This document shows, one piece after another, positions 1 to 64,000 of a stretch of DNA of 64,000 nucleotides. The translations under genes were made by a program, and so were the position numbers. The first letter of the stretch is position 1, and each line of letters begins with the position of its first letter. The stretch comes from Akkermansia muciniphila (GTDB lineage: Bacteria > Verrucomicrobiota > Verrucomicrobiia > Limisphaerales > BJHT01): assembly GCA_945861535.1 (NCBI GenBank), contig CAMAUZ010000025.1:23396-87395 (forward strand). Reading direction: 5' to 3'. Below the pieces are notes generated by a model that was given only the letters and a program-made list of their open reading frames with translations, was not told the DNA's origin and searched no databases.

Positions 1-293
1 TGACGACGCTGCGCGCGCTGGGCCTGGACTGGCACGAGATGGCGCGTGCGACAGCGTGGGAAGGCTCGCTGGTCGCGCTGTGCGGCGTCGGCGGCGGGTT
101 GGTCGTGAGCGTCGCGCTGGGGTGGCTGCTGATTTTTGTGATCAACCAGCAGACCTTCGGCTGGACGCTGAGTTTTCGATTGCCGTGGGCGCAGCTCGGA
201 GCCCTCGCGGCGCTGGTCGTCGGGGCGGCGGCGGGCGTGTCGTACGCCGTGGGTTGGTGGGGCGCGGCGCTGCCGGCGGACAGGGAGGAATGA
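1..293 (+). CDS. ABC transporter permease, FtsX/MacB-like family, C-terminal fragment
   Basis: The reading frame is open from base 3 and runs off the left edge, so only about 96 C-terminal residues are present. Two hydrophobic segments are visible (about residues 24-45 and 62-80 of the visible part). Between them is the pattern FVINQQTFGWTLSF, typical of the last periplasmic turn of FtsX-like permeases. The preceding TTLRALGLDWHEMARATAWEG matches the usual cytoplasmic 'alRalG....E' element. The family forms inner-membrane permeases of MacB/LolCDE-type transporters. The next gene encodes an AttH/CrtC-like lipocalin protein, a common partner of such permeases. The ATG at 39 in the ORF track is internal, not the true start. 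Confidence 0.8.
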   Translation, partial: TTLRALGLDWHEMARATAWEGSLVALCGVGGGLVVSVALGWLLIFVINQQTFGWTLSFRLPWAQLGALAALVVGAAAGVSYAVGWWGAALPADREE

Positions 294-429
294 GATGCGC
301 GAAACCTTTGGAGGGATGAGAGCGGCGGAGGCGGGAGAAGCTCAAAGCTTAAAGCTCAAAGCTCAAGGGAAGGGACAAGGGGCAAGGGGCAAGAGCGCGA
401 CGCCGCGAGGCGTGGGATGCGTTTCCCTG

Positions 430-535
430 TTCGGAGTCCCGCCTTTAGGCGGCGGGGCGTCGGAATTTTCGCAAGGGATCAAATGGCAGGGATCGGTGCT
501 GAGCACGCCTCGCCGCCTGAAGGCGGAACTCCGAA
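430..535. repeat. Inverted repeat pair (family N), about 30-bp arms
   Basis: TTCGGAGTCCCGCCTTTAGG at 430 is mirrored by CCTGAAGGCGGAACTCCGAA at 516-535, with a few mismatches and about 45 bp between the arms. Each arm also contains its own small hairpin. The pair lies between the permease and the signal peptide of the next gene, inside the longest possible ORF. It looks like a dispersed palindromic element rather than coding sequence. Just upstream is a stretch of repeated AAGCTCAAAGCTCAAG, which also occurs near 7265. Confidence 0.7.
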
Positions 536-540
536 CGGGG

Positions 541-1707
541 ATGGTGGCGGCGGTGCTCTTGTGGCTGGCCTGCGGGGTGTGCGGCGTGACGAATGCCGCT
601 GAATTTCGTCCGCCGCTGACGACGGCGGAGGGCTTCGCGGTGCCGCAGCCGGGGCGGCGCTTCGAGTTTCCGCGCGATCATGGCGCACATCCGGAGTTCA
701 AACTCGAGTGGTGGTACGTGACGGGACATTTGTTCGCCGCGGACGAGCGGCGGTTCGGATTTCAGGCGACGTTCTTTCGACGTGCGGGGCCGGGGGGATC
801 CGCCGGAACGAACACGGTGGACACGGGGCCGGGTGGGAACTCGCCGTGGTTCCGCAGCGATGAGGTTCACCTCGCGCACATCGCCGTGCTGGACGTGCGT
901 ACGGGAAAATTCGTGTTCCAGGAACGGCTCAACCGCCGTGGCTGGGACGCGGACGTGACGACGAACGGGCTGCACGCGTGGAATGGCAACTGGTCGCTGC
1001 GCATGACCAACGCGGCGTCGGGGGCGATGGAACTGATCGGGAGCGTCCGTGCCGAGGCGGCGTTTCGTCTCGCGCTCACGCCGGAGAAACCGCTGGTGGT
1101 GTTTGGTGAAAACGGAGTGTCGCGCAAAGGCGCGTCGCCCACGGCGGCGAGTCATTACCTCACTTTCACACGACTCAAGACCGTGGGGACGCTGCGGCTG
1201 GGCGCGGAGACGTTCGCGGTCCATGGCCGCTCGTGGATGGACCACGAGATCAGCAGCAGCCAGCTTGATCCCGGGCAGGCGGGCTGGGATTGGGCGTGCC
1301 TGCAATTGCACGACGGCCGCGACCTCATGGCGTATCGGATGCGTCGGAAGGATGGTGGCCCCGACCCGTTCTCGACGCTGGCGTGGGTCGATGTCGGCGG
1401 GCGGGTGACGCAGGTCGGGGCCGCGCAATTCTCATGGCAGACAGTCGGCACGGCGCGGCATCCGCGTTCGGGGGTGTCGTATCCGAATCGCGTGAAGCTC
1501 ACGGCGAGCGATCCTGCAGGCGGCCCGGATGCGGTGGTCGAACTGCAGCTCGAACCGCTCGCGCCGCATCAGGAACTCGACGGCGGCTTGAGCGGGATTC
1601 CGTATTGGGAGGGCGCGTGCCGCGTGCTCGATGCGCAGCGCCGCGAGATCGGCGCGGCGTTTCTCGAACTGACCGGCTACGCGGGCGCACTGGGCGGGAG
1701 ATTTTGA
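541..1707 (+). CDS. Exported lipocalin-like AttH/CrtC-domain protein
   Basis: The body matches the AttH / carotenoid 1,2-hydratase-like lipocalin family: LEWWYVTGHL, GFQATFFRR, HLAHIAVLD, then SWMDHEISSSQ and GWDWACLQLHDG. I placed the start at ATG 541 because it begins a good signal peptide (MVAAVLLWLACGVCGVTNAA) and gives 388 residues. The longer ORF from 295 would prepend about 80 low-complexity residues translated from an inverted repeat. Position 295 does lie right after the permease stop, so that start cannot be excluded. Members following ABC permeases are exported proteins of unclear chemistry. True carotenoid hydratase activity is not implied, as no carotenoid genes are nearby. Confidence 0.85.
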   Translation: MVAAVLLWLACGVCGVTNAAEFRPPLTTAEGFAVPQPGRRFEFPRDHGAHPEFKLEWWYVTGHLFAADERRFGFQATFFRRAGPGGSAGTNTVDTGPGGNSPWFRSDEVHLAHIAVLDVRTGKFVFQERLNRRGWDADVTTNGLHAWNGNWSLRMTNAASGAMELIGSVRAEAAFRLALTPEKPLVVFGENGVSRKGASPTAASHYLTFTRLKTVGTLRLGAETFAVHGRSWMDHEISSSQLDPGQAGWDWACLQLHDGRDLMAYRMRRKDGGPDPFSTLAWVDVGGRVTQVGAAQFSWQTVGTARHPRSGVSYPNRVKLTASDPAGGPDAVVELQLEPLAPHQELDGGLSGIPYWEGACRVLDAQRREIGAAFLELTGYAGALGGRF

Positions 1708-1710
1708 GTG

Positions 1711-1945
1711 CGCCCCGGAGCGCGCCCGCCCCGGGCGTAGCGGCGTGGGGCTTGGTAAGGCGGTGGAATATTCCGACGCGGTTGTGCGTGCGGACGTTGC
1801 TGCGGCCGGGGACGGCCGCACTCCGCGCACGCCCCGGAGCGCGCCCGTCTTGGGCGCAGCGGCGTGGAGCGCGGTTAGGCGGTGGAATTTTCCGACGCGG
1901 TCATGCGTGCGGACGTTGCTGCGGCCGGGGACGGCCGCACTCCAA
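1711..1945. repeat. Two tandem copies of a 119-bp repeat (family L)
   Basis: CGCCCCGGAGCGCGCCCG starts at 1711 and again at 1830. Both units continue through GCGGTGGAAT, TTCCGACGCGGT and GCGTGCGGACGTTGCTGCGG, ending with a GC-rich hairpin GGCCGGGGACGGCC. The second copy differs by scattered substitutions. The last 45 bp recur in reverse at 25971-26014. This fills the gap between the lipocalin gene and the hsp20 terminator. Confidence 0.9.
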
Positions 1946-1982
1946 AGAAAGAGCGGCACCAGCCACCGGGCCGGCGCCGCTC
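1944..1982 (-). terminator. Rho-independent terminator of hsp20 gene
   Basis: On the minus strand GAGCGGCGCC pairs with GGTGCCGCTC (one G-T pair), followed by TTTCTTT. It lies 20 bases past the hsp20 stop codon, in the right orientation. Confidence 0.65.
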
Positions 1983-2002
1983 CCCCAAACCAACCCGCAA
2001 AC

Positions 2003-2458
2003 TCAGGCAACCTTGACTTCGATCGACTTCGGCAGGGCCTTGGCGTGTTTGGTCAGTCGCACCTTCAGCATGCCGTCCTTGTACTCGGCGTTTACCTTGC
2101 TGTCATCCGCGTCTTCCGGGATCGTGAAGCTGCGCAGGAAGGTGCCGTAGGACCGTTCGATCCGGTGGAAGCGCTGGTCCTTCTCTTCCTTCTCCGAGGC
2201 GCGTTCGCCGGAAATGTTGAGCACGCCGCGCTCGACGGTGACCCTCACGTCTTCCTTTTTCACCTCGGGCAACTCGACCTTGATCAGGTACTCTTTGTCG
2301 TCCTCGATGATGTCCACCAGCGGGGTCCAGTCGGCCACCCGCATGACTTCGTCTTTCGCGTCGGACTGGCGGATTGCGGGTCGGGAAAACAGCGACGACA
2401 GCCGGTTTTGCATCTCGGCCAGTTCCTTGACGGGATCCCAATGAGTCAGTGAGTTCAT
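2003..2458 (-). CDS. Small heat-shock protein, Hsp20/alpha-crystallin family
   Basis: The 151-residue product has the class layout of Hsp20: an N-terminal arm (WDPVKELAEMQNRLSSLF), a central alpha-crystallin domain (about residues 45-140) with VELPEVKKEDVRVTVERGVL and ISGER, and a C-terminal SIEVKVA tail with an I-x-V-type motif. Hsp20 proteins are cytoplasmic oligomeric holdases that bind unfolding proteins under stress. I chose ATG 2458 rather than the ORF-track start because AGGAACGAG lies at correct spacing and residue 1 begins the conserved region. It is monocistronic, with a terminator just downstream and a sigma-54-like site about 130 bp upstream. Confidence 0.95.
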   Translation of the reverse strand: MNSLTHWDPVKELAEMQNRLSSLFSRPAIRQSDAKDEVMRVADWTPLVDIIEDDKEYLIKVELPEVKKEDVRVTVERGVLNISGERASEKEEKDQRFHRIERSYGTFLRSFTIPEDADDSKVNAEYKDGMLKVRLTKHAKALPKSIEVKVA

Positions 2459-2587
2459 AATATTCTCGTTCCTGCGACGGTGATTTGGTTTGGAGCCATC
2501 GCCCGATGCCCCGCCGCGTGGCACTGGTGACTGGAGGCTTCGCAGCGCACCCTGCGCTCGCTCGCACTCGTTACACACCCTATCTCA

Positions 2588-2603
2588 ATCAAGTCCCGTG
2601 CCA
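2588..2603 (-). promoter_or_regulatory. Possible sigma-54 (-24/-12) promoter for hsp20
   Basis: The minus strand reads TGGCACG-GGAC-TTGAT, a close match to TGGCACG-N4-TTGC[A/T]. The -12 GC dinucleotide is GA here, which weakens the call. It lies about 130 bp upstream of the hsp20 start. No enhancer-binding protein gene is nearby. Confidence 0.35.
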
Positions 2604-2840
2604 CCCGAGGCGACGGAGGGAATCCGCATCGGAAGCAATAAAATCAGGGTTTTTTGGACTTCCGCCCGGCCAGGCAACGGGCCGGGCGTTGCGGGTGGGA
2701 AAAACCAACTCACCGTCCGGGACAAACTGTCGCAGCGTGGCGCACTGGCTTGCTCCTGAGTCGTGATGTGCGAGTGCGCCACGGGTGCCCGCCGCCCTCG
2801 CTGCGGGATGGCCGCGGCAATTCTGCGTGGTTCAATGGCC

Positions 2841-2850
2841 GGGGGGGGGG
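2841..2850. other. Ten-G homopolymer upstream of ThuA gene
   Basis: An uninterrupted run of 10 G lies 63 bp before the ATG at 2913, within a roughly 450-bp intergenic region (2459-2912) that otherwise shows no gene. Such tracts are slippage-prone and can alter promoter spacing; there is no direct evidence of that here. Confidence 0.6.
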
Positions 2851-2912
2851 TGGTCGGCGTTTCGATTTGTTTTGTCACCCGACCGATCCTCGTGACTAAA
2901 CTCTGACCACCT

Positions 2913-3785
2913 ATGAAACACCTGTTCCTCACCATACTGGCGGGCGTGAGCCTGCTTGCCACCTCGCTCAGCCACGCCGCCCAGATGAAGGCGCTCGTGA
3001 TCGACGGCCAGAACAACCACAACTGGAAAGGCACCACGCCGCTCCTCGTTAAGGCGCTCGAAAGCTCCGGCCTCTTCAAAGTCACGGTTGCCACGTCACC
3101 GGCCAAGGGCGGCGACATGGCGTCGTTCAAGCCGAAGTTCAGCGATTTCGAGGTGGTCATCTCCAATTACAACGGCGAGCCGTGGTCGGCGGAGACGAAG
3201 GCGGCGTTTGAGGCGTATGTGAAGAACGGCGGCGGCTTCGTCTCCGTTCACGCGGCCGACAACAGCTTTCCCGAGTGGAAGGAGTACAATAAAATCATCG
3301 GCGTGGGTGGCTGGGGCGGCCGCACGGAAAAGGACGGACCGTATGTGCGCTTCATCGACGGCAAGGCCACCAAGGTGATGGATGCCGGCCGCGGCGGGAG
3401 CCACGGGCAGCAGCACGATTTCGTCGTCGAGGTCCGTGACGCGAGCCATCCGATCACCGCCGGTCTGCCGGCGAAGTGGCTGCATGTGAAGGATGAACTC
3501 TATGACCGCCTGCGCGGGCCGGCGGAGAACCTCACGGTGCTTGCCACGGCGTTCGCCAATCCCGCCAAAGGTGGCTCCGGCCATCACGAGCCGATGCTCA
3601 TGGCGATTGAGTACGGCAAGGGCCGATCCTTCCACACCGCGCTCGGCCACAGCCCCGAGTGCATGAAATGCGTCGGCTTCATCGTCACGCTCCAGCGCGG
3701 CGCCGAGTGGGCCGCCACCGGCAAGGTCACGCAGAAGGTGCCCGCCGATTTCCCCGGCGCCGACAAGCTGAGCATCCGCGACTGA
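2913..3785 (+). CDS. Secreted ThuA-like domain protein
   Basis: 290 residues with a signal peptide (MKHLFLTILAGVSLLATSLSHAA). The mature part is a ThuA domain (class I glutamine amidotransferase-like fold): KALVIDGQNNHNW at the first strand, then VISNYNGEPW, VSVHAADNSFPEW, VGGWGGR and SHPITAGLP. ThuA proteins are linked to trehalose/disaccharide use in rhizobia and are abundant in Verrucomicrobiota and Planctomycetota, often as exported proteins of unknown chemistry. A PQQ-like propeller gene follows 77 bp downstream on the same strand, so the two are probably cotranscribed. A second ThuA gene lies at 46424. Confidence 0.9.
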   Translation: MKHLFLTILAGVSLLATSLSHAAQMKALVIDGQNNHNWKGTTPLLVKALESSGLFKVTVATSPAKGGDMASFKPKFSDFEVVISNYNGEPWSAETKAAFEAYVKNGGGFVSVHAADNSFPEWKEYNKIIGVGGWGGRTEKDGPYVRFIDGKATKVMDAGRGGSHGQQHDFVVEVRDASHPITAGLPAKWLHVKDELYDRLRGPAENLTVLATAFANPAKGGSGHHEPMLMAIEYGKGRSFHTALGHSPECMKCVGFIVTLQRGAEWAATGKVTQKVPADFPGADKLSIRD

Positions 3786-3862
3786 CGCGCCGCCCCCGCG
3801 TGCAAACACGTTTCGAAGTACGTTTCCAAAATAATCCCAACCCCTCACCGTTGAACGCCACC

Positions 3863-5101
3863 ATGCAAATGAAACCCGCCCGATTCACCGGCCTCTTGGC
3901 CCTCACCCTCAGCCTCCACACCGCGACCGCCGCCGACTGGCCGCAGTTTCGCGGCCCGCAGCGCGACAACATTTCCCGCGAGACCGGCCTGCTCGCCGAA
4001 TGGCCCAAGGCCGGGCCGACGCTGGCGTGGAAGGCTGACGGTCTGGGCAAGGGTTACTCGAGCGTCGCCGTCGTCGGTGACCGCATCTACACCGCCGGCG
4101 ACGACGCCGACTCGAGTTACATCCGCGCCCTCAACACCGCGGGCAAACACGTCTGGCGGGCGCCCTTGGGCAGACCCGGCGCGCCCGGCGGTTACGACGG
4201 CACCCGCGCGACCCCCACGGTCGATGGTGAACGGGTTTTCATGCTGGGCCAGGCCGGCGATCTCGTCTGTGTGAACGCCGCGACGGGCAAGGAAATCTGG
4301 CGCAAAGATTTGCGGAAAGACTTCGGCGGCCAGGTTGGTGGCTGGGGTTACTCCGAGTCGCCGCTGGTCGATGGCGAGCGCCTGATCATTTCCCCCGGCG
4401 GCAAAGGCGGCACTCTCGCGGCGCTAAACAAGACCACCGGTGCCGTGCTCTGGCGCACGAAGGATTTCACCGACGGCGCGGACTACGTGTCGCCCATTCT
4501 CACCACGATTGGCGGCGTTCCTCAATACGTGCAGCTCACGCAGAAAACCCTTGCTGGTATTGATCCCAAGACTGGGGCCGTCCTCTGGCAGGCCCCGCGC
4601 CGCGGCTCCACGGCGGTCATCCCCACGCCCGTGCAGGCCGATGATTTGATCTTCGTCACCTCGGGTTACGGGGTCGGCTGCAACGCGTTCAAGGTCACGA
4701 AAAGCCCCGGCGGTTTCACGGCGGAAGAGACCTACAACAACAAGAACCTGGCCAATCATCACGGCGGCGTGATCCTGCTCGACGGCTACATCTACGGGCA
4801 TTCGGACTCGAAGGGCTGGGTTTGCATGGACCACAAAACGGGCGACGTGAAATGGTCGAACCCAAGCGTTGGCAAAGGATCCGTTACCTTTGCCGATGGC
4901 CATCTCTATCTGCGCAGCGAAGGCGGGCGCGGCACCGTCGCTCTCGTCGAACCCTCGCCCGCCGCCTACAAGGAAACCGGTCGCTTCGAGCAACCCGACC
5001 GTAGCACCAAGAACAGTTGGGCGCATCCGGTGGTCGCCAACGGGAAGCTCTATCTCCGCGATCAGGGCATTCTGCTCTGCTACGACATCAAGGCCAAATA
5101 G
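3863..5101 (+). CDS. Exported PQQ-like beta-propeller repeat protein
   Basis: The 412-residue product starts with a signal peptide ending near TATAADWPQFRGP. WPQFRGP..DN is the usual opening of the verrucomicrobial/planctomycete PQQ-like (BamB-type) propeller family. Repeated blades contain AATGKEIWRKDL, KTTGAVLWRTKD, PKTGAVLWQAP and HKTGDVKWSN. There is no cytochrome motif and no obvious dehydrogenase metal site, so it is more likely a binding or scaffold propeller than an enzyme. ATG 3863 was chosen because it begins the signal peptide; the ORF track extends upstream through the intergenic region. A strong terminator follows. Confidence 0.9.
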   Translation: MQMKPARFTGLLALTLSLHTATAADWPQFRGPQRDNISRETGLLAEWPKAGPTLAWKADGLGKGYSSVAVVGDRIYTAGDDADSSYIRALNTAGKHVWRAPLGRPGAPGGYDGTRATPTVDGERVFMLGQAGDLVCVNAATGKEIWRKDLRKDFGGQVGGWGYSESPLVDGERLIISPGGKGGTLAALNKTTGAVLWRTKDFTDGADYVSPILTTIGGVPQYVQLTQKTLAGIDPKTGAVLWQAPRRGSTAVIPTPVQADDLIFVTSGYGVGCNAFKVTKSPGGFTAEETYNNKNLANHHGGVILLDGYIYGHSDSKGWVCMDHKTGDVKWSNPSVGKGSVTFADGHLYLRSEGGRGTVALVEPSPAAYKETGRFEQPDRSTKNSWAHPVVANGKLYLRDQGILLCYDIKAK

Positions 5102-5147
5102 CGGACGCGGGATGGCCCGCAGACACACCTGTTATTTCGGCTCGCAG

Positions 5148-5183
5148 CCGCGCCCGGACTTGTGCCGGACGCGGTTTTCTTTT
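5148..5183 (+). terminator. Rho-independent terminator after ThuA/propeller pair
   Basis: CCGCGCCCGG pairs with CCGGACGCGG (one mismatch) across a 7-base loop, followed by TTTTCTTTT. It lies 47 bases after the propeller stop codon. Confidence 0.75.
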
Positions 5184-5248
5184 GCCGAGGAGCCCTTTGC
5201 ACATAGCTGCCGACCTAAGGAGAACCCGCGCCCCAAGAGAAGGCGCAG

Positions 5249-5420
5249 CATGGGGCCATCGCACCTGCGGTGGGCACGGCAAGCGGGCGGGCCGAGGTCG
5301 CGGTGCCGCAGGCGTCTGCCTGCGAGTTTGGGCGGCGTCTCGCCGCCCGTTTTGACTCGGAGCAAGACGCCCCGCGAACTCCCAGGCGAGACGCCTGCGG
5401 TACCGTACGTTGGCAGAACC
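5249..5420. repeat. Palindromic repeat, family A copy 1
   Basis: The core at 5302-5404 starts GTGCCGCAGGCGTC and ends GACGCCTGCGGTACC. Two further mirrored blocks lie inside (GGCGGCGTCTCGCCGCC and GCGAGACGCCCCGCG). The flanks CATGGGGCC and GTACGTTGGC resemble those of copy 4 at 51845-52027. The sequence can fold into a series of nested hairpins. It is not coding. Confidence 0.85.
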
Positions 5421-5550
5421 TGAGCGCCGGGACGCAGCAGCATGGGACCAGCGTACGCAAAAGGCGGAGCGGGAAAGTTGGCCCTGCCCTTTTCCCGGGC
5501 ACTGCGGAAGGGGACCGAGGCCGCGGGGAAAACCCGCGCCAGTTCGTCCG

Positions 5551-5582
5551 CAAAACTTTGTCGCATATGCGACAAAGTTTTG
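5551..5582. promoter_or_regulatory. Perfect 32-bp palindrome
   Basis: CAAAACTTTGTCGCAT is followed directly by its exact reverse complement, with no loop. Unlike the surrounding repeats it is AT-rich, which fits a dimeric protein-binding site better than an RNA hairpin. It lies about 350 bp upstream of purE in a region with no gene. Confidence 0.75.
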
Positions 5583-5732
5583 TCAGGTCGCGTGCTGGCT
5601 GGGCGTTAGTGACTTTGGATTTGCACGCCGAAAACGGGAAACGGACGGCGCGGGGGGGCTTTGGTGGAAGGCTCAGCGGGCTGTGGCGGGTCTCTTGCCC
5701 GACCGAGGCGCAGCGCTCCTCGGTTCGGTCCT

Positions 5733-5790
5733 TCCGGTGGTTCCGCAGCGCTTCACCACCGGCTAATTTCTTGCGTGCCTCCGGCACGAA
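5733..5790. repeat. Half copy of inverted-repeat family B (right arm)
   Basis: CCGGTGGTTCCGCAGCGCTT continuing to TTCTTGCGTGCCTCCGGCAC matches the 56-bp right arm at 48717-48772 with one difference. No matching left arm is present here. A few bases on, CCGTGTCCATCCGTGTCCAT (5841-5860) is another dispersed repeat, found in reverse at 11467-11497. Confidence 0.85.
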
Positions 5791-5933
5791 GCGGTGAGCA
5801 CGCGGGCTGAACACCGGCTTTGCAGATTCCCCGTTCCGATCCGTGTCCATCCGTGTCCATCCGTGGTAGAAAGTCGGTATTACGGATAATCCCGGTTCGA
5901 CTTTTCCCCGCTGCGTCCGCAATCTCCGCGCGT

Positions 5934-6449
5934 ATGGCCAAGCCAACCAAACCAACCAAGTCCGCCACGCCGCTCGTCGGCATCATCATGGGCAGCCAGT
6001 CCGACTGGGAGACCATGCAACACGCCGCGGCGCAACTGACCGAGTTGGGAGTGCCATTTGAGACCCGCGTCGTCTCGGCACATCGCACGCCCGACCTGCT
6101 GTTCGAATACGCCGCGACCGCGGCGGCGCGCGGACTCGAGGTCATCATCGCCGGAGCGGGCGGGGCGGCGCATCTTCCCGGCATGACGGCCGCGAAAACC
6201 GCGCTGCCCGTGCTGGGCGTGCCCGTCGAGTCCAAAGCCCTCCACGGCCTCGACTCATTGCTCGCGATCGTGCAGATGCCCGGCGGCGTGCCCGTCGGAA
6301 CGCTCGCCATCGGCAAGCCCGGGGCCATCAATGCCGCCCTGCTTGCCAGCACGATCCTTGGCGCAAAATATCCGCAGTTTCGGCGCGCCTATGAAACCTT
6401 CCGCCGTCGGCAGACCGACGCCGTCCTCGCGAACGGCAATCCGGCTTAG
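5934..6449 (+). CDS. purE: N5-carboxyaminoimidazole ribonucleotide mutase PurE
   Basis: 171 residues, the normal length for class I PurE. Conserved landmarks are [13 protein letters not shown] at the phosphate/substrate loop, [19 protein letters not shown] and [12 protein letters not shown]. The enzyme moves the carboxylate of N5-CAIR to give CAIR in purine synthesis. The ATG at 5934 begins a short linker before the first strand; the longer ORF reads through the dispersed CCGTGTCCAT repeat. No purK is adjacent, so the partner gene must lie elsewhere. Confidence 0.96.
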
Positions 6450-6886
6450 CACGGGGAACTTTTCGCTGAGTTGGGTAACGACAGTCTCGGCCGGCCCCAA
6501 GCGGAACTGAACGGGTTAGTGCGGGCAGTGAAAATTGCCTGTCGCTGGGTCGAGAGTCTCCCGGGCGGCCGCGATTGGCTGACTGACTGGGGTGCCGCAC
6601 GGGGTGGCCCGCCGACTTTATCTGGCGCTGATCGCAGCGCTGCTCCTGCAAATATTTTTCCGGCGCCGCGCCGGACCAGCGGCTGATGGAGGCGATCCGC
6701 TGGCATTTGGGCGGCGTGACCGGGCAGCGGTTAGCTTCCCGCTCGGGCACACCGATTCCCCCACGGCACAAACCATGCCGAACCGAATTGGTGCTGCGCC
6801 CCAACTCTGTAATAGTAGGAATAAAAGCTTGTAACACCAAGTTCGGTTGTTACGGTCCGCGCTCCTAAACTGAACTTAGAATTGTT
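6450..6886. other. Intergenic region between purE and rpmB, no gene recognised
   Basis: 437 bases. Short ORFs occur on both strands, but none has a recognisable motif or a convincing start. The last 100 bases are more AT-rich and presumably hold the rpmB promoter. Confidence 0.5.
6788..6815 (+). promoter_or_regulatory. Possible sigma-70 promoter of rpmB
   Basis: TTGGTG and TAATAG are separated by 16 bases and end about 70 bp before the rpmB ATG, in the AT-rich part of the intergenic region. This is a pattern match only. Confidence 0.3.
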
Positions 6887-7177
6887 ATGTCACGTATTTG
6901 CGAACTCACCGGCGTAGGCTCCATCAAGGGCAATCACATTTGGCGCAGTGGTAAGGCCAAGAAAAAGGGCGGTATCGGCACCCATGTCACCGCCATCACC
7001 AAGCGCCGCTTCCAACCCAATCTCCAGAAAGTCAAGGTGCTCATCGGTGGCGAAGTGCGCTTCATCCGCGTTTCGGCCAAGGCCATCAAACGCGGCCTGA
7101 TCGTCAAGGCCCCGCGCCGCACCTGGAAGAAGCCCGAAGCTGTGGCCGCCGCACCCGCCGCCGCCGCCAAGAAGTAA
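6887..7177 (+). CDS. rpmB: 50S ribosomal protein L28
   Basis: 96 residues beginning MSRICELTGVGSIKGNHIW, with the L28 core TKRRFQPNLQKVKVLIGGEV and RVSAKAIKRGLIVKAPRRTW. L28 is a basic protein of the large ribosomal subunit near the E site. The alanine-rich tail (AVAAAPAAAAKK) is an extension. It is monocistronic, with a textbook terminator 22 bp downstream. L33, often adjacent in other bacteria, is absent. Confidence 0.97.
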   Translation: MSRICELTGVGSIKGNHIWRSGKAKKKGGIGTHVTAITKRRFQPNLQKVKVLIGGEVRFIRVSAKAIKRGLIVKAPRRTWKKPEAVAAAPAAAAKK

Positions 7178-7199
7178 CGAGCGTTTTTTGTTTTTCACG

Positions 7200-7230
7200 G
7201 GCGAGACTGGCCACAGTCTCGCCTTTTTTT
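7200..7230 (+). terminator. Rho-independent terminator of rpmB
   Basis: GGCGAGACTG and CAGTCTCGCC form a perfect 10-bp stem with a 4-base loop, followed by seven T. Confidence 0.95.
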
Positions 7231-7634
7231 GTCCTCGGGCGCGCGGCGGAAAAGCACCAAGGACAAAGCTCAAAGCTCAAGAAAAGTACCAGCCGGCAAG
7301 CTGGAAAGTCACCGGGATCGGCGATGCGATTTCCAGATCGGGAGCGACGGAGATCCTGAGTCACAGGCCCCGGATCACCGTCTGTGCCTGCCAGTCGGCG
7401 GCCCGGCGCGAGCCAGCGTCGGATGCTGTGAGCTGCGCTGGGGCGCGCGCACCAACGGGGGGCAGTTCCGACTGGCGGAGGGGCGTCCCTGCTGGCGTGG
7501 ATTCATGCGGTCGGGGCGTTGGAAGAGTCTGCGCCGCGCGCCGCGAACATGCGCCGTGATTCCATGCTTTCTTTCCCGCTGCGTTTGCTGTTTACACTTC
7601 ACGCCAGCCGTTTTGGCGGCATTTTCTTTTCACC
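7231..7634. other. Intergenic region upstream of Sel1 gene, no gene recognised
   Basis: About 400 bases without a supportable ORF. It contains the dispersed AAAGCTCAAAGCTCAAG motif at about 7265. The AT-richer last 70 bases (GCTGTTTACACTTCACGCC) may hold the promoter of the next gene. Confidence 0.5.
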
Positions 7635-9068
7635 ATGATGCAATCGAATTTCAGGATCGTGCGGCTCGCGATGGCGGGCTGCCTCGCCGCGGTGGCGGGG
7701 GCTGGCGGGTTTGCGCCGCGGGCATTTTCGCAGGCTGCCGGGGCGAAGCCGGCGCTCACGATCGAGGCGCTGCGGCAGCGTGCCGAGGCGGGCGACGCCC
7801 AAGCGCAGATGACGATGGGCTGGCGGTACGACACCGGCACGGGTGTGCCGCGCGATGCGTCCGAAGCGCTCGGCTGGTACCGTCAGGCGGCCGCGCAGGG
7901 CGATGCGACAGCGCAATCGAACATCGGGTTGGCGTATCATCAGGGCCGCGGCGTGGCGGTGGATTTGGTCGAGGCCAAGCGCTGGTATCTCATGGCGGCG
8001 GAGCAGAAATTTCCCCAGGCCCTCCACAACCTCGGCCTCATCTGCGCCAAGGGCGCTCGACCGCAGGATCAGGACGAGGCGATGTCGTGGTTCATCAGCG
8101 CGGCGGAGCTGGGTTACGAACCGTCGAAGGCCGAGATCGCCAAGATTGAAAATGCGATCCTCGCGCGGGCCAGCGGCGGCAACACGGCGGGGGCGGTCGC
8201 TCGGGCGACTACGCCCGTGTACGCGCCCGTAGTGAAGGTGGATGCCTCGCCTGCGCCCGCAGTGACCCCCGCGCCGGTACCGACGCCGGTCCCGGCAGTG
8301 CAACCGAATCAGGTGACGCCGGCGAATCCGATCACGCAGGGCAAGCCGGTGTCGGTCCAAGCGCCGAAGCCGGTTGTGCTCGCGAAGGTCGAACCGGTGG
8401 ATCCCTCGCTGCGCCCGCCCGTGCGCCCGGGACCGGGCGAAGCCCCGACCCGCGAAGCCGCGGAGCCGCTCAAATGGTACCAAATGGCCGCGGCCCAAAG
8501 CGGCGGCGCGATACGCACGGTGCCCGACCCGCGTCCGGGCGCGACGCCGGAGCCGGTCACGATCCCGCGCGACAAGGTGCGCGACGCGGGCGATGTACCT
8601 CCGGTGCGGGCCTTTTACAGCAAGGCGTCGCCGCAGCCCGTGCGTTACGACGGGGATGAAAACGACCGCCGCTCCTTCGAGGTCTATTTGAATTCCAGCC
8701 AGGACATTGAGCGCGACGAAGACGGCCGTCCGCTGCGGATGAAACAGTTCCTGCCGCAGGCGATTCTTGACGGCATTCACACTGCCGGCACCGCGCGGTC
8801 GATCAAGGTTCACGACCTGGTGGTGAAGTGGAAAAAGGACCGGCCGACCGGCAACTTCGAGGACATCATCGAGTACTCGGCGCGCCTGACGCTTTTCTGG
8901 CGCTCGCCGCAAAACCCGGACGGCTTCACGAAACTCAACATCGTCTATGATGCCGAGATCGAGCGCTACACGCGCGGCGAACTGCTCGTGACCAACGGCG
9001 CGCTGAAACGCACGCCGATTTTCCAAGTAGGTCAGGGGAGCGGTGTGCCGCTCGTGATTCCTGAATAG
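7635..9068 (+). CDS. Exported Sel1-repeat (TPR-like) protein
   Basis: 477 residues. After a signal peptide (about residues 1-33) come three Sel1-like repeats: AEAGDAQAQMTMGWRYDTGTGV, AAAQGDATAQSNIGLAYHQGRGV, then AAEQKFPQALHNLGLICAKGA. A proline- and valine-rich linker (about residues 190-290) leads to a C-terminal region of about 180 residues (FYSKASPQPVRYDGD to LVIPE) that I do not recognise. Sel1 repeats form alpha-helical solenoids that bind other proteins. The linker and signal peptide suggest a periplasmic adaptor. ATGATG gives two candidate starts 3 bp apart. Confidence 0.85.
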   Translation: MMQSNFRIVRLAMAGCLAAVAGAGGFAPRAFSQAAGAKPALTIEALRQRAEAGDAQAQMTMGWRYDTGTGVPRDASEALGWYRQAAAQGDATAQSNIGLAYHQGRGVAVDLVEAKRWYLMAAEQKFPQALHNLGLICAKGARPQDQDEAMSWFISAAELGYEPSKAEIAKIENAILARASGGNTAGAVARATTPVYAPVVKVDASPAPAVTPAPVPTPVPAVQPNQVTPANPITQGKPVSVQAPKPVVLAKVEPVDPSLRPPVRPGPGEAPTREAAEPLKWYQMAAAQSGGAIRTVPDPRPGATPEPVTIPRDKVRDAGDVPPVRAFYSKASPQPVRYDGDENDRRSFEVYLNSSQDIERDEDGRPLRMKQFLPQAILDGIHTAGTARSIKVHDLVVKWKKDRPTGNFEDIIEYSARLTLFWRSPQNPDGFTKLNIVYDAEIERYTRGELLVTNGALKRTPIFQVGQGSGVPLVIPE

Positions 9069-9158
9069 GGCAGGCTTGTGACCGGCCCGGCGATGCGGCG
9101 GAGCGGGTGGGCGAAGGGGCAGCAGGAGTTGCCGCAGTCGGCAGGGAGCGTAGGTGAA

Positions 9159-9451
9159 GGAGCGCGGTCTTCAGCCCGCAGAAGCGTCCGCGTGCAACCG
9201 GAGCGCCGAGCATTGCTCGGCCTTGACCCAAACGCCGCCGTGGATTTCGCGGTTCGGCGAGGCGCGCGGGCTTCACGCTGCCAAAACGTACATCTGCCAG
9301 GGGAGTTTCGAGCGCGCAGTTTCGACCGGGGCTTTCTGCGGCATAAACCGCGCGCGCTGCCCGCAGACAGCGCCTCCTTGAGACTCTCCGCTCCGGAGTT
9401 GGGTATCAATCGTCCGCGTCCCATCTTGCCGAGCAATGCTCGGCGCTCCGC
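9159..9451. repeat. Inverted repeats of families D and E, nested
   Basis: GGAGCGCGGTCTTCAGCCCG at 9159 belongs to family D. GGAGCGCCGAGCATTGCTCGG at 9200 is mirrored by CCGAGCAATGCTCGGCGCTCC ending at 9451 (family E). Between them, CTTTCTGCGGCATAAACCGCG resembles a family D right arm. The region is open in the frame of the next gene, but the content is repeat, not protein. Confidence 0.8.
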
Positions 9452-9470
9452 TAAGGTGTCGGGGTTCCCG

Positions 9471-11447
9471 GTGCGAGGTTGGATTACGGAGGTGGTCCTC
9501 GCGACTCGCGCCTGGCTTTGCCTCGCGTACCTGATCTCGCTCGTTCCGATTTTTAGCACTGCCCTCGCCGCACCGCCCGCCGCCGTCGTCCTCGAAAACC
9601 CCGCCTCCACCATCGAAGCCAAAGCGCGCGCCCTCGCGCGCCGTGCGGCGGACTCCGCGGATGCTGGCCAGGCGGCTCCCGAACTGCCCGAGCAGGCCGC
9701 GGAACTGGGCGTCGCCGCCGCGCTGGCCTGCCTCGAATTCCTGGATGACGCGCACCCGCTGCGCCGCAGGCCGCTCCACGCTGTGATCGCCGCCGCGACC
9801 GTGGGCCGCGCGTGGCCGGCGGAGATTCTGCGACATTACGATCCGGCGGCGTGGCATTTGTTTTATCACGCCGACGGGCGGCGCGAGCAGGAACGGTTGG
9901 GGGCGTGTCTGCAATGGAGCGTGTGGGAACCTGCGACGACGGAGGTGCTGGTGCGGGCCGCGCCGGTGCCCGCGCTGGCGTGGCTCGAACAGCAGGCGCG
10001 TGCGCCCGAGCCGGCGTTCGATCACCTGCTGGCGCTGTGGAAAACATGGGGTCTCTGGGTGCGGAGCGGACGCGAGTTGCAGCATCTGGACGCGCTGGGC
10101 CACGGCATCGCGAAGCTTGCGACCAATGCTGCCGTGCTGCGACACCCGGCGGCGCGGGCGGCGCTCGCGAAGTTTGCCGGCGAGTGCGAGGCCGGCGCGG
10201 CGGTGCCGTTTTTGAGCGCGAGTTTGCGCACGGGCGAGACGGCGGAGATTCGCGGTCATGCGGCCATCGCGCTGGGCCGTTGCGGCGGCGCTGACGCGCT
10301 CGCGGCACTGACGCGGCACGCGGCCCTCGAGGGCGACGCCGCCGTGTTGGTGAAGCTCGCGGCGGCGCTCGAGACGTGGCCCGAGGACGCGACCGCGGGC
10401 GCGACGCTGCTGGCGATGTTCGAGCGCGTGCCCGAGCCGGCGGTGCGGCGTTCGGTGCTGTTCGCGGCGATTTCGGGCCGCTGGCCGCAGCGGTCCGCAC
10501 TGGTGTTGCGCGCGCTGCGCGAGGACGCGGGCGGCGTGGCGGGCGTGGCCTTGCTGGCGGCTGCTGCGCGGGCGGAACCCGCCGCGCGCGAATCCGTGCT
10601 GGCGTTTGCGGCCGCGGCGCGCACGGCGCAGCCGAACCTGATCGACGCACTCGGGGCGCTGCGCGAGCCGCGGGCGGGCGAGATTTTGTCCCGCTGGGCG
10701 TTGGTGGAACGCAACGTCTCGTTGCAACTCAAGCTCGTGCAGGCGCTGCGCGCGGTCGGCGGTGCGGATGTGCGCGCGACGCTCGTGAAGCTGTTGCAAA
10801 CCGGCACGGACGGCCTTGTCGTCGAGCACATCATCCTCGCGCTCGAGGAACTGGCGGTGGCGGACGCGGTGCCCATGTTGCTCACGCTCGCGGCGGATGG
10901 CACTGCGCCCGTCGGCGTCCGCCTGCAGGCAATTCGTGCGCTGGGTGTTTTTCCGCGGCCGGAAGTGCGCGCGCTGCTGGCGGGGCTGACGACGCGGGTC
11001 GAGGCGGAGTTCGGCGTCGCGGAGGAAGGCGCGAGCCGTGGTGCGCGCGAGGATCGGATCGAGCAGGCGCGGGTTTATCTCGCCATCGCGCGGTTGCGGT
11101 TGGGTGCGCCGGCGGCTGCCGACGAAATCGGACGCACGTTTGCGCGCGGCACGGCGAGCGTGCGGTTCATCACTCTTCAGCTTCTCGGTGCGTTGAAACA
11201 GGATCACGCCGTCATTCGTGACGGCTTGAATGCCGGTGATTTCGCCGTGCTGCTGGCGGCCGTGACGGCGGCGCGACGGACGCAGCCCGCGAGCTATCGC
11301 GCGGAACTCGAACGGCTGGCGGCGGGACCGTTTATCCGGGGGCTCGGGCAGTCAGGCGTGGACGCGCTGAATTTCGAGGACCTGCTTGGCGATGCGCTCG
11401 AGGCGGCTGGCGGGCGGCGGACGAAGCCCGCGGGAGGGCATCGATGA
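9471..11447 (+). CDS. Exported HEAT-repeat protein
   Basis: About 658 residues from GTG 9471. The start is uncertain (GTG 9492 is equally possible). The ORF-track start at 9078 would add 131 residues translated from repeats D/E. A signal-like segment (RAWLCLAYLISLVPIFSTALAAPPA) is followed by an alanine/leucine-rich alpha solenoid. HEAT-like units are clear at about residues 250-550: RGHAAIALGRCGGADALAAL, VALLAAAARAEPAARESV, VRLQAIRALGVFPRPEVRALL. No enzyme motif is seen. Its stop overlaps the next start by 4 bp (ATGA), so the pair is translationally coupled. Confidence 0.8.
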   Translation: MRGWITEVVLATRAWLCLAYLISLVPIFSTALAAPPAAVVLENPASTIEAKARALARRAADSADAGQAAPELPEQAAELGVAAALACLEFLDDAHPLRRRPLHAVIAAATVGRAWPAEILRHYDPAAWHLFYHADGRREQERLGACLQWSVWEPATTEVLVRAAPVPALAWLEQQARAPEPAFDHLLALWKTWGLWVRSGRELQHLDALGHGIAKLATNAAVLRHPAARAALAKFAGECEAGAAVPFLSASLRTGETAEIRGHAAIALGRCGGADALAALTRHAALEGDAAVLVKLAAALETWPEDATAGATLLAMFERVPEPAVRRSVLFAAISGRWPQRSALVLRALREDAGGVAGVALLAAAARAEPAARESVLAFAAAARTAQPNLIDALGALREPRAGEILSRWALVERNVSLQLKLVQALRAVGGADVRATLVKLLQTGTDGLVVEHIILALEELAVADAVPMLLTLAADGTAPVGVRLQAIRALGVFPRPEVRALLAGLTTRVEAEFGVAEEGASRGAREDRIEQARVYLAIARLRLGAPAAADEIGRTFARGTASVRFITLQLLGALKQDHAVIRDGLNAGDFAVLLAAVTAARRTQPASYRAELERLAAGPFIRGLGQSGVDALNFEDLLGDALEAAGGRRTKPAGGHR

Positions 11448-12115
11448 ACCGCGGATGGGATCTTCAACCACGGACGGACACGGATGGACACGGATGGGGC
11501 CGGAATTCGAGCCGCACGCCAAAGCCGGCAGCCCTCGGGGCGCGGTTCACCCGGCGCTGGCTCCTGTTCGTCTGGCTCGCTGTGCTCTCCGCCGCACACG
11601 CCCACGAATCGCCCGTGGATCACGTGGACCGCACGCTGACGCTGTGGGCGCGGGACGGTCGCCTGTTCGTGGCCTGTCGCCTGCAGCTCACGCTGCGCAT
11701 GGCGCTGCTCCAGTTTCACGAGGCCGATGCGGATCGCGACGGAGCGGTGAGCGCACCCGAACTCGCGAAGTTTTTGGAGGCATCGGCAGTGCGGTTGCGC
11801 GGTCTGTTGCGCGCCGAGATCGGCGGTCGTCCGCTCGCGTGGGACGCTGCGGTCCGCACGTCGCTGGAGCCGGGATTGGCGCAGCGCTTCATCTTCTCCG
11901 CGCCGCTCGGGGATGTTGGCAAAGAGCGTTGGGAAGGGCGCCTGAGCGACGGCTTTTCGGTGCATTATCCCGGCCACTACCGTTTTCTGAACACCGGCGA
12001 AATCCCCGCCGACGCGCAACGTCTCCTCGCCGAATTCGCCCCCGAGACCGAGCGCCTGCCCGGCGGACACCCCGCGCGCGTCGTCGTGAAGTTCACGCCC
12101 GCCACTGCGCCGTGA
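11444..12115 (+). CDS. Small exported protein with one EF-hand-like motif
   Basis: 223 residues. A signal peptide (RRWLLFVWLAVLSAAHAHESP) is preceded by about 36 residues that partly translate the dispersed repeat CACGGATGGACACGGATGG. This suggests a repeat inserted into the 5' end, or a later true start. DADRDGAVSAPELAKFL (about residues 94-110) is an EF-hand-like calcium loop, but there is only one, so calcium binding is uncertain. The ATG overlaps the HEAT-repeat stop codon. No family is recognised for the rest (RFIFSAPLGD, HYPGHYRFLN). Confidence 0.7.
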   Translation: MNRGWDLQPRTDTDGHGWGRNSSRTPKPAALGARFTRRWLLFVWLAVLSAAHAHESPVDHVDRTLTLWARDGRLFVACRLQLTLRMALLQFHEADADRDGAVSAPELAKFLEASAVRLRGLLRAEIGGRPLAWDAAVRTSLEPGLAQRFIFSAPLGDVGKERWEGRLSDGFSVHYPGHYRFLNTGEIPADAQRLLAEFAPETERLPGGHPARVVVKFTPATAP

Positions 12116-12219
12116 CAGATTGAATGCCTTGGAAAACGCCGAACGCGCGTTTGTTCCGACGGAAAATGGATTTCCCCTTGCAACCGTCCGGCTTTTCCCG
12201 ACACAGTCTCGTGCTGGTT

Positions 12220-12296
12220 GCACTCGTAGCTCAATTGGATAGAGCATCTGACTACGAATCAGAAGGTTCAAGGTTCGATTCCTTGCGGGTGCACCA
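12220..12296 (+). tRNA. tRNA-Arg (anticodon ACG)
   Basis: A complete cloverleaf: acceptor GCACTCG/CGGGTGC, D arm GCTCAATTGGATAGAGC, anticodon stem TCTGA/TCAGA with loop CTACGAA, T arm with GTTCGATTC, and an encoded CCA end. Anticodon ACG reads CGN arginine codons after A34-to-inosine editing. Confidence 0.97.
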
Positions 12297-12605
12297 CTTC
12301 CAATCACCAGTGTTTACAGGAGTTTTTCCGTTTCCGCATCCGGCGATCAAATCGCTTCACCGCCCGATTTTTGTCCGGTGCTCTTGGTTCACAAAACTCC
12401 CGCCCCCGCCGGCTGATACGGAAGAGTGTTTCGCCCGGGCGGTGTGTGGGGCGGACAAATTGGAAATGATTTCAGCGGGCCGGATGGGCTGCGGTCGCTG
12501 ACGCAACGGCGGGAAGGCTCCGCCAGCCGGAGTTCGCTCCGGTTCCGATCCCAACTGCGGGACTCCAGTTTGGTTTGCGGGGTGCCGGTGCCAGTGATTT
12601 TCGTG

Positions 12606-12698
12606 TCACAGGGCGAACTGCTTGCGAGCACGGGCCAGAATCGGTGGCGGCTGGCGGTTGAAACACTCCCGGAATTCAGGTGCGACGGAGGAATTCAT
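12606..12698 (-). pseudogene. Remnant of a RelE/ParE-type toxin
   Basis: The 30-residue minus-strand fragment SSVAPEFRECFNRQPPPILA, then RARKQFAL, matches the N-terminal helix pair of RelE/HigB-like toxins ('..sFre.f..LP..vq..Ar+af.l'). A stop follows at the point where the family continues 'w..nP.hpsl.fk'. Beyond it, fragments reminiscent of the domain appear in other frames down to about 12500. It overlaps the antitoxin remnant just upstream by 23 bp, the usual gene order. Only a decayed gene is supported. Confidence 0.55.
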
Positions 12699-12909
12699 CC
12701 AGCGATGTGCAGCATCCGGCTTCCAAGTTCTGCAATGCCCGCGCGGCCAGGGCGTCGAATTTTCCGCCGAGGACGGGTCCTTCCAGATCGGCATTGCCCC
12801 GGCGGGCGCGGGCTTCTTCGAAGCAGGCGGCGCGGCTCGCGAAATTGTGGGGCGGCAGGTGTTGGATCGCTGCTTCGATTTCCGATCCCGATCTCGTGGG
12901 GGATCGGAA
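12676..12909 (-). pseudogene. Remnant of a type II antitoxin
   Basis: The minus-strand frame encodes SEIEAAIQHLPPHNFASRAA, then GKFDALAARALQNLEAGCCTS and LDEFLRRT before its stop. SEIEAAI.hLP at the start and GKFDALA..AL...EAG.ctsLDEFL at the end are characteristic of small antitoxins paired with RelE/ParE toxins. No ATG, GTG or TTG lies between the preceding in-frame stop and SEIEAA, so the start has been lost. The ORF track misses it for that reason. It lies in an otherwise empty 750-bp gap after tRNA-Arg. Confidence 0.55.
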
Positions 12910-13054
12910 TTAACTCTTCCGCCTTGCCGCCAGACGATGACGGTCCGCACGCGCCGCAGTCTGGCGGCGACGAACTGGCGGCGAACGATGAACAAGGCTG
13001 GTGTTATTACCGGGTTTATCGGACCGCCTTCCCGCCGGCAGAGCGCAGTCTCAA

Positions 13055-13804
13055 TCACGGCCGCGCGGCTTCCGCATTCCAAACCTTGAGGTCATCGAAG
13101 AAGCCGTCTTTGCCGGCGACGCCAAGTTCGACCTTGGACTTGGTGGCGTGGGCGATGCCGGAGGATTTGAGGTAGCCGGCGGGCTGGCCGTCGAGGGTGA
13201 CGCGCATTTCGTCGCCGACGGTCTCGACGACGAGGGTGTACCATTTGCCGGCTTCGAGTTTGGCGGGATAGGTGGCGCTGCGACCGACGAGGAGTTTGGC
13301 GACTTCGGCTTTCTTCGCGGGGTCTTTCTTCATTGCGTAGATGTCATTGCGCATCCCGCCGTCGCGCTCGTCGATGATGGTGACGCCGGTGAGGCGGACC
13401 TGGGCGCGGCAGATGTGGCCGTAGTGGCAGCCGGTGTATTTGCGGTCATCGAACTCGACATCGATCATCGTGGCACCGGCGAACTTGATCTTCACCTCGA
13501 CCACGCTGTCTTTGGTGGGGATTTCGAGGCCATGCACGGCGGCGTGGGCGGTGATGGCGGGTTTGCCGTCGGCGGCGGGAATGTTTTTGTCGCGAGTCTG
13601 CGTGCCCTTGAGGGTGCCGTTCTCGACGGCAAAGGTGGCGACGACCTTGTGCCAGCGCTTGTCGGGCACCGCGACCGCGAAATCGTCGGCGAAGAGCAAC
13701 TCCTTTTTTGCGGCGAGGGATTTGGCGGGAATGGCGGGGAGGTCGGCGGCGAGGGCACCCGTGGCGAGGCAGGCGCTGAGAATGAGAGCGAGCTGAGATT
13801 TCAT
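13055..13804 (-). CDS. Secreted LamG/DUF1080-like protein
   Basis: 249 residues from ATG 13804, which opens a signal peptide (MKSQLALILSACLATGALAA). The mature protein resembles concanavalin-like domains of the 3-keto-disaccharide hydrolase (DUF1080) group: LFADDFAVAVPDKRWHKV near the start, VVEVKIKFAGATMIDVEFDD, a central GKWYTLVVETVGDEMRVTLDG, and a closing FFDDLKVWNA. Such proteins are numerous in Verrucomicrobiota and are thought to bind or cleave sugars. Catalysis is not shown. It is divergent from the S9 peptidase gene, with a 330-bp region between. Confidence 0.75.
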   Translation of the reverse strand: MKSQLALILSACLATGALAADLPAIPAKSLAAKKELLFADDFAVAVPDKRWHKVVATFAVENGTLKGTQTRDKNIPAADGKPAITAHAAVHGLEIPTKDSVVEVKIKFAGATMIDVEFDDRKYTGCHYGHICRAQVRLTGVTIIDERDGGMRNDIYAMKKDPAKKAEVAKLLVGRSATYPAKLEAGKWYTLVVETVGDEMRVTLDGQPAGYLKSSGIAHATKSKVELGVAGKDGFFDDLKVWNAEAARP

Positions 13805-13933
13805 GGGGCGGAGAGGGCGAAGTAAATTGTGGTGGTTAAACGGCGGCGCGGAAACTGCCACTGCATCGGAAGGAGGGAAGCTATTTCGCCGGATGAAGGG
13901 CGCGCGGGGGGGGCGGCGGCGCAGGCTTGGTGG

Positions 13934-14029
13934 GGCGCGGCGTTCACGCCGCTTCAACGTCCGCATGTCACGATGGGTTCGCCCGATCCCGGCGCGTCCC
14001 GCATTGAAGCGGCATCAATGCCGCGCTCC
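13934..14029. repeat. Inverted repeat (family J) in divergent promoter region
   Basis: GGCGCGGCGTTCACGCCGCTTC at 13934 is mirrored by GAAGCGGCATCAATGCCGCGCTCC ending near 14029. Each arm is itself a hairpin. It sits between two divergent genes. Confidence 0.7.
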
Positions 14030-14133
14030 TCGAGGGACGCGATCTGCGGGCCGTTCGCGCCGCCTTTTCCGAGGTTCACCTTGAAGTTTGGGGCCAGGTC
14101 TGGTTCTCTCTGCGGGGTCGCCCCGGGAATTGC

Positions 14134-16611
14134 ATGATGAAGATTTGTCGTGTCCGAATGCAGGCAGCCATTTTTGTGGCCGTCGCGGTGGTCGTGTCTG
14201 ATGCGCTGTTGTTCCTCGCCCCGTCTTCCGCTCGCGCCGCGACCGAGGAGAAGTTCCAAAAGGCCGCCACTGCCATCCGCGAGGTGCTCGATGTGCCGCC
14301 GACGCCGGTCGTCTCGCTCAGCCCGAAACGCGACCGGCTGGTGCTGGTGCAAGGCTCGTTGTATCCCCCCATTTCCGAACTGGCCCAGCCGATGGTTGCG
14401 CTCGCGGGCTATCGCATCAACCCGCAGAGCAACGGCCCGCATCGGCCGCCGCGCTACGTCGGCCTGACGCTCAAAGACATCGCCACCGGCGTGGAGAAAA
14501 TCCTGCCCGTGCCTTCGGGTTCGTACCTCGGGTTTCCCCAATGGTCGCCGGACGGACGGCTCTTCGCCGTGGCCAGCTATCATCCGGACAGCGTGGAGTT
14601 GTGGGTCGGCGACGCGACGACGGGGCTGTTTTACCGGCTGCGGAATGTGGCGCTGAACACGGTGTTCGGCCCCGGGTTTCAGTGGATGCCCGATTCGACC
14701 AACCTGCTCTGCCAGACGCTCGTCGCCGGGCGCGGCAAGGCCCCGGAGCGACCGCGCGTGCCCGGCGGACCCGGCGTGCAGGAGACCGCGGGCAAGGTCG
14801 CGCCGACGAGGACGTTTCAGGATTTGCTCACGGATGCGTTCGACGAGGAGCTGTTCGACTTCTACGCGACGGCGCAACTTGCGCTGGTGAACGCGAGCAC
14901 GGCCGAGGCGAAGCTGATCGGCAAGCCCGGCCTGTTCCGCTCCTGCGATTCATCCCCCGACGGCCAGCATCTGCTCGTGGAACGGATCATCCGTCCTTAT
15001 TCGCTCAATGTTCCGGCATCATTTTTTCCGCGTGAAATCGAGGCGCTCGATCTGCACGGCCGCCTCGAATTCAAAGTCGGCAAACTCCCGCTCGCCGAGG
15101 ATGTCCCCATCGGCGGCGTGGTCGTCGGCCCGCGCAACACCCACTGGCGTCCCACCGCGCCCGCGACACTGGTCTGGGTCGAAGCCCTCGACGGCGGTGA
15201 CCCAAAAAAACGCGTTCCCTACCGCGACCGCGTGATGACCTACAAGCTGGGCGGCGAAGAAGTCCCCGGCGAACTCGCGCGCACCGAGTATCGTTTCTCG
15301 GGCCTGATCTGGGGTGAAAAGAGCTGGGTGGCGCTGCTCAAAGAGTTTCAAGGCTCGCGTCGCTGGACGCGCACCTACCTGATCAATCCCGACGATTCCG
15401 CGGTGGAGAAACGCCTGCTGTGGGAAGTCTCCGCGCAGGACCGCTACAACGATCCGGGGACGCCGATGAGCCGTACCATGGCCAATGGCTTTCGGGCGAT
15501 GCGGGTGTTTAACAACGCCATTTATCTCAGCGGCAACGGCGCGTCGGCGGAGGGCGACCGGCCCTTTCTGAGCCGCCTGAATCTGGGCAGTCTCGAGACG
15601 GAGCGGCTGTTCCAAGCCGGCGAACAAACCTACGAATCCGTCGTTGCTCTCGTGGCCGACGACGCCTCGCAAATCGTCACGCGGCAGGAAGCGCCCGGCT
15701 CGCCGCCGAACTATTTCCTGCGCACGCTCGCCGACCGCACCAGCAAGCCGATCACTGATTTCGGCGATCCGTATCCGCAGTTGCGCGGCATCAAGAAGCA
15801 GCTCGTCAGCTACGAGCGCGAGGACGGTGTGCCGCTGTCGTTCACCTTGTATCTGCCCGCCGATTACAAACCCGGCACGCGCCTGCCCACGCTGCTGTGG
15901 GCGTATCCGCGGGAGTTCATCGACAACGATACGGCCGGGCAGGTGGCCGGCTCGCCGTTTCGCTACACGGCGTTTCAAGGCGCATCGCACCTCTTTCTCC
16001 TCACGCAGGGCTACGCGGTCCTCGACGGCGCGACGATGCCCGTGGTCGGCGAGGGCAAGACGGCGAACAACACCTACATCGAACAGATCGTCGCCAGCGC
16101 GAAGGCCGCGATCGACAAGGCGGTGGAAATGGGCGTGACCGACCGCGACCGCGTGGCCGTGGGCGGGCACAGCTATGGCGCGTTCATGGCGGCGAATCTC
16201 GCGGCGCATTCCGACCTCTTCCGCGCGTGCATCGCCCGCAGCGGCGCTTACAACCGCACGCTCACGCCCTTCGGTTTCCAAAATGAAAAGCGCACGCTGT
16301 GGGAAGTGCCCGAACTCTATTCGCGCCTCTCGCCCATCATGCACGCGGACAAAATCAAGGAGCCGATGCTCCTGATCCACGGCGAGGCCGACAACAACGC
16401 CGGCACCCATTCCGTGCAGACCGAGCGCTTTTTCCAGGCCATCAAAGGCACCGGTGGCACCGCGCGGCTCGTCCTGCTCCCGCACGAAGCCCATAACTAT
16501 GAAGCGAGAGAGAGTGTCGAGACCGTGCTCAGCGAGATGACCTCGTGGCTCGACCGGCATGTGAAGAACGCCGCCGCCGCCGAATCGACCAACGCGGTGC
16601 CGCAGAACTAG
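14134..16611 (+). CDS. Exported S9-family prolyl oligopeptidase-like peptidase
   Basis: 825 residues. After a signal peptide (about residues 1-32) is an N-terminal beta-propeller (about 60-560; FPQWSPDGRLFAVAS marks a blade). The C-terminal alpha/beta-hydrolase domain (about 580-810) has the nucleophile motif GGHSYGAFMAAN, the aspartate in HGEADNNAG, and the histidine in LLPHEAHNYEARES. The ending resembles the glutamyl-endopeptidase (S9D) subgroup. It should cleave short peptides in the periplasm. ATGATG gives adjacent candidate starts. The next gene starts 53 bp downstream on the same strand. Confidence 0.9.
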   Translation: MMKICRVRMQAAIFVAVAVVVSDALLFLAPSSARAATEEKFQKAATAIREVLDVPPTPVVSLSPKRDRLVLVQGSLYPPISELAQPMVALAGYRINPQSNGPHRPPRYVGLTLKDIATGVEKILPVPSGSYLGFPQWSPDGRLFAVASYHPDSVELWVGDATTGLFYRLRNVALNTVFGPGFQWMPDSTNLLCQTLVAGRGKAPERPRVPGGPGVQETAGKVAPTRTFQDLLTDAFDEELFDFYATAQLALVNASTAEAKLIGKPGLFRSCDSSPDGQHLLVERIIRPYSLNVPASFFPREIEALDLHGRLEFKVGKLPLAEDVPIGGVVVGPRNTHWRPTAPATLVWVEALDGGDPKKRVPYRDRVMTYKLGGEEVPGELARTEYRFSGLIWGEKSWVALLKEFQGSRRWTRTYLINPDDSAVEKRLLWEVSAQDRYNDPGTPMSRTMANGFRAMRVFNNAIYLSGNGASAEGDRPFLSRLNLGSLETERLFQAGEQTYESVVALVADDASQIVTRQEAPGSPPNYFLRTLADRTSKPITDFGDPYPQLRGIKKQLVSYEREDGVPLSFTLYLPADYKPGTRLPTLLWAYPREFIDNDTAGQVAGSPFRYTAFQGASHLFLLTQGYAVLDGATMPVVGEGKTANNTYIEQIVASAKAAIDKAVEMGVTDRDRVAVGGHSYGAFMAANLAAHSDLFRACIARSGAYNRTLTPFGFQNEKRTLWEVPELYSRLSPIMHADKIKEPMLLIHGEADNNAGTHSVQTERFFQAIKGTGGTARLVLLPHEAHNYEARESVETVLSEMTSWLDRHVKNAAAAESTNAVPQN

Positions 16612-16664
16612 CGCTGGCTGATGCCATGCGCCTTGGCCGCGGCGCGATTCGGGAGTGAACTCGT

Positions 16665-17378
16665 ATGACCCCTTTGCGGAAATGTCTGGCCGTGCTCGCT
16701 CTGCTGTTTGCGATTGGCCAGTGTGGCAGTCACGGTGCGGCGACAAACCGCGAATTGACTGTGCAGGTTCTGAACGTGGACAAGAAAAGGGACGGCCCCG
16801 TTGATTTGAAAGTCGAGCTACGAGTTGCTCGCGATGCGACGACCAGCATCAAGGTGGAATGCCTCCATCTGACTCTCGGAACCGGCGACTGGCTCATGCG
16901 AGTCCTCGGGGTTGAGTCCACGACTCGGGAACCTGGCACCGTCGTCAAGCAGGTCACCCAGTTGGTTGCAGATTCGGTGCCGTTGGTGGAGGCAACCCTG
17001 CGAAGAGATTTCGGGCCACATTCTCTCCGCTCTATCCACTTGGTCGATACAAACATGCCAGTGGCTTTTATGGCACCCATCTACGGTGCGGTTGCCGCGC
17101 AGATGAACCGGTTGAGTTCCGGGCCGGAAACATTCATTGATCGACGCATTGGACGGATGATCCAAGCAGCGTTCGACGACAACGATTTAGTTCGATCGAT
17201 CAGGAAGCGGCTGGAGGAGCAGGGGTTTGTGGTTGAGGTAACACATACAGAACTGACTGTAATTCGGCGAAACTTGGCCGGAAAGACTTGGAAGAATATC
17301 GCTGCCGAGCCTGCCGCTGGTCTTGAACCGGGAGCCGCTTCAGTTTGGTTTTTAATCCGCCGCAAGCAGGAAAAGTAG
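16665..17378 (+). CDS. Hypothetical exported protein
   Basis: 237 residues with a signal peptide (LAVLALLFAIGQCGSHGAA). I recognise no domain. Features are a VQVLNVDKKRDGPVDLKVELRV strand-rich start, a central helix-rich part (GRMIQAAFDDNDLVRSIRKRLEEQG), and a C-terminal VWFLIRRKQEK. Codon use is less GC-biased than its neighbours, which may point to a different origin. It follows the peptidase by 53 bp and might share its transcript. A short CG-dinucleotide run (CGCGCGCGCGCG) lies just after the stop. Confidence 0.65.
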   Translation: MTPLRKCLAVLALLFAIGQCGSHGAATNRELTVQVLNVDKKRDGPVDLKVELRVARDATTSIKVECLHLTLGTGDWLMRVLGVESTTREPGTVVKQVTQLVADSVPLVEATLRRDFGPHSLRSIHLVDTNMPVAFMAPIYGAVAAQMNRLSSGPETFIDRRIGRMIQAAFDDNDLVRSIRKRLEEQGFVVEVTHTELTVIRRNLAGKTWKNIAAEPAAGLEPGAASVWFLIRRKQEK

Positions 17379-17504
17379 GCCGCGCGCGCGCGCGTTCAGC
17401 GAGAGAGAAAAAGCTCCGGGAAATCACTCCCGGCACCGCCCGAAATCCACGTCGCACGGCGATGGGTTTTGACAGCCCAACCGCCGCTCCCTAAAAGCGA
17501 CGCC

Positions 17505-19676
17505 ATGTGCTCCCCGATCCTCAGCCGGTTCCTCCTGTTCTGCGCACTCGTCTTCCTCGCGGTCCGGCCCGGCGGCGCGGCGGACGCACCGTCCACCCTC
17601 GACCGCGGCTGGCCGGTTTATGGCGGCGATTTCGGCGCGACGAAATTCTCCCCGTTGCAGCAGATCAATCGTGACAACGTGCGGCAGCTCCAGCCCGCGT
17701 GGATTTTTCACACCGGCGACCAGTCGGGCCGCTCGACCATCCAGTGCAATCCGCTCGTGATCGACGGCGTGGTTTATCTCACCACGGTGACGCTCAAGGC
17801 CGTCGCGCTCGACGCCGCGACCGGGCGCAAGCTGTGGGAGTTCGATCCCCAATCCGCCACCGGCGAACCCATGCGCGGCGTCAATCGCGGCCTGTCGTTT
17901 TGGACCGATGGCCAGGCCCGCCGCATCCTCTATCCCGCCGCGCGCCATCTCTTCTGCCTCGATGCCGCGACCGGAAAACCCGTGCCTGGCTTTGGGAAGA
18001 ACGGCTTCATCGACCTGCGCGAAGGCTTCGACCAGGACATCTTTTTCCTCTCCGTCGGCGCGACGACTCCGGGCGTGATCTACCGCGATCTGATCATCAT
18101 GGGTTCCATCGTCGGCGAAGGTCCGAGCCCCGCCGCGCCCGGCCACATCCGCGCGTTCGATGTCCGCACCGGCCAGCGCCGCTGGATTTTTCACACCATC
18201 CCGCATCCCGGCGAATTTGGTTACGAGACGTGGCCGCCGGACGCTTGGAAAACCATCGGCGGCGCGAACGCGTGGGGCGGCCTCACGCTCGATGTCGAGC
18301 GTGGCCTCGTTTTTTGCGGCACCGGTTCGGCTTCCTACGATCACTGGGGCGGCAATCGCATCGGGGCGAATCTGTTCGCCAACTGCGTGCTCGCGCTCGA
18401 CGCCGCGACGGGCAAACGCCGCTGGCATTTTCAAACCGTCCATCACGACCTCTGGGACTACGACCTCCCGTGCCCGCCCACGCTCGTCACCGTGCAGCGC
18501 GACGGTCGCCGCATCGACGCCGTCGCGCAGCCGAGCAAGATGGGCCATCTCTTTGTGCTGAATCGCGAGACCGGCGAGCCGCTCTTTCCGGTCGAGGAAA
18601 TCCCCGTCCCGCAGTCCGACGTGCCCGGCGAAAAAAGCTGGCCGACGCAGCCCTTCCCGCCGCGCAGCCTGCGGTACGCGCAGCAACGCCTCACGCCCGA
18701 CGACGCCACCGACCTCTCGCCGCAGGCCAACGCCTTCGCCCGCGAGCGCCTCGGGAAAATGCGCACCGGCGACATTTTCATCCCGCCCGGCTTCGAGCCG
18801 AGCCTCGTGCTGCCCGAGTTCAACGGCGGTTCGGAATGGGGCGGCGCGGCCTACGATCCCGCCACGCGCACGCTCTACGTGAACGCGAGCAACCATCCGA
18901 AATGGATCAAGATGGTTCCCGCCAAACCGCAGACGGAAATGTCGCTGCACGAGCTGGGACAGCACCTCTACCGCGTCATCTGCTCGCACTGCCACGGCCT
19001 CGACAACCCGCGCAATCCGACGTCGCCCGCGCTGGCCACGCTCAAGACCGTGAAGCAGCGCCTGACCGCTGCGCAACTCCGCGAGCTGATCGAGAAGGGC
19101 AGGGGACAGATGCCGTCCTTCGCCACCTTTACCGAACTCGAGAAGCGCGCCGTGCTCGCGTTTCTGTTCGAGGACGGCAAGACCGAGATCATCAAGACCG
19201 CCGACCTCAAGCTGAGCTGGGCCAACGAAATCCCCTACGTCGCCACGGGCCATCACGCGATGACCGATCCTGAGGGCTATCCGCTGAATCGCCGGCCGTG
19301 GGGCACGCTCAACGCGATTGATCTCGATGCGGGTCGCATCAAATGGCAGGTGCCGCTCGGGACGTTTCCCGCGCTCGAGGCGCGCGGACTGCCGCCGACG
19401 GGGACGTTCAACATTGGCGGGCCGATTGTCACCGCGGCGGGCCTCGTGTTCATCGGCGCGGCGATGGATGAGCGCCTGCACGCGTATGACAAGGACACGG
19501 GAAAACTGTTGTGGGAATTTCAGATGGCTGCGGGCGGGTATGCGACGCCGGCGACGTTTGCCGTCGGCGGCCGGCAATTTGTTTTGATCGCCGCAGGTGG
19601 CGGCGGGAAGCCGGGGACGAAGTCGGGCGATTCGTATTACTGCTTTGCGCTGCCGGACCGGGCGACGGGAAAGTGA
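17505..19676 (+). CDS. PQQ-dependent dehydrogenase with internal cytochrome c domain
   Basis: 723 residues from ATG 17505, which begins a signal peptide; the ORF track's 17469 is a TTG. DRGWPVYGGDFGATKFSPL opens an eight-bladed quinoprotein propeller of the membrane-type glucose/alcohol dehydrogenase family, with blades such as DAATGRKLWEFDP and DAATGKRRWHFQTVHHDLWDYDLP. A cytochrome c segment with CSHCH at about residues 490-494 is inserted before the last blades (GRIKWQVPLG, KDTGKLLWEFQ) instead of being fused to an end. The enzyme should oxidise a sugar or alcohol in the periplasm and pass electrons to haem. No PQQ synthesis genes are nearby. Substrate unknown. Confidence 0.88.
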   Translation: MCSPILSRFLLFCALVFLAVRPGGAADAPSTLDRGWPVYGGDFGATKFSPLQQINRDNVRQLQPAWIFHTGDQSGRSTIQCNPLVIDGVVYLTTVTLKAVALDAATGRKLWEFDPQSATGEPMRGVNRGLSFWTDGQARRILYPAARHLFCLDAATGKPVPGFGKNGFIDLREGFDQDIFFLSVGATTPGVIYRDLIIMGSIVGEGPSPAAPGHIRAFDVRTGQRRWIFHTIPHPGEFGYETWPPDAWKTIGGANAWGGLTLDVERGLVFCGTGSASYDHWGGNRIGANLFANCVLALDAATGKRRWHFQTVHHDLWDYDLPCPPTLVTVQRDGRRIDAVAQPSKMGHLFVLNRETGEPLFPVEEIPVPQSDVPGEKSWPTQPFPPRSLRYAQQRLTPDDATDLSPQANAFARERLGKMRTGDIFIPPGFEPSLVLPEFNGGSEWGGAAYDPATRTLYVNASNHPKWIKMVPAKPQTEMSLHELGQHLYRVICSHCHGLDNPRNPTSPALATLKTVKQRLTAAQLRELIEKGRGQMPSFATFTELEKRAVLAFLFEDGKTEIIKTADLKLSWANEIPYVATGHHAMTDPEGYPLNRRPWGTLNAIDLDAGRIKWQVPLGTFPALEARGLPPTGTFNIGGPIVTAAGLVFIGAAMDERLHAYDKDTGKLLWEFQMAAGGYATPATFAVGGRQFVLIAAGGGGKPGTKSGDSYYCFALPDRATGK

Positions 19677-19758
19677 CGGGTGACGGGTGACGAATGACAA
19701 AGCGGACGCGCTGTGAATGCGCGGCAGGAGTGCGGACGGGCCGAGGCCGCGACCGCTC

Positions 19759-19898
19759 CTGTGGGGCAGGCATCCTTGCCTGCCGGTTCACGGGGCATCC
19801 CTGCCCCGTGTTCCCAGTTCCGCCGTGCCGCACATCCACCGCGTGGAACGGGCGGCAGGATGCCGCCCGAACCGGCAGGCTGGAAGCCTGCCCCACAG
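19759..19898. repeat. Palindromic repeat, family C copy 1
   Basis: Starts CTGTGGGGCAGGCATCCTTG and ends AGCCTGCCCCACAG. Internal mirrored blocks are GGGGCATCCCTGCCCC and GGGCGGCAGGATGCCGCCC. About 140 bp. Just before it, TGACGGGTGACGGGTGACG (19674 on) is a short tandem repeat. Confidence 0.9.
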
Positions 19899-20090
19899 GA
19901 CCGGCGCACCCGCACCTCGGCGAGTTCAGAAGCACTCGCGAGAGGACCGCCCGCGTTTCGGTATCTGCGCGTTGACCGGGGGGGCGGCGCTCTCCTAACG
20001 TCGCGGCGAGATGATTCTGGAATCTGAATTCGGAAGGAGCGGGCGTGCCGCCCGACCTGCGGTTTGTCTCACGGGCTTTTGATTTCCTCC

Positions 20091-21059
20091 ATGCACCCGC
20101 GCCTGAAACCCATCATTCAAGCCCTCGCCCCATTCTTCGGACTGGCGTTGGTCATCGGCCTCTTCTGCCTGAAGGCCGACGTGCGCGAGGTGTTTCTCAC
20201 GGGCGGCAATTTCAAGACCATCTTCACGCAGACGGTCATCGTCGGCACGGCGGCGTTGGGGATGACGATGATCATCGTCAGCGGCGGGATTGATCTCAGC
20301 GTCGGGTCGGTCGTGGCGTTCACCAGCGTGGCGGGGGCGCGGCTGTTGCAAGGCGACGCGCCATGCTCGGTCGCGACCGTGGTGATCGTCACCGTGCTCA
20401 CGGGTGGCTTGGTTGGCTGTCTCAATGGCGCGATCATCGCGGGCTGCCGCCTCCTGCCGTTCATCGTCACGCTCGGCATGATGGGCGTGGCGCGCGGCGC
20501 GGCGAAATGGCTGGCGGGAAACCAGACCGTGAACTTCAAGGAAAACCCCGCGATCACGCAGATCATGGCGTTGAAAAATCCGCTCGAGTTTTTCCCGCTG
20601 CCGCTGGGCGTGTGGCTTCTCCTCGGGCTGGCGGCGGTGATGGTGGTGGTGATGCGCCAGACCGTTTTCGGCCGGCGCATTTTCGCCATCGGCTCGAACG
20701 AGGCGACGGCGCGGCTGTGCGGCATCCGGGTGCGCTGGAACAAACTCGCGATCTACACGCTGGCGGGAATGCTCTTCGGCACCGCAGGACTGATGCAGCT
20801 CTCGCGCCTGAGCCAGGGCGATCCGAGCACCGGTTTCGGACTGGAGCTGGACGTCGTCGCAGCGGTCGTGATCGGCGGCGCGAGCCTGAGCGGCGGCACG
20901 GGCAGCGTGCTCGGGGCGATGATCGGCGCGCTCATCATCGTGACCCTGCGCAACGGCTCCAACCAGATGGGCTGGCCGAATTACATGCAGGAAATCATCA
21001 TCGGCGTGGTGATCATCCTCGCGGTGGGTTTGGACAAACTGCGGCAGGCGCGGGCGTGA
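20091..21059 (+). CDS. Sugar ABC transporter permease, RbsC-like
   Basis: 322 residues from ATG 20091, predominantly hydrophobic with about nine membrane segments. Family signatures are GMTMIIVSGGIDLSVGSVVA, LPFIVTLGMMGVARG, FAIGSNEATARLCGIRV and VIGGASLSGGTGSVLGAMIGALIIVTLRNG, all typical of ribose/xylose-type permeases. It would form the membrane channel for a sugar import system. The ATPase (RbsA) and binding protein (RbsB) that normally flank it are missing on both sides. It is either an orphan served by components elsewhere or the remainder of a split operon. Confidence 0.92.
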   Translation: MHPRLKPIIQALAPFFGLALVIGLFCLKADVREVFLTGGNFKTIFTQTVIVGTAALGMTMIIVSGGIDLSVGSVVAFTSVAGARLLQGDAPCSVATVVIVTVLTGGLVGCLNGAIIAGCRLLPFIVTLGMMGVARGAAKWLAGNQTVNFKENPAITQIMALKNPLEFFPLPLGVWLLLGLAAVMVVVMRQTVFGRRIFAIGSNEATARLCGIRVRWNKLAIYTLAGMLFGTAGLMQLSRLSQGDPSTGFGLELDVVAAVVIGGASLSGGTGSVLGAMIGALIIVTLRNGSNQMGWPNYMQEIIIGVVIILAVGLDKLRQARA

Positions 21060-21497
21060 GCGGCGGGGAAGCTCCAAGGTTAGAGTTCACGGCTCAAGGG
21101 AAGCACCGGAACCGGCGCAACGGCGAACTTTTCTCCTTCGGCGGCCGAGCGGGGCCGGCGGGCGCCCTGTTCCCGGTCGTCGCCAACGCTGGCGAAAGGT
21201 TTTCGCGCCCGCGCCGGCCATTTGGCCGACGGCCGCCAGCAGTTCGGACACGGTTCGCAGGTTCACCACTCGCGGCCGATGGTACGCCGTCGCGCTCTCG
21301 CTGAACTCGCCGCGCACTTTCGCCTGAGATGCAGTTGGAATCACGAGAGACACGAAAGACACGAATAGAGACCGCGTTTCAGCAAGCTCATGATGCACCC
21401 GGCTGGTGAGGTTCAGCGGTGTCGGAGAAACTCACTCTCAGCCTTTTTCTCATGGGTTTCGTTAGGTCGTGGTTCATCGCAACTGCGGTTTTTGGGT
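21060..21497. other. Intergenic region, no gene recognised
   Basis: 438 bases between convergent genes. It contains the dispersed motif CACGAGAGACACGAAAGACACG (about 21341-21362), also near 43040. A minus ORF of 103 codons (21087-21398) carries no motif I recognise. Confidence 0.5.
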
Positions 21498-24400
21498 TCA
21501 CTTCATCTCCATCGCCTTGCGCCGGTGCTCGCGGAGGAGATTCTGAATCGCGGCGCGATCCGCATCGGGGACGGGTGGCGAATGGGACCAAGGACGAATC
21601 ATGCCGGGTGGCGTCCCGTGACGCGGCGGTCCCAGGCCGAAGGACGGCTGGCGAGGAAAGTAGCGGGCGGCCAGATCACGCGACGACAGACCCATTCCAT
21701 CCGCCAATTCCGTATCCGCCCCGCGTTCGAGCAGCCACCGCACCAAGTCCACCCGACCGCGACCGACCGCGATGTGCAGCGCCGTGCGGACCGGCACCAT
21801 CGCGGGCGCTGTCATCCAGGGCCGCTGCGCGAGCCGGGTTGGGAGGAAGTTCACCTGCGCCTTGCGGCTCACCAGCAGTTCGGCGAACGCCCGGTGCCCC
21901 TGATCGACCGCGTAGTGCAACGGAGTCGCGCCGATCACCGTCACCGCGTCCACCTCCGCGCCGTGGTCGAGCAGGAGCCGGCCGATTTCCAACGCGTTGG
22001 TCCACGCCGCCCAGTGCAGCGGCAGATTGTCCGCCGGCGACGGCGGGTTTCTCGAACTGCCGCGGGAGAGCAACGGCAGATTTGCTGGGGTGTTCGTCGG
22101 ACTGCTGGGAACGGGAAAGAAGGGATTAAAACTCGAGCGTTGGTTCGGGTCCGCCTTCGCCGCGAGCAGCAGTTTCACGAGCGGGAGGTCATTCGCCATG
22201 GTCGCGAGGAACAGCGGCGGCTCGGTGAATCCGTTGGGCTGATTCACGCTCGCGGGCGTGCGGGCGAGAACCTGCTGCGCCAACGCGGCGTCGCGCAGTT
22301 CGATGGCATCGAAGAGCGTGAATGTGTCGCCGTGCGCCTTGAGCAGATCGAGCAACTCCAGATGGCCATTGGTCCGCGCGTGATAACGTGCGCTCAGTCC
22401 GTAGTGGTCCGCCGCAAGCGGTGGCTGGAGTCGCGCCAGGATGAGTCGTGCGGTGGCGGGCTGTCCGTGCTGCACGGCCCAGTGCAGCAAGGGATACGTG
22501 CCCGTGACCTCGGCGGCGCGCGCGGGTTGTTCGGCGAGCAGACTCGCCACCATGTTCGTCCAGCCCAGCAGCGCCGCCGTTACGAGATCTCTCGCGCCGG
22601 CCGCGCGAAGGCGCTCGACCACGATGGTCTGGCCGGCCAGCGCGGCGGCGCGCAACGGCACGAACCCTTGATTGGTGACCGTGGCCAGCGTCGGATTCTC
22701 GCGGAGCCATTCATCGACTCGCTCCCATTGCCCGGCCTGCACGAACGCCAGAAAATTGGTGCGCATCGCGTTGGCCACCGGCTCGGGCCACACGACGCTC
22801 GTGCCGGGGGTGCCCGAGGCCGCGGGCGGGGACTCAGTGTTTCGCGCCTCCGGTTTGATTCCAGCCTTCAGGAACAGCAGCGCGACGCTCGACGGCCGCC
22901 CTTCCGAATGGCTGGCGGTGGCGATGGCGAACGGCGTTTCGCTCTTGCGATTGCGCGTGTGGACATCCGCATCGGCGCCCCGGTCCAGCAGCAGCCGGGC
23001 GAGTTCGCCGTGATTGTGCCGCGCCGCGACGTGCAACGGCGTGTCGCCGACGGTATCGGTGCCACGCACCAGCAGGCGGTTCGCGGCGAGTTTTTCCAAC
23101 AGCTCGGGCCACTCCTTCGCGAGATCTCCCGGCAGCCCGCCCGGCGGGAAAAACGTGGGCCGGGGAACCTCGAATCGCCCGCCCGTCGGTGGCCACAGAT
23201 GCGGCGCGACAGCGGCCAGATGGAGCAAATTGCGGCCCTGCGCATCGCCGACGGCAAGGTCGATGACCGGCAGCGCGAGGCGGATGGCGAGGCGGGTGTG
23301 CTCGACGGACGCCGCGCCCGCCAGGTTCGCAAAGGCCAGATGCGCCGGAAGGGAGTTGCTGTAGTCGAGCGTGCGGACGAGGGCCGCGCCGTGCTGGTTG
23401 GTCAGCAGCAGATTGGCGAAATAGACCGACTCGACGGGGCGCTCGACGAGCAGCGTATGCAACGGCGTTCGTCCCTGCGCATCCGCGCGCCGCATATCGG
23501 CCCCGTTGGCGACGACAAACGAGAGGATGGGACCGATGTTTTTCTCGCGGGCGGTGCCGACATACTGAACCACGTCCGGCCGGGCAATCTCGCGCGCATA
23601 GCCGAGGCCCGCGATGGCGTGATGAATCGCCGTGCGCCCCCGCCGGTCCGCCGCCTCCAGATTCGCCCCGGCCTCCAGCAACGCAAAGGCGCGCACCAGG
23701 TCGCCATCGAACAGCGCCCGGTGCAGCGGCGTTCGCCCCGCGACATCGCGGGCGTCGGGATTCGCCCCGCGCTGCACCAGGAAACGCGCCAGCACCGTGG
23801 TCTGGCGCAGTTGATCGGACGCCCCGCGAAAGTGGTAGTCCAGTTCCACCGGCGGCAGGTAGAACAGTGCGGTCTGGCCCTGAAGATTCGTGCGCGCGAG
23901 GTCCGCCCCGTTGGCGAGCAGCCACAGTAGCGGGTCGGCGGCGGGCGTGAGCGCAGGCGTGCGCAATCGCTCGGGCAGGGTGGCTTCGCGTTGCGACAAT
24001 GCCGGAGCCGCCGTGGTCAGCAGCCGTTCATCCAGCGCGCTGCGACGGCTGGCGACGCTGCTCATCATGGCCGTGACGCCGTTGGTGTCGGCCAGGTTGA
24101 GATCGGCCCCGGCCTGTAGCAGCACGGGGAGCAGGCCCACATGGCCGGCATCCACGGCGAGCCGGAGCGCGGTGAACCCGCGGGGATCGCGCACATTCAC
24201 AGCGATGCCTTGCGCCAGCCAGTTGGTGAGCGATGACAAATTTCCGCGCGCGGCGGCGGACAGGAACGCGGCGGCGGAGAGCTCGCGCGCCTGGGCGCTG
24301 CCCTTCGGCGCGGCGTCGGACAAGCGCCGGATGTTCTCCATGAGGTTCGCGTCCGCCGCCACGTCCAGCGGCGTCTTGCCCGCGCGATCGCGTGCGTCGG

Positions 24401-25892
24401 GTTTTGCCCCCGCGCGCAGCAGTGCTTGCAACGGCTCAGAGGTGGCCAGCCGGGCAGCGTGATGCAGCGCGGTTTGGCCGGTGGCATCGGCCGCGTGAAC
24501 GTCGGCCCCGGCGGCCAGCAAGCGCGTGAGGAGTGGAAGATCGGCCGCGCCAGTCGCGAAGTGCAACGCGGTGGCCCCGCGGCTGTCGGCGGCATTCACC
24601 GTCGCGTGATTTGTCAGCAGGATTTCCACCGCGCTGGTGGCACGCGCCAGCACCGCCCAATGCAGCGGGGTGCGCCCGCGCGCGTCGGGGATCGCGGCGG
24701 CACCGGGCGTGCGCGCGAGCAATTGCCGCAGTTCGGCGGCGCGGTCCAGGCCGGCGGCGGAGAACACGTCCAGCTCCGCGCCCGCCGCCAGGAGCAGCTC
24801 GGCGCACGCGAGGCGATTCCCTTCCGGCGTGCGGAAGGGCGAGTTCGGATAGCCGGTGTAAAAGGGCTGCACGGCCGTGTTGAACGGGTCGGACAAACTG
24901 CCCGCCGTTAATTGCAGCGGCGTGAGACCGGCGGCGTTGGTACGCGCGAGATCCGGGCGCGGACGCTGGGCCAGCAAGGCCGCGAGCGCATTCGTCCGGC
25001 CCGTGCGGGTGGCGGTGTGCAGCAGGGTTTCGCGCGGGGCGTTCCGATTGGTAACCGTCAGGGCCGGGGGCAGGCTGTTCGACAGCAGCAGGTCGAACAA
25101 CTCGGCCTTGCCGGAGTTCGCAACGATGCTCAACGGGTCGGAGCCATAGCTGGAGTTCGGCGAGAGCAGCACCTGGGCGCGATGCCGCAGCAGCACGCGG
25201 ACGACCTGAAGCTGGAGTTCATAGCCCGCCGGATCGAGCGGCGGCGTGCTTGGCCGCGGAAAACCCGGCGGGATCACCATGCGCCCCAGGCAGCCGGAGA
25301 GGGCCGTTTGTCCGCTCGTATCGCGCACATCGACCGTCGCACCGCCGACGAGCAAACGCTCGACCACCGCCACCCGCCCCGCGCGCGCCGCCGCGTGCAA
25401 CGGCGTGTTCCGCTGGGGAACGCAACCGGGCGGCCCGCCCCGCCAGGGAATAGGCGACCCGGCAAATGGCCAACTGGACTCCGCTGACACCGCGTCGGGG
25501 TGGGCCTTGCGTCGCAGCAAAAAATCCACCATCGGCAGATCCCCGCGCTCGGCGGCAATCGTCAGCGGGGCTTTTCCATGGACGGTCGGGTTGTCGAGAG
25601 TGCGGCTGTCCATCAGGTCTGGGAACTCGCGGAAAAGTTGCAGCAGCGCGTTCGTATTCCCCGCCTGCACGGCCGCGGCGAACTTCGGTGAATAGTACGC
25701 GCGCTCAGCAGTGGCCCGCACCGACTGCTCGAAATTGACCGGGCGGTTGGTGCCGACCCGCGCTTCGAGCTGTCGTCGCGCGCTCTCGATTTGCTCGGCG
25801 AGCGTGGCGGCCGGGAGGTTGGTTTGCGCGCGCGTGGCGGGCGGCAGGCACGCGGTCGCGGCGATGACGAGCAGGAGTCGCAGGGTATCCAT
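21498..25892 (-). CDS. Very large exported ankyrin-repeat protein
   Basis: 1464 residues from ATG 25892, which opens a signal peptide (MDTLRLLLVIAATACLPPATRAQ). Nearly the whole protein is ankyrin repeats (by eye about two dozen), with the TPLH/GADV pattern: NTPLHAAARAGRVAVVERLL, GRTPLHWAVLARATSAVEIL, GQTALHHAARLATSEPLQAL, GDTPLHVAARHNHGELARLL. No enzymatic domain is seen. Such solenoids bind other proteins. The signal peptide argues for periplasmic or extracellular action rather than a eukaryote-type effector. The ORF-track start at 26099 translates repeat C. Confidence 0.92.
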   Translation of the reverse strand: MDTLRLLLVIAATACLPPATRAQTNLPAATLAEQIESARRQLEARVGTNRPVNFEQSVRATAERAYYSPKFAAAVQAGNTNALLQLFREFPDLMDSRTLDNPTVHGKAPLTIAAERGDLPMVDFLLRRKAHPDAVSAESSWPFAGSPIPWRGGPPGCVPQRNTPLHAAARAGRVAVVERLLVGGATVDVRDTSGQTALSGCLGRMVIPPGFPRPSTPPLDPAGYELQLQVVRVLLRHRAQVLLSPNSSYGSDPLSIVANSGKAELFDLLLSNSLPPALTVTNRNAPRETLLHTATRTGRTNALAALLAQRPRPDLARTNAAGLTPLQLTAGSLSDPFNTAVQPFYTGYPNSPFRTPEGNRLACAELLLAAGAELDVFSAAGLDRAAELRQLLARTPGAAAIPDARGRTPLHWAVLARATSAVEILLTNHATVNAADSRGATALHFATGAADLPLLTRLLAAGADVHAADATGQTALHHAARLATSEPLQALLRAGAKPDARDRAGKTPLDVAADANLMENIRRLSDAAPKGSAQARELSAAAFLSAAARGNLSSLTNWLAQGIAVNVRDPRGFTALRLAVDAGHVGLLPVLLQAGADLNLADTNGVTAMMSSVASRRSALDERLLTTAAPALSQREATLPERLRTPALTPAADPLLWLLANGADLARTNLQGQTALFYLPPVELDYHFRGASDQLRQTTVLARFLVQRGANPDARDVAGRTPLHRALFDGDLVRAFALLEAGANLEAADRRGRTAIHHAIAGLGYAREIARPDVVQYVGTAREKNIGPILSFVVANGADMRRADAQGRTPLHTLLVERPVESVYFANLLLTNQHGAALVRTLDYSNSLPAHLAFANLAGAASVEHTRLAIRLALPVIDLAVGDAQGRNLLHLAAVAPHLWPPTGGRFEVPRPTFFPPGGLPGDLAKEWPELLEKLAANRLLVRGTDTVGDTPLHVAARHNHGELARLLLDRGADADVHTRNRKSETPFAIATASHSEGRPSSVALLFLKAGIKPEARNTESPPAASGTPGTSVVWPEPVANAMRTNFLAFVQAGQWERVDEWLRENPTLATVTNQGFVPLRAAALAGQTIVVERLRAAGARDLVTAALLGWTNMVASLLAEQPARAAEVTGTYPLLHWAVQHGQPATARLILARLQPPLAADHYGLSARYHARTNGHLELLDLLKAHGDTFTLFDAIELRDAALAQQVLARTPASVNQPNGFTEPPLFLATMANDLPLVKLLLAAKADPNQRSSFNPFFPVPSSPTNTPANLPLLSRGSSRNPPSPADNLPLHWAAWTNALEIGRLLLDHGAEVDAVTVIGATPLHYAVDQGHRAFAELLVSRKAQVNFLPTRLAQRPWMTAPAMVPVRTALHIAVGRGRVDLVRWLLERGADTELADGMGLSSRDLAARYFPRQPSFGLGPPRHGTPPGMIRPWSHSPPVPDADRAAIQNLLREHRRKAMEMK

Positions 25893-25970
25893 GGCAGTGT
25901 GTGGGTTCGGCGGAGGATGCCCGAACCGGTCCGCGGGACAAGGCCCGATTGGCGGGAATGCAATCGCGCG

Positions 25971-26014
25971 CCGGAGTGCGGCCGTCCCCGGCCGCAGCGA
26001 CGTCCGCCCGCACG
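25971..26014. repeat. Partial reverse copy of family L repeat
   Basis: GGAGTGCGGCCGTCCCCGGC through ACGTCCGCCCGCAC is the reverse complement of the last 45 bp of the 119-bp tandem repeat at 1711-1945. It directly abuts a family C element. Confidence 0.8.
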
Positions 26015-26026
26015 AGGCCCGCGGCG

Positions 26027-26180
26027 GTGGGGCAGGCATCCTTGCCTGCCGGTTCGCGGGGCATCCCTGCCCCGTGTTCCCAGTTCCGCCACGCCGCACA
26101 TCTACCGCGGCGCACGTCCGGCATCGGAACGGGCGGCAGGGATGCCGCCCGAACCGTCAGGCTGGAAGCCTGCCCCACAG
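26027..26180. repeat. Palindromic repeat, family C copy 2
   Basis: GTGGGGCAGGCATCCTTGCC to AGCCTGCCCCACAG, with the same internal hairpins as copy 1 and about 14 bp more in the centre. It lies between the divergent ankyrin and citramalate synthase genes. Confidence 0.9.
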
Positions 26181-26276
26181 GACCGGCCCGCCGCCGCCCC
26201 TTTTTCCGCGGCAATTGCGCTTTGCTTCCCCCGGCGCGTCGGGTAGATACCCCGCTCCGCAGCGGGCGGAAACCCT

Positions 26277-27839
26277 ATGAAAACAGACGTTGAAATCTAT
26301 GACACGACCCTGCGCGATGGCTCGCAGGGTGAAGGCGTGAACTTCTCGGTCGCGGACAAACTGCGCATCGCCGACAAGCTCGATCTCTTCGGCGTCCACT
26401 ACATCGAGGGCGGCTGGCCGGGGAGCAATCCCAAGGACATCGAGTTCTTCGCGCAGGCCAAGCGGAAGAAATTCAAGCACGCCAAACTCGCCGCGTTCGG
26501 CTCGACCCGGAAGAAGGGCGTGCCCGTCGAGCAGGACGATCAGGTGCGCCTGCTGATCGAGGCCGCCACGCCCGTGGTGACGATCTACGGCAAGACCTCG
26601 ATGCTGCATGTGAAAGAAGTCCTGCGCTGCACGCCGGACGAGAATCTCGGCATGATCGGCGACACCGTGCGCTACTTGAAGGACCACGGGAAATTCGTGA
26701 TCTACGACGCCGAGCATTGCTTCGACGGCCACAAGCTCGATCCCGAATACGCCCTCGCCACCTGGCAGGCGGCCGAGCAGGCGGGAGCGGATTACATCGT
26801 GCTGTGCGACACCAACGGCGGGTGTCTGCCTGCGGAAGTCGCCGCGGTCACCGCCTTGGCGAAGGGCCATCTCAATTGCAAGATCGGCATCCATACCCAC
26901 GACGACATTGGCCTCGGCGTGGCCAATGCGCTCGCTGCTCTCGCGGCCGGCGCGACGCATGTGCAAGGCACGGTCAACGGCTACGGCGAGCGCACGGGCA
27001 ACTGCAATCTCATCAGCGCCATCCCGTGCATCGCGTTGAAATTGAAGAAAACCTGCGTGCCCGCGGGGTCGTTGCGGAAGCTCAAGGAGCTGTCGCAGTT
27101 CGTGGATGAAATCGCCAACATCCGCCACAACCCGCGCCAGCCGTGGGTCGGTTCGTCGGCCTTCGCGCACAAGGGCGGCACGCACGTCAACGCCATCCAA
27201 AAGCTTGCCGCCAGCTACGAGCACATCGATCCCGAACTCGTCGGCAACGCGCGCAACATTCTCATCAGCGACCTCGCGGGCCGCAGCAACATCGTGATGA
27301 AGGCGCAGGGCCTCGGGCTGCGGCTCACCAACGATTCGCCCGAGCTGAAGGAAATCCTCGAGACCATCAAGCAGCGCGAACACGCCGGCTACGAATACGA
27401 GGCCGCCGAGGCTTCGCTCGCGCTCATCATTCGCGGCATCCTCGCGCACCAGCAGGAGCCGCGTTTCACCGTCGAGGCGTACCACGTCTCGATGCGGCAC
27501 GACGCCTGCGAGTCGGTGTGCGAAGCCACCATCAAAGTCCGCGTCGGCGACGAAATCTCCCACACCGTGGCCGAGGGCGACGGCCCGGTGAACGCCCTCG
27601 ACGGCGCGCTGCGCCGCGCGCTCGCGGGCTTCTTCCCGAAGCTCAAGGACGTGACCCTCACCGACTACAAGGTGCGCATCCTCGACAGCACCACCGGCAC
27701 CGCCGCCAAGACCCGCGTGCTCATCACCTCGACCGATGGCAAACGCGAATGGGGCACTGTCGGCGTCAGCGAAAACATCATCGAAGCGAGCCTGCACGCG
27801 CTGGTGGACGCGATGGAATTTGCGCTGCTGCGGAAATGA
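26277..27839 (+). CDS. cimA: (R)-citramalate synthase
   Basis: 520 residues. The TIM-barrel catalytic domain starts VEIYDTTLRDGSQGEGVNFS, the citramalate synthase variant of the DTTLRDGxQ motif. It continues with YIEGGWPGSNPKD, LCDTNGG and the metal-binding HTHDDIGLGVANALAAL. The C-terminal part (about residues 370-520) is the LeuA-type allosteric domain. The enzyme condenses pyruvate with acetyl-CoA to citramalate, the threonine-independent entry to isoleucine, and is normally inhibited by isoleucine. 2-isopropylmalate synthase is the closest alternative, but the opening motif and length favour CimA. No leu/ilv genes adjoin it. Confidence 0.93.
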   Translation: MKTDVEIYDTTLRDGSQGEGVNFSVADKLRIADKLDLFGVHYIEGGWPGSNPKDIEFFAQAKRKKFKHAKLAAFGSTRKKGVPVEQDDQVRLLIEAATPVVTIYGKTSMLHVKEVLRCTPDENLGMIGDTVRYLKDHGKFVIYDAEHCFDGHKLDPEYALATWQAAEQAGADYIVLCDTNGGCLPAEVAAVTALAKGHLNCKIGIHTHDDIGLGVANALAALAAGATHVQGTVNGYGERTGNCNLISAIPCIALKLKKTCVPAGSLRKLKELSQFVDEIANIRHNPRQPWVGSSAFAHKGGTHVNAIQKLAASYEHIDPELVGNARNILISDLAGRSNIVMKAQGLGLRLTNDSPELKEILETIKQREHAGYEYEAAEASLALIIRGILAHQQEPRFTVEAYHVSMRHDACESVCEATIKVRVGDEISHTVAEGDGPVNALDGALRRALAGFFPKLKDVTLTDYKVRILDSTTGTAAKTRVLITSTDGKREWGTVGVSENIIEASLHALVDAMEFALLRK

Positions 27840-28004
27840 GCGGCACGCCGCCCTTCGTTGTAGGAGTCGAGGTAACGAGACTCTAACCTCCTCCCTTCCG
27901 CGGGCGGCGACACCTCACGACGGCCCGGATAAACGCGGCGGAACCTTCACCGCACCACGGAACCCGACCGGCCTGCCCGCCGACGTGACTCGCGCCCGCC
28001 GGGG

Positions 28005-28274
28005 ATGCCGGAGGCATCAAAGAAATTAGCCGGTGGTGCAAGGAGCGCAGCGACTGGAACCACCGGTATCGCGCCGCCAGAAACTTCAGCGCCCCTGCGG
28101 GGCGCGAGACGACCGGCCAGTCCAGCAAACGATGCTGCACCGCGCTGGCTCGGCGTATCGGGACAGGCGCACAGCTCTCGCGCCCCGCAGGGGCGCAGCG
28201 CTCGGGAAGGTGGTGGTTCCGGTGGTTCCGCTGCGCTTCACCACCGGCTAATTTCTTGCGTGCCTCCGGCACGA
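28005..28274. repeat. Long inverted repeat, family B copy
   Basis: The left arm (ATGCCGGAGGCATCAAAGAAATTAGCCGGTGG) has diverged. The right arm (TGGTTCCGCTGCGCTTCACC ... TGCCTCCGGCACGA) is nearly identical to that at 48717-48772. Inside, GCGCCCCTGCGGGGCGCGAG and CTCGCGCCCCGCAGGGGCGC form a second mirrored pair. It lies upstream of tRNA-Pro. Confidence 0.85.
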
Positions 28275-28376
28275 TGAAGCCGCGGCGAGCATGGCCGCAC
28301 TCCGTGATCCTTTGCGCGAATCCAGATTGGCGTTGCGCCCGTGTCAACGCCTCGGGAATACTCCCGGACGCTTGAT

Positions 28377-28453
28377 CGGAGCGTAGCTCAGTTTGGTAGA
28401 GCACTTGGTTTGGGGCCAAGACGTCGCAGGTTCAAATCCTGTCGCTCCGACCA
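28377..28453 (+). tRNA. tRNA-Pro (anticodon TGG)
   Basis: Acceptor CGGAGCG/CGCTCCG, D arm GCTCAGTTTGGTAGAGC, anticodon stem CTTGG/CCAAG with loop TTTGGGG, T arm with GTTCAAATC, and an encoded CCA. Anticodon TGG reads proline CCN codons. Confidence 0.97.
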
Positions 28454-28500
28454 ACTCCCTCCCCAACCGGCGAATCGAGAGCCTTTTCCGCCTTTGCCGA

Positions 28501-28701
28501 ACAATGCAGTGAGGGCGACAGGAGCGCGGCCTTCAGGCCGCAGAAACGCCCGCTCGCAGCGACCGCGCCATACCCTCCGAACGCGTCCGTCCACTCACCA
28601 TTTGGTGACTTTAATACGGTGGTTCAGCAATTCGCTCGGCCTCTTCCGGTCCCACGTTTCTGCGGCCTAAAGGCCGCGCTCCCGTTGCCCTCACTGCATG
28701 G
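28501..28701. repeat. Inverted repeat, family D copy 1
   Basis: AATGCAGTGAGGGCGACAGG followed by AGCGCGGCCTTCAGGCCGCAG is mirrored by CTGCGGCCTAAAGGCCGCGC and CCCTCACTGCATGG at the right end. The arms are about 45 bp with about 110 bp between. The same arm occurs at 63855 and a weaker version at 9159. Confidence 0.9.
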
Positions 28702-28746
28702 TTACGGCCCAGTTCAGTTGGCTACCTCGGCTCCACCCCCGCCCGC

Positions 28747-30075
28747 CTACTTCGACTTCAGCCCGGCCGTGTTCACCGCGATGACGCGATATTGATGGGT
28801 CTTGCCCGGTTCGGCCTTGGTGTCGGTGAAGCGCATCGGGACCAGCGGCTGCGTGGGAGTGTCGCTGTACTGGAGGTTTTGAAAGACCGGGCGGCCGAAG
28901 GGGTTTTTGCCCTGCTCGGGGACGTTGGCGAGGAACTGGCCGTCGCGCTCGATGATGAAACGGGCGAGGCCGCTTTCGACATCGGCCTCGGCTTCCCAGG
29001 TGAGTTCGTTGCCTTTCACGCGGACGTTGGTGGGCGCCGGTGGCGGCGTGACATCGGCCACGGCGCTGTCTTTGACATACTGCACCCAGGCCTTCGCGAC
29101 CGCCTCGTTGGGCAGCCACACCGTCCGCTCCGTCGCTCCGGCAAACTTCGCGGCCGGCACGGGGGCGATGACATTGGTCTCGCCCGCGTGCAGCGGGGCA
29201 ATCCAAGCTTCCGCGGTGGGCATCAGCTTCAGCGGGCTGCCGCCCTTGGCCGGCAGCCGCGCGCTGAGGCAGGCGTCGAGCCACGGCATCGCGAGGTAGC
29301 GTTGGTTGCCGCACTCGTGACTGGTCAAGGGATCGGCGGAGACGCAGATCAGCGCGCCTTTGGCCCGCATCGCGGTGAAGAAAGTCTCCACGCCCGGCCA
29401 CACCCCGGCGAAGCGGTTGGTCTTGTCGGTGACGCCTTCCTTGGTGCCGAGATTACACATCACCGGGACGAGACACGCGGCGTTGGAAATGGTGTAAGGC
29501 GCGGGCTTGCCCTCCACAGCTTTCACCGGCGGCACGCCCGAGCGCAGCCAGGCGGCCGCGACGCGTTCCGGGTGCAGCAACACCATGCCCCCGGCCCAAT
29601 GCCCGCCGCCGCTATGGCCCCACAGCGCCCACGGAACCGTCGCCAGCTCCGGGTGGCCGCTCTGCGCGCCCAGCTCGGTCAACGCCTTTTGGAACGCGGC
29701 ATCCGAGCCGTTGCGCGGGTCGCACCAGAGCTGGCAGTTGGCCTTGTCCGGCTGCTCATACGCGGGGGAAATCAAAGCGCAGTTGTGCTTTCGCGCGAGC
29801 GCCTGCCAGTGCAGGTCGTAGGCTCCGGTGAGCCCGGATTTGCACGAACCTTCGCCGCAGCCGTGCTGGTGAACGATGACGCCGCGCAGCGCGGTCACGC
29901 CCGGCGGCAGCCACACGGTGAAGTTCGCGGCATAGACCAGTTCGCCCGGTTTCGTCCCCGCCGCATGGCGGACGCGATAATAGGGCGGTGTGGCCGGTGG
30001 AAAGACGTCATACGGCGGCTGCTGAGCGGACACCGAACTGGCGAGGGCGAGGAACAGAACAAGTAGATGGCGCAT
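28747..30075 (-). CDS. Exported alpha/beta-hydrolase-fold protein
   Basis: 442 residues from ATG 30075, with a signal peptide ([17 protein letters not shown]). The central part is an alpha/beta hydrolase: an oxyanion-region [10 protein letters not shown], the nucleophile elbow [12 protein letters not shown], and a likely acid/histidine region around [12 protein letters not shown]. The last about 100 residues ([20 protein letters not shown]... [12 protein letters not shown]) form a fibronectin type III-like domain. It could be an esterase acting on carbohydrate or plant material; the substrate is not evident. It is divergent from the giant propeller gene. The ORF-track start adds translated repeat. 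Confidence 0.82.
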
Positions 30076-30152
30076 GGTGCGGAGCAAACTGCGGATGGGA
30101 TCGGAAAGTTGCAAGCGAGGGAAAGGGCTGTGTGCTGCGGACCGCCCCCGCT

Positions 30153-30275
30153 CTGGAGCGCGGCTGTGTCCCCGCACCAGCCGCAGCACGCCGCCCGGCC
30201 GGACGGCGTCGGATTCATTTCAACACGTCGGGAGAAAGTAGCTGCTGCGGCTGCTCTGCGACACCGCCGCGCTCC
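30153..30275. repeat. Inverted repeat, family M copy 1
   Basis: CTGGAGCGCGGCTGTGTCCC at the left is mirrored by GCGACACCGCCGCGCTCCGG at the right, with CACCAGCCGCAGCACG and GCTGCTGCGGCTGCTC inside. Related copies are at 36657 and 41176. It lies in the divergent promoter region. Confidence 0.75.
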
Positions 30276-30365
30276 GGGGCAACGTGCGGCTGCGCCAGCG
30301 CTCCAGCCGCGCACCGATCCACCATGCTTGCCTGCCCCCGTCGCGCTCGGGATAGTCCGCCCCTC

Positions 30366-33300
30366 ATGCCGCAAAAGACCTTTTCGCGCGCGCCAAATTG
30401 GCGGCCACAACTCCCCAATCTCCGCTGGCTGATTTTCTGCGGCGCGTGGCTGGCGCTGACCGGCGGCGGCGGCGCACAGGACGGCAGTGCTCCCCGGCTA
30501 GCTCCGCGGGCGGGTGATCTCGATGCGGCGAACTGCGTCGCCTACGAGTCAGGCCGTCCGCTCGCGGACGCGCCGACGGTCGCGGTGCTCGAAGGGTTGC
30601 TCGGACTTCGCCGCGTTGCGGCCACGAACGCGTGGAGCACGCCGCTGCTGGCCGGGGAGATTCGCCGCTTTCGCCTCGCGTTCCGCCAGCCCGTCGCGGC
30701 GGGCACGCTGTGTACGGAATTCGAGGACGAGGGCGCGGTCGCCGTGCTCAAGCCGGACGCGCCATTTCCCGGCGATGTGAATGACGACGCGCAGTGGCTC
30801 GCGCTGCCGTTCGGCTCGGTGAAGCTGCTGCCGGAAAACACGCCCGTCCGCGCGCTGCGCTTCACGCACCGCGTGCATAACCAGGCGTGGGAAGATGGCC
30901 GCCACGCCTCGACGTTGCGCTGCGCGTTGCTGCTCGTGGGGCGTTACTGGAATCCCGCGCAGCTCGGCGGCAGTGAGTGGCGGCGTGACGCGAAGACCGA
31001 CGAAGTGTGGTTCGGCTTCTGGCCGACGGCGCTGCCGATTGCGGGCGTCGTGCTCGCGTCCCAACCCGGCGGCGAGGCCCGCCTCGCGGTGGCCCCGGCA
31101 GACAACGATACGCATCCCGCCGGGCTCGCGGCGGCGTTGTGGCGGACGAATCTCGCGGGGCGCATTCCCTCTGGCGGTGCGGCGGTGCTGGCATTTTCGG
31201 CGCTCGCGGGCGAGACGCCCGCGCTCCTCACGCGCGGGCTGCGGCTCGTGGTCAGCGACTGGCAGCGCAATGCGCGGAACGCCTTTCCCGTGATGCCGCT
31301 CGTCGCGCTCGCGCCGGGCGAGGCTGCGCCGCGCAGCTTCGTCCCGCCACCGCCGTTCGCTGTGCCCTACGAAATGCCGCTGGGTGGTTTTCCGGCGATT
31401 CGCATCGCGGCGGAGGACGGCACGGACGTGCGCCGTTTGGTCGCCGAAGTGCCGCGCGGCGCGGGTGCCGTGCGCGAGGGCTGGGATTTGCGCGATGATG
31501 CGGGTGCTTATGTGAAGCCCGGAAAATATGTGTGGCGTGGCATTGCGCGACCGCCGCTGAAGCTGACGTACGAGACCACGGTGTACACCGCGGGCCAGCC
31601 GCCGTGGCGCGCGCCCGTGCCCGGCGGCGGTTGGTGGATGGCGGACCATTCGCCGCCGTGTTCGGTGACGACGGTGAAGGATTTGGTTTTCCTCGGCGCA
31701 TTGGGCGCGGAGTTTGGCGTGCCGCTGATCGCCACCGATCTCGAGGGCCGCAAGGTCTGGCACGCCGATCACGGCGGCGCGACGCGGCTCACCAGCGACG
31801 GGCGCTTCGCCTACATCGTAAACAACGACCAGCTTCTCCGCATTGATCCGGAAAACAAATTCGCGACCAAGTCCCTGCTGCGCTTCGCGTATTCGCCCGA
31901 AATCCCCGGCCACGCCGACGGCTACATCGCCACCGACCGCAGCGGCGTGGCGTGCCGCGACGGGCTGCTCGTGGTGAGCTACAACGGCCGCGAGCCGGCG
32001 TGGATTACCTCGACGGTGAAGCCCGGCGACATTGATCTTCCTCGCTGCTATCCGCCGCCGGGAAATCAGAAAGTTCACGAGACCGCCTACACGCCCGGCG
32101 AGGCCGTGTTGGGCGCGTTGCTCGCGATCACGAGTTCGCAGCAGGCCGGCTGGGGACCGACCGCCGCCAAAGGTCCGCTGGCGAACACGCTCATCCTGAA
32201 ACTGCGCCACGACGTGCCGGTGGGTAGCGTTCTGCTACCGCGCGGCGACACGAAGGTCTTCGCGCTGCGCCCCGGCAAAACCCTGCCCGTGCTGTTCGAC
32301 ACCGGCGCGCGCGGGCCGAATCCCGAGGCGGGCGCGAACGATCCGCTGGCCGAGCTGGACCAGATCGGCGACATGGATTTGCGCTTTGATCCGAGCCTCT
32401 GGATTGAACTCAAAAGCGACGGGGCGAAACGTTCCGCGCTCGCCGTGCCCGCGCAGGGCTTGACCACGCGCGTGCTCGCCTTCACCGCGCCGCATCTGAA
32501 GAAGCTCGACTACAGCCTCGTGCTCAACCGCCGTTATCGCGACGCCGCGCGCGATGCCGAACTGGTGCTGCTCGAAGGCCAGTCCAAGCCCGGTGGTGGT
32601 TGGCAGACCTCGCGCGGCGCGCAGTCGCCGATTTCCTACGGCAACCCGCCGACCGCTGGTCTTGTGTGGAAAACGCCCACGCCCGTGCGGGGTTTCGCGA
32701 TCCTCGATCCAATGATCCGGGCCGGCGTCGCGGTGGATGTGTGGACCGGGGCCGACGACGCGACGATCACGCCCGCGGCGTTCAGGGACGACGCGAACTG
32801 GCGGCAGGTCCACCTCCACCAGCAGATCAAGAATCACATCAAGATGAACTGGCACCATCACCGCGTGATCCACGGCGACTTCGGTGAAACGCTCTCCGTG
32901 CGCGCCCTGCGCGTGCGCATCGTCGAGCCGCCGAACATGGATGCGGCGGCGAGCGGCGGGTTCAGTTCGCTCATTGCGTTTCAGCCCATCGGCAGTGGCG
33001 ATCCCGAGCTGCCCGCGACCTTCGCGCGACGGCTCACGTTGATCCAACTGCCCGGCGCGGAGGAGCCAAAACCCGAGGCGAAAGTGCTGCGGCATTTGTC
33101 TTTTGATCAACCGGGCGCGCTCGGTTTCGCCCCGGACGGCGCGCTCTTCGTCGCGTGTCAGCGCGGCGTCGTGCGCATCGCGGACATCGCGAATCAGCCG
33201 GCGTCGGTGAAGAGCGAGCTCGTCATTCCGCGCGCCGAACTCAAGCAGCCGCGCAGTCTCGTCTTCGATTCCGCCGGCTTGCTCTACGCGCTCGACCGCG

Positions 33301-35516
33301 CCACCGCGGCGATCCAGGTCTTCGATCCCAAGACCGGTGCGCGGGTCCGCACCGTGGGCACGCCGGGCGGCTCGCAGCTTGGTCCGTTTGATCCGACGCG
33401 CTTCAGCGAACCGACCGCGATGGCGCTGGATGCCGCGGGGAAATTGTGGGTCGTCGAGCAGACCTTTCAGCCCAAGCGCATCAGCCGCTGGAGCACGGAC
33501 GGGCGGTTTGAAAAAGAGTTCCTCGGCCCGACCCACTACGGCGGCGGCGGCATCATGGACTCGGGCGACCGCTCGGTGGTGAACCATCTGGGGATGAAGT
33601 TCCGCATCAACTGGAGCGACCGCTCGTGGAAGCTCGAAAGCCGCCTCTACAACTACAGCTCGCGCGGCATGTTCGCGCCCGACCGCGCGGTCTATGTGCG
33701 CGGCCATCGCTACCTCGTCGGCGACCGCTCGATGGTCACGCCGTTCGGCGATCCGGGTCCGACGCCGACGATTTGTGTCGAGCAGGATGGCATCGCGCAG
33801 CCCGTGGTGGCGGCGGGTTTGCTCTCGGGTTGGCGCGCGTTTGGCGGCAATGCGGAGGCGCTGAAGGCTCTCGGCAAACTCGATGCCGACACGACGAGCT
33901 TCGTGTGGATGGACCTGAACCGCGACCACCTCGCGCAGGCCGAGGAGGTGCAGGTGAAGGCGGGCAGGCTCTTCGCCTCGTGCGCCGCGATTGGGGACGA
34001 TCTCTCGCTGAATTTCCAAGGCAGCGCGCCCGGCGGCGGCTGGCGTTTGCGCGTGAAGGAAATCCGCGCGGACGGTCTGCCGCTCTACGATTTCGCCGCG
34101 CTGGAAAACGTGAAGGAACTCACGGCGTCCGCGTGGGTCACGGCGGCGGGCGAGACGTTCGTGATGGGTCACAAGCTCCTCGATGCCGCGGGCAAGGTGC
34201 TGTGGCATTACCCGGATAATTATCTGAGCGTGCAGCGCTCGTATCAGACGCCGTGGGGTTTCTACAATCGGCCGCCGGGCGTGCTCGCGGGCGGGTTGCT
34301 GCCGATTGGCAGTTTCAAAGTCGGTCGCGAGGAACTGTTCTGCGTACTCGGCAACAACGGCGACCAGTATGCGTTCACGCACGACGGCCTGCTCGCCGCC
34401 GCCGTGCTGGGCGGCCCCGAGGGCTACGGGCGGCGCTTCTTCTCGATGCCCGAAGCCGAGCCGGGCCGCACCGACATGTCCGACCTGCGCAACACCGTCG
34501 AGACGTTCCACGGCCATCTCTGCGCGGCCGAGGACGGCCGGGTTTACTCCATCGCCGGCAAGAACCACATTTCGATCCTGCGCGTGGACGGTCTTGAGAA
34601 AATGCAGCGCCTCAGCGGCTCGGTGGAAGTCACGGCCGACGACATCCGCCAGACGATGGCGTGGGCCGCCGACAAGGCGCGCATCGAACGCGCGCTGCGC
34701 CGCCCCGTGATCGCGACCATTCCGTTCATGGCGACGAAGCCGGTCATCGATGGCGACATCACCACCGACTGGCCGGGCGGCGCGGGCCTCGACATCCGCA
34801 CCGTGCGCGACCAGCAAAACCGCGTGCGCGAATCGTGGACCGCGCATCTCGCCTTCGATGAGCAGCGCCTCTACGTCGCCGCGCGTGGCTACGGCACCAC
34901 GCCGATGGTCAACCGCGCCACCGACAAAGAACTGCTCTTCCAAGGCGGCGACGCCTTCGACCTGAATCTCGGTCTTGATCCAAAAGCCGACCCGAAACGC
35001 ACCGAGGCCGCGCCCGGCGACATCCGCCTCGTCATGGCGCTTGTGAACGATCAGCCCGTCGCGATGTTGTACCGCCCGCGCGTTGCCGGCACGACCACGG
35101 GCGGCCGCACCTTCACCTCGCCCGTCGGACAGGAGCGCGTGGATGAACTCCGCGACATCACCGCCGAGATTCAACTGCGCATCGTGCGCCAAGGCGGCGA
35201 GAACACCGCCAACGGTTCCTGGACCCTCGAAGCCGCCGTGCCTTGGAAAACCCTCGGGACCCGCGACCTCCGCGAAAGCCTTGTGCTGCGCGGCGACGTC
35301 GGCGCGCTCGTGGCCGACCCGCACGGCACCGCCACCGCGATGCGCTATTACTGGGCCAACAAATCCCACGTCGTCCTGAGCGATCTCCCCTCCGAAGCCC
35401 GCCTCCTGCCCGCGCTCTGGGGCGAACTGCGCTTCGCCATTCCCGACCTGATCGACCGCGTCCCCAGCACCAAGTCCGCCCCCGGCGACGACGACCCGCT
35501 CAAGGCGCTGAAGTAG
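30366..35516 (+). CDS. Giant exported propeller protein with C-terminal CBM9-like domain
   Basis: 1716 residues from ATG 30366. A signal segment (LRWLIFCGAWLALTGGGGAQ) is followed by about 450 residues I do not recognise. Two regions of propeller type follow: ATDLEGRKVWHADHGGATRL, then an NHL-like stretch with GALGFAPDGALFVACQRGVV, SLVFDSAGLLYALDRATAAI and AMALDAAGKLWVVEQ. The last about 230 residues (KPVIDGDITTDWPGGAGLDI ... AHLAFDEQRLYVAARGYGTT) resemble a family 9 carbohydrate-binding/DOMON-like sandwich. It is probably a secreted or surface protein of carbohydrate metabolism. No catalytic motif is clear. The ORF-track start at 29988 runs through the opposite gene's 5' end and a repeat. 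Confidence 0.8.
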   Translation: MPQKTFSRAPNWRPQLPNLRWLIFCGAWLALTGGGGAQDGSAPRLAPRAGDLDAANCVAYESGRPLADAPTVAVLEGLLGLRRVAATNAWSTPLLAGEIRRFRLAFRQPVAAGTLCTEFEDEGAVAVLKPDAPFPGDVNDDAQWLALPFGSVKLLPENTPVRALRFTHRVHNQAWEDGRHASTLRCALLLVGRYWNPAQLGGSEWRRDAKTDEVWFGFWPTALPIAGVVLASQPGGEARLAVAPADNDTHPAGLAAALWRTNLAGRIPSGGAAVLAFSALAGETPALLTRGLRLVVSDWQRNARNAFPVMPLVALAPGEAAPRSFVPPPPFAVPYEMPLGGFPAIRIAAEDGTDVRRLVAEVPRGAGAVREGWDLRDDAGAYVKPGKYVWRGIARPPLKLTYETTVYTAGQPPWRAPVPGGGWWMADHSPPCSVTTVKDLVFLGALGAEFGVPLIATDLEGRKVWHADHGGATRLTSDGRFAYIVNNDQLLRIDPENKFATKSLLRFAYSPEIPGHADGYIATDRSGVACRDGLLVVSYNGREPAWITSTVKPGDIDLPRCYPPPGNQKVHETAYTPGEAVLGALLAITSSQQAGWGPTAAKGPLANTLILKLRHDVPVGSVLLPRGDTKVFALRPGKTLPVLFDTGARGPNPEAGANDPLAELDQIGDMDLRFDPSLWIELKSDGAKRSALAVPAQGLTTRVLAFTAPHLKKLDYSLVLNRRYRDAARDAELVLLEGQSKPGGGWQTSRGAQSPISYGNPPTAGLVWKTPTPVRGFAILDPMIRAGVAVDVWTGADDATITPAAFRDDANWRQVHLHQQIKNHIKMNWHHHRVIHGDFGETLSVRALRVRIVEPPNMDAAASGGFSSLIAFQPIGSGDPELPATFARRLTLIQLPGAEEPKPEAKVLRHLSFDQPGALGFAPDGALFVACQRGVVRIADIANQPASVKSELVIPRAELKQPRSLVFDSAGLLYALDRATAAIQVFDPKTGARVRTVGTPGGSQLGPFDPTRFSEPTAMALDAAGKLWVVEQTFQPKRISRWSTDGRFEKEFLGPTHYGGGGIMDSGDRSVVNHLGMKFRINWSDRSWKLESRLYNYSSRGMFAPDRAVYVRGHRYLVGDRSMVTPFGDPGPTPTICVEQDGIAQPVVAAGLLSGWRAFGGNAEALKALGKLDADTTSFVWMDLNRDHLAQAEEVQVKAGRLFASCAAIGDDLSLNFQGSAPGGGWRLRVKEIRADGLPLYDFAALENVKELTASAWVTAAGETFVMGHKLLDAAGKVLWHYPDNYLSVQRSYQTPWGFYNRPPGVLAGGLLPIGSFKVGREELFCVLGNNGDQYAFTHDGLLAAAVLGGPEGYGRRFFSMPEAEPGRTDMSDLRNTVETFHGHLCAAEDGRVYSIAGKNHISILRVDGLEKMQRLSGSVEVTADDIRQTMAWAADKARIERALRRPVIATIPFMATKPVIDGDITTDWPGGAGLDIRTVRDQQNRVRESWTAHLAFDEQRLYVAARGYGTTPMVNRATDKELLFQGGDAFDLNLGLDPKADPKRTEAAPGDIRLVMALVNDQPVAMLYRPRVAGTTTGGRTFTSPVGQERVDELRDITAEIQLRIVRQGGENTANGSWTLEAAVPWKTLGTRDLRESLVLRGDVGALVADPHGTATAMRYYWANKSHVVLSDLPSEARLLPALWGELRFAIPDLIDRVPSTKSAPGDDDPLKALK

Positions 35517-35671
35517 AGTCGGCGCACCGGATTTGGAGTGCGGTGACTCGTCACCGCTTTCCCGAGGCGACTCGTCGCCGTCGGACGGTCAGGCGCGCGA
35601 ATACGCGACCGGGGTGTTCACCGCTCGCGCCAGCGCCGATCGTGGCCAGCACAAGCGGAACCCGCCCGCGC

Positions 35672-36097
35672 CTACACTTCCGGTAGCTCCTTGAACGGGT
35701 TGAACACCTGCAAGCCCGGCCGGCGGAAATCCCGGTCGTTGCCCGTCACGATGGTCAGACCGTGGCGTCGCGCCGTCGCGGCGATGAAACTGTCCTCCGC
35801 GGGCAGCCGCTGCCCGGCCTCCTCGAACAGGAATTTCTGATCGGCCCAGACGTGTGCCGTGCTCACATTGAAGGACAGGATTCTGCCCTCCAACGAGTCG
35901 ATCAGTTCACGCAGCCAGCTTTGCAGCAGAACCCGCTGCCTGACCTCCTTGCTCCGCACCCAGTAAGCCAACTGTGCAATGACGACGGCGCTCGTGTAGG
36001 TGCGTGCTGCCTCCCGCTCGAGTCAGGCGATCACTTTCACGTTCCTGTTGCGCTTGGCCGGCTGGCTCAATACATCCGCATCCAGCAGCCAGCTCAT
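35672..36097 (-). pseudogene. vapC: VapC-like PIN-domain toxin with in-frame stop
   Basis: ATG 36097 overlaps the antitoxin stop by 4 bp and gives MSWLLDADVLSQPAKRNRNV, then KVIA, a TGA stop at codon 25 (36023-36025), and LEREAARTYTSAVVIAQLAY onward in the same frame to NPFKELPEV. It is a complete PIN domain of about 141 codons apart from the stop (probably TGG to TGA). Acidic residues remain in LLDADV, AEDSFIAATA and GNDRDF. The usual mid-domain glutamate (iaEL) is Q in IAQLAYW. Both changes suggest an inactive RNase toxin. A TTG or GTG restart downstream would lack the first aspartate. The ORF track shows only the C-terminal part. Confidence 0.85.
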
Positions 36098-36321
36098 AGC
36101 TTGAGCTTCTTGGGCATCTCCCGGCTGCGCGGTGGCAGGTCATCCATCGGCACCGGGCACGCTTTCATCACCTCCAGCCAGTTCCGCTTCGGCGGGACGC
36201 GGCGGAGGATGATCGAGTCATCCTCGGACTCGAAGGTGGCCTCGAACTGGTCTCCCGGATTGGCCGGTGCGAGGGCTGCCGGAATGCTGACCCGGCGTTT
36301 GGCATCAAGCGTGATAATCAT
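36094..36321 (-). CDS. vapB: AbrB/SpoVT-type antitoxin, VapB-like
   Basis: 75 residues from ATG 36321. MIITLDAKRRVSIPAALAPA is the swapped-hairpin AbrB DNA-binding fold, followed by GDQFEATFESEDDSIILRRV and a C-terminal tail with KKLKL that would bind the toxin. The protein should neutralise the adjacent PIN toxin and repress its own operon. A perfect 17-bp palindrome touches the start codon. The ORF-track start at 36600 reads through a family C repeat. The antitoxin looks intact although its toxin is broken. Confidence 0.88.
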   Translation of the reverse strand: MIITLDAKRRVSIPAALAPANPGDQFEATFESEDDSIILRRVPPKRNWLEVMKACPVPMDDLPPRSREMPKKLKL

Positions 36322-36338
36322 GGTGGGATATTCCCACC
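36322..36338 (-). promoter_or_regulatory. Perfect palindromic operator candidate for vapB
   Basis: GGTGGGA-TAT-TCCCACC is a perfect 7+3+7 inverted repeat ending one base before the vapB ATG. Antitoxins of this fold normally bind such operators to autoregulate. It also contains GGTGGGA/TCCCACC sequences that may overlap the ribosome site. Confidence 0.6.
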
Positions 36339-36385
36339 GGGGCCGGGCACCGTCAAACTCGACGCCCCGCCCCCACGCGGCCGGA

Positions 36386-36646
36386 GCGCATTTGAGTTTC
36401 CTGCAACCTTCGGCGGGCACGGGTGGTGTGCTCGCGGAAACCCGCGGCGGCACGCGCGCGGGCGCGGTGGGGCAGGCATCCTTGCCTGCCGGCTCGGGCG
36501 GCATCCCTGCCGCCCGTTTCCATGGCCGAGCACGCCCGCGGAACTGGGAACACGGGGCAGGGATGCCCCGGCAACTGGCAGGCAAGGATGCCTGCCCCAC
36601 CCGGCTGGCGCGGAGGCCAAGCCGCGTCCCAGAAACTGAGGTGCGC
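36386..36646. repeat. Family C core inside outer terminal repeat H (copy)
   Basis: The outer ends GCGCATTTGAGTTTCCTGCA (36386) and AGAAACTGAGGTGCGC (to 36646) enclose a family C core at 36467-36600 (GTGGGGCAGGCATCCTTGCC ... AAGGATGCCTGCCCCAC). In this copy the central blocks are in a different order from copies 1 and 2. It lies 65 bp upstream of the vapBC start. Confidence 0.85.
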
Positions 36647-36656
36647 CCAAGCGGCT

Positions 36657-36774
36657 GGAGCGCGGCGGTGTCGCAGATCAGCGGCAGGACGCCCGTCCGG
36701 TGGGAAGGCGGGAAACATTCCGAGACTGTCCAGCAGGTTCAGCGTGCCGCGGCTGGTGCTCCGCAAGTGGCCGT
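36657..36774. repeat. Inverted repeat, family M copy 2
   Basis: GGAGCGCGGCGGTGTCGCAG at the left and GCGGCTGGTGCTCCG at the right, similar to the copies at 30153 and 41176. From here to 37053 no gene is recognised. An open plus frame ending at 37057 (VALTLAKVAGAASLE..., SGTVFATAPGRVKG) has high GC3 but no known motif. Confidence 0.7.
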
Positions 36775-37053
36775 CTGGAGCTGGCCCATTTTGCGCCGGT
36801 GGACATTGGTCGCCTTGACCTTGGCGAAGGTCGCCGGAGCCGCGTCGCTGGAACGTCCGACGAGCGTATCGCCGGAGCGATATTCGACCCCAACCGCGCC
36901 GTCCTTCGCCACCACTGGTGCGCGAAGCGGAACGGTCTTCGCGACTGCCCCAGGCCGCGTGAAGGGCAGGGCGAACCGGCCAACGATAAACAAGGAACGC
37001 AGCGTCGAGCGCGCAGTCTGGATTGCAAGCGGTCTGGAGCTGGGGGTGCTGGT

Positions 37054-38232
37054 CTAGCGCTGGGGAGCGAGGGGTTGCCAGTGAGCGTGCATCGCGGCGT
37101 GGCCGGCGGGGACGGCGGTCAGCGGGTGCTCTTTGCGGTCGGACAGACGCATCACATACAAGTTCCGCACCCCGTTTCGTTTCGAGCCATAGACGAGCGA
37201 TTGGCCGTCGGGCGAGGGCTTGGGGTGATAGTGCGAGGTGCCGTCGGACGAGGTGGTGAGCCGCTCGGATGGGCCGTCGAGGGGGACGCGAAAGAGCTCG
37301 ATGTTGTTGCCGACCTTCGCCGTGTAGAAGACGGACTGGCCGTCGGCGGACCATACCGGCACGTCGCTGCTGCCGCCGTGGTAGTCGGGGACATCAAGGA
37401 AGTCCGTGACGCCGCGATAGCCGCCGCGGTCGGCGAGCTTCCGCAGGCCGGTGCCGTCGGCGCGCACGAGGTGCGGATGGCAGTTGTAGTGCTCGCCGGA
37501 AACGAACAGCAGCCACCTGCCATCGGGCGACCACGCGGGGACGAAGACAAACGGATGACCGGTCTTCACGTGCTGGCGACCCGAGCCGTCGGCGTTGGCG
37601 AGATAGACCTGATAGTTCTCGTGATAGGAAATCCGGGAGCCGTCCGGCGAACTGCTGAAGCCATACGCGAAGCCTTTCGAGTTCTTCGTCAGGTCCGTCT
37701 TGTTGCGACCGTCGCGGTCCATGCGGAAGGGCTTGGACGCCCCGCCAATCAGCGCCGTGAAGCCGAGCTTGGCCGGGTCGTTGGGCCAGAAGAACAGGCC
37801 GGTGTTGTAGAAGCTGACGCGCTCGACGGCGGTGACGTTCTCCGCCTTGCCCGTCGCCACCTCGAGGAGAAACGCATCAATGAGCCAGCCTTCCGGCGTG
37901 AAGCGAAAAGACTTGTGCTGCTCCTCCCACCGGGCGTTCTCCACGCTTTCCCAGGCGCGCAGCACGACCGCCTGCTTGCCATCGGGCGACCAGCCGGCGA
38001 ACTGGGTCCACACGCCCGGCTCATTGACGAACTCGCCCGCCACGGCCCGCCGCCCGGTGCCGTCCGCGCGGACCAGCATCGCGCGGGTGGTGCTGACATT
38101 GGCCTGCCGTCCGCCGGGCAGATTGGTGCGGTGCTCGTTGTAGCCGATGAGAAGGTCGGGCGTCTCGGCGGCGGGGGCTTGGCCGCTGGGAACGCTGAGC
38201 AGCACGAGTAGGAGGGAGAGGAGAGGATTCAT
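37054..38232 (-). CDS. Exported PD40/TolB-like beta-propeller protein
   Basis: 392 residues with a signal peptide (MNPLLSLLLVLLSVPSGQAPAAE). PD40-type blades recur: QFAGWSPDGKQAVVLRAW, GFSSSPDGSRISYHEN, FVPAWSPDGRWLLFVSGE, PVWSADGQSVFYTAK and KPSPDGQSLVYGSK. The fold is a TolB-like six-bladed propeller. Related stand-alone proteins are common in Verrucomicrobiota and may bind or process oligosaccharides, since similar propellers occur in oligogalacturonate lyases. The lyase catalytic histidines cannot be assigned by eye. It is the downstream gene of a minus-strand series, 18 bp after the next gene's stop. Confidence 0.85.
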   Translation of the reverse strand: MNPLLSLLLVLLSVPSGQAPAAETPDLLIGYNEHRTNLPGGRQANVSTTRAMLVRADGTGRRAVAGEFVNEPGVWTQFAGWSPDGKQAVVLRAWESVENARWEEQHKSFRFTPEGWLIDAFLLEVATGKAENVTAVERVSFYNTGLFFWPNDPAKLGFTALIGGASKPFRMDRDGRNKTDLTKNSKGFAYGFSSSPDGSRISYHENYQVYLANADGSGRQHVKTGHPFVFVPAWSPDGRWLLFVSGEHYNCHPHLVRADGTGLRKLADRGGYRGVTDFLDVPDYHGGSSDVPVWSADGQSVFYTAKVGNNIELFRVPLDGPSERLTTSSDGTSHYHPKPSPDGQSLVYGSKRNGVRNLYVMRLSDRKEHPLTAVPAGHAAMHAHWQPLAPQR

Positions 38233-38250
38233 GGGGCGGACGAGATTCAG

Positions 38251-40983
38251 CTACCGCATCGACGCAGCGATTTCCTCCGCCGGCAGCACGCGATGCAGCA
38301 CCAGCGTCCGCCCAATCAACCCGCGGTAGTAAGCATCGTGTAAGTAGAAGATTTCCGCGCCGAGGATGAGCGAGGGGACGATGGGGGATTCGGCGGGAAA
38401 CTTCTTGGTCATGCCTTCACCGACAGGCTGGCCGTCGAGGTAGAGGCGCACGAGCCATTGGCCGTCCTTCGGCTCGGCGGTCATAGCCACGTGCTGCCAG
38501 CGGTCGGCGTCGAGCTTCGCGGTGGAGGTGATGCTGTCGTTCACGTTGATGCGAGCGGCGAGTTGGTAGGGGGCCTTCTGACCGTGAAGGCCGAGCACGA
38601 AGCGCCTTGCGCCGTAGCCGATAATGTCGCCGCGTCCGCCGTGGTGCGAGGTTCCCATCGCGGCTGCCGGTTTCACCCACGCCGCCAGAGTGAGACCGGG
38701 AATCGGGCCGCCGCCGCCGTGATGCCCGGTGAGTGCGAGCGGGAGCGTGTCCTTGCCGGCGTAGCTTGGGTGGCTGAGGTAGTGGCGGTTCAAACCGCTG
38801 TCGAGGCGGTAGCTCTTGCGGCCGGTCGTGTTGTCCGCAAACCGCAGCGCAGGCCGGCCTTCGTCCGTGACCCAATCCAAGTTCGCGAGGTCAAGGTGCC
38901 CGAGGCCGCCGCCGCTGCCGTGGTTCAGCACAACCAGTCCATTGCCCTCCAACATCCGGTAGTCCGCGACGGCTCCAAGTGGCGCGGCGGGGATGGTCGC
39001 GGGCTGGTCGTTTGCCTTCGCGAGCAGGCCGGTGGGCAAAGCCTCGCCGTCCGCGAGTCGGCGGAACTCCACGTCGGTAACGAGGAACTCGCCGGTGCCG
39101 GCGTTGCCGAAGGCCAGTTCCAGCGCGCCCGCCTCCTCGGGCACGTCGAACACGAAGCCCTGCTTGCGCAAGTCGAACGTGCCATTGCCGATGAAGTGGC
39201 GGGCCTCGGCGAGTTTCTTGTTGGTCTTGGACTGCGTCGCGGTCAGCTCGATGCGGCCGCCGGGGCCGTGGATGTTTGCGGCTTTCACCAGCGCGGCGAC
39301 GGCGTAGCGGCCTTTCGCGAGCGGCGCGGCGTTGGCGAGGTTCGCTTTGCCGAAGGACGCGGGGCCGAGCTTCATCGCGAAGCCGCTGCCCGCGCCGCAG
39401 TTCTTCTCCAGCTCGTAGGTGGGGCGCTGGTTGTGGCCGGTCATGAAGGGCGTGCGGCCGAGAATCCACGTCTCGCTCATCGGCACGAACTGCGAGAAGG
39501 TCAGCTTCGGCCATTCGTCGGCGAAGATGTAGTGGTGCTTCGGGTCGAGCGTGGCTGAGTCGTAGATTTTCGATTCGTCGAAGAGCGACTTCGCCTCCGC
39601 AGCGGGGACGCCGGTGTAGCGATACTTCACTTCGAGCCGCGTGCCGGGCTTGGCGGTCTCAGGCGCGAAGCTCACGCCGGTATCGTAAAACGCGGCGCAG
39701 ACGGCGGTGTTCAGCTTGCGGCCGGTGCTGGTCGCGCTGCTGATGTCGTATTCCACTGCCGGCGCGACGTGGAGCTGCTCCAAGTGCCGACCGAACCAAA
39801 CCCGCGCGCCGCCCGCTGTCTCCAAGTCATACTGCGGCCCAGGGTCAATCGGGTAAACGGGCCGATGGTAAGTGCCCGCGCCGCCCGCGCGCTTGGCGAT
39901 GAGATACTGCCAGCGGAACGGGTCGAGCGGCGTGTGATGCTCGAAGTCGAAGCCGTAGCGGAAGTGAAACGGCTCGCCCGGCAGCACCTCCAGCGCGCTC
40001 TCGATGTCGTAGGTGTAGGTGCCGCGCCTGGCGTCGTAGCCCACGGTGAGCGTGCTTTGCGTGGTGAAGCGGTCCTTCACGCTGCGCGCGGACCACGTGG
40101 CCTTGAGCGACTTGCCGCCGCCGCTGGTGACGGGTGCGGTCCACTTGCTGTCGGCGTCCTTGAACGCGCCCTGGTTCGCGAGGTCCCAGTGTGAATCGAA
40201 CGTGAGCTGCGGCTTGTAGCCGGGGCGGAGTTTCGCGAAGACGCTGGGGTCCTTTTCGTAGTGGAGCTGAAGCACTGGCTCGTCGCCGTCGAACACAAAC
40301 TGTCTTCCTCCGAGGAACGGCCGGACGGAGAAGTTCGGTGTGTGCGGGCCGGGAGGTGGGCGGCTGATGGCCGGGGGCTGCTCCACGAGCACGCCGGTGA
40401 AGGTGGCTTTCGCGCCGTCCTGCACCGCGATGCCGACCGCGCCCGAGGTCAACGGCAGAAAGATGTCGTCCCACGTGAGCATGTCCGCGCCGTCCACACG
40501 CACGAAGATGCGGGAGCCTTGCGCGCTGACGGCGAGCTGGTGCGGCGTGTTGAGCTTCACCGCGCACGGCACGACGCGCACGTAGCCGCCCTCCGGCCAC
40601 TTCACGAGCGCGACGACCTGATATTTGTGCGAGAGCTGCACGCGATAGCCGCTGTTCGTGCCGGAGCGGAGGAGCAGGCCCGCGTCGAAGCCGCCGTCGC
40701 TGAAGGTCGCATCCGGCCATGCGCTCCAGCCCTGGCCGAAGAAGCGTGTGGTCTTGGCTGGTTCGGCGATCGTGACGGTGGCGTGGACCGCCACGTCGCC
40801 GAAGTCCTTGGGCGCGCGCAGGTGGCTCCACTTGTCGCCGGTGAGCGTGGCGGCCGTATCGGAGAGAGTCGCGCCGTTCCAATCGGCAGGATGGCGACTC
40901 CAACTGGAAAGCGACTCGGCGGCATGGAGCGCGGCTGTCGGTGCGAGGAGCAGGACGGCCAAGCTGGTGGTGAGGTAGTTCAT
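38251..40983 (-). CDS. Large secreted protein with C-terminal LamG-like domain
   Basis: 910 residues from ATG 40983, with a signal peptide (MNYLTTSLAVLLLAPTAALHAA). The first about 180 residues look like a DUF1080-type sandwich (WSRHPADWNGATL, TVTIAEPAKTTRF). The middle region (QFVFDGDEPVLQLHYEKDPS ... YHRPVYPIDPGPQYD) is unfamiliar. The last about 220 residues form a LamG/concanavalin-like domain: LTLAAWVKPAAAMGTS, RWQHVAMTAEPKDGQWLVRL and YLDGQPVGE. It is probably a polysaccharide-binding or processing protein, and is likely cotranscribed with the PD40 gene 18 bp downstream. Confidence 0.8.
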   Translation of the reverse strand: MNYLTTSLAVLLLAPTAALHAAESLSSWSRHPADWNGATLSDTAATLTGDKWSHLRAPKDFGDVAVHATVTIAEPAKTTRFFGQGWSAWPDATFSDGGFDAGLLLRSGTNSGYRVQLSHKYQVVALVKWPEGGYVRVVPCAVKLNTPHQLAVSAQGSRIFVRVDGADMLTWDDIFLPLTSGAVGIAVQDGAKATFTGVLVEQPPAISRPPPGPHTPNFSVRPFLGGRQFVFDGDEPVLQLHYEKDPSVFAKLRPGYKPQLTFDSHWDLANQGAFKDADSKWTAPVTSGGGKSLKATWSARSVKDRFTTQSTLTVGYDARRGTYTYDIESALEVLPGEPFHFRYGFDFEHHTPLDPFRWQYLIAKRAGGAGTYHRPVYPIDPGPQYDLETAGGARVWFGRHLEQLHVAPAVEYDISSATSTGRKLNTAVCAAFYDTGVSFAPETAKPGTRLEVKYRYTGVPAAEAKSLFDESKIYDSATLDPKHHYIFADEWPKLTFSQFVPMSETWILGRTPFMTGHNQRPTYELEKNCGAGSGFAMKLGPASFGKANLANAAPLAKGRYAVAALVKAANIHGPGGRIELTATQSKTNKKLAEARHFIGNGTFDLRKQGFVFDVPEEAGALELAFGNAGTGEFLVTDVEFRRLADGEALPTGLLAKANDQPATIPAAPLGAVADYRMLEGNGLVVLNHGSGGGLGHLDLANLDWVTDEGRPALRFADNTTGRKSYRLDSGLNRHYLSHPSYAGKDTLPLALTGHHGGGGPIPGLTLAAWVKPAAAMGTSHHGGRGDIIGYGARRFVLGLHGQKAPYQLAARINVNDSITSTAKLDADRWQHVAMTAEPKDGQWLVRLYLDGQPVGEGMTKKFPAESPIVPSLILGAEIFYLHDAYYRGLIGRTLVLHRVLPAEEIAASMR

Positions 40984-41175
40984 GGACTGGAAGATTCTGC
41001 TTCTGGCATTGGTTTCGTTGCCGCTGGAATAGTGTGCCTTCGCGAGCGTGATGAAAGTTCTATCATGGATGGTTGTCGTGTCGAAGCCGATGACGAACCG
41101 CCGTTGCGGCAAAGGTCTGCCCCGGCTGTCACGGTCGTGCCGAGACTTCCACCGGGCGGCGTAGCCGCAACCGGA

Positions 41176-41286
41176 GGAGCGCGGCTGGGTTCGCCGAGGA
41201 CCAGCCGCAGCCGCCCCGAAACGGCGTGGGCGCCCGGAGAAATCAGCCGCTTCCCGTGCGGTCAAGCCGCTGCGGCTGGTGCTCCG
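41176..41286. repeat. Inverted repeat, family M copy 3
   Basis: GGAGCGCGGCTGGGTTCGCC at the left is mirrored by GCCGCTGCGGCTGGTGCTCC at the right, with GACCAGCCGCAGCC inside. It lies in the 401-bp gap between two minus-strand genes. No ORF is recognised in the rest of the gap. Confidence 0.75.
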
Positions 41287-41384
41287 TGCACACAGGCGCA
41301 CGCGGGGAAAAACCCTCGCGGCGCGCGAGGATTTCGCCGGGTTGTAGTTCAGCCGACGAGCCAATCTTTACCCAATCCGTTTCG

Positions 41385-42845
41385 CTACGCGCGAAATTGC
41401 AGCGCGAACAGGTCCGATTCCTGCATCACGAAACGCAGGCGCACGGGTTTGCCGGCCAGCGCGGCGACGTCGCTGCCGGCGGACCAGCGGACGGTTTGGG
41501 CGAGGGCGTCGCCCACGAGGGGGCGGCTGTCCGCGAGCTTGAAGCCGGGGAGCGGCTGGCCGGACTCGGATTGCAGTTCCACGCGGACGCTGCCGCCGGC
41601 GCTGGTCGCGTAGTTGAGGACGAGTTCTTTGCCGGTGAAACGCAGCGGGCGGGTCACCAACTCGCCCGTATCGGCACCGGTGTGAATCGCCGCGAAGCCA
41701 TCGGTCCGCAGCACGTAGCGGTCGCCGCTGCCGACGTGGTAAATCGACATCTCGCCCGGCGCGGTGGGCACGACGTTGAGCGCGGCGTAGTTGGAGCGGT
41801 TGCCCCAGCGGGCGGAGTCGAGGCCGGGGCGGATGAAAGCTTCGCGAAAGGTGCGGTCATACGGCGCGTTGCCGCGGGCGGTCATTAACAGAATGTCCGT
41901 GCTGTCGCCGCGACCGGGATGAAACCGCGTGGGCAGCGCGACGTAGAGATGCGGCGCGCGGAAGTAGGGATGCGTCTGGCTGGTGTAAAGGTGTTCGCCG
42001 GGAAGGTTCGGGGCGAGCGCCGCGGGCGGGGACCAGGTGAGAAAATCTGGTGACGTTGCGCGGCTGATGGAGCGCAGACCGTTTTTCCACGAGCGGAAAT
42101 AGCAGACATACAGGTTCTCGACGGGCGACCAGAGCGACACGTTTTGCGAATCGAATCCGAACTCCGTCAGGGTGATGACCGGTGCGGGCGAGAGCGGGCG
42201 CCAGTGGATGCAGTCGGGGGAGACGAAGGTGTAGAGACCGCCTTTGAGGCCGGCGGCTTCGCCCGGTTGCGTGCGTTGGACTTCCTTCACCGCGCTGTCC
42301 GCGAGACCGGCGGTGGCTTTGAAACGCTGGTCCGCCGGGACGCCGGGACGCGAGTCGAGGAACGGGGAGAAGTTGGTGGAGAACGGCGCGGCGCGCAGGA
42401 TGACATTGTTGTCGCGGCTGCCGTTGATCTCGACGAGACCGAGCTTGGGCTGGGTCCACTCGTGGCCGTCCACGCTCTCGGCGTAGCAGGTCATCTCGCC
42501 GGGATTGCCGTCGTATTGCTTGCCCTGGTAGGTCGGGTTGTAGCTGCGATAGACGGCGTGGAAACGGTCGCCGTCCTTGATGACCGTCGTGTAAGCCCCG
42601 ATGAGGGGGCTGCGCGGGCGGGGCAGCTTGGCGGGCGTTTGCAGTTGCAGCGTTGCGCCCGCGAGCCGGTCGATCAGATGCCGGTCGATAAACAGTTCGA
42701 GCCGCGAACCGATGTCGAGCACGGGCGTGACTGCGGGTTCCGCCGCGCGCAAGCAGGGCGCGAATTGCGAAACACCGGCGGCGGTGGTGACAAGGGTGGC
42801 GGTGGACTTCAGCCAATGGCGGCGGGTGAGGGGAGCGTGATTCAT
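41385..42845 (-). CDS. Tat-exported glycosidase-like five-bladed propeller protein
   Basis: 486 residues from ATG 42845. The N-terminus (MNHAPLTRRHWLKSTATLVT) is a twin-arginine signal. IGSRLELFIDRHLIDRL followed by RSPLIGAYTTVIKDGDRFHAVYRSY and HEWTQPKLGLVEINGSRDNN is the opening common to GH32/43-like propeller proteins of Verrucomicrobiota and Planctomycetota. Later blades contain SPDCIHWRPLSPAP and SPDFLTWSPPAAL. The C-terminal sandwich (GSVRVELQSESGQPLPGFKL) is as expected. The likely role is binding or hydrolysis of a glycoside in the periplasm. The catalytic acids are not assigned, and the substrate is unknown. Confidence 0.82.
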   Translation of the reverse strand: MNHAPLTRRHWLKSTATLVTTAAGVSQFAPCLRAAEPAVTPVLDIGSRLELFIDRHLIDRLAGATLQLQTPAKLPRPRSPLIGAYTTVIKDGDRFHAVYRSYNPTYQGKQYDGNPGEMTCYAESVDGHEWTQPKLGLVEINGSRDNNVILRAAPFSTNFSPFLDSRPGVPADQRFKATAGLADSAVKEVQRTQPGEAAGLKGGLYTFVSPDCIHWRPLSPAPVITLTEFGFDSQNVSLWSPVENLYVCYFRSWKNGLRSISRATSPDFLTWSPPAALAPNLPGEHLYTSQTHPYFRAPHLYVALPTRFHPGRGDSTDILLMTARGNAPYDRTFREAFIRPGLDSARWGNRSNYAALNVVPTAPGEMSIYHVGSGDRYVLRTDGFAAIHTGADTGELVTRPLRFTGKELVLNYATSAGGSVRVELQSESGQPLPGFKLADSRPLVGDALAQTVRWSAGSDVAALAGKPVRLRFVMQESDLFALQFRA

Positions 42846-42971
42846 GGGAATGTGTGGGTTGGGTGCGGCGCGATGACGGACGGCTGGGGTGACGGGTGAC
42901 TTCACACACCGGGTGGGTGGCGGGGTTGGCTCAACTTCAATCCGGCAGTGGCTGATCCGCGAACGAGTTGG

Positions 42972-43138
42972 AACCACTGACTGGCACTAACTGGCACTAA
43001 CTGGCACTAATAAAAACTGGAAAAGAGAGTTGGAACCACGAAAGACACGAAGAGCACGAAAGAAGGAGGACGCAACTTTCAAGGTGCGGTTTAGCTTGGT
43101 TCCCATTAGTGCCGGTTAGTGCCGGTTAGTGGTTTTCT
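42972..43138. repeat. Inverted repeat with 10-bp tandem units, family G copy 1
   Basis: The left end has three CTGGCACTAA units in tandem (42981-43010). The right end is TTAGTGCCGGTTAGTGCCGG then TTAGTGGTTTTC. The centre holds CCACGAAAGACACGAAGAGC, another dispersed motif. A smaller version is at 54523. Confidence 0.9.
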
Positions 43139-43215
43139 GAGGTGAGTGCATGCCACCGTACGTCCCCACACGCCCAGCGCGGCGTCCGTTCCGCGCGGCG
43201 AAGGGGCGCGCGGCA

Positions 43216-43495
43216 GGGCCGGGAACACGGGGCAGGGATGCCTGCCCCACACGCCCAGCGCGGGGTTCGGACCGGGTGGGGCAGGCATCCTTGCCTGCCA
43301 GTTGGCGGGGCATCCCTGCGCCGTGTTCCGCCGTGGGGACCATCCCTCCGCCGACCGCTGGGAACGGGCGGCAGGATGCCGCCCGAACTGGCAGGCTGGA
43401 AGCCTGCCCCACAGTCCCGGCGCATCCGCGCTCCCGGTCATGCTTGCGCGATGACACCTACCCGCACCGATCGTTGCAAGAAACTGAGCTGCGCC
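43216..43495. repeat. Family C copy 4 with a right-hand H terminal repeat
   Basis: A partial family C arm (GGGGCAGGGATGCCTGCCCC, 43230) precedes a full copy at 43276-43414. The right outer end GATCGTTGCAAGAAACTGAG (43469-43488) matches 63756. No left H end is seen. Confidence 0.85.
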
Positions 43496-43566
43496 CCGAA
43501 GCGGCGCACTGGCCGCATCCCGCGTGACAAGCCCTGAGGTTCGTGGCTTTATCGCGGCCCATCAAA

Positions 43567-44403
43567 ATGCTTATGCCAGCCAATCTTTCCTCCCGTCTCG
43601 CGGTTTGTTCGTGGTCGTTGCAACCAACTTCGCCGCAGCAGTTGCTCAATTATGTTCGCGAGATCGGCATTCCGCGCGTGCAGCTCGCGCTCGATCCGTT
43701 GCGCGAGAACCCGGAGGTGTGGGGTGCGCTGCCGGAACTGTTCGCGGCGGCGGGGGTGGGGCTGGCGGGTGGGATGTTCGGCACGGTGGGCGAGGATTAT
43801 ACGACACCCGAGACGATCAAGCGCACGGGAGGCGTGGTGCCCGACGGGACGTGGGAACAGAACTGGCGGAACATCCAGACGGTCGCGGGGATCGCGGCGC
43901 GACTGGGGCTGAAGCTGGTGACGTTTCATGCGGGGTTTCTGCCGCATGAGGAGAGCGATCCGGATTTCCAGAAGCTGCTGGAGCGCATCGGGCGCATCGC
44001 GGGGGTGTTCGGCGAGCGGGGCATCGCGCTCGGCTTCGAGACGGGGCAGGAGACGGCGGGGACGTTGCGGAGTTTTCTGGAGCAACTGGGCTGCGCGAAC
44101 GTGGGCGTGAACTTCGATCCGGCGAACATGATTCTGTACGAGAAGGGTGATCCCATCGCGGCGCTGCGGGTGCTCGCGCCGTTCCTGCGCTCATGTCATC
44201 TCAAGGACGCCATCGCGACGAAGGTGCCGGGGACGTGGGGCGAGGAGGTGCCGGTGGGTGCGGGGCAGGTGGATTGGCGGGCGTTCTTCCGCACGCTGGC
44301 GGAGGTCGGGTTCACCGGCGATCTGGCCATCGAGCGCGAGGCGGGGACGACGCGCGTGGCGGATATAAAGCGCGGAAGGGAGTATGTGCTGAGGTTGGCG
44401 TGA
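43567..44403 (+). CDS. Sugar phosphate isomerase/epimerase, xylose isomerase-like TIM barrel
   Basis: 278 residues (ATG 43567 or 43573). The AP-endonuclease-2/xylose-isomerase-like barrel shows RLAVCSWSLQP at the first strand, KLVTFHAGFLPHEE, IALGFETGQETAGTL, CANVGVNFDPANMILY, SCHLKDA and the final GDLAIEREAG. The conserved E, D, H and E residues at strand ends would bind a divalent metal. Family members interconvert sugars, inositols or keto-glycosides. A Gfo/Idh/MocA oxidoreductase follows after a small gene, a frequent pairing in sugar oxidation-isomerisation pathways. Confidence 0.9.
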   Translation: MLMPANLSSRLAVCSWSLQPTSPQQLLNYVREIGIPRVQLALDPLRENPEVWGALPELFAAAGVGLAGGMFGTVGEDYTTPETIKRTGGVVPDGTWEQNWRNIQTVAGIAARLGLKLVTFHAGFLPHEESDPDFQKLLERIGRIAGVFGERGIALGFETGQETAGTLRSFLEQLGCANVGVNFDPANMILYEKGDPIAALRVLAPFLRSCHLKDAIATKVPGTWGEEVPVGAGQVDWRAFFRTLAEVGFTGDLAIEREAGTTRVADIKRGREYVLRLA

Positions 44404-44439
44404 TTGCTTTGGCCCCGTGGCCAGCGTAAGAAGGAAGCC

Positions 44440-44628
44440 ATGAATCTGCTCGACCGTATCACTTTCAACCCACGCCAATGCGGCGGACGTCCGTGTGTGC
44501 GCGGAATGCGCATCCGCGTGACGGATGTGCTGGATTTGCTGGAGGCGGGCTTGTCGTCGGCTGAGGTGTTACAAGAGCTGCCGGACTTGGAGGCTGATGA
44601 CATTCGAGCGTGCATGGGTTTCCCGTAG
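44440..44628 (+). CDS. DUF433 protein, antitoxin-like
   Basis: 62 residues from ATG 44440, preceded by AAGAAGGAAG. DRITFNPRQCGGRPCVRGMR and IRVTDVLDLLEAGLSSAEVL are the DUF433 signature. These small helix-turn-helix-type proteins usually accompany a PIN-like DUF5615 toxin. Here no toxin gene follows. The protein ends at IRACMGFP, slightly shorter than typical members, and 4 bp after its stop begins a half copy of repeat A. Loss of a downstream toxin is a plausible explanation. Confidence 0.85.
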   Translation: MNLLDRITFNPRQCGGRPCVRGMRIRVTDVLDLLEAGLSSAEVLQELPDLEADDIRACMGFP

Positions 44629-44631
44629 ATT

Positions 44632-44685
44632 GGAACTGGCGGCGAGACGCCGCCGGAACTCGCAGGCGGGGACGCCTGCGGTACC
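44632..44685. repeat. Half copy of family A repeat
   Basis: GGAACTGGCGGCGAGACGCC then CGCAGGCGGGGACGCCTGCG to GGTACC matches the right half of the copy at 49907-50010. Immediately downstream (44718-44772) are repeated TCCTGACTCCTGA/TTCTGTCTCCTGA units. Confidence 0.85.
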
Positions 44686-44777
44686 GAGAAAACTTCGCCA
44701 CGGCGCTTCTTTTGATTCTGTCTCCTGACTCCTGATTCCTAACTTCTGTCTCCTGAATTCTGACTCCTGACATCCTT

Positions 44778-45800
44778 ATGTTAAACGTTGGCATCATCGG
44801 TCTCGGCTTCATGGCGGCGACGCATATCAAGGCGTGGCGGCAAATCCCGGAGGCGCGCGTGGCGGCGCTGTGCAATCCCAGCGGGCGGCATCTGGATGGC
44901 GACTTCTCGGGCGTGGCGGGAAACGTGGGGGACAATGCGCCGGTGAAACTGGAGGCGGGGTCGTTTACGGCGTTCCGCAGTTTTGAGGCGATGCTGGCGG
45001 ACCCGACGGTGGACATTGTGGACATCTGCGCGCCGACGCATGCGCATCCGGCGCTGGCCATCGCGGCGTTGCGCGCGGGGAAGCATGTCTTGTGTGAGAA
45101 GCCGCTGGCGCGCACGGCGGCGCTGGCGCGGGAGATCGCGGCGGCGGCGGCGGTGGCGCGGGGCGTCTTCATGCCGGCGATGTGTCTGCGGTTCTGGCCC
45201 GAATGGGCGTGGCTGAAGGAGACGCTGGACGCGGGGACTTACGGGCGGGTGCTGGCGGCGCGGTTGCGGCGCGTGGCGGAGCCGCCGGGTTGGGGTCACA
45301 CGCATTTCGGCGACGGGGAGAAATCGGGGGGCGCGCTGCTGGATCTGCACATTCACGACGTGGACTTCGTGCAGTTTTGCTTTGGGCGTCCGCGGGCGGT
45401 GTTCGCCACGGGCTACACCAAATTCAGCGGGGCCATCGATCATGTGGTGGCGCAATACGAGGTGGCGGGCGGGGCGATGGTTCACGCGGAGGGAAGCTGG
45501 GCGATGACGCCGGGCTTTGGTTTCAGCATGGCCTACACGGTGAACTGCGAGCGGGCGACGCTGGACTATGACCTGGCGCGCGGCGCGGACGGCTTGCGCG
45601 TGTGTGAGGCGGGCCAACCGGCGCGCGTGCTGAAGCTGGAGGGGCCGGATGGCTACGTGCGGGAGCTGCGGCATTTCGTGGAAGCGATCAATGAGGGACG
45701 GCAACCGACGGTGGTGACGGCGGCAGACGCGGCGAGCGCGGTGGAGATTTGCGAGGCGGAGGAGCGGTCAATACGGAGCGGGGGGAAGGTGATCGTGTAA
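44778..45800 (+). CDS. Gfo/Idh/MocA-family NAD(P)-dependent oxidoreductase
   Basis: 340 residues starting MLNVGIIGLGFMAATHIKAW, the Rossmann nucleotide site (G-x-G-x-x-A variant GLGFMA). It continues with VDICAPTHAHPALAIAAL and the conserved KHVLCEKPLARTA (EKP). The C-terminal substrate domain contains GALLDLHIHDVDFVQFCFG, where D and H fit the family catalytic GG...DxGxHxxD pattern. The family oxidises or reduces sugars and their derivatives. It lies on the same strand as the sugar isomerase, which supports joint action on one pathway. Confidence 0.93.
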   Translation: MLNVGIIGLGFMAATHIKAWRQIPEARVAALCNPSGRHLDGDFSGVAGNVGDNAPVKLEAGSFTAFRSFEAMLADPTVDIVDICAPTHAHPALAIAALRAGKHVLCEKPLARTAALAREIAAAAAVARGVFMPAMCLRFWPEWAWLKETLDAGTYGRVLAARLRRVAEPPGWGHTHFGDGEKSGGALLDLHIHDVDFVQFCFGRPRAVFATGYTKFSGAIDHVVAQYEVAGGAMVHAEGSWAMTPGFGFSMAYTVNCERATLDYDLARGADGLRVCEAGQPARVLKLEGPDGYVRELRHFVEAINEGRQPTVVTAADAASAVEICEAEERSIRSGGKVIV

Positions 45801-46082
45801 GCGGTGCCGGAAACCGGGCGGAAAAATGGGGCAGGGGAGGGACTGGCGAGGGACCGCCGAGTGGTGAGGCGCAACGACAATCTGGTGTCGCATGCGGATG
45901 AAGGTACGGAGGTCAGCAGCCTGTGGAACTGCGGGAGCGGTGATTCACTTCGCGACGATGTTGCCGCCGATGTCCGCGTGAAACCGGAGCGGTCGGTGAG
46001 GCGGACGCTGACTCTGCTTTCCACGCTGCGGCGGAGCAAATGCCGCGCTCCGGGCGTCGCGCGCGGATCCCCACCCTCGCGG

Positions 46083-46356
46083 GCGCATCTCAGTTTCCGG
46101 CAACGATCGGTGCGCGTTGGCGCAGTCCCGCAGGGACGACCGAAAATAGCCCAGCACTTCAGTGCTGGGCGTACGGTCGGGAAACCGGAAAGTCCCGTCA
46201 GGGACGAAAGAGGCGGGATGGCACACGGTTTCTTTCGTCCCTGCCGGGACTGGGTTCGCTACCGACACGGACCCAGCACTGAAGTGCTGGGCTATGGTCT
46301 TTCGCCCGCTGGGCTGGGGATGGGAACCAAAGGGCGTGCGATAAACTGAGATGCGC
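46083..46356. repeat. Outer H terminal repeats enclosing a different core (family F)
   Basis: The left end GCGCATCTCAGTTTCCGGCA plus ACGATCGGTGCGCG, and the right end AAACTGAGATGCGC, match the H ends at 63524 and 63779. The core is not family C. It holds the mirrored pair TAGCCCAGCACTTCAGTGCT / AGCACTGAAGTGCTGGGCTA and a second pair AAAGTCCCGTCAGGGACGAA / CTTTCGTCCCTGCCGGGACT. About 280 bp before it (45801-46082) no gene is recognised. Confidence 0.9.
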
Positions 46357-46423
46357 CCCCCCCTCGCTTCGGTCGCACTTCTCATTGTCTTTTTCCGGCG
46401 GGGTCGTAACTCTCCGCGCGAAC

Positions 46424-47485
46424 ATGTTCACCAAAACTATGAAATATTTCGCATCACTTCTGGTCGCCCTCGGGCTGCTCTCCACCGCGCGGGCGGCGGA
46501 CAAACAATGGGTCGTTTACGAAGGCAAGGACGGACCCGGCAAGGGCAAGCACATCGTTTTCATCTCCGGCGACGAGGAGTATCGCTCCGAGGAAGGGCTG
46601 CCGCAGTTGGCCAAGATTCTGTCGCAACGACACGGCTTCAAATGCACCGTGCTCTTCGCGATTGACCCGGCGACGGGCGAGATCAATCCCAATCACACCA
46701 AGAACATTCCCGGCACCGAAGCGCTCAACGGCGCCGATCTCATGATCATCCTCACGCGCTTCCGCAACCTGCCCGACGAGCAGATGAAGCCCATCGACGA
46801 CTATCTCAAGGCGGGCAAGCCCGTCCTCGGCCTGCGCACCTCGACGCACGCGTTCAACGGCATCAAGGGCGCCTATGACCGCTACAACAACGGTTACAAA
46901 GGTCCGGCCAAGGAATGGGCGGACGGCTTCGGCCGGCTCGTGCTCGGCGAGATGTGGATCAGCCATCACGGCGGCCACAAGACCGAGGCCACGCGCGGCG
47001 TGTTCCCGGCGGACGCCAAAGGCAATGCGCTCCTCAACGGCATCAAGGACGGTGAAATCTTCGCGGTGAGCGATGTCTATGGCGTGCGCCTGCCGCTGCC
47101 GGGTGATTCCAAGCCCGTCGTGCTCGGCCAGGTGCTCAAGCGCAAAGGCCCGGCCGACATGAAGGATCCCTTCTTCGGTCTCAAGCCCGATGACGAACCG
47201 GTGGAAGGCAAGAAGAACGACCCGATGATGCCCGTCGCCTGGACCAAGAGCTATCAACTGCCCGACGGCAAGAAAGGCCAGGCGTTCTGCACCACGATGG
47301 GTTCCTCGACCGACCTCGCGAACGAAGGTCTCCGCCGCCTGGTCGTGAACGCCGCCTATCAGCTCGTCGGCCTGCCCGTACCGGAAAAGGCCAACGCGGA
47401 AGTCGTGGGCGAATTCAAACCGACGGCCTACGGCTTCGGCGGCCACACCAAGGGCCTGAAGCCTGCGGCGCATGAGTTGAAATAG
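46424..47485 (+). CDS. Secreted ThuA-like domain protein (second copy)
   Basis: 353 residues from ATG 46424, with ATG 46439 a possible alternative. A signal peptide (MKYFASLLVALGLLSTARAA) is followed by HIVFISGDEEYRSEEGLPQL, a glutamine-amidotransferase-like first strand. Then come DLMIILTRFRNLPDEQM, VLGLRTSTHAFNGIKG and WISHHGGHKTEATRG, and a C-terminal GFGGHTKGLKPA. It resembles the longer ThuA type seen in Planctomycetota and Verrucomicrobiota and differs clearly from the 290-residue protein at 2913. Function is inferred only as carbohydrate-related. A strong terminator follows. Confidence 0.88.
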   Translation: MFTKTMKYFASLLVALGLLSTARAADKQWVVYEGKDGPGKGKHIVFISGDEEYRSEEGLPQLAKILSQRHGFKCTVLFAIDPATGEINPNHTKNIPGTEALNGADLMIILTRFRNLPDEQMKPIDDYLKAGKPVLGLRTSTHAFNGIKGAYDRYNNGYKGPAKEWADGFGRLVLGEMWISHHGGHKTEATRGVFPADAKGNALLNGIKDGEIFAVSDVYGVRLPLPGDSKPVVLGQVLKRKGPADMKDPFFGLKPDDEPVEGKKNDPMMPVAWTKSYQLPDGKKGQAFCTTMGSSTDLANEGLRRLVVNAAYQLVGLPVPEKANAEVVGEFKPTAYGFGGHTKGLKPAAHELK

Positions 47486-47513
47486 GGGCGAGCGAAGTTC
47501 GCGGCCCACGCGT

Positions 47514-47555
47514 TTTCCCCGCCGAGATGCAGAGGCGTCCGGCGGGGAAATTTTT
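47514..47555 (+). terminator. Rho-independent terminator after ThuA gene
   Basis: TTTCCCCGCCG pairs perfectly with CGGCGGGGAAA (11 bp) across a 15-base loop, followed by TTTTT. Confidence 0.85.
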
Positions 47556-47594
47556 GTGAAGGTGTGATTTCGTCGCGGGCCGGATTCGTAAATA

Positions 47595-47988
47595 ATGAGC
47601 GCTTGGAGACGCAAAGCCCTCGAGTCGTTTCCCGATTTGCGGCACGAGTTCGCGCAGTCGGACGTCACGATCTATCAGGTGTTCTTCGAGTTGTTGCCGC
47701 GAGTTCAGGCCGCTCACGCTCGCAGCGACACCCTGGAGTTGCAGCGCATTTACGACTTTGCGCGATGGTGCTTTCAGCAGAAGTCCGAAGATATCTGGAA
47801 CGCTGCTGGCGTAGCGTTCTACGAACACTTGGTGGACGAGCCGACGACCCTAAGTCAGATACCGCGCCTGGTTGCAGCCGGATGTATTTGAGGGTTGCAA
47901 GGGGTTGTTCGAGGCGAGGCTGGAGCCAGCGCAGTTCCGAGAGCTTTGTGAGAGCTACTCCAGACGACATGAAACCCACGGTGTCTGA
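47595..47988 (+). pseudogene. Hypothetical small protein, frameshifted
   Basis: ATG 47595 opens MSAWRRKALESFPDLRHEFA, and the frame stops after 98 codons at 47891. In the +1 frame the sequence continues smoothly from about 47870 as QPDVFEGCKGLFEARLEPAQ, then FRELCESYSRRHETHGV and a stop at 47986. The total span (394 nt) is one base off a multiple of three, consistent with a single insertion or deletion near 47860-47880. The ancestral protein would have about 130 residues. I do not recognise it with confidence. It may be a soluble helical protein of a toxin/immunity type. Confidence 0.6.
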
Positions 47989-47995
47989 CATCGCC

Positions 47996-48017
47996 TTGGA
48001 GCGACCAGTCGCTCCAA
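47996..48017. repeat. Small perfect hairpin
   Basis: TTGGAGCGAC and GTCGCTCCAA flank a 2-base loop just after the frameshifted gene. It could act as a weak terminator or a protein site. There is no T-tract. Confidence 0.5.
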
Positions 48018-48111
48018 TTCTCCGACTCTATGTTGCGGAAGTTGTGTCGAGATGCGCCCTTGGCCTTTCTGCACGCTTGCCCTGAAGTATGCCGAGACCT
48101 AATTTGCCGTC

Positions 48112-48474
48112 ATGCCTCCTGTAGCCCTGCAAGCGCATTTCGATGGTGAACGGATCGTCCTCGACGAACCGTTTGACCTGCCCCCGCACGCTCCGTTGAT
48201 CGTGACGGTGTTTCCCCTAACTGCGGAACGAGAGACCGACAGCGAAGAGGCGTGGCTTCACACGGCCGCTGGCAGTGACGCGTTTGCATTCCTCGCCGAC
48301 CCGGCCGAGGACATCTACACGGTCCAAGACGGAGAAGCTTTTCGTGATGCTGTGGAGGCTGCAATACTCCGGCCGTTAGGAGTCCGCACCCTCGCCATCC
48401 CATTGCTGCCGGCTGCGCTTGCTTCCTCGCCTCCCCTTCGTGCCGGAGGCACGCAAGAAATTAGCCGGTGGTGA
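48112..48474 (+). CDS. Antitoxin-like small protein with repeat-derived C-terminus
   Basis: 120 codons. ALQAHFDGERIVLDEPFDLP followed by PHAPLIVTVFPL matches the N-terminal sandwich of small AF2212/DUF104-type antitoxin-like proteins ('..v.A.fdG..I.LdeP..L..n..L.VTvlp'). The middle (EEAWLHTAAGSDAFAFLADPAEDIYTVQDGEAF) fits too. The last residues ([11 protein letters not shown]) and the TGA stop are encoded by the left arm of a family B inverted repeat. The original end was therefore probably replaced by element insertion. No toxin gene follows. Confidence 0.6.
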   Translation: MPPVALQAHFDGERIVLDEPFDLPPHAPLIVTVFPLTAERETDSEEAWLHTAAGSDAFAFLADPAEDIYTVQDGEAFRDAVEAAILRPLGVRTLAIPLLPAALASSPPLRAGGTQEISRW

Positions 48475-48772
48475 AGCGCAGCGGAACCACCGGGATAACC
48501 GTGTCGAAGAGCGCTGCGCCCCGGCGGGGCGCGAGAGCCGTGAATCCCGCCGACACGCGTCGCCATGGCGATGCCGCGTCATGGGCGGACCTCCCGGTCG
48601 CCTGGCAATTTGGTGGACGCGGGCCGACCGAGAGACCGCGCGACGGAGCAAACGTCGCTGAGGTTCCCCGACTCTCGCGCCCCGCCGGGGCGAAGGGTTC
48701 GGTGGGGGTGGGAAGTCCGGTGGTTCCGCTGCGCTTCACCACCGGCTAATTTCTTGCGTGCCTCCGGCACGA
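48438..48772. repeat. Long inverted repeat with perfect 56-bp arms, family B
   Basis: The left arm 48438-48493 (TCGTGCCGGAGGCACGCAAG...) and right arm 48717-48772 (...TTGCGTGCCTCCGGCACGA) are exact reverse complements over 56 bp. Inside, CGCCCCGGCGGGGCGCGAGA and TCTCGCGCCCCGCCGGGGCG form a second inverted pair. The roughly 125-bp centre has no ORF worth calling. It resembles a MITE-like or REP-type composite element. Confidence 0.95.
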
Positions 48773-48917
48773 CGCTGCGCTGAGACCCGGCGCGCGGGTT
48801 GAGCAGAACGAAACCGCCCAAACTCCAGACCCGGCCGAGGCCGGCGCGAATGAGAAACTGAGGCGGAGAATGGAAAAGTTTGTGAAACCTCCGGGCGCTG
48901 GTTCAAGCTCCGTCCAC

Positions 48918-49679
48918 ATGAGCACAGTGATCAATCTCTCCGGCAAAGTCGCCCTCATCACGGGCGCGTCCCAGGGCATTGGCGCGCAGATGGCGCGGAC
49001 GTTTCATGCGGCGGGGGCCGGCGTGATTTTGAATCATCCCGACGTGGGTTCCACGGCGGCGGATGCGGGGGCGGTGGTGGCGGAGTTGAACGGCCTGCGT
49101 CCGGACAGCGCGGCCGTCGCGGCGGCGAACGTCGCCGATCCCGAGGCCGTGCAGCGCATGATGCGCGCGGCGAAGGAGCGGTGGGGCGGGATTGATTTTC
49201 TCATCAACAACGCGGCGATCCTGCGCGACCGGACGATTGCGAAGATGTCCGCCGACGAGTGGCAGTCGGTGATCGATGTGAATCTCTCGGGCGTTTTTCA
49301 CTGCTGCAAATTCGGCCTCGAAGTGATGCGCGAGGGCGGCGCAATTGTGAGCATGGGGAGCATCGCGGCGATTCAGGGGTTTTACGGCCAGGCCAATTAC
49401 GCGGCGGCCAAGGCGGGCGTGCAGGCGATGATGCGCGTGCTCAGTCGCGAGGGCGCGCGGCGCGGCATTCGCGCCAATGCCATTGCGCCCGGCGTGATCG
49501 ACACGGCGATGGCGGCGACGATCCCCGAGAATGTCCGCGCCGAGATGCTGAAGAACATTCCGCTCGGGCGCTTGGGCGCGCCGGTGGAGGTCGCGAACGT
49601 GGCGTTGTTCCTGTGCTCACCGCTGGCGTCGTATGTGAGCGGGCAGACGATCGAGGTGAACGGAGGCTGGCGCGGATGA
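48918..49679 (+). CDS. SDR-family 3-oxoacyl/acetoacetyl-CoA reductase (FabG/PhaB-like)
   Basis: 253 residues from ATG 48918. [20 protein letters not shown] is the classical TGxxxGxG cofactor loop. [11 protein letters not shown] is the NNAG-type element, [10 protein letters not shown] holds the catalytic serine, and YAAAK the Tyr-xxx-Lys pair. The end ([34 protein letters not shown]) is typical of FabG-type reductases. It would reduce 3-oxoacyl substrates with NAD(P)H. With the CoA-transferase and thiolase downstream on the same strand, acetoacetyl-CoA/3-hydroxybutyryl-CoA interconversion is plausible. A dedicated fatty-acid FabG is the alternative. Confidence 0.88.
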
Positions 49680-49733
49680 GGTGCGCGGCCATTGGCGGAA
49701 GCAGCGGAGGCAGCGTGGATTTGTCTGGGAACC

Positions 49734-49800
49734 GGAGCGCCGAGCATTGCTCGGCTCGCACGATCCCCATTCGCCAAGGCCGCGCAATGCTCGGCGCTCC
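49734..49800. repeat. Inverted repeat, family E copy 2
   Basis: GGAGCGCCGAGCATTGCTCGG is mirrored by GCGCAATGCTCGGCGCTCC. The arms match those at 9200 and 9451 but with only about 27 bp between them. Confidence 0.9.
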
Positions 49801-49906
49801 GCCGCGCTTCCCGGCCCTCCTGCGCGTCTGGAATCGGCGGCGGGAAGTATCCGCAAGCCCTGCTTGCAGCCGACGACGTGAGGAGGCGAATCGGGCTTGG
49901 AAAATC

Positions 49907-50010
49907 GTACCGCAGGCGTCCTCGCCTGCGAGTTCGCGGGGCGTCTCGCCCCGAGTTGCTTCTGGCGGCGAGACGCCGCCGGAACTCGCAGGCGGGGACG
50001 CCTGCGGTAC
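49907..50010. repeat. Palindromic repeat, family A copy 3
   Basis: GTACCGCAGGCGTCCTCGCC to GGCGGGGACGCCTGCGGTAC, 104 bp. The inner mirrored blocks are GGGGCGTCTCGCCCC and GGCGGCGAGACGCCGCC. Confidence 0.92.
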
Positions 50011-50090
50011 GCGGAGCGCGGGCATCCCGCCCGCAGCGGCAACTGCGCTCCGGGGCCGTAATGGGTTTACCAACGCCCACGCACGCACGG

Positions 50091-50204
50091 GGCCGCGCTC
50101 CGCAGGGGGTAGGGCGCGTCTGTCTTCAGCGCGCCGGTTGCGCGTCCGCACGTCCCGCGGCGCGCTGGGGACAGACGCGCCCTACCTCTCGCGGAGCCGT
50201 ACCA
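50091..50204. repeat. Inverted repeat, family K
   Basis: GGTAGGGCGCGTCTGTCTTC is mirrored by GGGACAGACGCGCCCTACC, with CAGCGCGCC/GGCGCGCTG inside and GCGCTCCGC/GCGGAGCC outside. It is the third palindrome in a row between the SDR and CoA-transferase genes. Confidence 0.88.
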
Positions 50205-50271
50205 TGCCATTGTTCGGTCGCGTTGAGCCGAGTGGAAGCCGGCGCTCCGGCGGCATTGTCGCCGCAATAAT

Positions 50272-51801
50272 ATGAGAGGTGCCGCCCGCATTGTTTCCGC
50301 CGCCGAGGCCGTTGCCGCGATTCCCGAGGGCGCGACGGTTGCGATCAGCGGCTTTGTCGGCGCGGGGCATCCGGAGGCGCTGACGGTGGCGCTGGAGGAA
50401 CGCTTTCTCGCCACGCAAACGCCGCGCGGACTCACGCTCGTTTACGCGGCGGGGCAGGGCGATCGCGCGGAGCGCGGTCTGAATCATCTCGCGCACGCGG
50501 GCATGGTGAAGCGCGTCGTGGGCGGACATTGGAACCTTGCGCCGAAGCTCGGGCGGCTCGCCTTGGAGAATCAGATTGAGGCTTACAACATTCCGCAGGG
50601 CGTCGTGTGCGTGCTGTTCCGCGAGATCGCCGCGAAGCGCTCGGGCGTGATCACCAAGGTGGGGTTGCACACGTTTGTCGATCCCGAGAATGGCGGCGGC
50701 CGCCTGAACGCGCGCACGACCGAGCCGCTGGTCGAACGCCTCACGCTGGATGGCGAGACGTGGCTGCGGTTCCGCGCGTTTCCCATTCACGTCGCGTTGA
50801 TCCGCGCCACCAGCGCCGATCTGCGGGGCAATCTCAGCATGGAACGCGAGAGCCTGATCGGCGAGGTGCTGCCCATCGCGCAGGCGGCGCGCAATCACGG
50901 CGGCATCGTCATCGCGCAGGTCGAGCGGTTGGTGGAGCGCAACGCCGATCCGAAGGCGATCCGCGTGCCGGGGACGCTGGTGGATTTCGTGGTGGTGGGC
51001 AGCGCGGCGCAGCATTCGCAGACGTTCGGCGAGCCGTTCAACGCGGCGTACGTCACGAGCCGCGCGGAGCGTCCGGCGGTGGCGCGCATGGCGTTTTCGG
51101 AACGGAAAATCATCGGCCGCAGGGCGCTGCGCGAAATCCATGCTGGCAACATCGTGAATCTCGGCATCGGCGTTCCCGAGGCGGTCGCGGCGGTGGCGGC
51201 CGAGACCGGGCGGCTGGAGGAATTCACGCTTACGCTGGAGAGCGGGCCGACGGGAGGATTGCCCGCGGGCGGGCTTAGTTTCGGCAGCAGCCATTTTCCC
51301 GAGGCGGTGATCGATCAGCCGTCGCAGTTTGATTTTTACGATGGCGGCGGGCTGGACGTGGCGGCGCTCGGCGCACTCGAGGTGGATGCCGAGGGGAGCG
51401 TGAATGTGAGCACCTGCGCGGGTCGATTCGCGGGCGTGGGCGGGTTTGTGAACATTTCGCAGAATGCGAAGCGCGTGGTGTTCTGCTGCACGTTTCGCGC
51501 GGGTGACATGGCGGTGGCGGTGGCGGACGGGCGCCTGCGGATCGTGCGCGAGGGCGGGGCGATCAAGTTCGTGGAGCGCGTGCAGCAGGTGTGTTTCCAC
51601 GGGCCGTCGGCGGTCGCGCGCGGGCAGCGGGTGCTCTACGTGACCGAGCGCGCGGTGTTCGAGTTGACCGCGCGGGGGCTGGCGCTGATCGAGGTCGCGC
51701 CGGGCATCGACCTGGCGCGGGAAATTCTGCCGGGGATGGCGTTTCGACCGGTGATTGGCGCGCCGGGGATCATGGCGGCGGGGTGTTTTGAGAGCTTGTG
51801 A
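50272..51801 (+). CDS. Family I CoA-transferase (fused alpha+beta subunits)
   Basis: 509 residues, the fused length. The alpha half has AISGFVGAGHPEALTVALEE and IPQGVVCVLFREIAA. The beta half begins near FSERKIIGRRALREIHAGNI and NLGIGVPEAVAAVA. The catalytic glutamate lies in FTLTLESGPTGGLPAGG, and the end has GPSAVARGQRVLYVTERAVF. It resembles acetate/propionate or 3-oxoacid CoA-transferases (YdiF/Pct type). It would move CoA between acetoacetate or a short acid and acyl-CoA. The neighbouring thiolase and SDR point to ketone-body or hydroxybutyrate metabolism. Confidence 0.92.
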   Translation: MRGAARIVSAAEAVAAIPEGATVAISGFVGAGHPEALTVALEERFLATQTPRGLTLVYAAGQGDRAERGLNHLAHAGMVKRVVGGHWNLAPKLGRLALENQIEAYNIPQGVVCVLFREIAAKRSGVITKVGLHTFVDPENGGGRLNARTTEPLVERLTLDGETWLRFRAFPIHVALIRATSADLRGNLSMERESLIGEVLPIAQAARNHGGIVIAQVERLVERNADPKAIRVPGTLVDFVVVGSAAQHSQTFGEPFNAAYVTSRAERPAVARMAFSERKIIGRRALREIHAGNIVNLGIGVPEAVAAVAAETGRLEEFTLTLESGPTGGLPAGGLSFGSSHFPEAVIDQPSQFDFYDGGGLDVAALGALEVDAEGSVNVSTCAGRFAGVGGFVNISQNAKRVVFCCTFRAGDMAVAVADGRLRIVREGGAIKFVERVQQVCFHGPSAVARGQRVLYVTERAVFELTARGLALIEVAPGIDLAREILPGMAFRPVIGAPGIMAAGCFESL

Positions 51802-51844
51802 TGCGCGTAGCCGCTGTGACTGGAACCCGGGCACCGAAACAGCG

Positions 51845-52027
51845 CAGCACGGGGCCAACGTACCTGCGCGGTGCTCGGAGCGGGGGCGGTCGAGGTCGGG
51901 GTACCGCAGGCGTCCTCGCCTGCGAGTTCGGGCGGCGTCTCGCCGCCCGTACCGACTCGGGGCGAGACGCCCCGCGAACCCGCAGGCGAGACGCCTGCGG
52001 TACCCTGACGCAACCGTACGTTGCCAG
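51845..52027. repeat. Palindromic repeat, family A copy 4
   Basis: Core 51901-52003: GTACCGCAGGCGTCCTCGCC to GGCGAGACGCCTGCGGTAC, with GGGCGGCGTCTCGCCGCCC in the left half and GGGGCGAGACGCCCC in the right half. The outer flanks GGCCAACGTAC and GTACGTTGCC are also mirrored. It lies between the CoA-transferase and thiolase genes. Confidence 0.92.
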
Positions 52028-52125
52028 GCGGGGGCGGAGGCGTCCGGTCAGCGCCCGATCCGCCTCCTCACGTCGGCGGCTACGCGTCCGGCGGCACCAT
52101 TAGTTTTGAAAGAATTATTTGCACC

Positions 52126-53292
52126 ATGAAATACCCACACCCCGTTCATCTCGTCGCCGCGCGGCGTTCGCCCATCGGGCGTTTCGGCGGCGGTCTCAAA
52201 TCTCTCGCCGCCACCGAGCTGGCACTGGCGGTCGCGGAGGCGATCGTGGCCGAGCCGCTGCGAGCCGCGGTCGAGGGGGTGATCCTCGGGCAGGTGCTGC
52301 CGGCAGGCACGGGAATGAATGTCGCGCGGCAGGTGGGCTTGCGGCTCGGGCTGCCGCAGGCGTCGCCGGCCTTCACGGTCAACATGGCGTGCGCGTCCGG
52401 CTTGAAGGCCATCGCGCTCGGGGCGGCGGCGGTTACGGAAGGCGAGGCGCAGCTCGTCCTCGCGGGCGGGGTCGAGTCCATGAGCCGCGCGCCGCACTAC
52501 GCGCCGGACTTGCGGTGGGGCCGCAAATTTGGCGATGGCGCGCTCGTGGACGCCCTCAACGCCGACGGTTTGTTCGATCCCGTCGTGAAACTTGGCATGG
52601 GCGAAACCGCCGAGCGCATCGCCGACGCCTTCCAGATCAACCGCGCCGCGCAGGACACCTTCGCGGCGCGCAGCCAGGCGCTGGCCGCTGCGAGCCGGGC
52701 GGACTTCGCCCGCGAGATCATCGCGGTCCGCGGGTCCGAGGGCGTGATCGAGCACGACGAACATCCGCGCGCGGACGCGACCCTCGAGAAGCTCGCGAAG
52801 CTCAAGCCGGCCTTCCGTTCCACCGGCACCGTGACGCCCGGCAACTCCTCGGGGATCAATGATGGCTCGGCTCTTGTGCTCGTCGCGGGTACGGCGGCGC
52901 TGCGGCGGCACGGCTTGGTCTCGCGCGCGCGCATTGTCGCCACGACGGCGGTGGGCTGTGATCCGGCGCTGATGGGCCTCGGTCCCGTCGGCGCAATCCG
53001 GCGGCTGTGCGAAGAGACGGGCTGGCAGTTGGACACGGTGGACGCGGTCGAGATCAACGAAGCCTTCGCCGTGCAAACCCTCGCTTGCGCGCAGGAACTC
53101 GGCCTCGATCCCGAGCAACTCAATCAGCGCGGCGGTGCGATTGCACTCGGCCATCCGCTCGGCGCGAGCGGCGCGCGGGTGCTCGTAACACTGCTCCACA
53201 TTTTGGAAGACAAAGATTTCAAACGCGGCATCGCCGCCCTGTGCGTCGGCGGCGGCATGGGCATCGCCATGGCCATCGAGCGCGGGGAGTAG
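52126..53292 (+). CDS. Thiolase (acetyl-CoA acetyltransferase type)
   Basis: 388 residues from ATG 52126, the usual thiolase length. The acyl-enzyme cysteine lies in [20 protein letters not shown], followed by [12 protein letters not shown]. The C-terminal motifs are [21 protein letters not shown] and the second catalytic cysteine in [11 protein letters not shown]. It interconverts two acetyl-CoA with acetoacetyl-CoA (or cleaves 3-oxoacyl-CoA). It lies on the same strand as the SDR and CoA-transferase genes, separated by about 320 bp that contain a palindromic repeat, so one transcript is uncertain. Confidence 0.95.
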
Positions 53293-53430
53293 CCCCAATT
53301 CCTTTCGGCAATTCCGCGCCGACGAGCGCCCACCCGCCAGGCTCGCGTTCAGCGCCTCGCGGCAACACCGATGGGGTTGTGTCCTCCAGCCCAAGGTAGC
53401 TCGGCCCTCGCAATCCGGGGACGGAGGCCG

Positions 53431-53450
53431 GAATCCCGCTGGGATTCTTT
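53431..53450 (+). terminator. Possible terminator after thiolase
   Basis: GAATCCC-GCT-GGGATTC is a perfect 7-bp stem followed by TTTG. It lies 140 bp after the thiolase stop. The short tail makes it a weak candidate. Confidence 0.35.
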
Positions 53451-53524
53451 GTGGAAAATATCGAAAGGTATTTTGGCCAGCCGTCGTTTTTCACACTCGC
53501 CACCCGGCCATCCACCCACACCGC

Positions 53525-54334
53525 TCACACTGCGATTTTCCCCTCGAACACAAAATCCGCCGGCCCGTTCAGCCGTACGTCCGTGAACCCGCCCGCCTGC
53601 TCCGCGAAGCTCACCTCCAACCGGTCGCCGCCCTGGACCTGCACCCTCACCGGCGAGCGGAACCCATGCACCCGCGCCGCGATGAGCGCCGACGCCGTCA
53701 CGCCCGTGCCGCAGGCCAGCGTCTCGCCCTCGACTCCGCGCTCGTAAGTGCGCACGCGAATGTGATCCGGGCCCAACAACTGCGCGAAGTTCACATTCGT
53801 CCCCTTCGGCGCGAAATGCGGATGGAACCGAATCTCATGCCCCAGCTTCAGCACCATCGCCTGATCCGCGTCCGCCACGAACACGACCGCGTGCGGCACG
53901 CCCGTGTTGCACGAATGAATCGTCTCGCTCCCCGTGGACAGCGGCACCAACTCGCCCACCCGCAATTCCTTCGGCTGCGTCAGATTGATCGTCACGCGCT
54001 CGCCGAGAATCTCCGCCGCGATCACCCCCGCGACCGTCTCGAACGTCAACCGCCCCGTTGCGCCCGTGAGCCGCGCGATGTAGCGCGCAAAGCAGCGCGC
54101 GCCATTGCCGCACATCTCCGCATCGCTGCCGTCGCTGTTGTAGAACTGCCATGCCCAGTCCGCCCGTCCCGAGTCACACGGCACCAGCAGCATGATTCCG
54201 TCCGCACCGATCCCCCGATGCCGGTCACACAACCGCACCACCTGCTCGCGGCTGAGTTGAATCTGGCGCGCGCGGTTATCCAGCAGGATGAAGTCATTCC
54301 CCGCCCCGTTCATTTTCGTAAATTCCAATGTCAT
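53525..54334 (-). CDS. dapF: Diaminopimelate epimerase
   Basis: 269 residues from ATG 54334; the ORF-track start adds 45 unrelated residues. TKMNGAGNDFILLDN opens the protein. The two catalytic cysteines are in SDAEMCGNGARCFARY and TLACGTGVTASA, in the two related halves of the fold. It converts LL- to meso-diaminopimelate for lysine and peptidoglycan. No other dap genes are adjacent. The lptD gene follows the same orientation upstream, separated by repeat G. Confidence 0.97.
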   Translation of the reverse strand: MTLEFTKMNGAGNDFILLDNRARQIQLSREQVVRLCDRHRGIGADGIMLLVPCDSGRADWAWQFYNSDGSDAEMCGNGARCFARYIARLTGATGRLTFETVAGVIAAEILGERVTINLTQPKELRVGELVPLSTGSETIHSCNTGVPHAVVFVADADQAMVLKLGHEIRFHPHFAPKGTNVNFAQLLGPDHIRVRTYERGVEGETLACGTGVTASALIAARVHGFRSPVRVQVQGGDRLEVSFAEQAGGFTDVRLNGPADFVFEGKIAV

Positions 54335-54522
54335 GCGGCGGCAGCGTAGCAAACCAACGCAGCGGGCGACAAGGGGGTTGCTGCATTTCGGTCTCAATCC
54401 CGACCGCATGCGCCGCGACGATGGCACTCCCGCCACCACCGCCCCCAAACGCTTCCTCCGCGTCCGCATTCCGGGGCTGTAGTGAAAACTGGAATAGGGG
54501 GCTGTTTCTCACCGATCCGATC

Positions 54523-54632
54523 AAAACCACTAACCGGCACTAACTGGCACTAATAAGACCAGGCAGAATAAACACCGGGTGTGGCATGGACTAGTTTCGA
54601 TTAGTGCCCGTTAGCGCCGGTTAGTGGTTTTC
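54523..54632. repeat. Inverted repeat, family G copy 2
   Basis: AAAACCACTAACCGGCACTA then ACTGGCACTAAT is mirrored by ATTAGTGCCCGTTAGCGCC and GGTTAGTGGTTTTC, about 50 bp apart. Same arms as at 42972 but one fewer tandem unit. Confidence 0.9.
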
Positions 54633-54686
54633 AAGCCCCACCCCCTACGGTCCGGCCTGATAACCGGTAGTTCGGCCCGCGCCGCC

Positions 54687-56885
54687 TCAGCCACCGAAGA
54701 GCATGGTAGGATAGTCGCGGTCAGCGTTGAGCTTCATCCGCGAGACGGCCTTGAGGGAGAAGGTGAAGCCGATGGTGAAGTCCTCGCGCCCGTTGCGGTT
54801 GTCCCGGAAGCGGCAGGTCAACGCGCCGGTCCAACTGCGGAAGTCGCGATAGACGGAGTAGAAATGCTCCTCGATGGTGCCATCGCGGGCCTCGAGCTGT
54901 TGTGACATGCGGAAGCCCCAGTTTTCGTTCAGGCGGAAAAACACGCTGGAGGTGATGAGGTTGTTGTTGACCGCGTTGGTGCCGAAGCTCGGGTCGGCCA
55001 GGAAATACCGGTGGCCCAGCGACACACTCCAGAAATCATCCGGCTGAATCGTCATCCGATGATCTGCCAGCCGCCACTCGTGGCGGTTGACATCGTAGCG
55101 GGTCTCCGAGCTGAAGGTCAGCCAGGAACGCGGCTTGAAATCCAGCTCCGAGAAGAGGTCACTGAACGCGTGGTTGGTGGCGTGGGGTTGGAGCCGCCAG
55201 TCGGAGAACAGCGACCAGTTGACGACATTGTCGATCTGTCCGGCGCGCTTGGTCTGGATGCGGTTGCGCAGGCCGAGTCGCAGGACATTCTGACTGTCGA
55301 TGGAGTCGATCGAGTTATTGTCGGGAAAGTCGATGGGCGGGAGGCGGAAGTTGACCTGATCGCTGTCAAACTGGGGCAGGCGGTCGGGAGTTACATTGGG
55401 CCGCGGCACATAGACATAGTTGACCGACGGCTCGAAGATATGCCGCAGCCCATCCATTTCAAAGGTCTGGTTCTTCAGTCCCGGCCACACGCGGGAGGCT
55501 TTGAAGGAAGTCTCGACTCCGGTGTTAAAGACCGCGCGCTCCTGCTCGACGGTGGCGGCCCCGGGACCGTGGGCCTGGCCATAATGCGTGAAGCGCCCAC
55601 CCACCCGCGGCGTGACGTTCAACCAGCCAAAGAGGGTCTTGGGGAGGACCACCTGATGAAAGGTATTACCCCGCATGGCCGCATAGGATGGCATGACGTT
55701 GCCCGAGAAGCGGCGCTGAAAATAGCCAATGGACGTATCACTCTCGTAGAACAGCGGCGTCTGCCCCAACTGCATTCGCAGCGCGGAAAGCTTCACGTCT
55801 GGCAGGCGTTCCACGGTTTCAAAGAAATCCATCAGCCGCGGCTGGGCCAGCACGTTGAGACTTAGGTTCGGCCAGAGCTGGTTGATCTCGATGAAGCTGG
55901 AGGGCTGGACATTCCGGCGATACTCGCCGTCGAAGAAATCCCGCAAGAGATAGGGATCGTTCTGATAGCGGATCAAGGCCCGGGCCGTGAGGTTGGTCGT
56001 GACTGCCACCTCATGGTAGAACTTCACCTGGTGGCGATGCTCGCTGATCGGGGCGCCAAAGAAGTTCGTTCCCGCCTGGGTGTCATTGGCGTAATAATAT
56101 TTCAATTCGCCTCGACCAAGGACACCCAGATCGTACCCGAAGTCCGGTCCGCCGGCGAAGCCGCGCCGTTGCCGGTAATCGAGATGCACCGCGCCGAAGA
56201 AATTGGTGGTGGCGGCCCAGTCGAATCTGGTCAGGAGAAACGGCCCAAGTGTACTGCGATAACCCGGCACATAGGTGAAGTTACTGGGGGACCGTTCGAG
56301 CGAACGCGTGTATTTGGGCAGGTAAAACACCGGGACTTTCCCCAGATACACCGTCGCCTGTTCCGCCTCGATCCGGCTGCCGGGATAAATCCGCAGCGCG
56401 CGGGCCACCACGCGGTAGCCCGGCTCGGAGACGTCGTCGGCCGTGATCACCGCGTTCTCCGCATACTGAACCTTGTTTGTGGTATCCGCCCCCAGTTTCA
56501 GGCCGCTCACGAAAAACGGTGGCGAACCCAACCGGAACTCGCTCCCTTTCAGCGCGTGAGTCTTGAAGTTGTACTCGAGCTTCTCCCCGCGCCAGAGCAC
56601 CCCGCCATGCTTGAGCGACACACGACCCTCGGCATCCACCGCGCCCGTCTCTTGGTTCAGTTCGATCGTTCCCGCCGACAGCTCCACCAGGCCACGCTGG
56701 GGATGCTGGTACTGCACCGTGATGCCATTGGTCCCGCGCACCAGATGCCGGGTAAAATCATATTGGAGCTGCGAACGCTTCGAGTGCCCCTCGATGACCC
56801 AAGGCGAATCCTGCGTCCGCCCGGGCGATGGCAGTAACAACAGCAACAGCGCGAGCAATCGGAAAGGGTTGGGCGAGAGATTCAT
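54687..56885 (-). CDS. lptD: LPS-assembly outer-membrane protein LptD
   Basis: 732 residues from ATG 56885, with a signal peptide (LLALLLLLLPSPGRTQ). The N-terminal part is an OstA-type beta-jellyroll (TVQYQHPQRGLVELSAGTIE, YNFKTHALKGSEFRLG). The long C-terminal region is a beta-barrel with alternating strands and the hallmark YLGKVPVFYLPKYTRSLE. It then continues to FTIGFTFSLKAVSRM. LptD, with the LptE lipoprotein, inserts lipopolysaccharide into the outer leaflet. Its presence indicates an LPS-type envelope. It has fewer cysteines than proteobacterial LptD, so disulfide-based maturation is not expected. Confidence 0.9.
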   Translation of the reverse strand: MNLSPNPFRLLALLLLLLPSPGRTQDSPWVIEGHSKRSQLQYDFTRHLVRGTNGITVQYQHPQRGLVELSAGTIELNQETGAVDAEGRVSLKHGGVLWRGEKLEYNFKTHALKGSEFRLGSPPFFVSGLKLGADTTNKVQYAENAVITADDVSEPGYRVVARALRIYPGSRIEAEQATVYLGKVPVFYLPKYTRSLERSPSNFTYVPGYRSTLGPFLLTRFDWAATTNFFGAVHLDYRQRRGFAGGPDFGYDLGVLGRGELKYYYANDTQAGTNFFGAPISEHRHQVKFYHEVAVTTNLTARALIRYQNDPYLLRDFFDGEYRRNVQPSSFIEINQLWPNLSLNVLAQPRLMDFFETVERLPDVKLSALRMQLGQTPLFYESDTSIGYFQRRFSGNVMPSYAAMRGNTFHQVVLPKTLFGWLNVTPRVGGRFTHYGQAHGPGAATVEQERAVFNTGVETSFKASRVWPGLKNQTFEMDGLRHIFEPSVNYVYVPRPNVTPDRLPQFDSDQVNFRLPPIDFPDNNSIDSIDSQNVLRLGLRNRIQTKRAGQIDNVVNWSLFSDWRLQPHATNHAFSDLFSELDFKPRSWLTFSSETRYDVNRHEWRLADHRMTIQPDDFWSVSLGHRYFLADPSFGTNAVNNNLITSSVFFRLNENWGFRMSQQLEARDGTIEEHFYSVYRDFRSWTGALTCRFRDNRNGREDFTIGFTFSLKAVSRMKLNADRDYPTMLFGG

Positions 56886-57074
56886 TGAGCGGCCGGAGCT
56901 AACCAAAGCCCGCGGTTGCTGCCAAGCGGCTTTTCCGTCGGCGGGGCGGCGAATCATTCCGGATCCAAGATCGTGCGGTGAGTGAGGCGCGGGGTGCCGC
57001 CGGCAGGCTGGCGAGGCCAGCGGCGCATGGGCTTCTGCCCAGACCCCGTTTTCCGTCCTGTTACGACGACGCTT

Positions 57075-57629
57075 CACCGTGCTGCGGCGCACGGGCCGTC
57101 GCGGGTCGCCACCGGCAGGTCTGGCGGCACGCGTCATGGCGGCAGGCAGCGTTTGACCAGGCGTTCGAGCAGCGGTGTGGGCCGTTGGCGCGGGTGCTCC
57201 GACCACACTGGCTAGGTTTCGTCGCGCACCGGCCCTGGGCGCGCCCACGCCGGTGCGCGGGGTTATGACGCGGCCAGGAAGATCACGGGTCGCAAGCGGC
57301 ATCTGCTGGCGGACACTTTGGAACTGCTGCTGTGGGGCTGGGTCACCCCGGCCGACATGGCCGAGCGTGCGGGCGCGGGCGCGCGCCTGCCGCTGGCCCC
57401 CGCGCGGCGCTGGTTCGGCTGGCGGCGCACCGCAAAACCGGCACCCCTCGCCTGGAAGTGGTGCCGCGGCTCCAAGACCAGCGCGGCTTTGTTGTGCGGC
57501 TTTGTTGTGCTGGCGCACCGCTGGATCGTAGGGCGCACCTTCGGCTGGTTTATAAATACGTTGCGTCTCATTTCGGCCAATTCGACCACAGCCGATTTTC
57601 GCAATTGCTCACCGGCCCTCAGAGCGTAG
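57075..57629 (+). mobile_element. Degraded IS5-like transposase remnant
   Basis: In one frame GYDAARKITGRKRHLLADTL, then ELLLWGWVTPADMAERAGAGA, and further on AHRWIVGRTFGWFINTLRLI, match the central and C-terminal blocks of IS5/IS427-group DDE transposases ('YDaaKkvkGRKRHllvDt', 'RWvVERTfgWl'). The segment TPRLEVVPRLQDQRGFVV lies in another frame. Upstream, RQVWRHASWRQAAFDQAFEQ in a third frame resembles the N-terminal domain. A 13-bp tandem duplication (GGCTTTGTTGTGC at 57485 and 57498) explains one frameshift. No terminal inverted repeats were identified. Shown coordinates are approximate. Confidence 0.72.
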
Positions 57630-57668
57630 CCTTCGCCCGAGTTTCATTGCCGCCCCAATCCCAATTCC

Positions 57669-58418
57669 ATGCTCGCCTCCTCCGCCCGCCACCGCCGCCA
57701 CGCCTTCACTCTCATCGAGCTGCTCGTGGTGATCGCCATCATCGGCATCTTGGCCAGCATGCTGCTCCCGGCCCTGAGCCGAACCAAGCAGCGGGCCAAC
57801 CAAGCCAAGTGCCTCAGCAATCTCCGCCAGTTTGGTCTGGCCTCCCGGCTCTACTCCGATGACTTCAACGAACTCTATCCCCCGACGACCGGGACCGGCT
57901 CGCTCGGGGTAGCCGTCGTCAGTCAGTTTTGGTGGTGGGGCAAGACCGGTAATGCAACCATTTATGTCAACATGCCCGGCGACCGTCGCTACATAAATCC
58001 GTATGTCGCCAGAATTTCCGCCAGCGACGAGTTTCCCCTCGCGCAGTGCCCCTCCGACCGCAAGACGTCCGTGGGCGGAGTGGCGGTGGACTCGGGCTAC
58101 AACCGTGCCGGGTCATCCTATTCCCCCAATGCCGCCACCACACCGGTAGAGAACAATCTCACCAAGGACGCGTTCTACAATTCCGTGCGCTTCAGTGAAA
58201 TTCGCGAACCAGTGCGGATGCTCGTCAACGGCGACCACGGTATTTGGTTTCCGATCTGGTCCACGCTCTCCAGCAACCCGCCATCCGATTTATACTGGCA
58301 CACGCCATTGAACGACAACCGCTTCAATGCTGTCTTCGCCGATGGTCACGCCGAATTCGTCCGCGTTTACGTCGGTGTCCGCGCGACCAATTCCTACACG
58401 AGCAACCGGGATTTGTAA
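57669..58418 (+). CDS. Type II secretion/pilin-like protein with prepilin leader
   Basis: 249 residues. [20 protein letters not shown] is a prepilin peptidase site (cleavage after the A before F) and hydrophobic pilin helix. [20 protein letters not shown] and a C-terminal [18 protein letters not shown] are typical of the very abundant pseudopilin-like family of Verrucomicrobiota and Planctomycetota. The four-cysteine pattern is minimal. It would be an envelope-anchored pseudopilin of unknown assembly. No pilus or secretion machinery genes adjoin it. It starts 40 bp after the transposase remnant. Confidence 0.93.
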
Positions 58419-58619
58419 GCGCCCGCAGTCCGGCCGTTCCCGGTCCCGTCCGGCAGGAGGCGGCATCAAAAGCGTCAGTTCCGCATGCCCCTTGGCCAGA
58501 GCGACGCCATTGGCGGGGGACCTCACCTGTCCCGCATGCCGTCGCGCCCGTCCCGGACACGACTTCGTCCCCCCAGTTTTGAAAACTCGGCCGGCGAAGG
58601 GCCGTTCCGCACCGCGCTC

Positions 58620-61600
58620 TTACGCCTGGCCGGTCGGATGGTTGGGCACCACCCGCTGCAACACGGCCTCCAGATTGCCGATGGCGTATGGTTTGGGCAC
58701 GAAACCGGCCAGGCCCTTGCCCGCGAAACGCGCGACCACATCCTGTTCGCTGTAGCCGCTGGAGAGGACCACGCACACGTCCGGGCGCAGGCGCCGCAGT
58801 TCGCGGAAAGCCTCCTCGCCGTCCATGTGCGGCATGGTCAGGTCGAGCACCACCACGGTCACCTCCGCGCCGCGTTGCTGGAACAGCGACACCGCCTCGC
58901 GGCCATCCGCAGCGGTGATGACCTCGAACCCGAGCTTTTCCAACATGTGCTGGCCGATGGCGCGGATGCTTTCCTCGTCATCAACGAGCAGCGCCAGGCC
59001 GTGCCCGCGCCAGGCGGGGCCCTTCTCGCCGACCGCCGCAGCCGGGAGAAGTTCGGCCGCCTCCGCGATGGCAGGGAGCAGGATTTTGAACGTCGTGCCG
59101 CGGTTAATCTCGCTGTAAACCTTGATCGCTCCCTTGTGGCCGCGAACGATGCCCAGAACGGCCGCCAGGCCGAGGCCGCGCCCGGTGAACTTGGTGGTGA
59201 AGAACGGGTCGAAAATCCGCGGCAGTTGGTCGCGCGGAATGCCACACCCGGAGTCGGCGACCTCGATGTAGGAATACAGCCCCTCGGCCAGCGGTGTTTG
59301 CAGCCAGGTGCTGTCCAGATACGAACGGTCACAGCGCATCACGCCGGTGGAAATGGCAATGACCCCGCTGCGGTCGCCAATGGCGTCGGAGGCGTTGATG
59401 ACGAGGTTGAGGATGATCTGCCGGACTTGCGTGACGTCGGCTTCGACGGCGGGAACCTGGGTGGCGAAGTTGAAACGCAGGACCGCCTTTTTGGAGATCG
59501 AAACCTGGAGCATCTGGAGCATCTCCTCGACGATTTCGTGAAGATTCACGCGCTGCACCACGAAGCGGCCCTTGCCCGAGTAGGCGAGCATCTGGCGGGC
59601 GAGGTCGGCGGCGCGTTGGGTGGCGCGTTCGGCCCCGAGCAGATGCTGGCGGATCGGGCTGGCGGGCGGCAGCTCCATCATGGCGAGGCTGACGTTGCCC
59701 ATGACGGCGGTGAGGAGGTTGTTGAAATCGTGGGCGATGCCGCCGGCCAAGACACCGAGACTCTCCAGTTTCTGGGTTTGCTGAATCTGGCGCTCCAAAG
59801 TGATCCGCTCCTCCTCGGCGGCGCGGATGGCCGTGATGTCGGCGGCGATGCCGTCGATGCGCAGCGGTTGGCCCGCGGCGTCCCGCACCAGTTGGGCGCT
59901 GTCACGCACCCAGCGGACCTGTCCATCAGGTCGGACCACGCGGTATTCGACGGCGAAGGATTCGCCCCGCACGAGCGCCGCCGCGACGATCTCGGCTTTC
60001 GATCGGTCTTCGGGATAAACGATTTCCAGCCAAAGCTGCGGCCGGGCAAAGAAGTCCGCCGCCGGCCGGCCGTAGATCGCGGCAGCGCCCGGGTTGAGGT
60101 AGAGGAGGCGCGAGGCGTCGGCCGTGGTTGACCAGACTGCGGCCGCCACGGTGCCGAGAATGCTGTCCAGCCGCTCGCGACTCTCCCGCGCCGCCAGTTC
60201 GGCTTCCTTGCGTTCAGTGACATCCATCACCAGCACGAAGAAGCCCAGCACCCGGCCATCTTCGGCGCGCCGAGGAATGTAGCGGCAGTCGAACCAATGA
60301 TGTTGGCCCGCAGGCGAGCGGATCTCGGACTCGTAGCGGACGAGTTCCCCGGCGAGGGCGGATTCCACCTTGCCCCGCATGGCTGCGTAAACTTCCGGGG
60401 GATGCATCTCGTCGAGCCGGCGGCCGACAATCTGGTCGCGCGGGCGGCCGAACCATTCCTCGTAGCCGGGGTTGACCAGTTCGTAACGCTGCTCGGCGTT
60501 GACGAATGAAACGTAGCCGGGCACGGAGTCGATAAAGAGTTGCAGGGTGCGGAGGATGCGGCGGCGCTCCTCCTCGGCGGCCTTGACATGCGTGATGTCC
60601 ACCATGACGCCGCGGAGCCAGCGCGGGCGGCCATTCTCCTGCACCACAGTGACGAAATCCCGCAGCCAGACCGACCGCCCATCGGCGGCGACAAAGCGGT
60701 ATTCGAAGTCATGGTTCTGGCCTTGTTCGGTGGACCGTCGGCAGAAGTCGGGCACCCAAGCCTGATCGTCGGGATGGAGTTGTCGGACCCAGAACCCAGT
60801 CTCAGTCCACTGGGCGACCGGAAACCCAAGCAACCGTTCGGCCTGTTGGCTGACGAAGGTGAATTGCAAGGTCCGGGCGTCCGCCTCCCATACGATGCCG
60901 TCGATCGAAGACACCAGCGCCTCGTGGCGCAACCGGGACTCGCGCTCGCCAGCTTCGGCGCGCCGTCGTTCGGTGATGTCGGAGACAAACCCCTCGATGC
61001 AGAGCAATTCCCCGGTATCCCCATAGACACCCTGCGCCTGGTCCCAGACCCACTTCTCCCCGCCGCCGGCGGTCCGAATTCGGTACTCGTTGCTGCACGC
61101 CTTGTGTGCGGCCAGGTTGCGCTGGCATTTATCCCACAACACCGGCGCGTCGTCGGGATGAATGAGCGCCCCCAGCGAGATGCTCCGGTTGTTGATCAAC
61201 TCGGCGGTCGAATATCCGGTCAGCGCAAGGCACCCATCGCTGACATAGGTCGTGGTCCAATCCGCGTCGTTGCGGCACCGATAGACCATTCCCGTCAGGT
61301 TCTTGAGCAAGGTGGCGTAGGCGCGTTCCCGCTCGTGCAGGGCAGCCTCGGCCTGGGCCCGCAACGTGATGTCGTGGACGATGCCGCGCAGACGCAGGTC
61401 GGTCCTGCCCGGCTCTTGGGGAAGAAACTCCGCATATTCGCGCACGACTCGCACCGTGCCGTCCGGGCGCACGATCCGGTGTTCGGTTTCGTACGGCTGC
61501 CGCCGCTGCACGGCATTGGCCATGGCCCGCCGGACCTGCTCGCGGTCGTCCGGGTGGACCAATTGGAAAAACTCGGCCGAGCTGAACGTGGGGGCGCCCG

Positions 61601-62831
61601 GTTCCAGGCCGAAAATGCGAAACACTTCCGCGGACCAGTTCATGGCGCGCGGGGCGGACAGATCATCACCGGCAATCGCCATTTCCCAGTTGCCCATTTG
61701 CGCAATGCGCTGGGCGGCGGCCAGCTTCGCCTCGCTGCCCCGCAGTTCCTCCAGTGCGGCGCGGCGCGCGGTGACATCGCGGGTGATTCCCAGCAATCCC
61801 GTGATCTGGCCGCGATCGTCCCGCAGCGGCACGGCGTGAGTTTCCAGCCAGCGCCGGGCGCCCCGCAGTCCGATGATCTCAAATTCGAGCGTCCCCGTGC
61901 CACCCGCCATCACCTGGCGATGCAGGGCGATGAACGCCGGCCGATGCTCGGGCGCAACCAGTTCGGCGACGGCCTGTCGCTCCACCTGCGCCAGCGAATC
62001 CGCTTCAATCATCCGCAGCCCGGCGGCATTCATCTCCCGCAATTCCCCCGTCGGCCCCACCACCTTGACACACTCCGGCTCGGCCTCGATGAGCGTGCGG
62101 CGGTAGCGTTCGCTGGCCCGCAGTTCGGCCTCCGCCCGGAGCCGCTCGGTAACGTCGTGCGCGAGCACCAACTCCGCCCGCCGACCGGCAAACTCGAGCG
62201 TATGCGAAGTGATTTCGACCGCGATGATGGACCCGTCCTTTTTGCAATGTCGCCAGACCCCGGCACGGTCCAGGCCATCGGTCACTTGCGCGATATTCTT
62301 CTCCAGCAAGGACACATCTTCGCGGGGCCGGATGTCCTTGATCGTCAGGCGTGAAAATTCCTCGCGGGAGTAGCCATACCGTTCCGTCGCCGCGCAATTC
62401 ACCGCCAGAAACGCCAGCGTCTCCAGATCGTACACCCACATCGGTTGGGGGTTGGCCTCGAAGAGTGTCCGATAGACTTTCTCCTGTTCGAGTTCGCGCT
62501 TCAGCTTTTCCCGCAACAACTCCTGCTGCCGCCGCAATTCCCGCCGCATCCGGGTAACCAGCACCAAGGTCATGCCCATGAACACCACCAGGATTGTTGC
62601 CAGCAGCGCGGCCTGCTCCGAGGTCAGTCCGCCCCGTGCGACCACCGGCGGCCCGGCCGGCGACGATTCCGTTCGCGCCGCCCCGGCCGCGCGGGAAACC
62701 GACGCCGCTCCGGCGAGACCGGAAACCACGGCCATGCCCGCATCGGCGCGAACCCGGAATGCGTCCATCCGCGAGCACCCCGGGGGCAGGTGTGCGGGAG
62801 TCGCCTGAGCAGTCAATGGTGAGAGTCTCAT
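58620..62831 (-). CDS. Hybrid sensor histidine kinase with seven PAS domains and a receiver domain
   Basis: 1403 residues from ATG 62831. A membrane helix (QAALLATILVVFMGMTLVLV) follows a short periplasmic N-terminus. Seven PAS/PAC units follow, e.g. FEANPQPMWVYDLETLAFLA, GMVYRCRNDADWTTTYVSDG, SIDGIVWEADARTLQFTFVS. The kinase core has the phospho-accepting His in GGIAHDFNNLLTAVMGNVSL and the ATP-lid motifs NLVINASDAI, DSGCGIPRD and GRGLGLAAVLGI. The receiver domain (ALLVDDEES, VLDLTMPHMDG with the phospho-Asp, FVPKPY) ends the protein. No separate output regulator is adjacent. Signal unknown. Confidence 0.95.
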   Translation of the reverse strand: MRLSPLTAQATPAHLPPGCSRMDAFRVRADAGMAVVSGLAGAASVSRAAGAARTESSPAGPPVVARGGLTSEQAALLATILVVFMGMTLVLVTRMRRELRRQQELLREKLKRELEQEKVYRTLFEANPQPMWVYDLETLAFLAVNCAATERYGYSREEFSRLTIKDIRPREDVSLLEKNIAQVTDGLDRAGVWRHCKKDGSIIAVEITSHTLEFAGRRAELVLAHDVTERLRAEAELRASERYRRTLIEAEPECVKVVGPTGELREMNAAGLRMIEADSLAQVERQAVAELVAPEHRPAFIALHRQVMAGGTGTLEFEIIGLRGARRWLETHAVPLRDDRGQITGLLGITRDVTARRAALEELRGSEAKLAAAQRIAQMGNWEMAIAGDDLSAPRAMNWSAEVFRIFGLEPGAPTFSSAEFFQLVHPDDREQVRRAMANAVQRRQPYETEHRIVRPDGTVRVVREYAEFLPQEPGRTDLRLRGIVHDITLRAQAEAALHERERAYATLLKNLTGMVYRCRNDADWTTTYVSDGCLALTGYSTAELINNRSISLGALIHPDDAPVLWDKCQRNLAAHKACSNEYRIRTAGGGEKWVWDQAQGVYGDTGELLCIEGFVSDITERRRAEAGERESRLRHEALVSSIDGIVWEADARTLQFTFVSQQAERLLGFPVAQWTETGFWVRQLHPDDQAWVPDFCRRSTEQGQNHDFEYRFVAADGRSVWLRDFVTVVQENGRPRWLRGVMVDITHVKAAEEERRRILRTLQLFIDSVPGYVSFVNAEQRYELVNPGYEEWFGRPRDQIVGRRLDEMHPPEVYAAMRGKVESALAGELVRYESEIRSPAGQHHWFDCRYIPRRAEDGRVLGFFVLVMDVTERKEAELAARESRERLDSILGTVAAAVWSTTADASRLLYLNPGAAAIYGRPAADFFARPQLWLEIVYPEDRSKAEIVAAALVRGESFAVEYRVVRPDGQVRWVRDSAQLVRDAAGQPLRIDGIAADITAIRAAEEERITLERQIQQTQKLESLGVLAGGIAHDFNNLLTAVMGNVSLAMMELPPASPIRQHLLGAERATQRAADLARQMLAYSGKGRFVVQRVNLHEIVEEMLQMLQVSISKKAVLRFNFATQVPAVEADVTQVRQIILNLVINASDAIGDRSGVIAISTGVMRCDRSYLDSTWLQTPLAEGLYSYIEVADSGCGIPRDQLPRIFDPFFTTKFTGRGLGLAAVLGIVRGHKGAIKVYSEINRGTTFKILLPAIAEAAELLPAAAVGEKGPAWRGHGLALLVDDEESIRAIGQHMLEKLGFEVITAADGREAVSLFQQRGAEVTVVVLDLTMPHMDGEEAFRELRRLRPDVCVVLSSGYSEQDVVARFAGKGLAGFVPKPYAIGNLEAVLQRVVPNHPTGQA

Positions 62832-63041
62832 CGCGTGAGAGTTGGAGCGTAGGAACGACCGGAGCGCGGTCCGGCGTCGCAACTTGCAAGTCGCACGCCT
62901 CCCGCCGCCGACCGCGAGCAGTAAGGCCCGAAACTTTTTCCACTCGATGAAATCATGCTTGGTTTTGAAATTCCCTGCTGGGTGCTGCCGCGCGGTTCCG
63001 CTGGAACAAACCCAACCTCCGCCCGTCTCCGAAGCGGGTGC

Positions 63042-63437
63042 CTACTTGACCCAGTAATCGATGACAAACACATCCTCGACCAGCGGCCCAACGAGCGCGA
63101 CGAACTCCTTGTGCGCCGGGTGCGGCAGGTAGATGTCGCGGTCCTTTTCCGAATGGAACGTGAGCGTGAAACAGTGGGTGCAACCCTTGTTGTGCCCCTC
63201 CGGACTGTTGTTGGTTCCCCATTCGAACCGGGCGATTTCGCGGATCTTCCCCGGCAACGCGGCAAACGCTTTGACCACGCTGTCGATCCTCTCCTGTTTG
63301 GCGTCCGCCTTGAATTTGAAGGCGACCACATGACGCAGCGCCGGCTTGTCCCGCCGCACCTCCGGGTCCGCCGCGCGCCCGTTTCCCGCCATGCCAAGGA
63401 AGAGAGCAGCCACCGCGGTAAACAGGAGAATTTTCAT
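63042..63437 (-). CDS. Exported Dabb-family (stress-responsive alpha/beta-barrel) protein
   Basis: 131 residues from ATG 63437, with a signal peptide (MKILLFTAVAALFLGMAGNGRAA). LRHVVAFKFKADAKQERIDS is the Dabb opening. FEWGTNNSPEGHNKGCTHCF, then TLTFHSEKDRDIYLPHPAHK and EDVFVIDYWVK complete the ferredoxin-like barrel with the conserved histidines. Most Dabb proteins are cytoplasmic; here the signal peptide predicts periplasmic location. ThuA/DUF1080-rich bacteria carry many such exported copies. GAGAAT at the 5' side serves as a weak Shine-Dalgarno. Function is unknown beyond the fold. Confidence 0.9.
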   Translation of the reverse strand: MKILLFTAVAALFLGMAGNGRAADPEVRRDKPALRHVVAFKFKADAKQERIDSVVKAFAALPGKIREIARFEWGTNNSPEGHNKGCTHCFTLTFHSEKDRDIYLPHPAHKEFVALVGPLVEDVFVIDYWVK

Positions 63438-63523
63438 AGTTTCTGGTGGGGCGGGACACTGCGCATCCGCCTGGCCCATGACAAGCCTGCATGCCACGAA
63501 AAACTGGTTCAGGGCGCATCTCA

Positions 63524-63779
63524 GTTTCCGGCAGACGGTCTGGCTCCCGCGCCGCGCGGGTGGGGCCAGGCATCCTTGCCTGCCAGTTCACGGGGCATCC
63601 CTGCCCCGTGCTCCCACCCGGTGACCCGCCCCGCCGTCGGCCGTTGGGAACGGGCGGCAGGATGCCGCCCGAACTGGCAGGCTGGAAGCCTGCCCCACAG
63701 CCCCGGAACCTCCGCACGCCATGGCCTCCTTCCGGGACGGCTCCAGCGCGCACCGATCGTTGCAAGAAACTGAGATGCG
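63524..63779. repeat. Family C copy 5 bounded by both H terminal repeats
   Basis: The left outer end GCGCATCTCAGTTTCCGGCA (63524) and right outer end TTGCAAGAAACTGAGATGCG (63760-63779) enclose a family C core at 63560-63700. It is the best-preserved composite, 256 bp. It lies just upstream of the Dabb gene's start. Confidence 0.92.
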
Positions 63780-63854
63780 GCCGCTGGTTCACCCTTCCGC
63801 CCGCAGTGACTCTTTGAAAAGGACCCCGAAGGCGGAGCGACCGGGGAGTTTAGC

Positions 63855-64000
63855 CGTAACCATGCAATGAGGGTGTCAGGAGCGCGGCCTTCAGGCCGCA
63901 GAAACGTGCGTCCTGTAGGGGGGCGGCAGAATTTTCCGAACCGTTTTATTGAACTCACCAAAAGGTTGAGTGGGAGCACGCGTTTGGAGTGGGTGACGCG
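63855..64000. repeat. Inverted repeat, family D copy 2, cut by window end
   Basis: CCGTAACCATGCAATGAGGG then AGCGCGGCCTTCAGGCCGCAG matches the arms of the copy at 28501-28701. The centre includes ACTCACCAAAAGGTTGAGT, similar to ACTCACCATTTGGTGACT in the first copy. The right arm would lie beyond base 64000. Confidence 0.85.

Follow-up and report, generated by a model that had tools for sequence, protein, structure and literature searches.

The 64,000-nucleotide stretch of DNA analysed here, referred to as the window, carries a perfect 32-bp palindrome (PAL). PAL is probably a solo, REP-like member of a hitherto undescribed family of mobile elements that are bounded by palindromes and built on a Cas2-type protein, comparable to the REP/RAYT systems. 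To our knowledge, a PaaX/Cas2-type protein has no precedent in a mobile element or REP system, and our search of open-access full text returned no description relevant to PaaX in combination with Cas2, palindromes or Verrucomicrobia. If the assignment is true, REP-like repeats have at least two origins, each with a different, unrelated enzyme, one branch of the PaaX family is an enzyme and not a regulator, and the database label 'PaaX regulator' is probably misleading for this branch. The element would also offer a Cas2 relative that exists outside CRISPR and is linked to palindromic repeats, for comparison with Cas1-Cas2.

The palindrome in the window

The full sequence of PAL is CAAAACTTTGTCGCATATGCGACAAAGTTTTG, composed of the arms CAAAACTTTGTCGCAT and ATGCGACAAAGTTTTG, and the symmetry ends at 32 bp as the bordering g and t are unpaired. 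The perfect palindrome described in the initial annotation was confirmed at exactly the coordinates claimed and lay far above chance, the arithmetical expectation being about 1.5 × 10^-5 perfect 32-bp palindromes per 64-kb window. The GC content (37.5%) is below that of its region, and as a single strand PAL folded much more stably than shuffled versions of itself (z -6.5). PAL is intergenic. The gene of a PQQ-repeat protein ends about 450 bp before it (stop at 5101), and a purE-like gene starts about 350 bp beyond it (ATG at 5935). The features of this locus are as follows.

5551..5582, no strand assigned: perfect palindrome (PAL), 32 bp, probably a solo copy of the REP-like repeat
5407..5540, minus strand: conserved arm of a dispersed repeat of about 250 bp (right flank in the repeat orientation), 68-71% identity over 140 columns to L002 and L014
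5584..5643, minus strand: second arm of this dispersed repeat (its left flank when the repeat is oriented as such), 77% identity over 60 bp to L006

The window's genome (G000, 7.94 Mb in 169 contigs) contained 27 copies of PAL at up to 3 mismatches, of which nine were exact, and the reversed PAL used as a control gave no match in this genome at the same threshold. Most of the copies sit inside the dispersed repeat of about 250 bp and have common flanks. The palindrome had originally been proposed as a stand-alone operator for a dimeric protein, with a genome-wide count of matches as the check; the count of 27 copies, mostly inside a longer dispersed repeat, identified it as a repeat, and the operator reading failed. 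The other part of the proposal, recognition by a symmetric DNA-binding protein, was supported indirectly, since PAL is much more strongly conserved than the flanking DNA (pairwise identity among 19 copies of 95.6% in PAL and 58-60% in the adjoining 60-70 bp), remains symmetric in its variant forms, and brackets a PaaX/Cas2-like gene in related genomes. Dimer formation is known for both the PaaX and Cas2 families.

A single gene between two palindromes

The palindrome recurs elsewhere in the order, in some cases with paired changes in its two arms (CCAAAC...GTTTGG in G026 and TTGCA...TGCAA in G029). Three genomes (G026, G101 and G202) each have two PALs about 861 bp apart, centre to centre, around a gene, forming a unit of about 0.9 kb in which a single gene encoding about 261 aa is placed between two PALs. 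The PAL of the window matches exactly both terminal palindromes of the gene element in G202 (L080). Relatives of the gene were present in 53 of the 320 genomes of the order, and also in named assemblies of Pedosphaera-type, Opitutaceae, Akkermansiaceae and Kiritimatiellae bacteria. Neither the palindrome nor the protein was found in the phage and viral collections, and plasmids contained only distant ordinary PaaX. As the gene copies within G026 have diverged from each other (73-83% identity), bursts of self-copying were not seen. The genes are under purifying selection, with dN/dS values of 0.07-0.24.

The best palindrome within about 110 bp on each side of the gene was scored at 80 Verrucomicrobiota loci and compared with control stretches. 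The median best score was 13 on the upstream as well as the downstream side. The controls had a median of 4, and their 99th percentile (7) was exceeded at 73% of the loci upstream and 76% downstream. Left and right palindromes were 88% identical in the 53 elements having both; between elements at 30-60% protein identity, palindrome likeness was only 0.43-0.50. Palindrome similarity also tracked protein similarity (Mantel rho 0.48, 0 of 999 permutations). The centre of the left palindrome lies at a near-constant distance of about 53 bp before the start codon, and the second, matching palindrome follows just after the stop codon. Between elements of different genomes, DNA homology is mostly confined to the interval bounded by about -70, relative to the start codon, and about +42, relative to the stop codon, these limits being the outer edges of the palindromes. 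At a matching locus in G202 and G204, where both genomes have the element, both palindromes differ in concert (GCATATGC vs CCACGTGG), each being symmetric. No clean empty site for the gene-bearing unit was found when the joined flanks were compared among the loci examined, and the outer flanks showed symmetry and no direct duplication of the target-site type. In one element (L082), an IS630-like transposase gene (1709-2926) has inserted immediately beyond the left palindrome; the shift beside the palindrome between L082 and L085 corresponds to this insertion and was set aside as uninformative on the palindromes.

The protein matched PaaX_M (Cas2-like, PF20803, 66.9 bits) and PaaX_C (PF08223, 24.7 bits) of Pfam, both over the cut-off. 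These were the only Pfam domains to pass it, with no HUH domain and no match in the N-terminal part, the place of the winged-helix DNA-binding domain in PaaX repressors. The scores for the PaaX equivalog TIGR02277 (63.4, cut-off 264.55) and for the Cas2 model TIGR01573 (21.8, cut-off 24.5) were below the respective thresholds. An AlphaFold2 model of fair quality (pLDDT 79; N-terminus poor, with residues 15-38 below 50) was compared by Foldseek, which retrieved E. coli PaaX (8a39, E 2.6e-8) and Rv0674 (3kfw), followed by Cas2 proteins. The Cas2-like (ferredoxin-like) domain retains the FDxP motif where its first strand ends, and D99 is invariant in 70 of 70 proteins of the family. The protein is a member of the PaaX fold family, outside the PaaX repressor equivalog and distinct from canonical Cas2. 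It shares PaaX_M, PaaX_C and the overall fold with the regulators represented by 8a39 and 3kfw, but the regulators lack Asp at position 99, which is E, Y and Y in the PaaX of E. coli and of the Actinomycetota Rhodococcus and Pseudarthrobacter, respectively, and Rv0674 is also without the Cas2-type aspartate. Moreover, no long flanking palindromes were present at the three PaaX genes checked in these bacteria (E. coli, Rhodococcus and Pseudarthrobacter). With Cas2 it shares the Cas2-like central domain and the strand-1 aspartate of FDxP, but it is a larger protein with extra domains, is encoded in single-gene units and scored below the cut-off of the Cas2 model.

A PaaX-like transcription factor that autoregulates via the upstream palindrome, with the scattered palindromes as its regulon, is a rather unlikely explanation for these elements. 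It agrees with the closest solved structures, which are PaaX-family proteins annotated as regulators, with the fixed spacing of the left palindrome from the start codon, which suits autoregulation, and with the conservation of the palindrome far above that of its flanks. However, it does not explain the second palindrome past the stop codon, the sharp ends of homology at both outer palindromes, or the doublets around unrelated spacers and the palindromes around non-coding DNA described below, which points away from a function as operator only. The position of the window copy relative to the purE-like start codon, the persistence of 27 near-perfect sites in a genome where the gene was not found, and the three PaaX genes having no such palindromes also argue against it. 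Autoregulation through the upstream palindrome may nevertheless coexist with mobility of the unit.

Palindromes without the gene and their possible spread

G138 contains 36 palindromes matching its element. Most of the copies read are single and located in unrelated flanks, while two loci share a common non-coding unit in which about 285 bp lie between two PALs. The 4-5 bases adjoining PAL in G138 show symmetry, with a sequence that varies between sites (flank symmetry 0.90, 0.90, 0.75, 0.70 and 0.50; control 0.25-0.48), which suggests insertion into small dyads or hairpin-templated extension. The outer-flank symmetry of the gene-bearing units, unlike the clear case of G138, was no greater than the extended symmetry of the palindromes themselves. 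In Opitutaceae, palindromes with an entirely different sequence were found in 13-27 copies in two of the genomes searched, frequently arranged as doublets, and Akkermansiaceae-type genomes contained further palindrome types. In G326 (L285-L291) and G329 (L297-L300), doublets of a 38-bp palindrome surround unrelated spacers, mostly of 28-42 bp, and only 0.04 close pairs were expected by chance in G326. The doublets have CRISPR-like spacing without arrays and occur at many loci.

A PAL-bounded segment of about 230 bp is present in L101 and L103 and absent from L102 and L109 at the matching locus. As L101 pairs by similarity with L102, and L103 with L109, the simplest account is two separate losses, each leaving one PAL; ordinary recombination between the repeats would suffice.

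In the mobile-element reading, which we consider probable, the PaaX-family protein, probably as a dimer, would recognise its own palindrome and would nick or join DNA at this site. Full units, shorter units with two PALs and single palindromes would spread, putatively by transposition, and the segment between two PALs could be lost to leave one PAL. In the REP/RAYT systems (TnpA-REP, REPtrons) and REPINs, the RAYT protein is a transposase of the Y1 HUH type, and a GTAG foot is present in one large class of REPs (PMC3733652, PMC3116915, PMC8266576). The present family resembles them in its short palindromes occurring in many copies, singly or as doublets, in a cognate gene that is usually low-copy and bracketed by the same palindromes (about 75% of the 80 loci vs 1% of controls), and in the co-variation of palindrome and protein. 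It differs from them in that the protein is PaaX/Cas2-like with no HUH domain matched, and in that the palindromes are near-perfect over 32-40 bp with no GTAG/CGTC foot seen by inspection of the aligned copies. Like an insertion sequence or MITE, the family forms discrete units at unrelated loci, including the same non-coding unit at two G138 loci. Some G138 copies are centred in symmetric flanks, as if inserted into dyads, in the manner of the IS1272 group targeting inverted repeats; unlike this group, no such transposase is present and the elements end in complete palindromes (PMC5678879).

The units with two PALs may alternatively be products of a CRISPR-free adaptation, in which the Cas2-type protein would insert DNA at a palindrome and thereby duplicate the palindrome, the inserted DNA being either the gene of the protein itself, a short non-coding unit or fragments of 28-42 bp. 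The palindromic repeats of about 38 bp around unique spacers of about 40 bp in some genomes are reminiscent of CRISPR-Cas, but at most two repeats are close together and long arrays are not formed. We give this possibility a small chance; if true, the family would be a surviving relative of the process by which Cas2 joined a DNA integrase.

Association with the gene and the dispersed repeat of the window's genome

When the palindromes were counted per genome by the pattern TTTGTNNCANNTGNNACAAA, the gene was present in 18 of the 23 genomes with at least three palindromes and in 35 of the 297 others (p = 1e-11, counting genomes as independent and ignoring kinship). The highest number by a strict pattern was 42, in G043. 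No gene was detected in G071, G081, G207 and G042 despite at least three palindromes in each, including 28 palindromes of the type TTTGTCCCAGGTGGGACAAA in G081. The gene was also not detected in the window's genome, where the query P0001 gave no match. The sole match to PF20803 in this genome was a CRISPR-type Cas2 at L223 (G000:C40:14784-14912), and this weak PaaX_M match was therefore rejected as the element gene. The palindromes of G000 are near-perfect although the gene was undetected, and several are close to contig ends; they may be relics or may be served by an unassembled gene.

The palindromes found without the gene in G000, G081 and G207 would fit autonomous REP-like hairpins acting in nucleoid organisation, termination or mRNA stability, with the gene flanked by coincidence or targeting them for insertion. 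The location of PAL inside an older dispersed repeat in G000, and the variation of the palindrome at one position of one repeat at several loci, are also in line with this explanation. It is nonetheless very unlikely, as palindromes diverge in step with the proteins throughout the phylum, palindrome and gene strongly co-occur, and both ends of one element change together.

In most G000 copies of the dispersed repeat, one conserved flank is about 110 bp long and the other at least 160 bp, while four PALs (L012, L018, L019 and L026) lie in unrelated flanking sequence. At the equivalent repeat position, contig C47 of G000 has a different palindrome, TGCAACCTTTTGTCGCATACGCGACAAAAGGTTGCA, and the sister species G001 has yet other ones. 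These different palindromes at one repeat position, together with the contrast in conservation between PAL and its flanks, indicated that PAL is an independent module, which is conserved or renewed apart from its surroundings. It is thus highly improbable that PAL is merely the best-conserved stretch of an ordinary repeat of about 250 bp in one genome: the common flanks of most copies suit this idea, but the four copies in unrelated flanks, the recurrence of the palindrome with unrelated flanks in other families of the order, and the sharp fall of conservation at the PAL edges do not.

A copy of the dispersed repeat in G202:C236 (L253) has the rarer CGCATATGCG, and its sister copies in the same genome have CCCACGTGGG; the palindrome of L253 seems to have been replaced as a unit. 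A repeat copy on contig C4 of G000 that seemed to lack PAL was considered as an empty site and rejected, most of PAL being deleted there between two TTTGTCG repeats. GC-rich pieces of the dispersed repeat ('family A') occur without PAL in the window at 5204-5264, 44634-44686, 48445-48765, 49906-50186 and 51823-52094, and such GC-rich repeats flank PAL elsewhere. Rfam at loose thresholds returned only sub-threshold matches, mostly microRNA-type noise. The end of an IS21-like element, with repeats of CCAGTTTTGATCGCA, is located 6 bp from PAL in two contigs of G000 and inside a palindrome in a third (starts of C56, C103 and C93; loci L037, L036 and L195), which suggests that the IS21-like element favours palindromes as its target.
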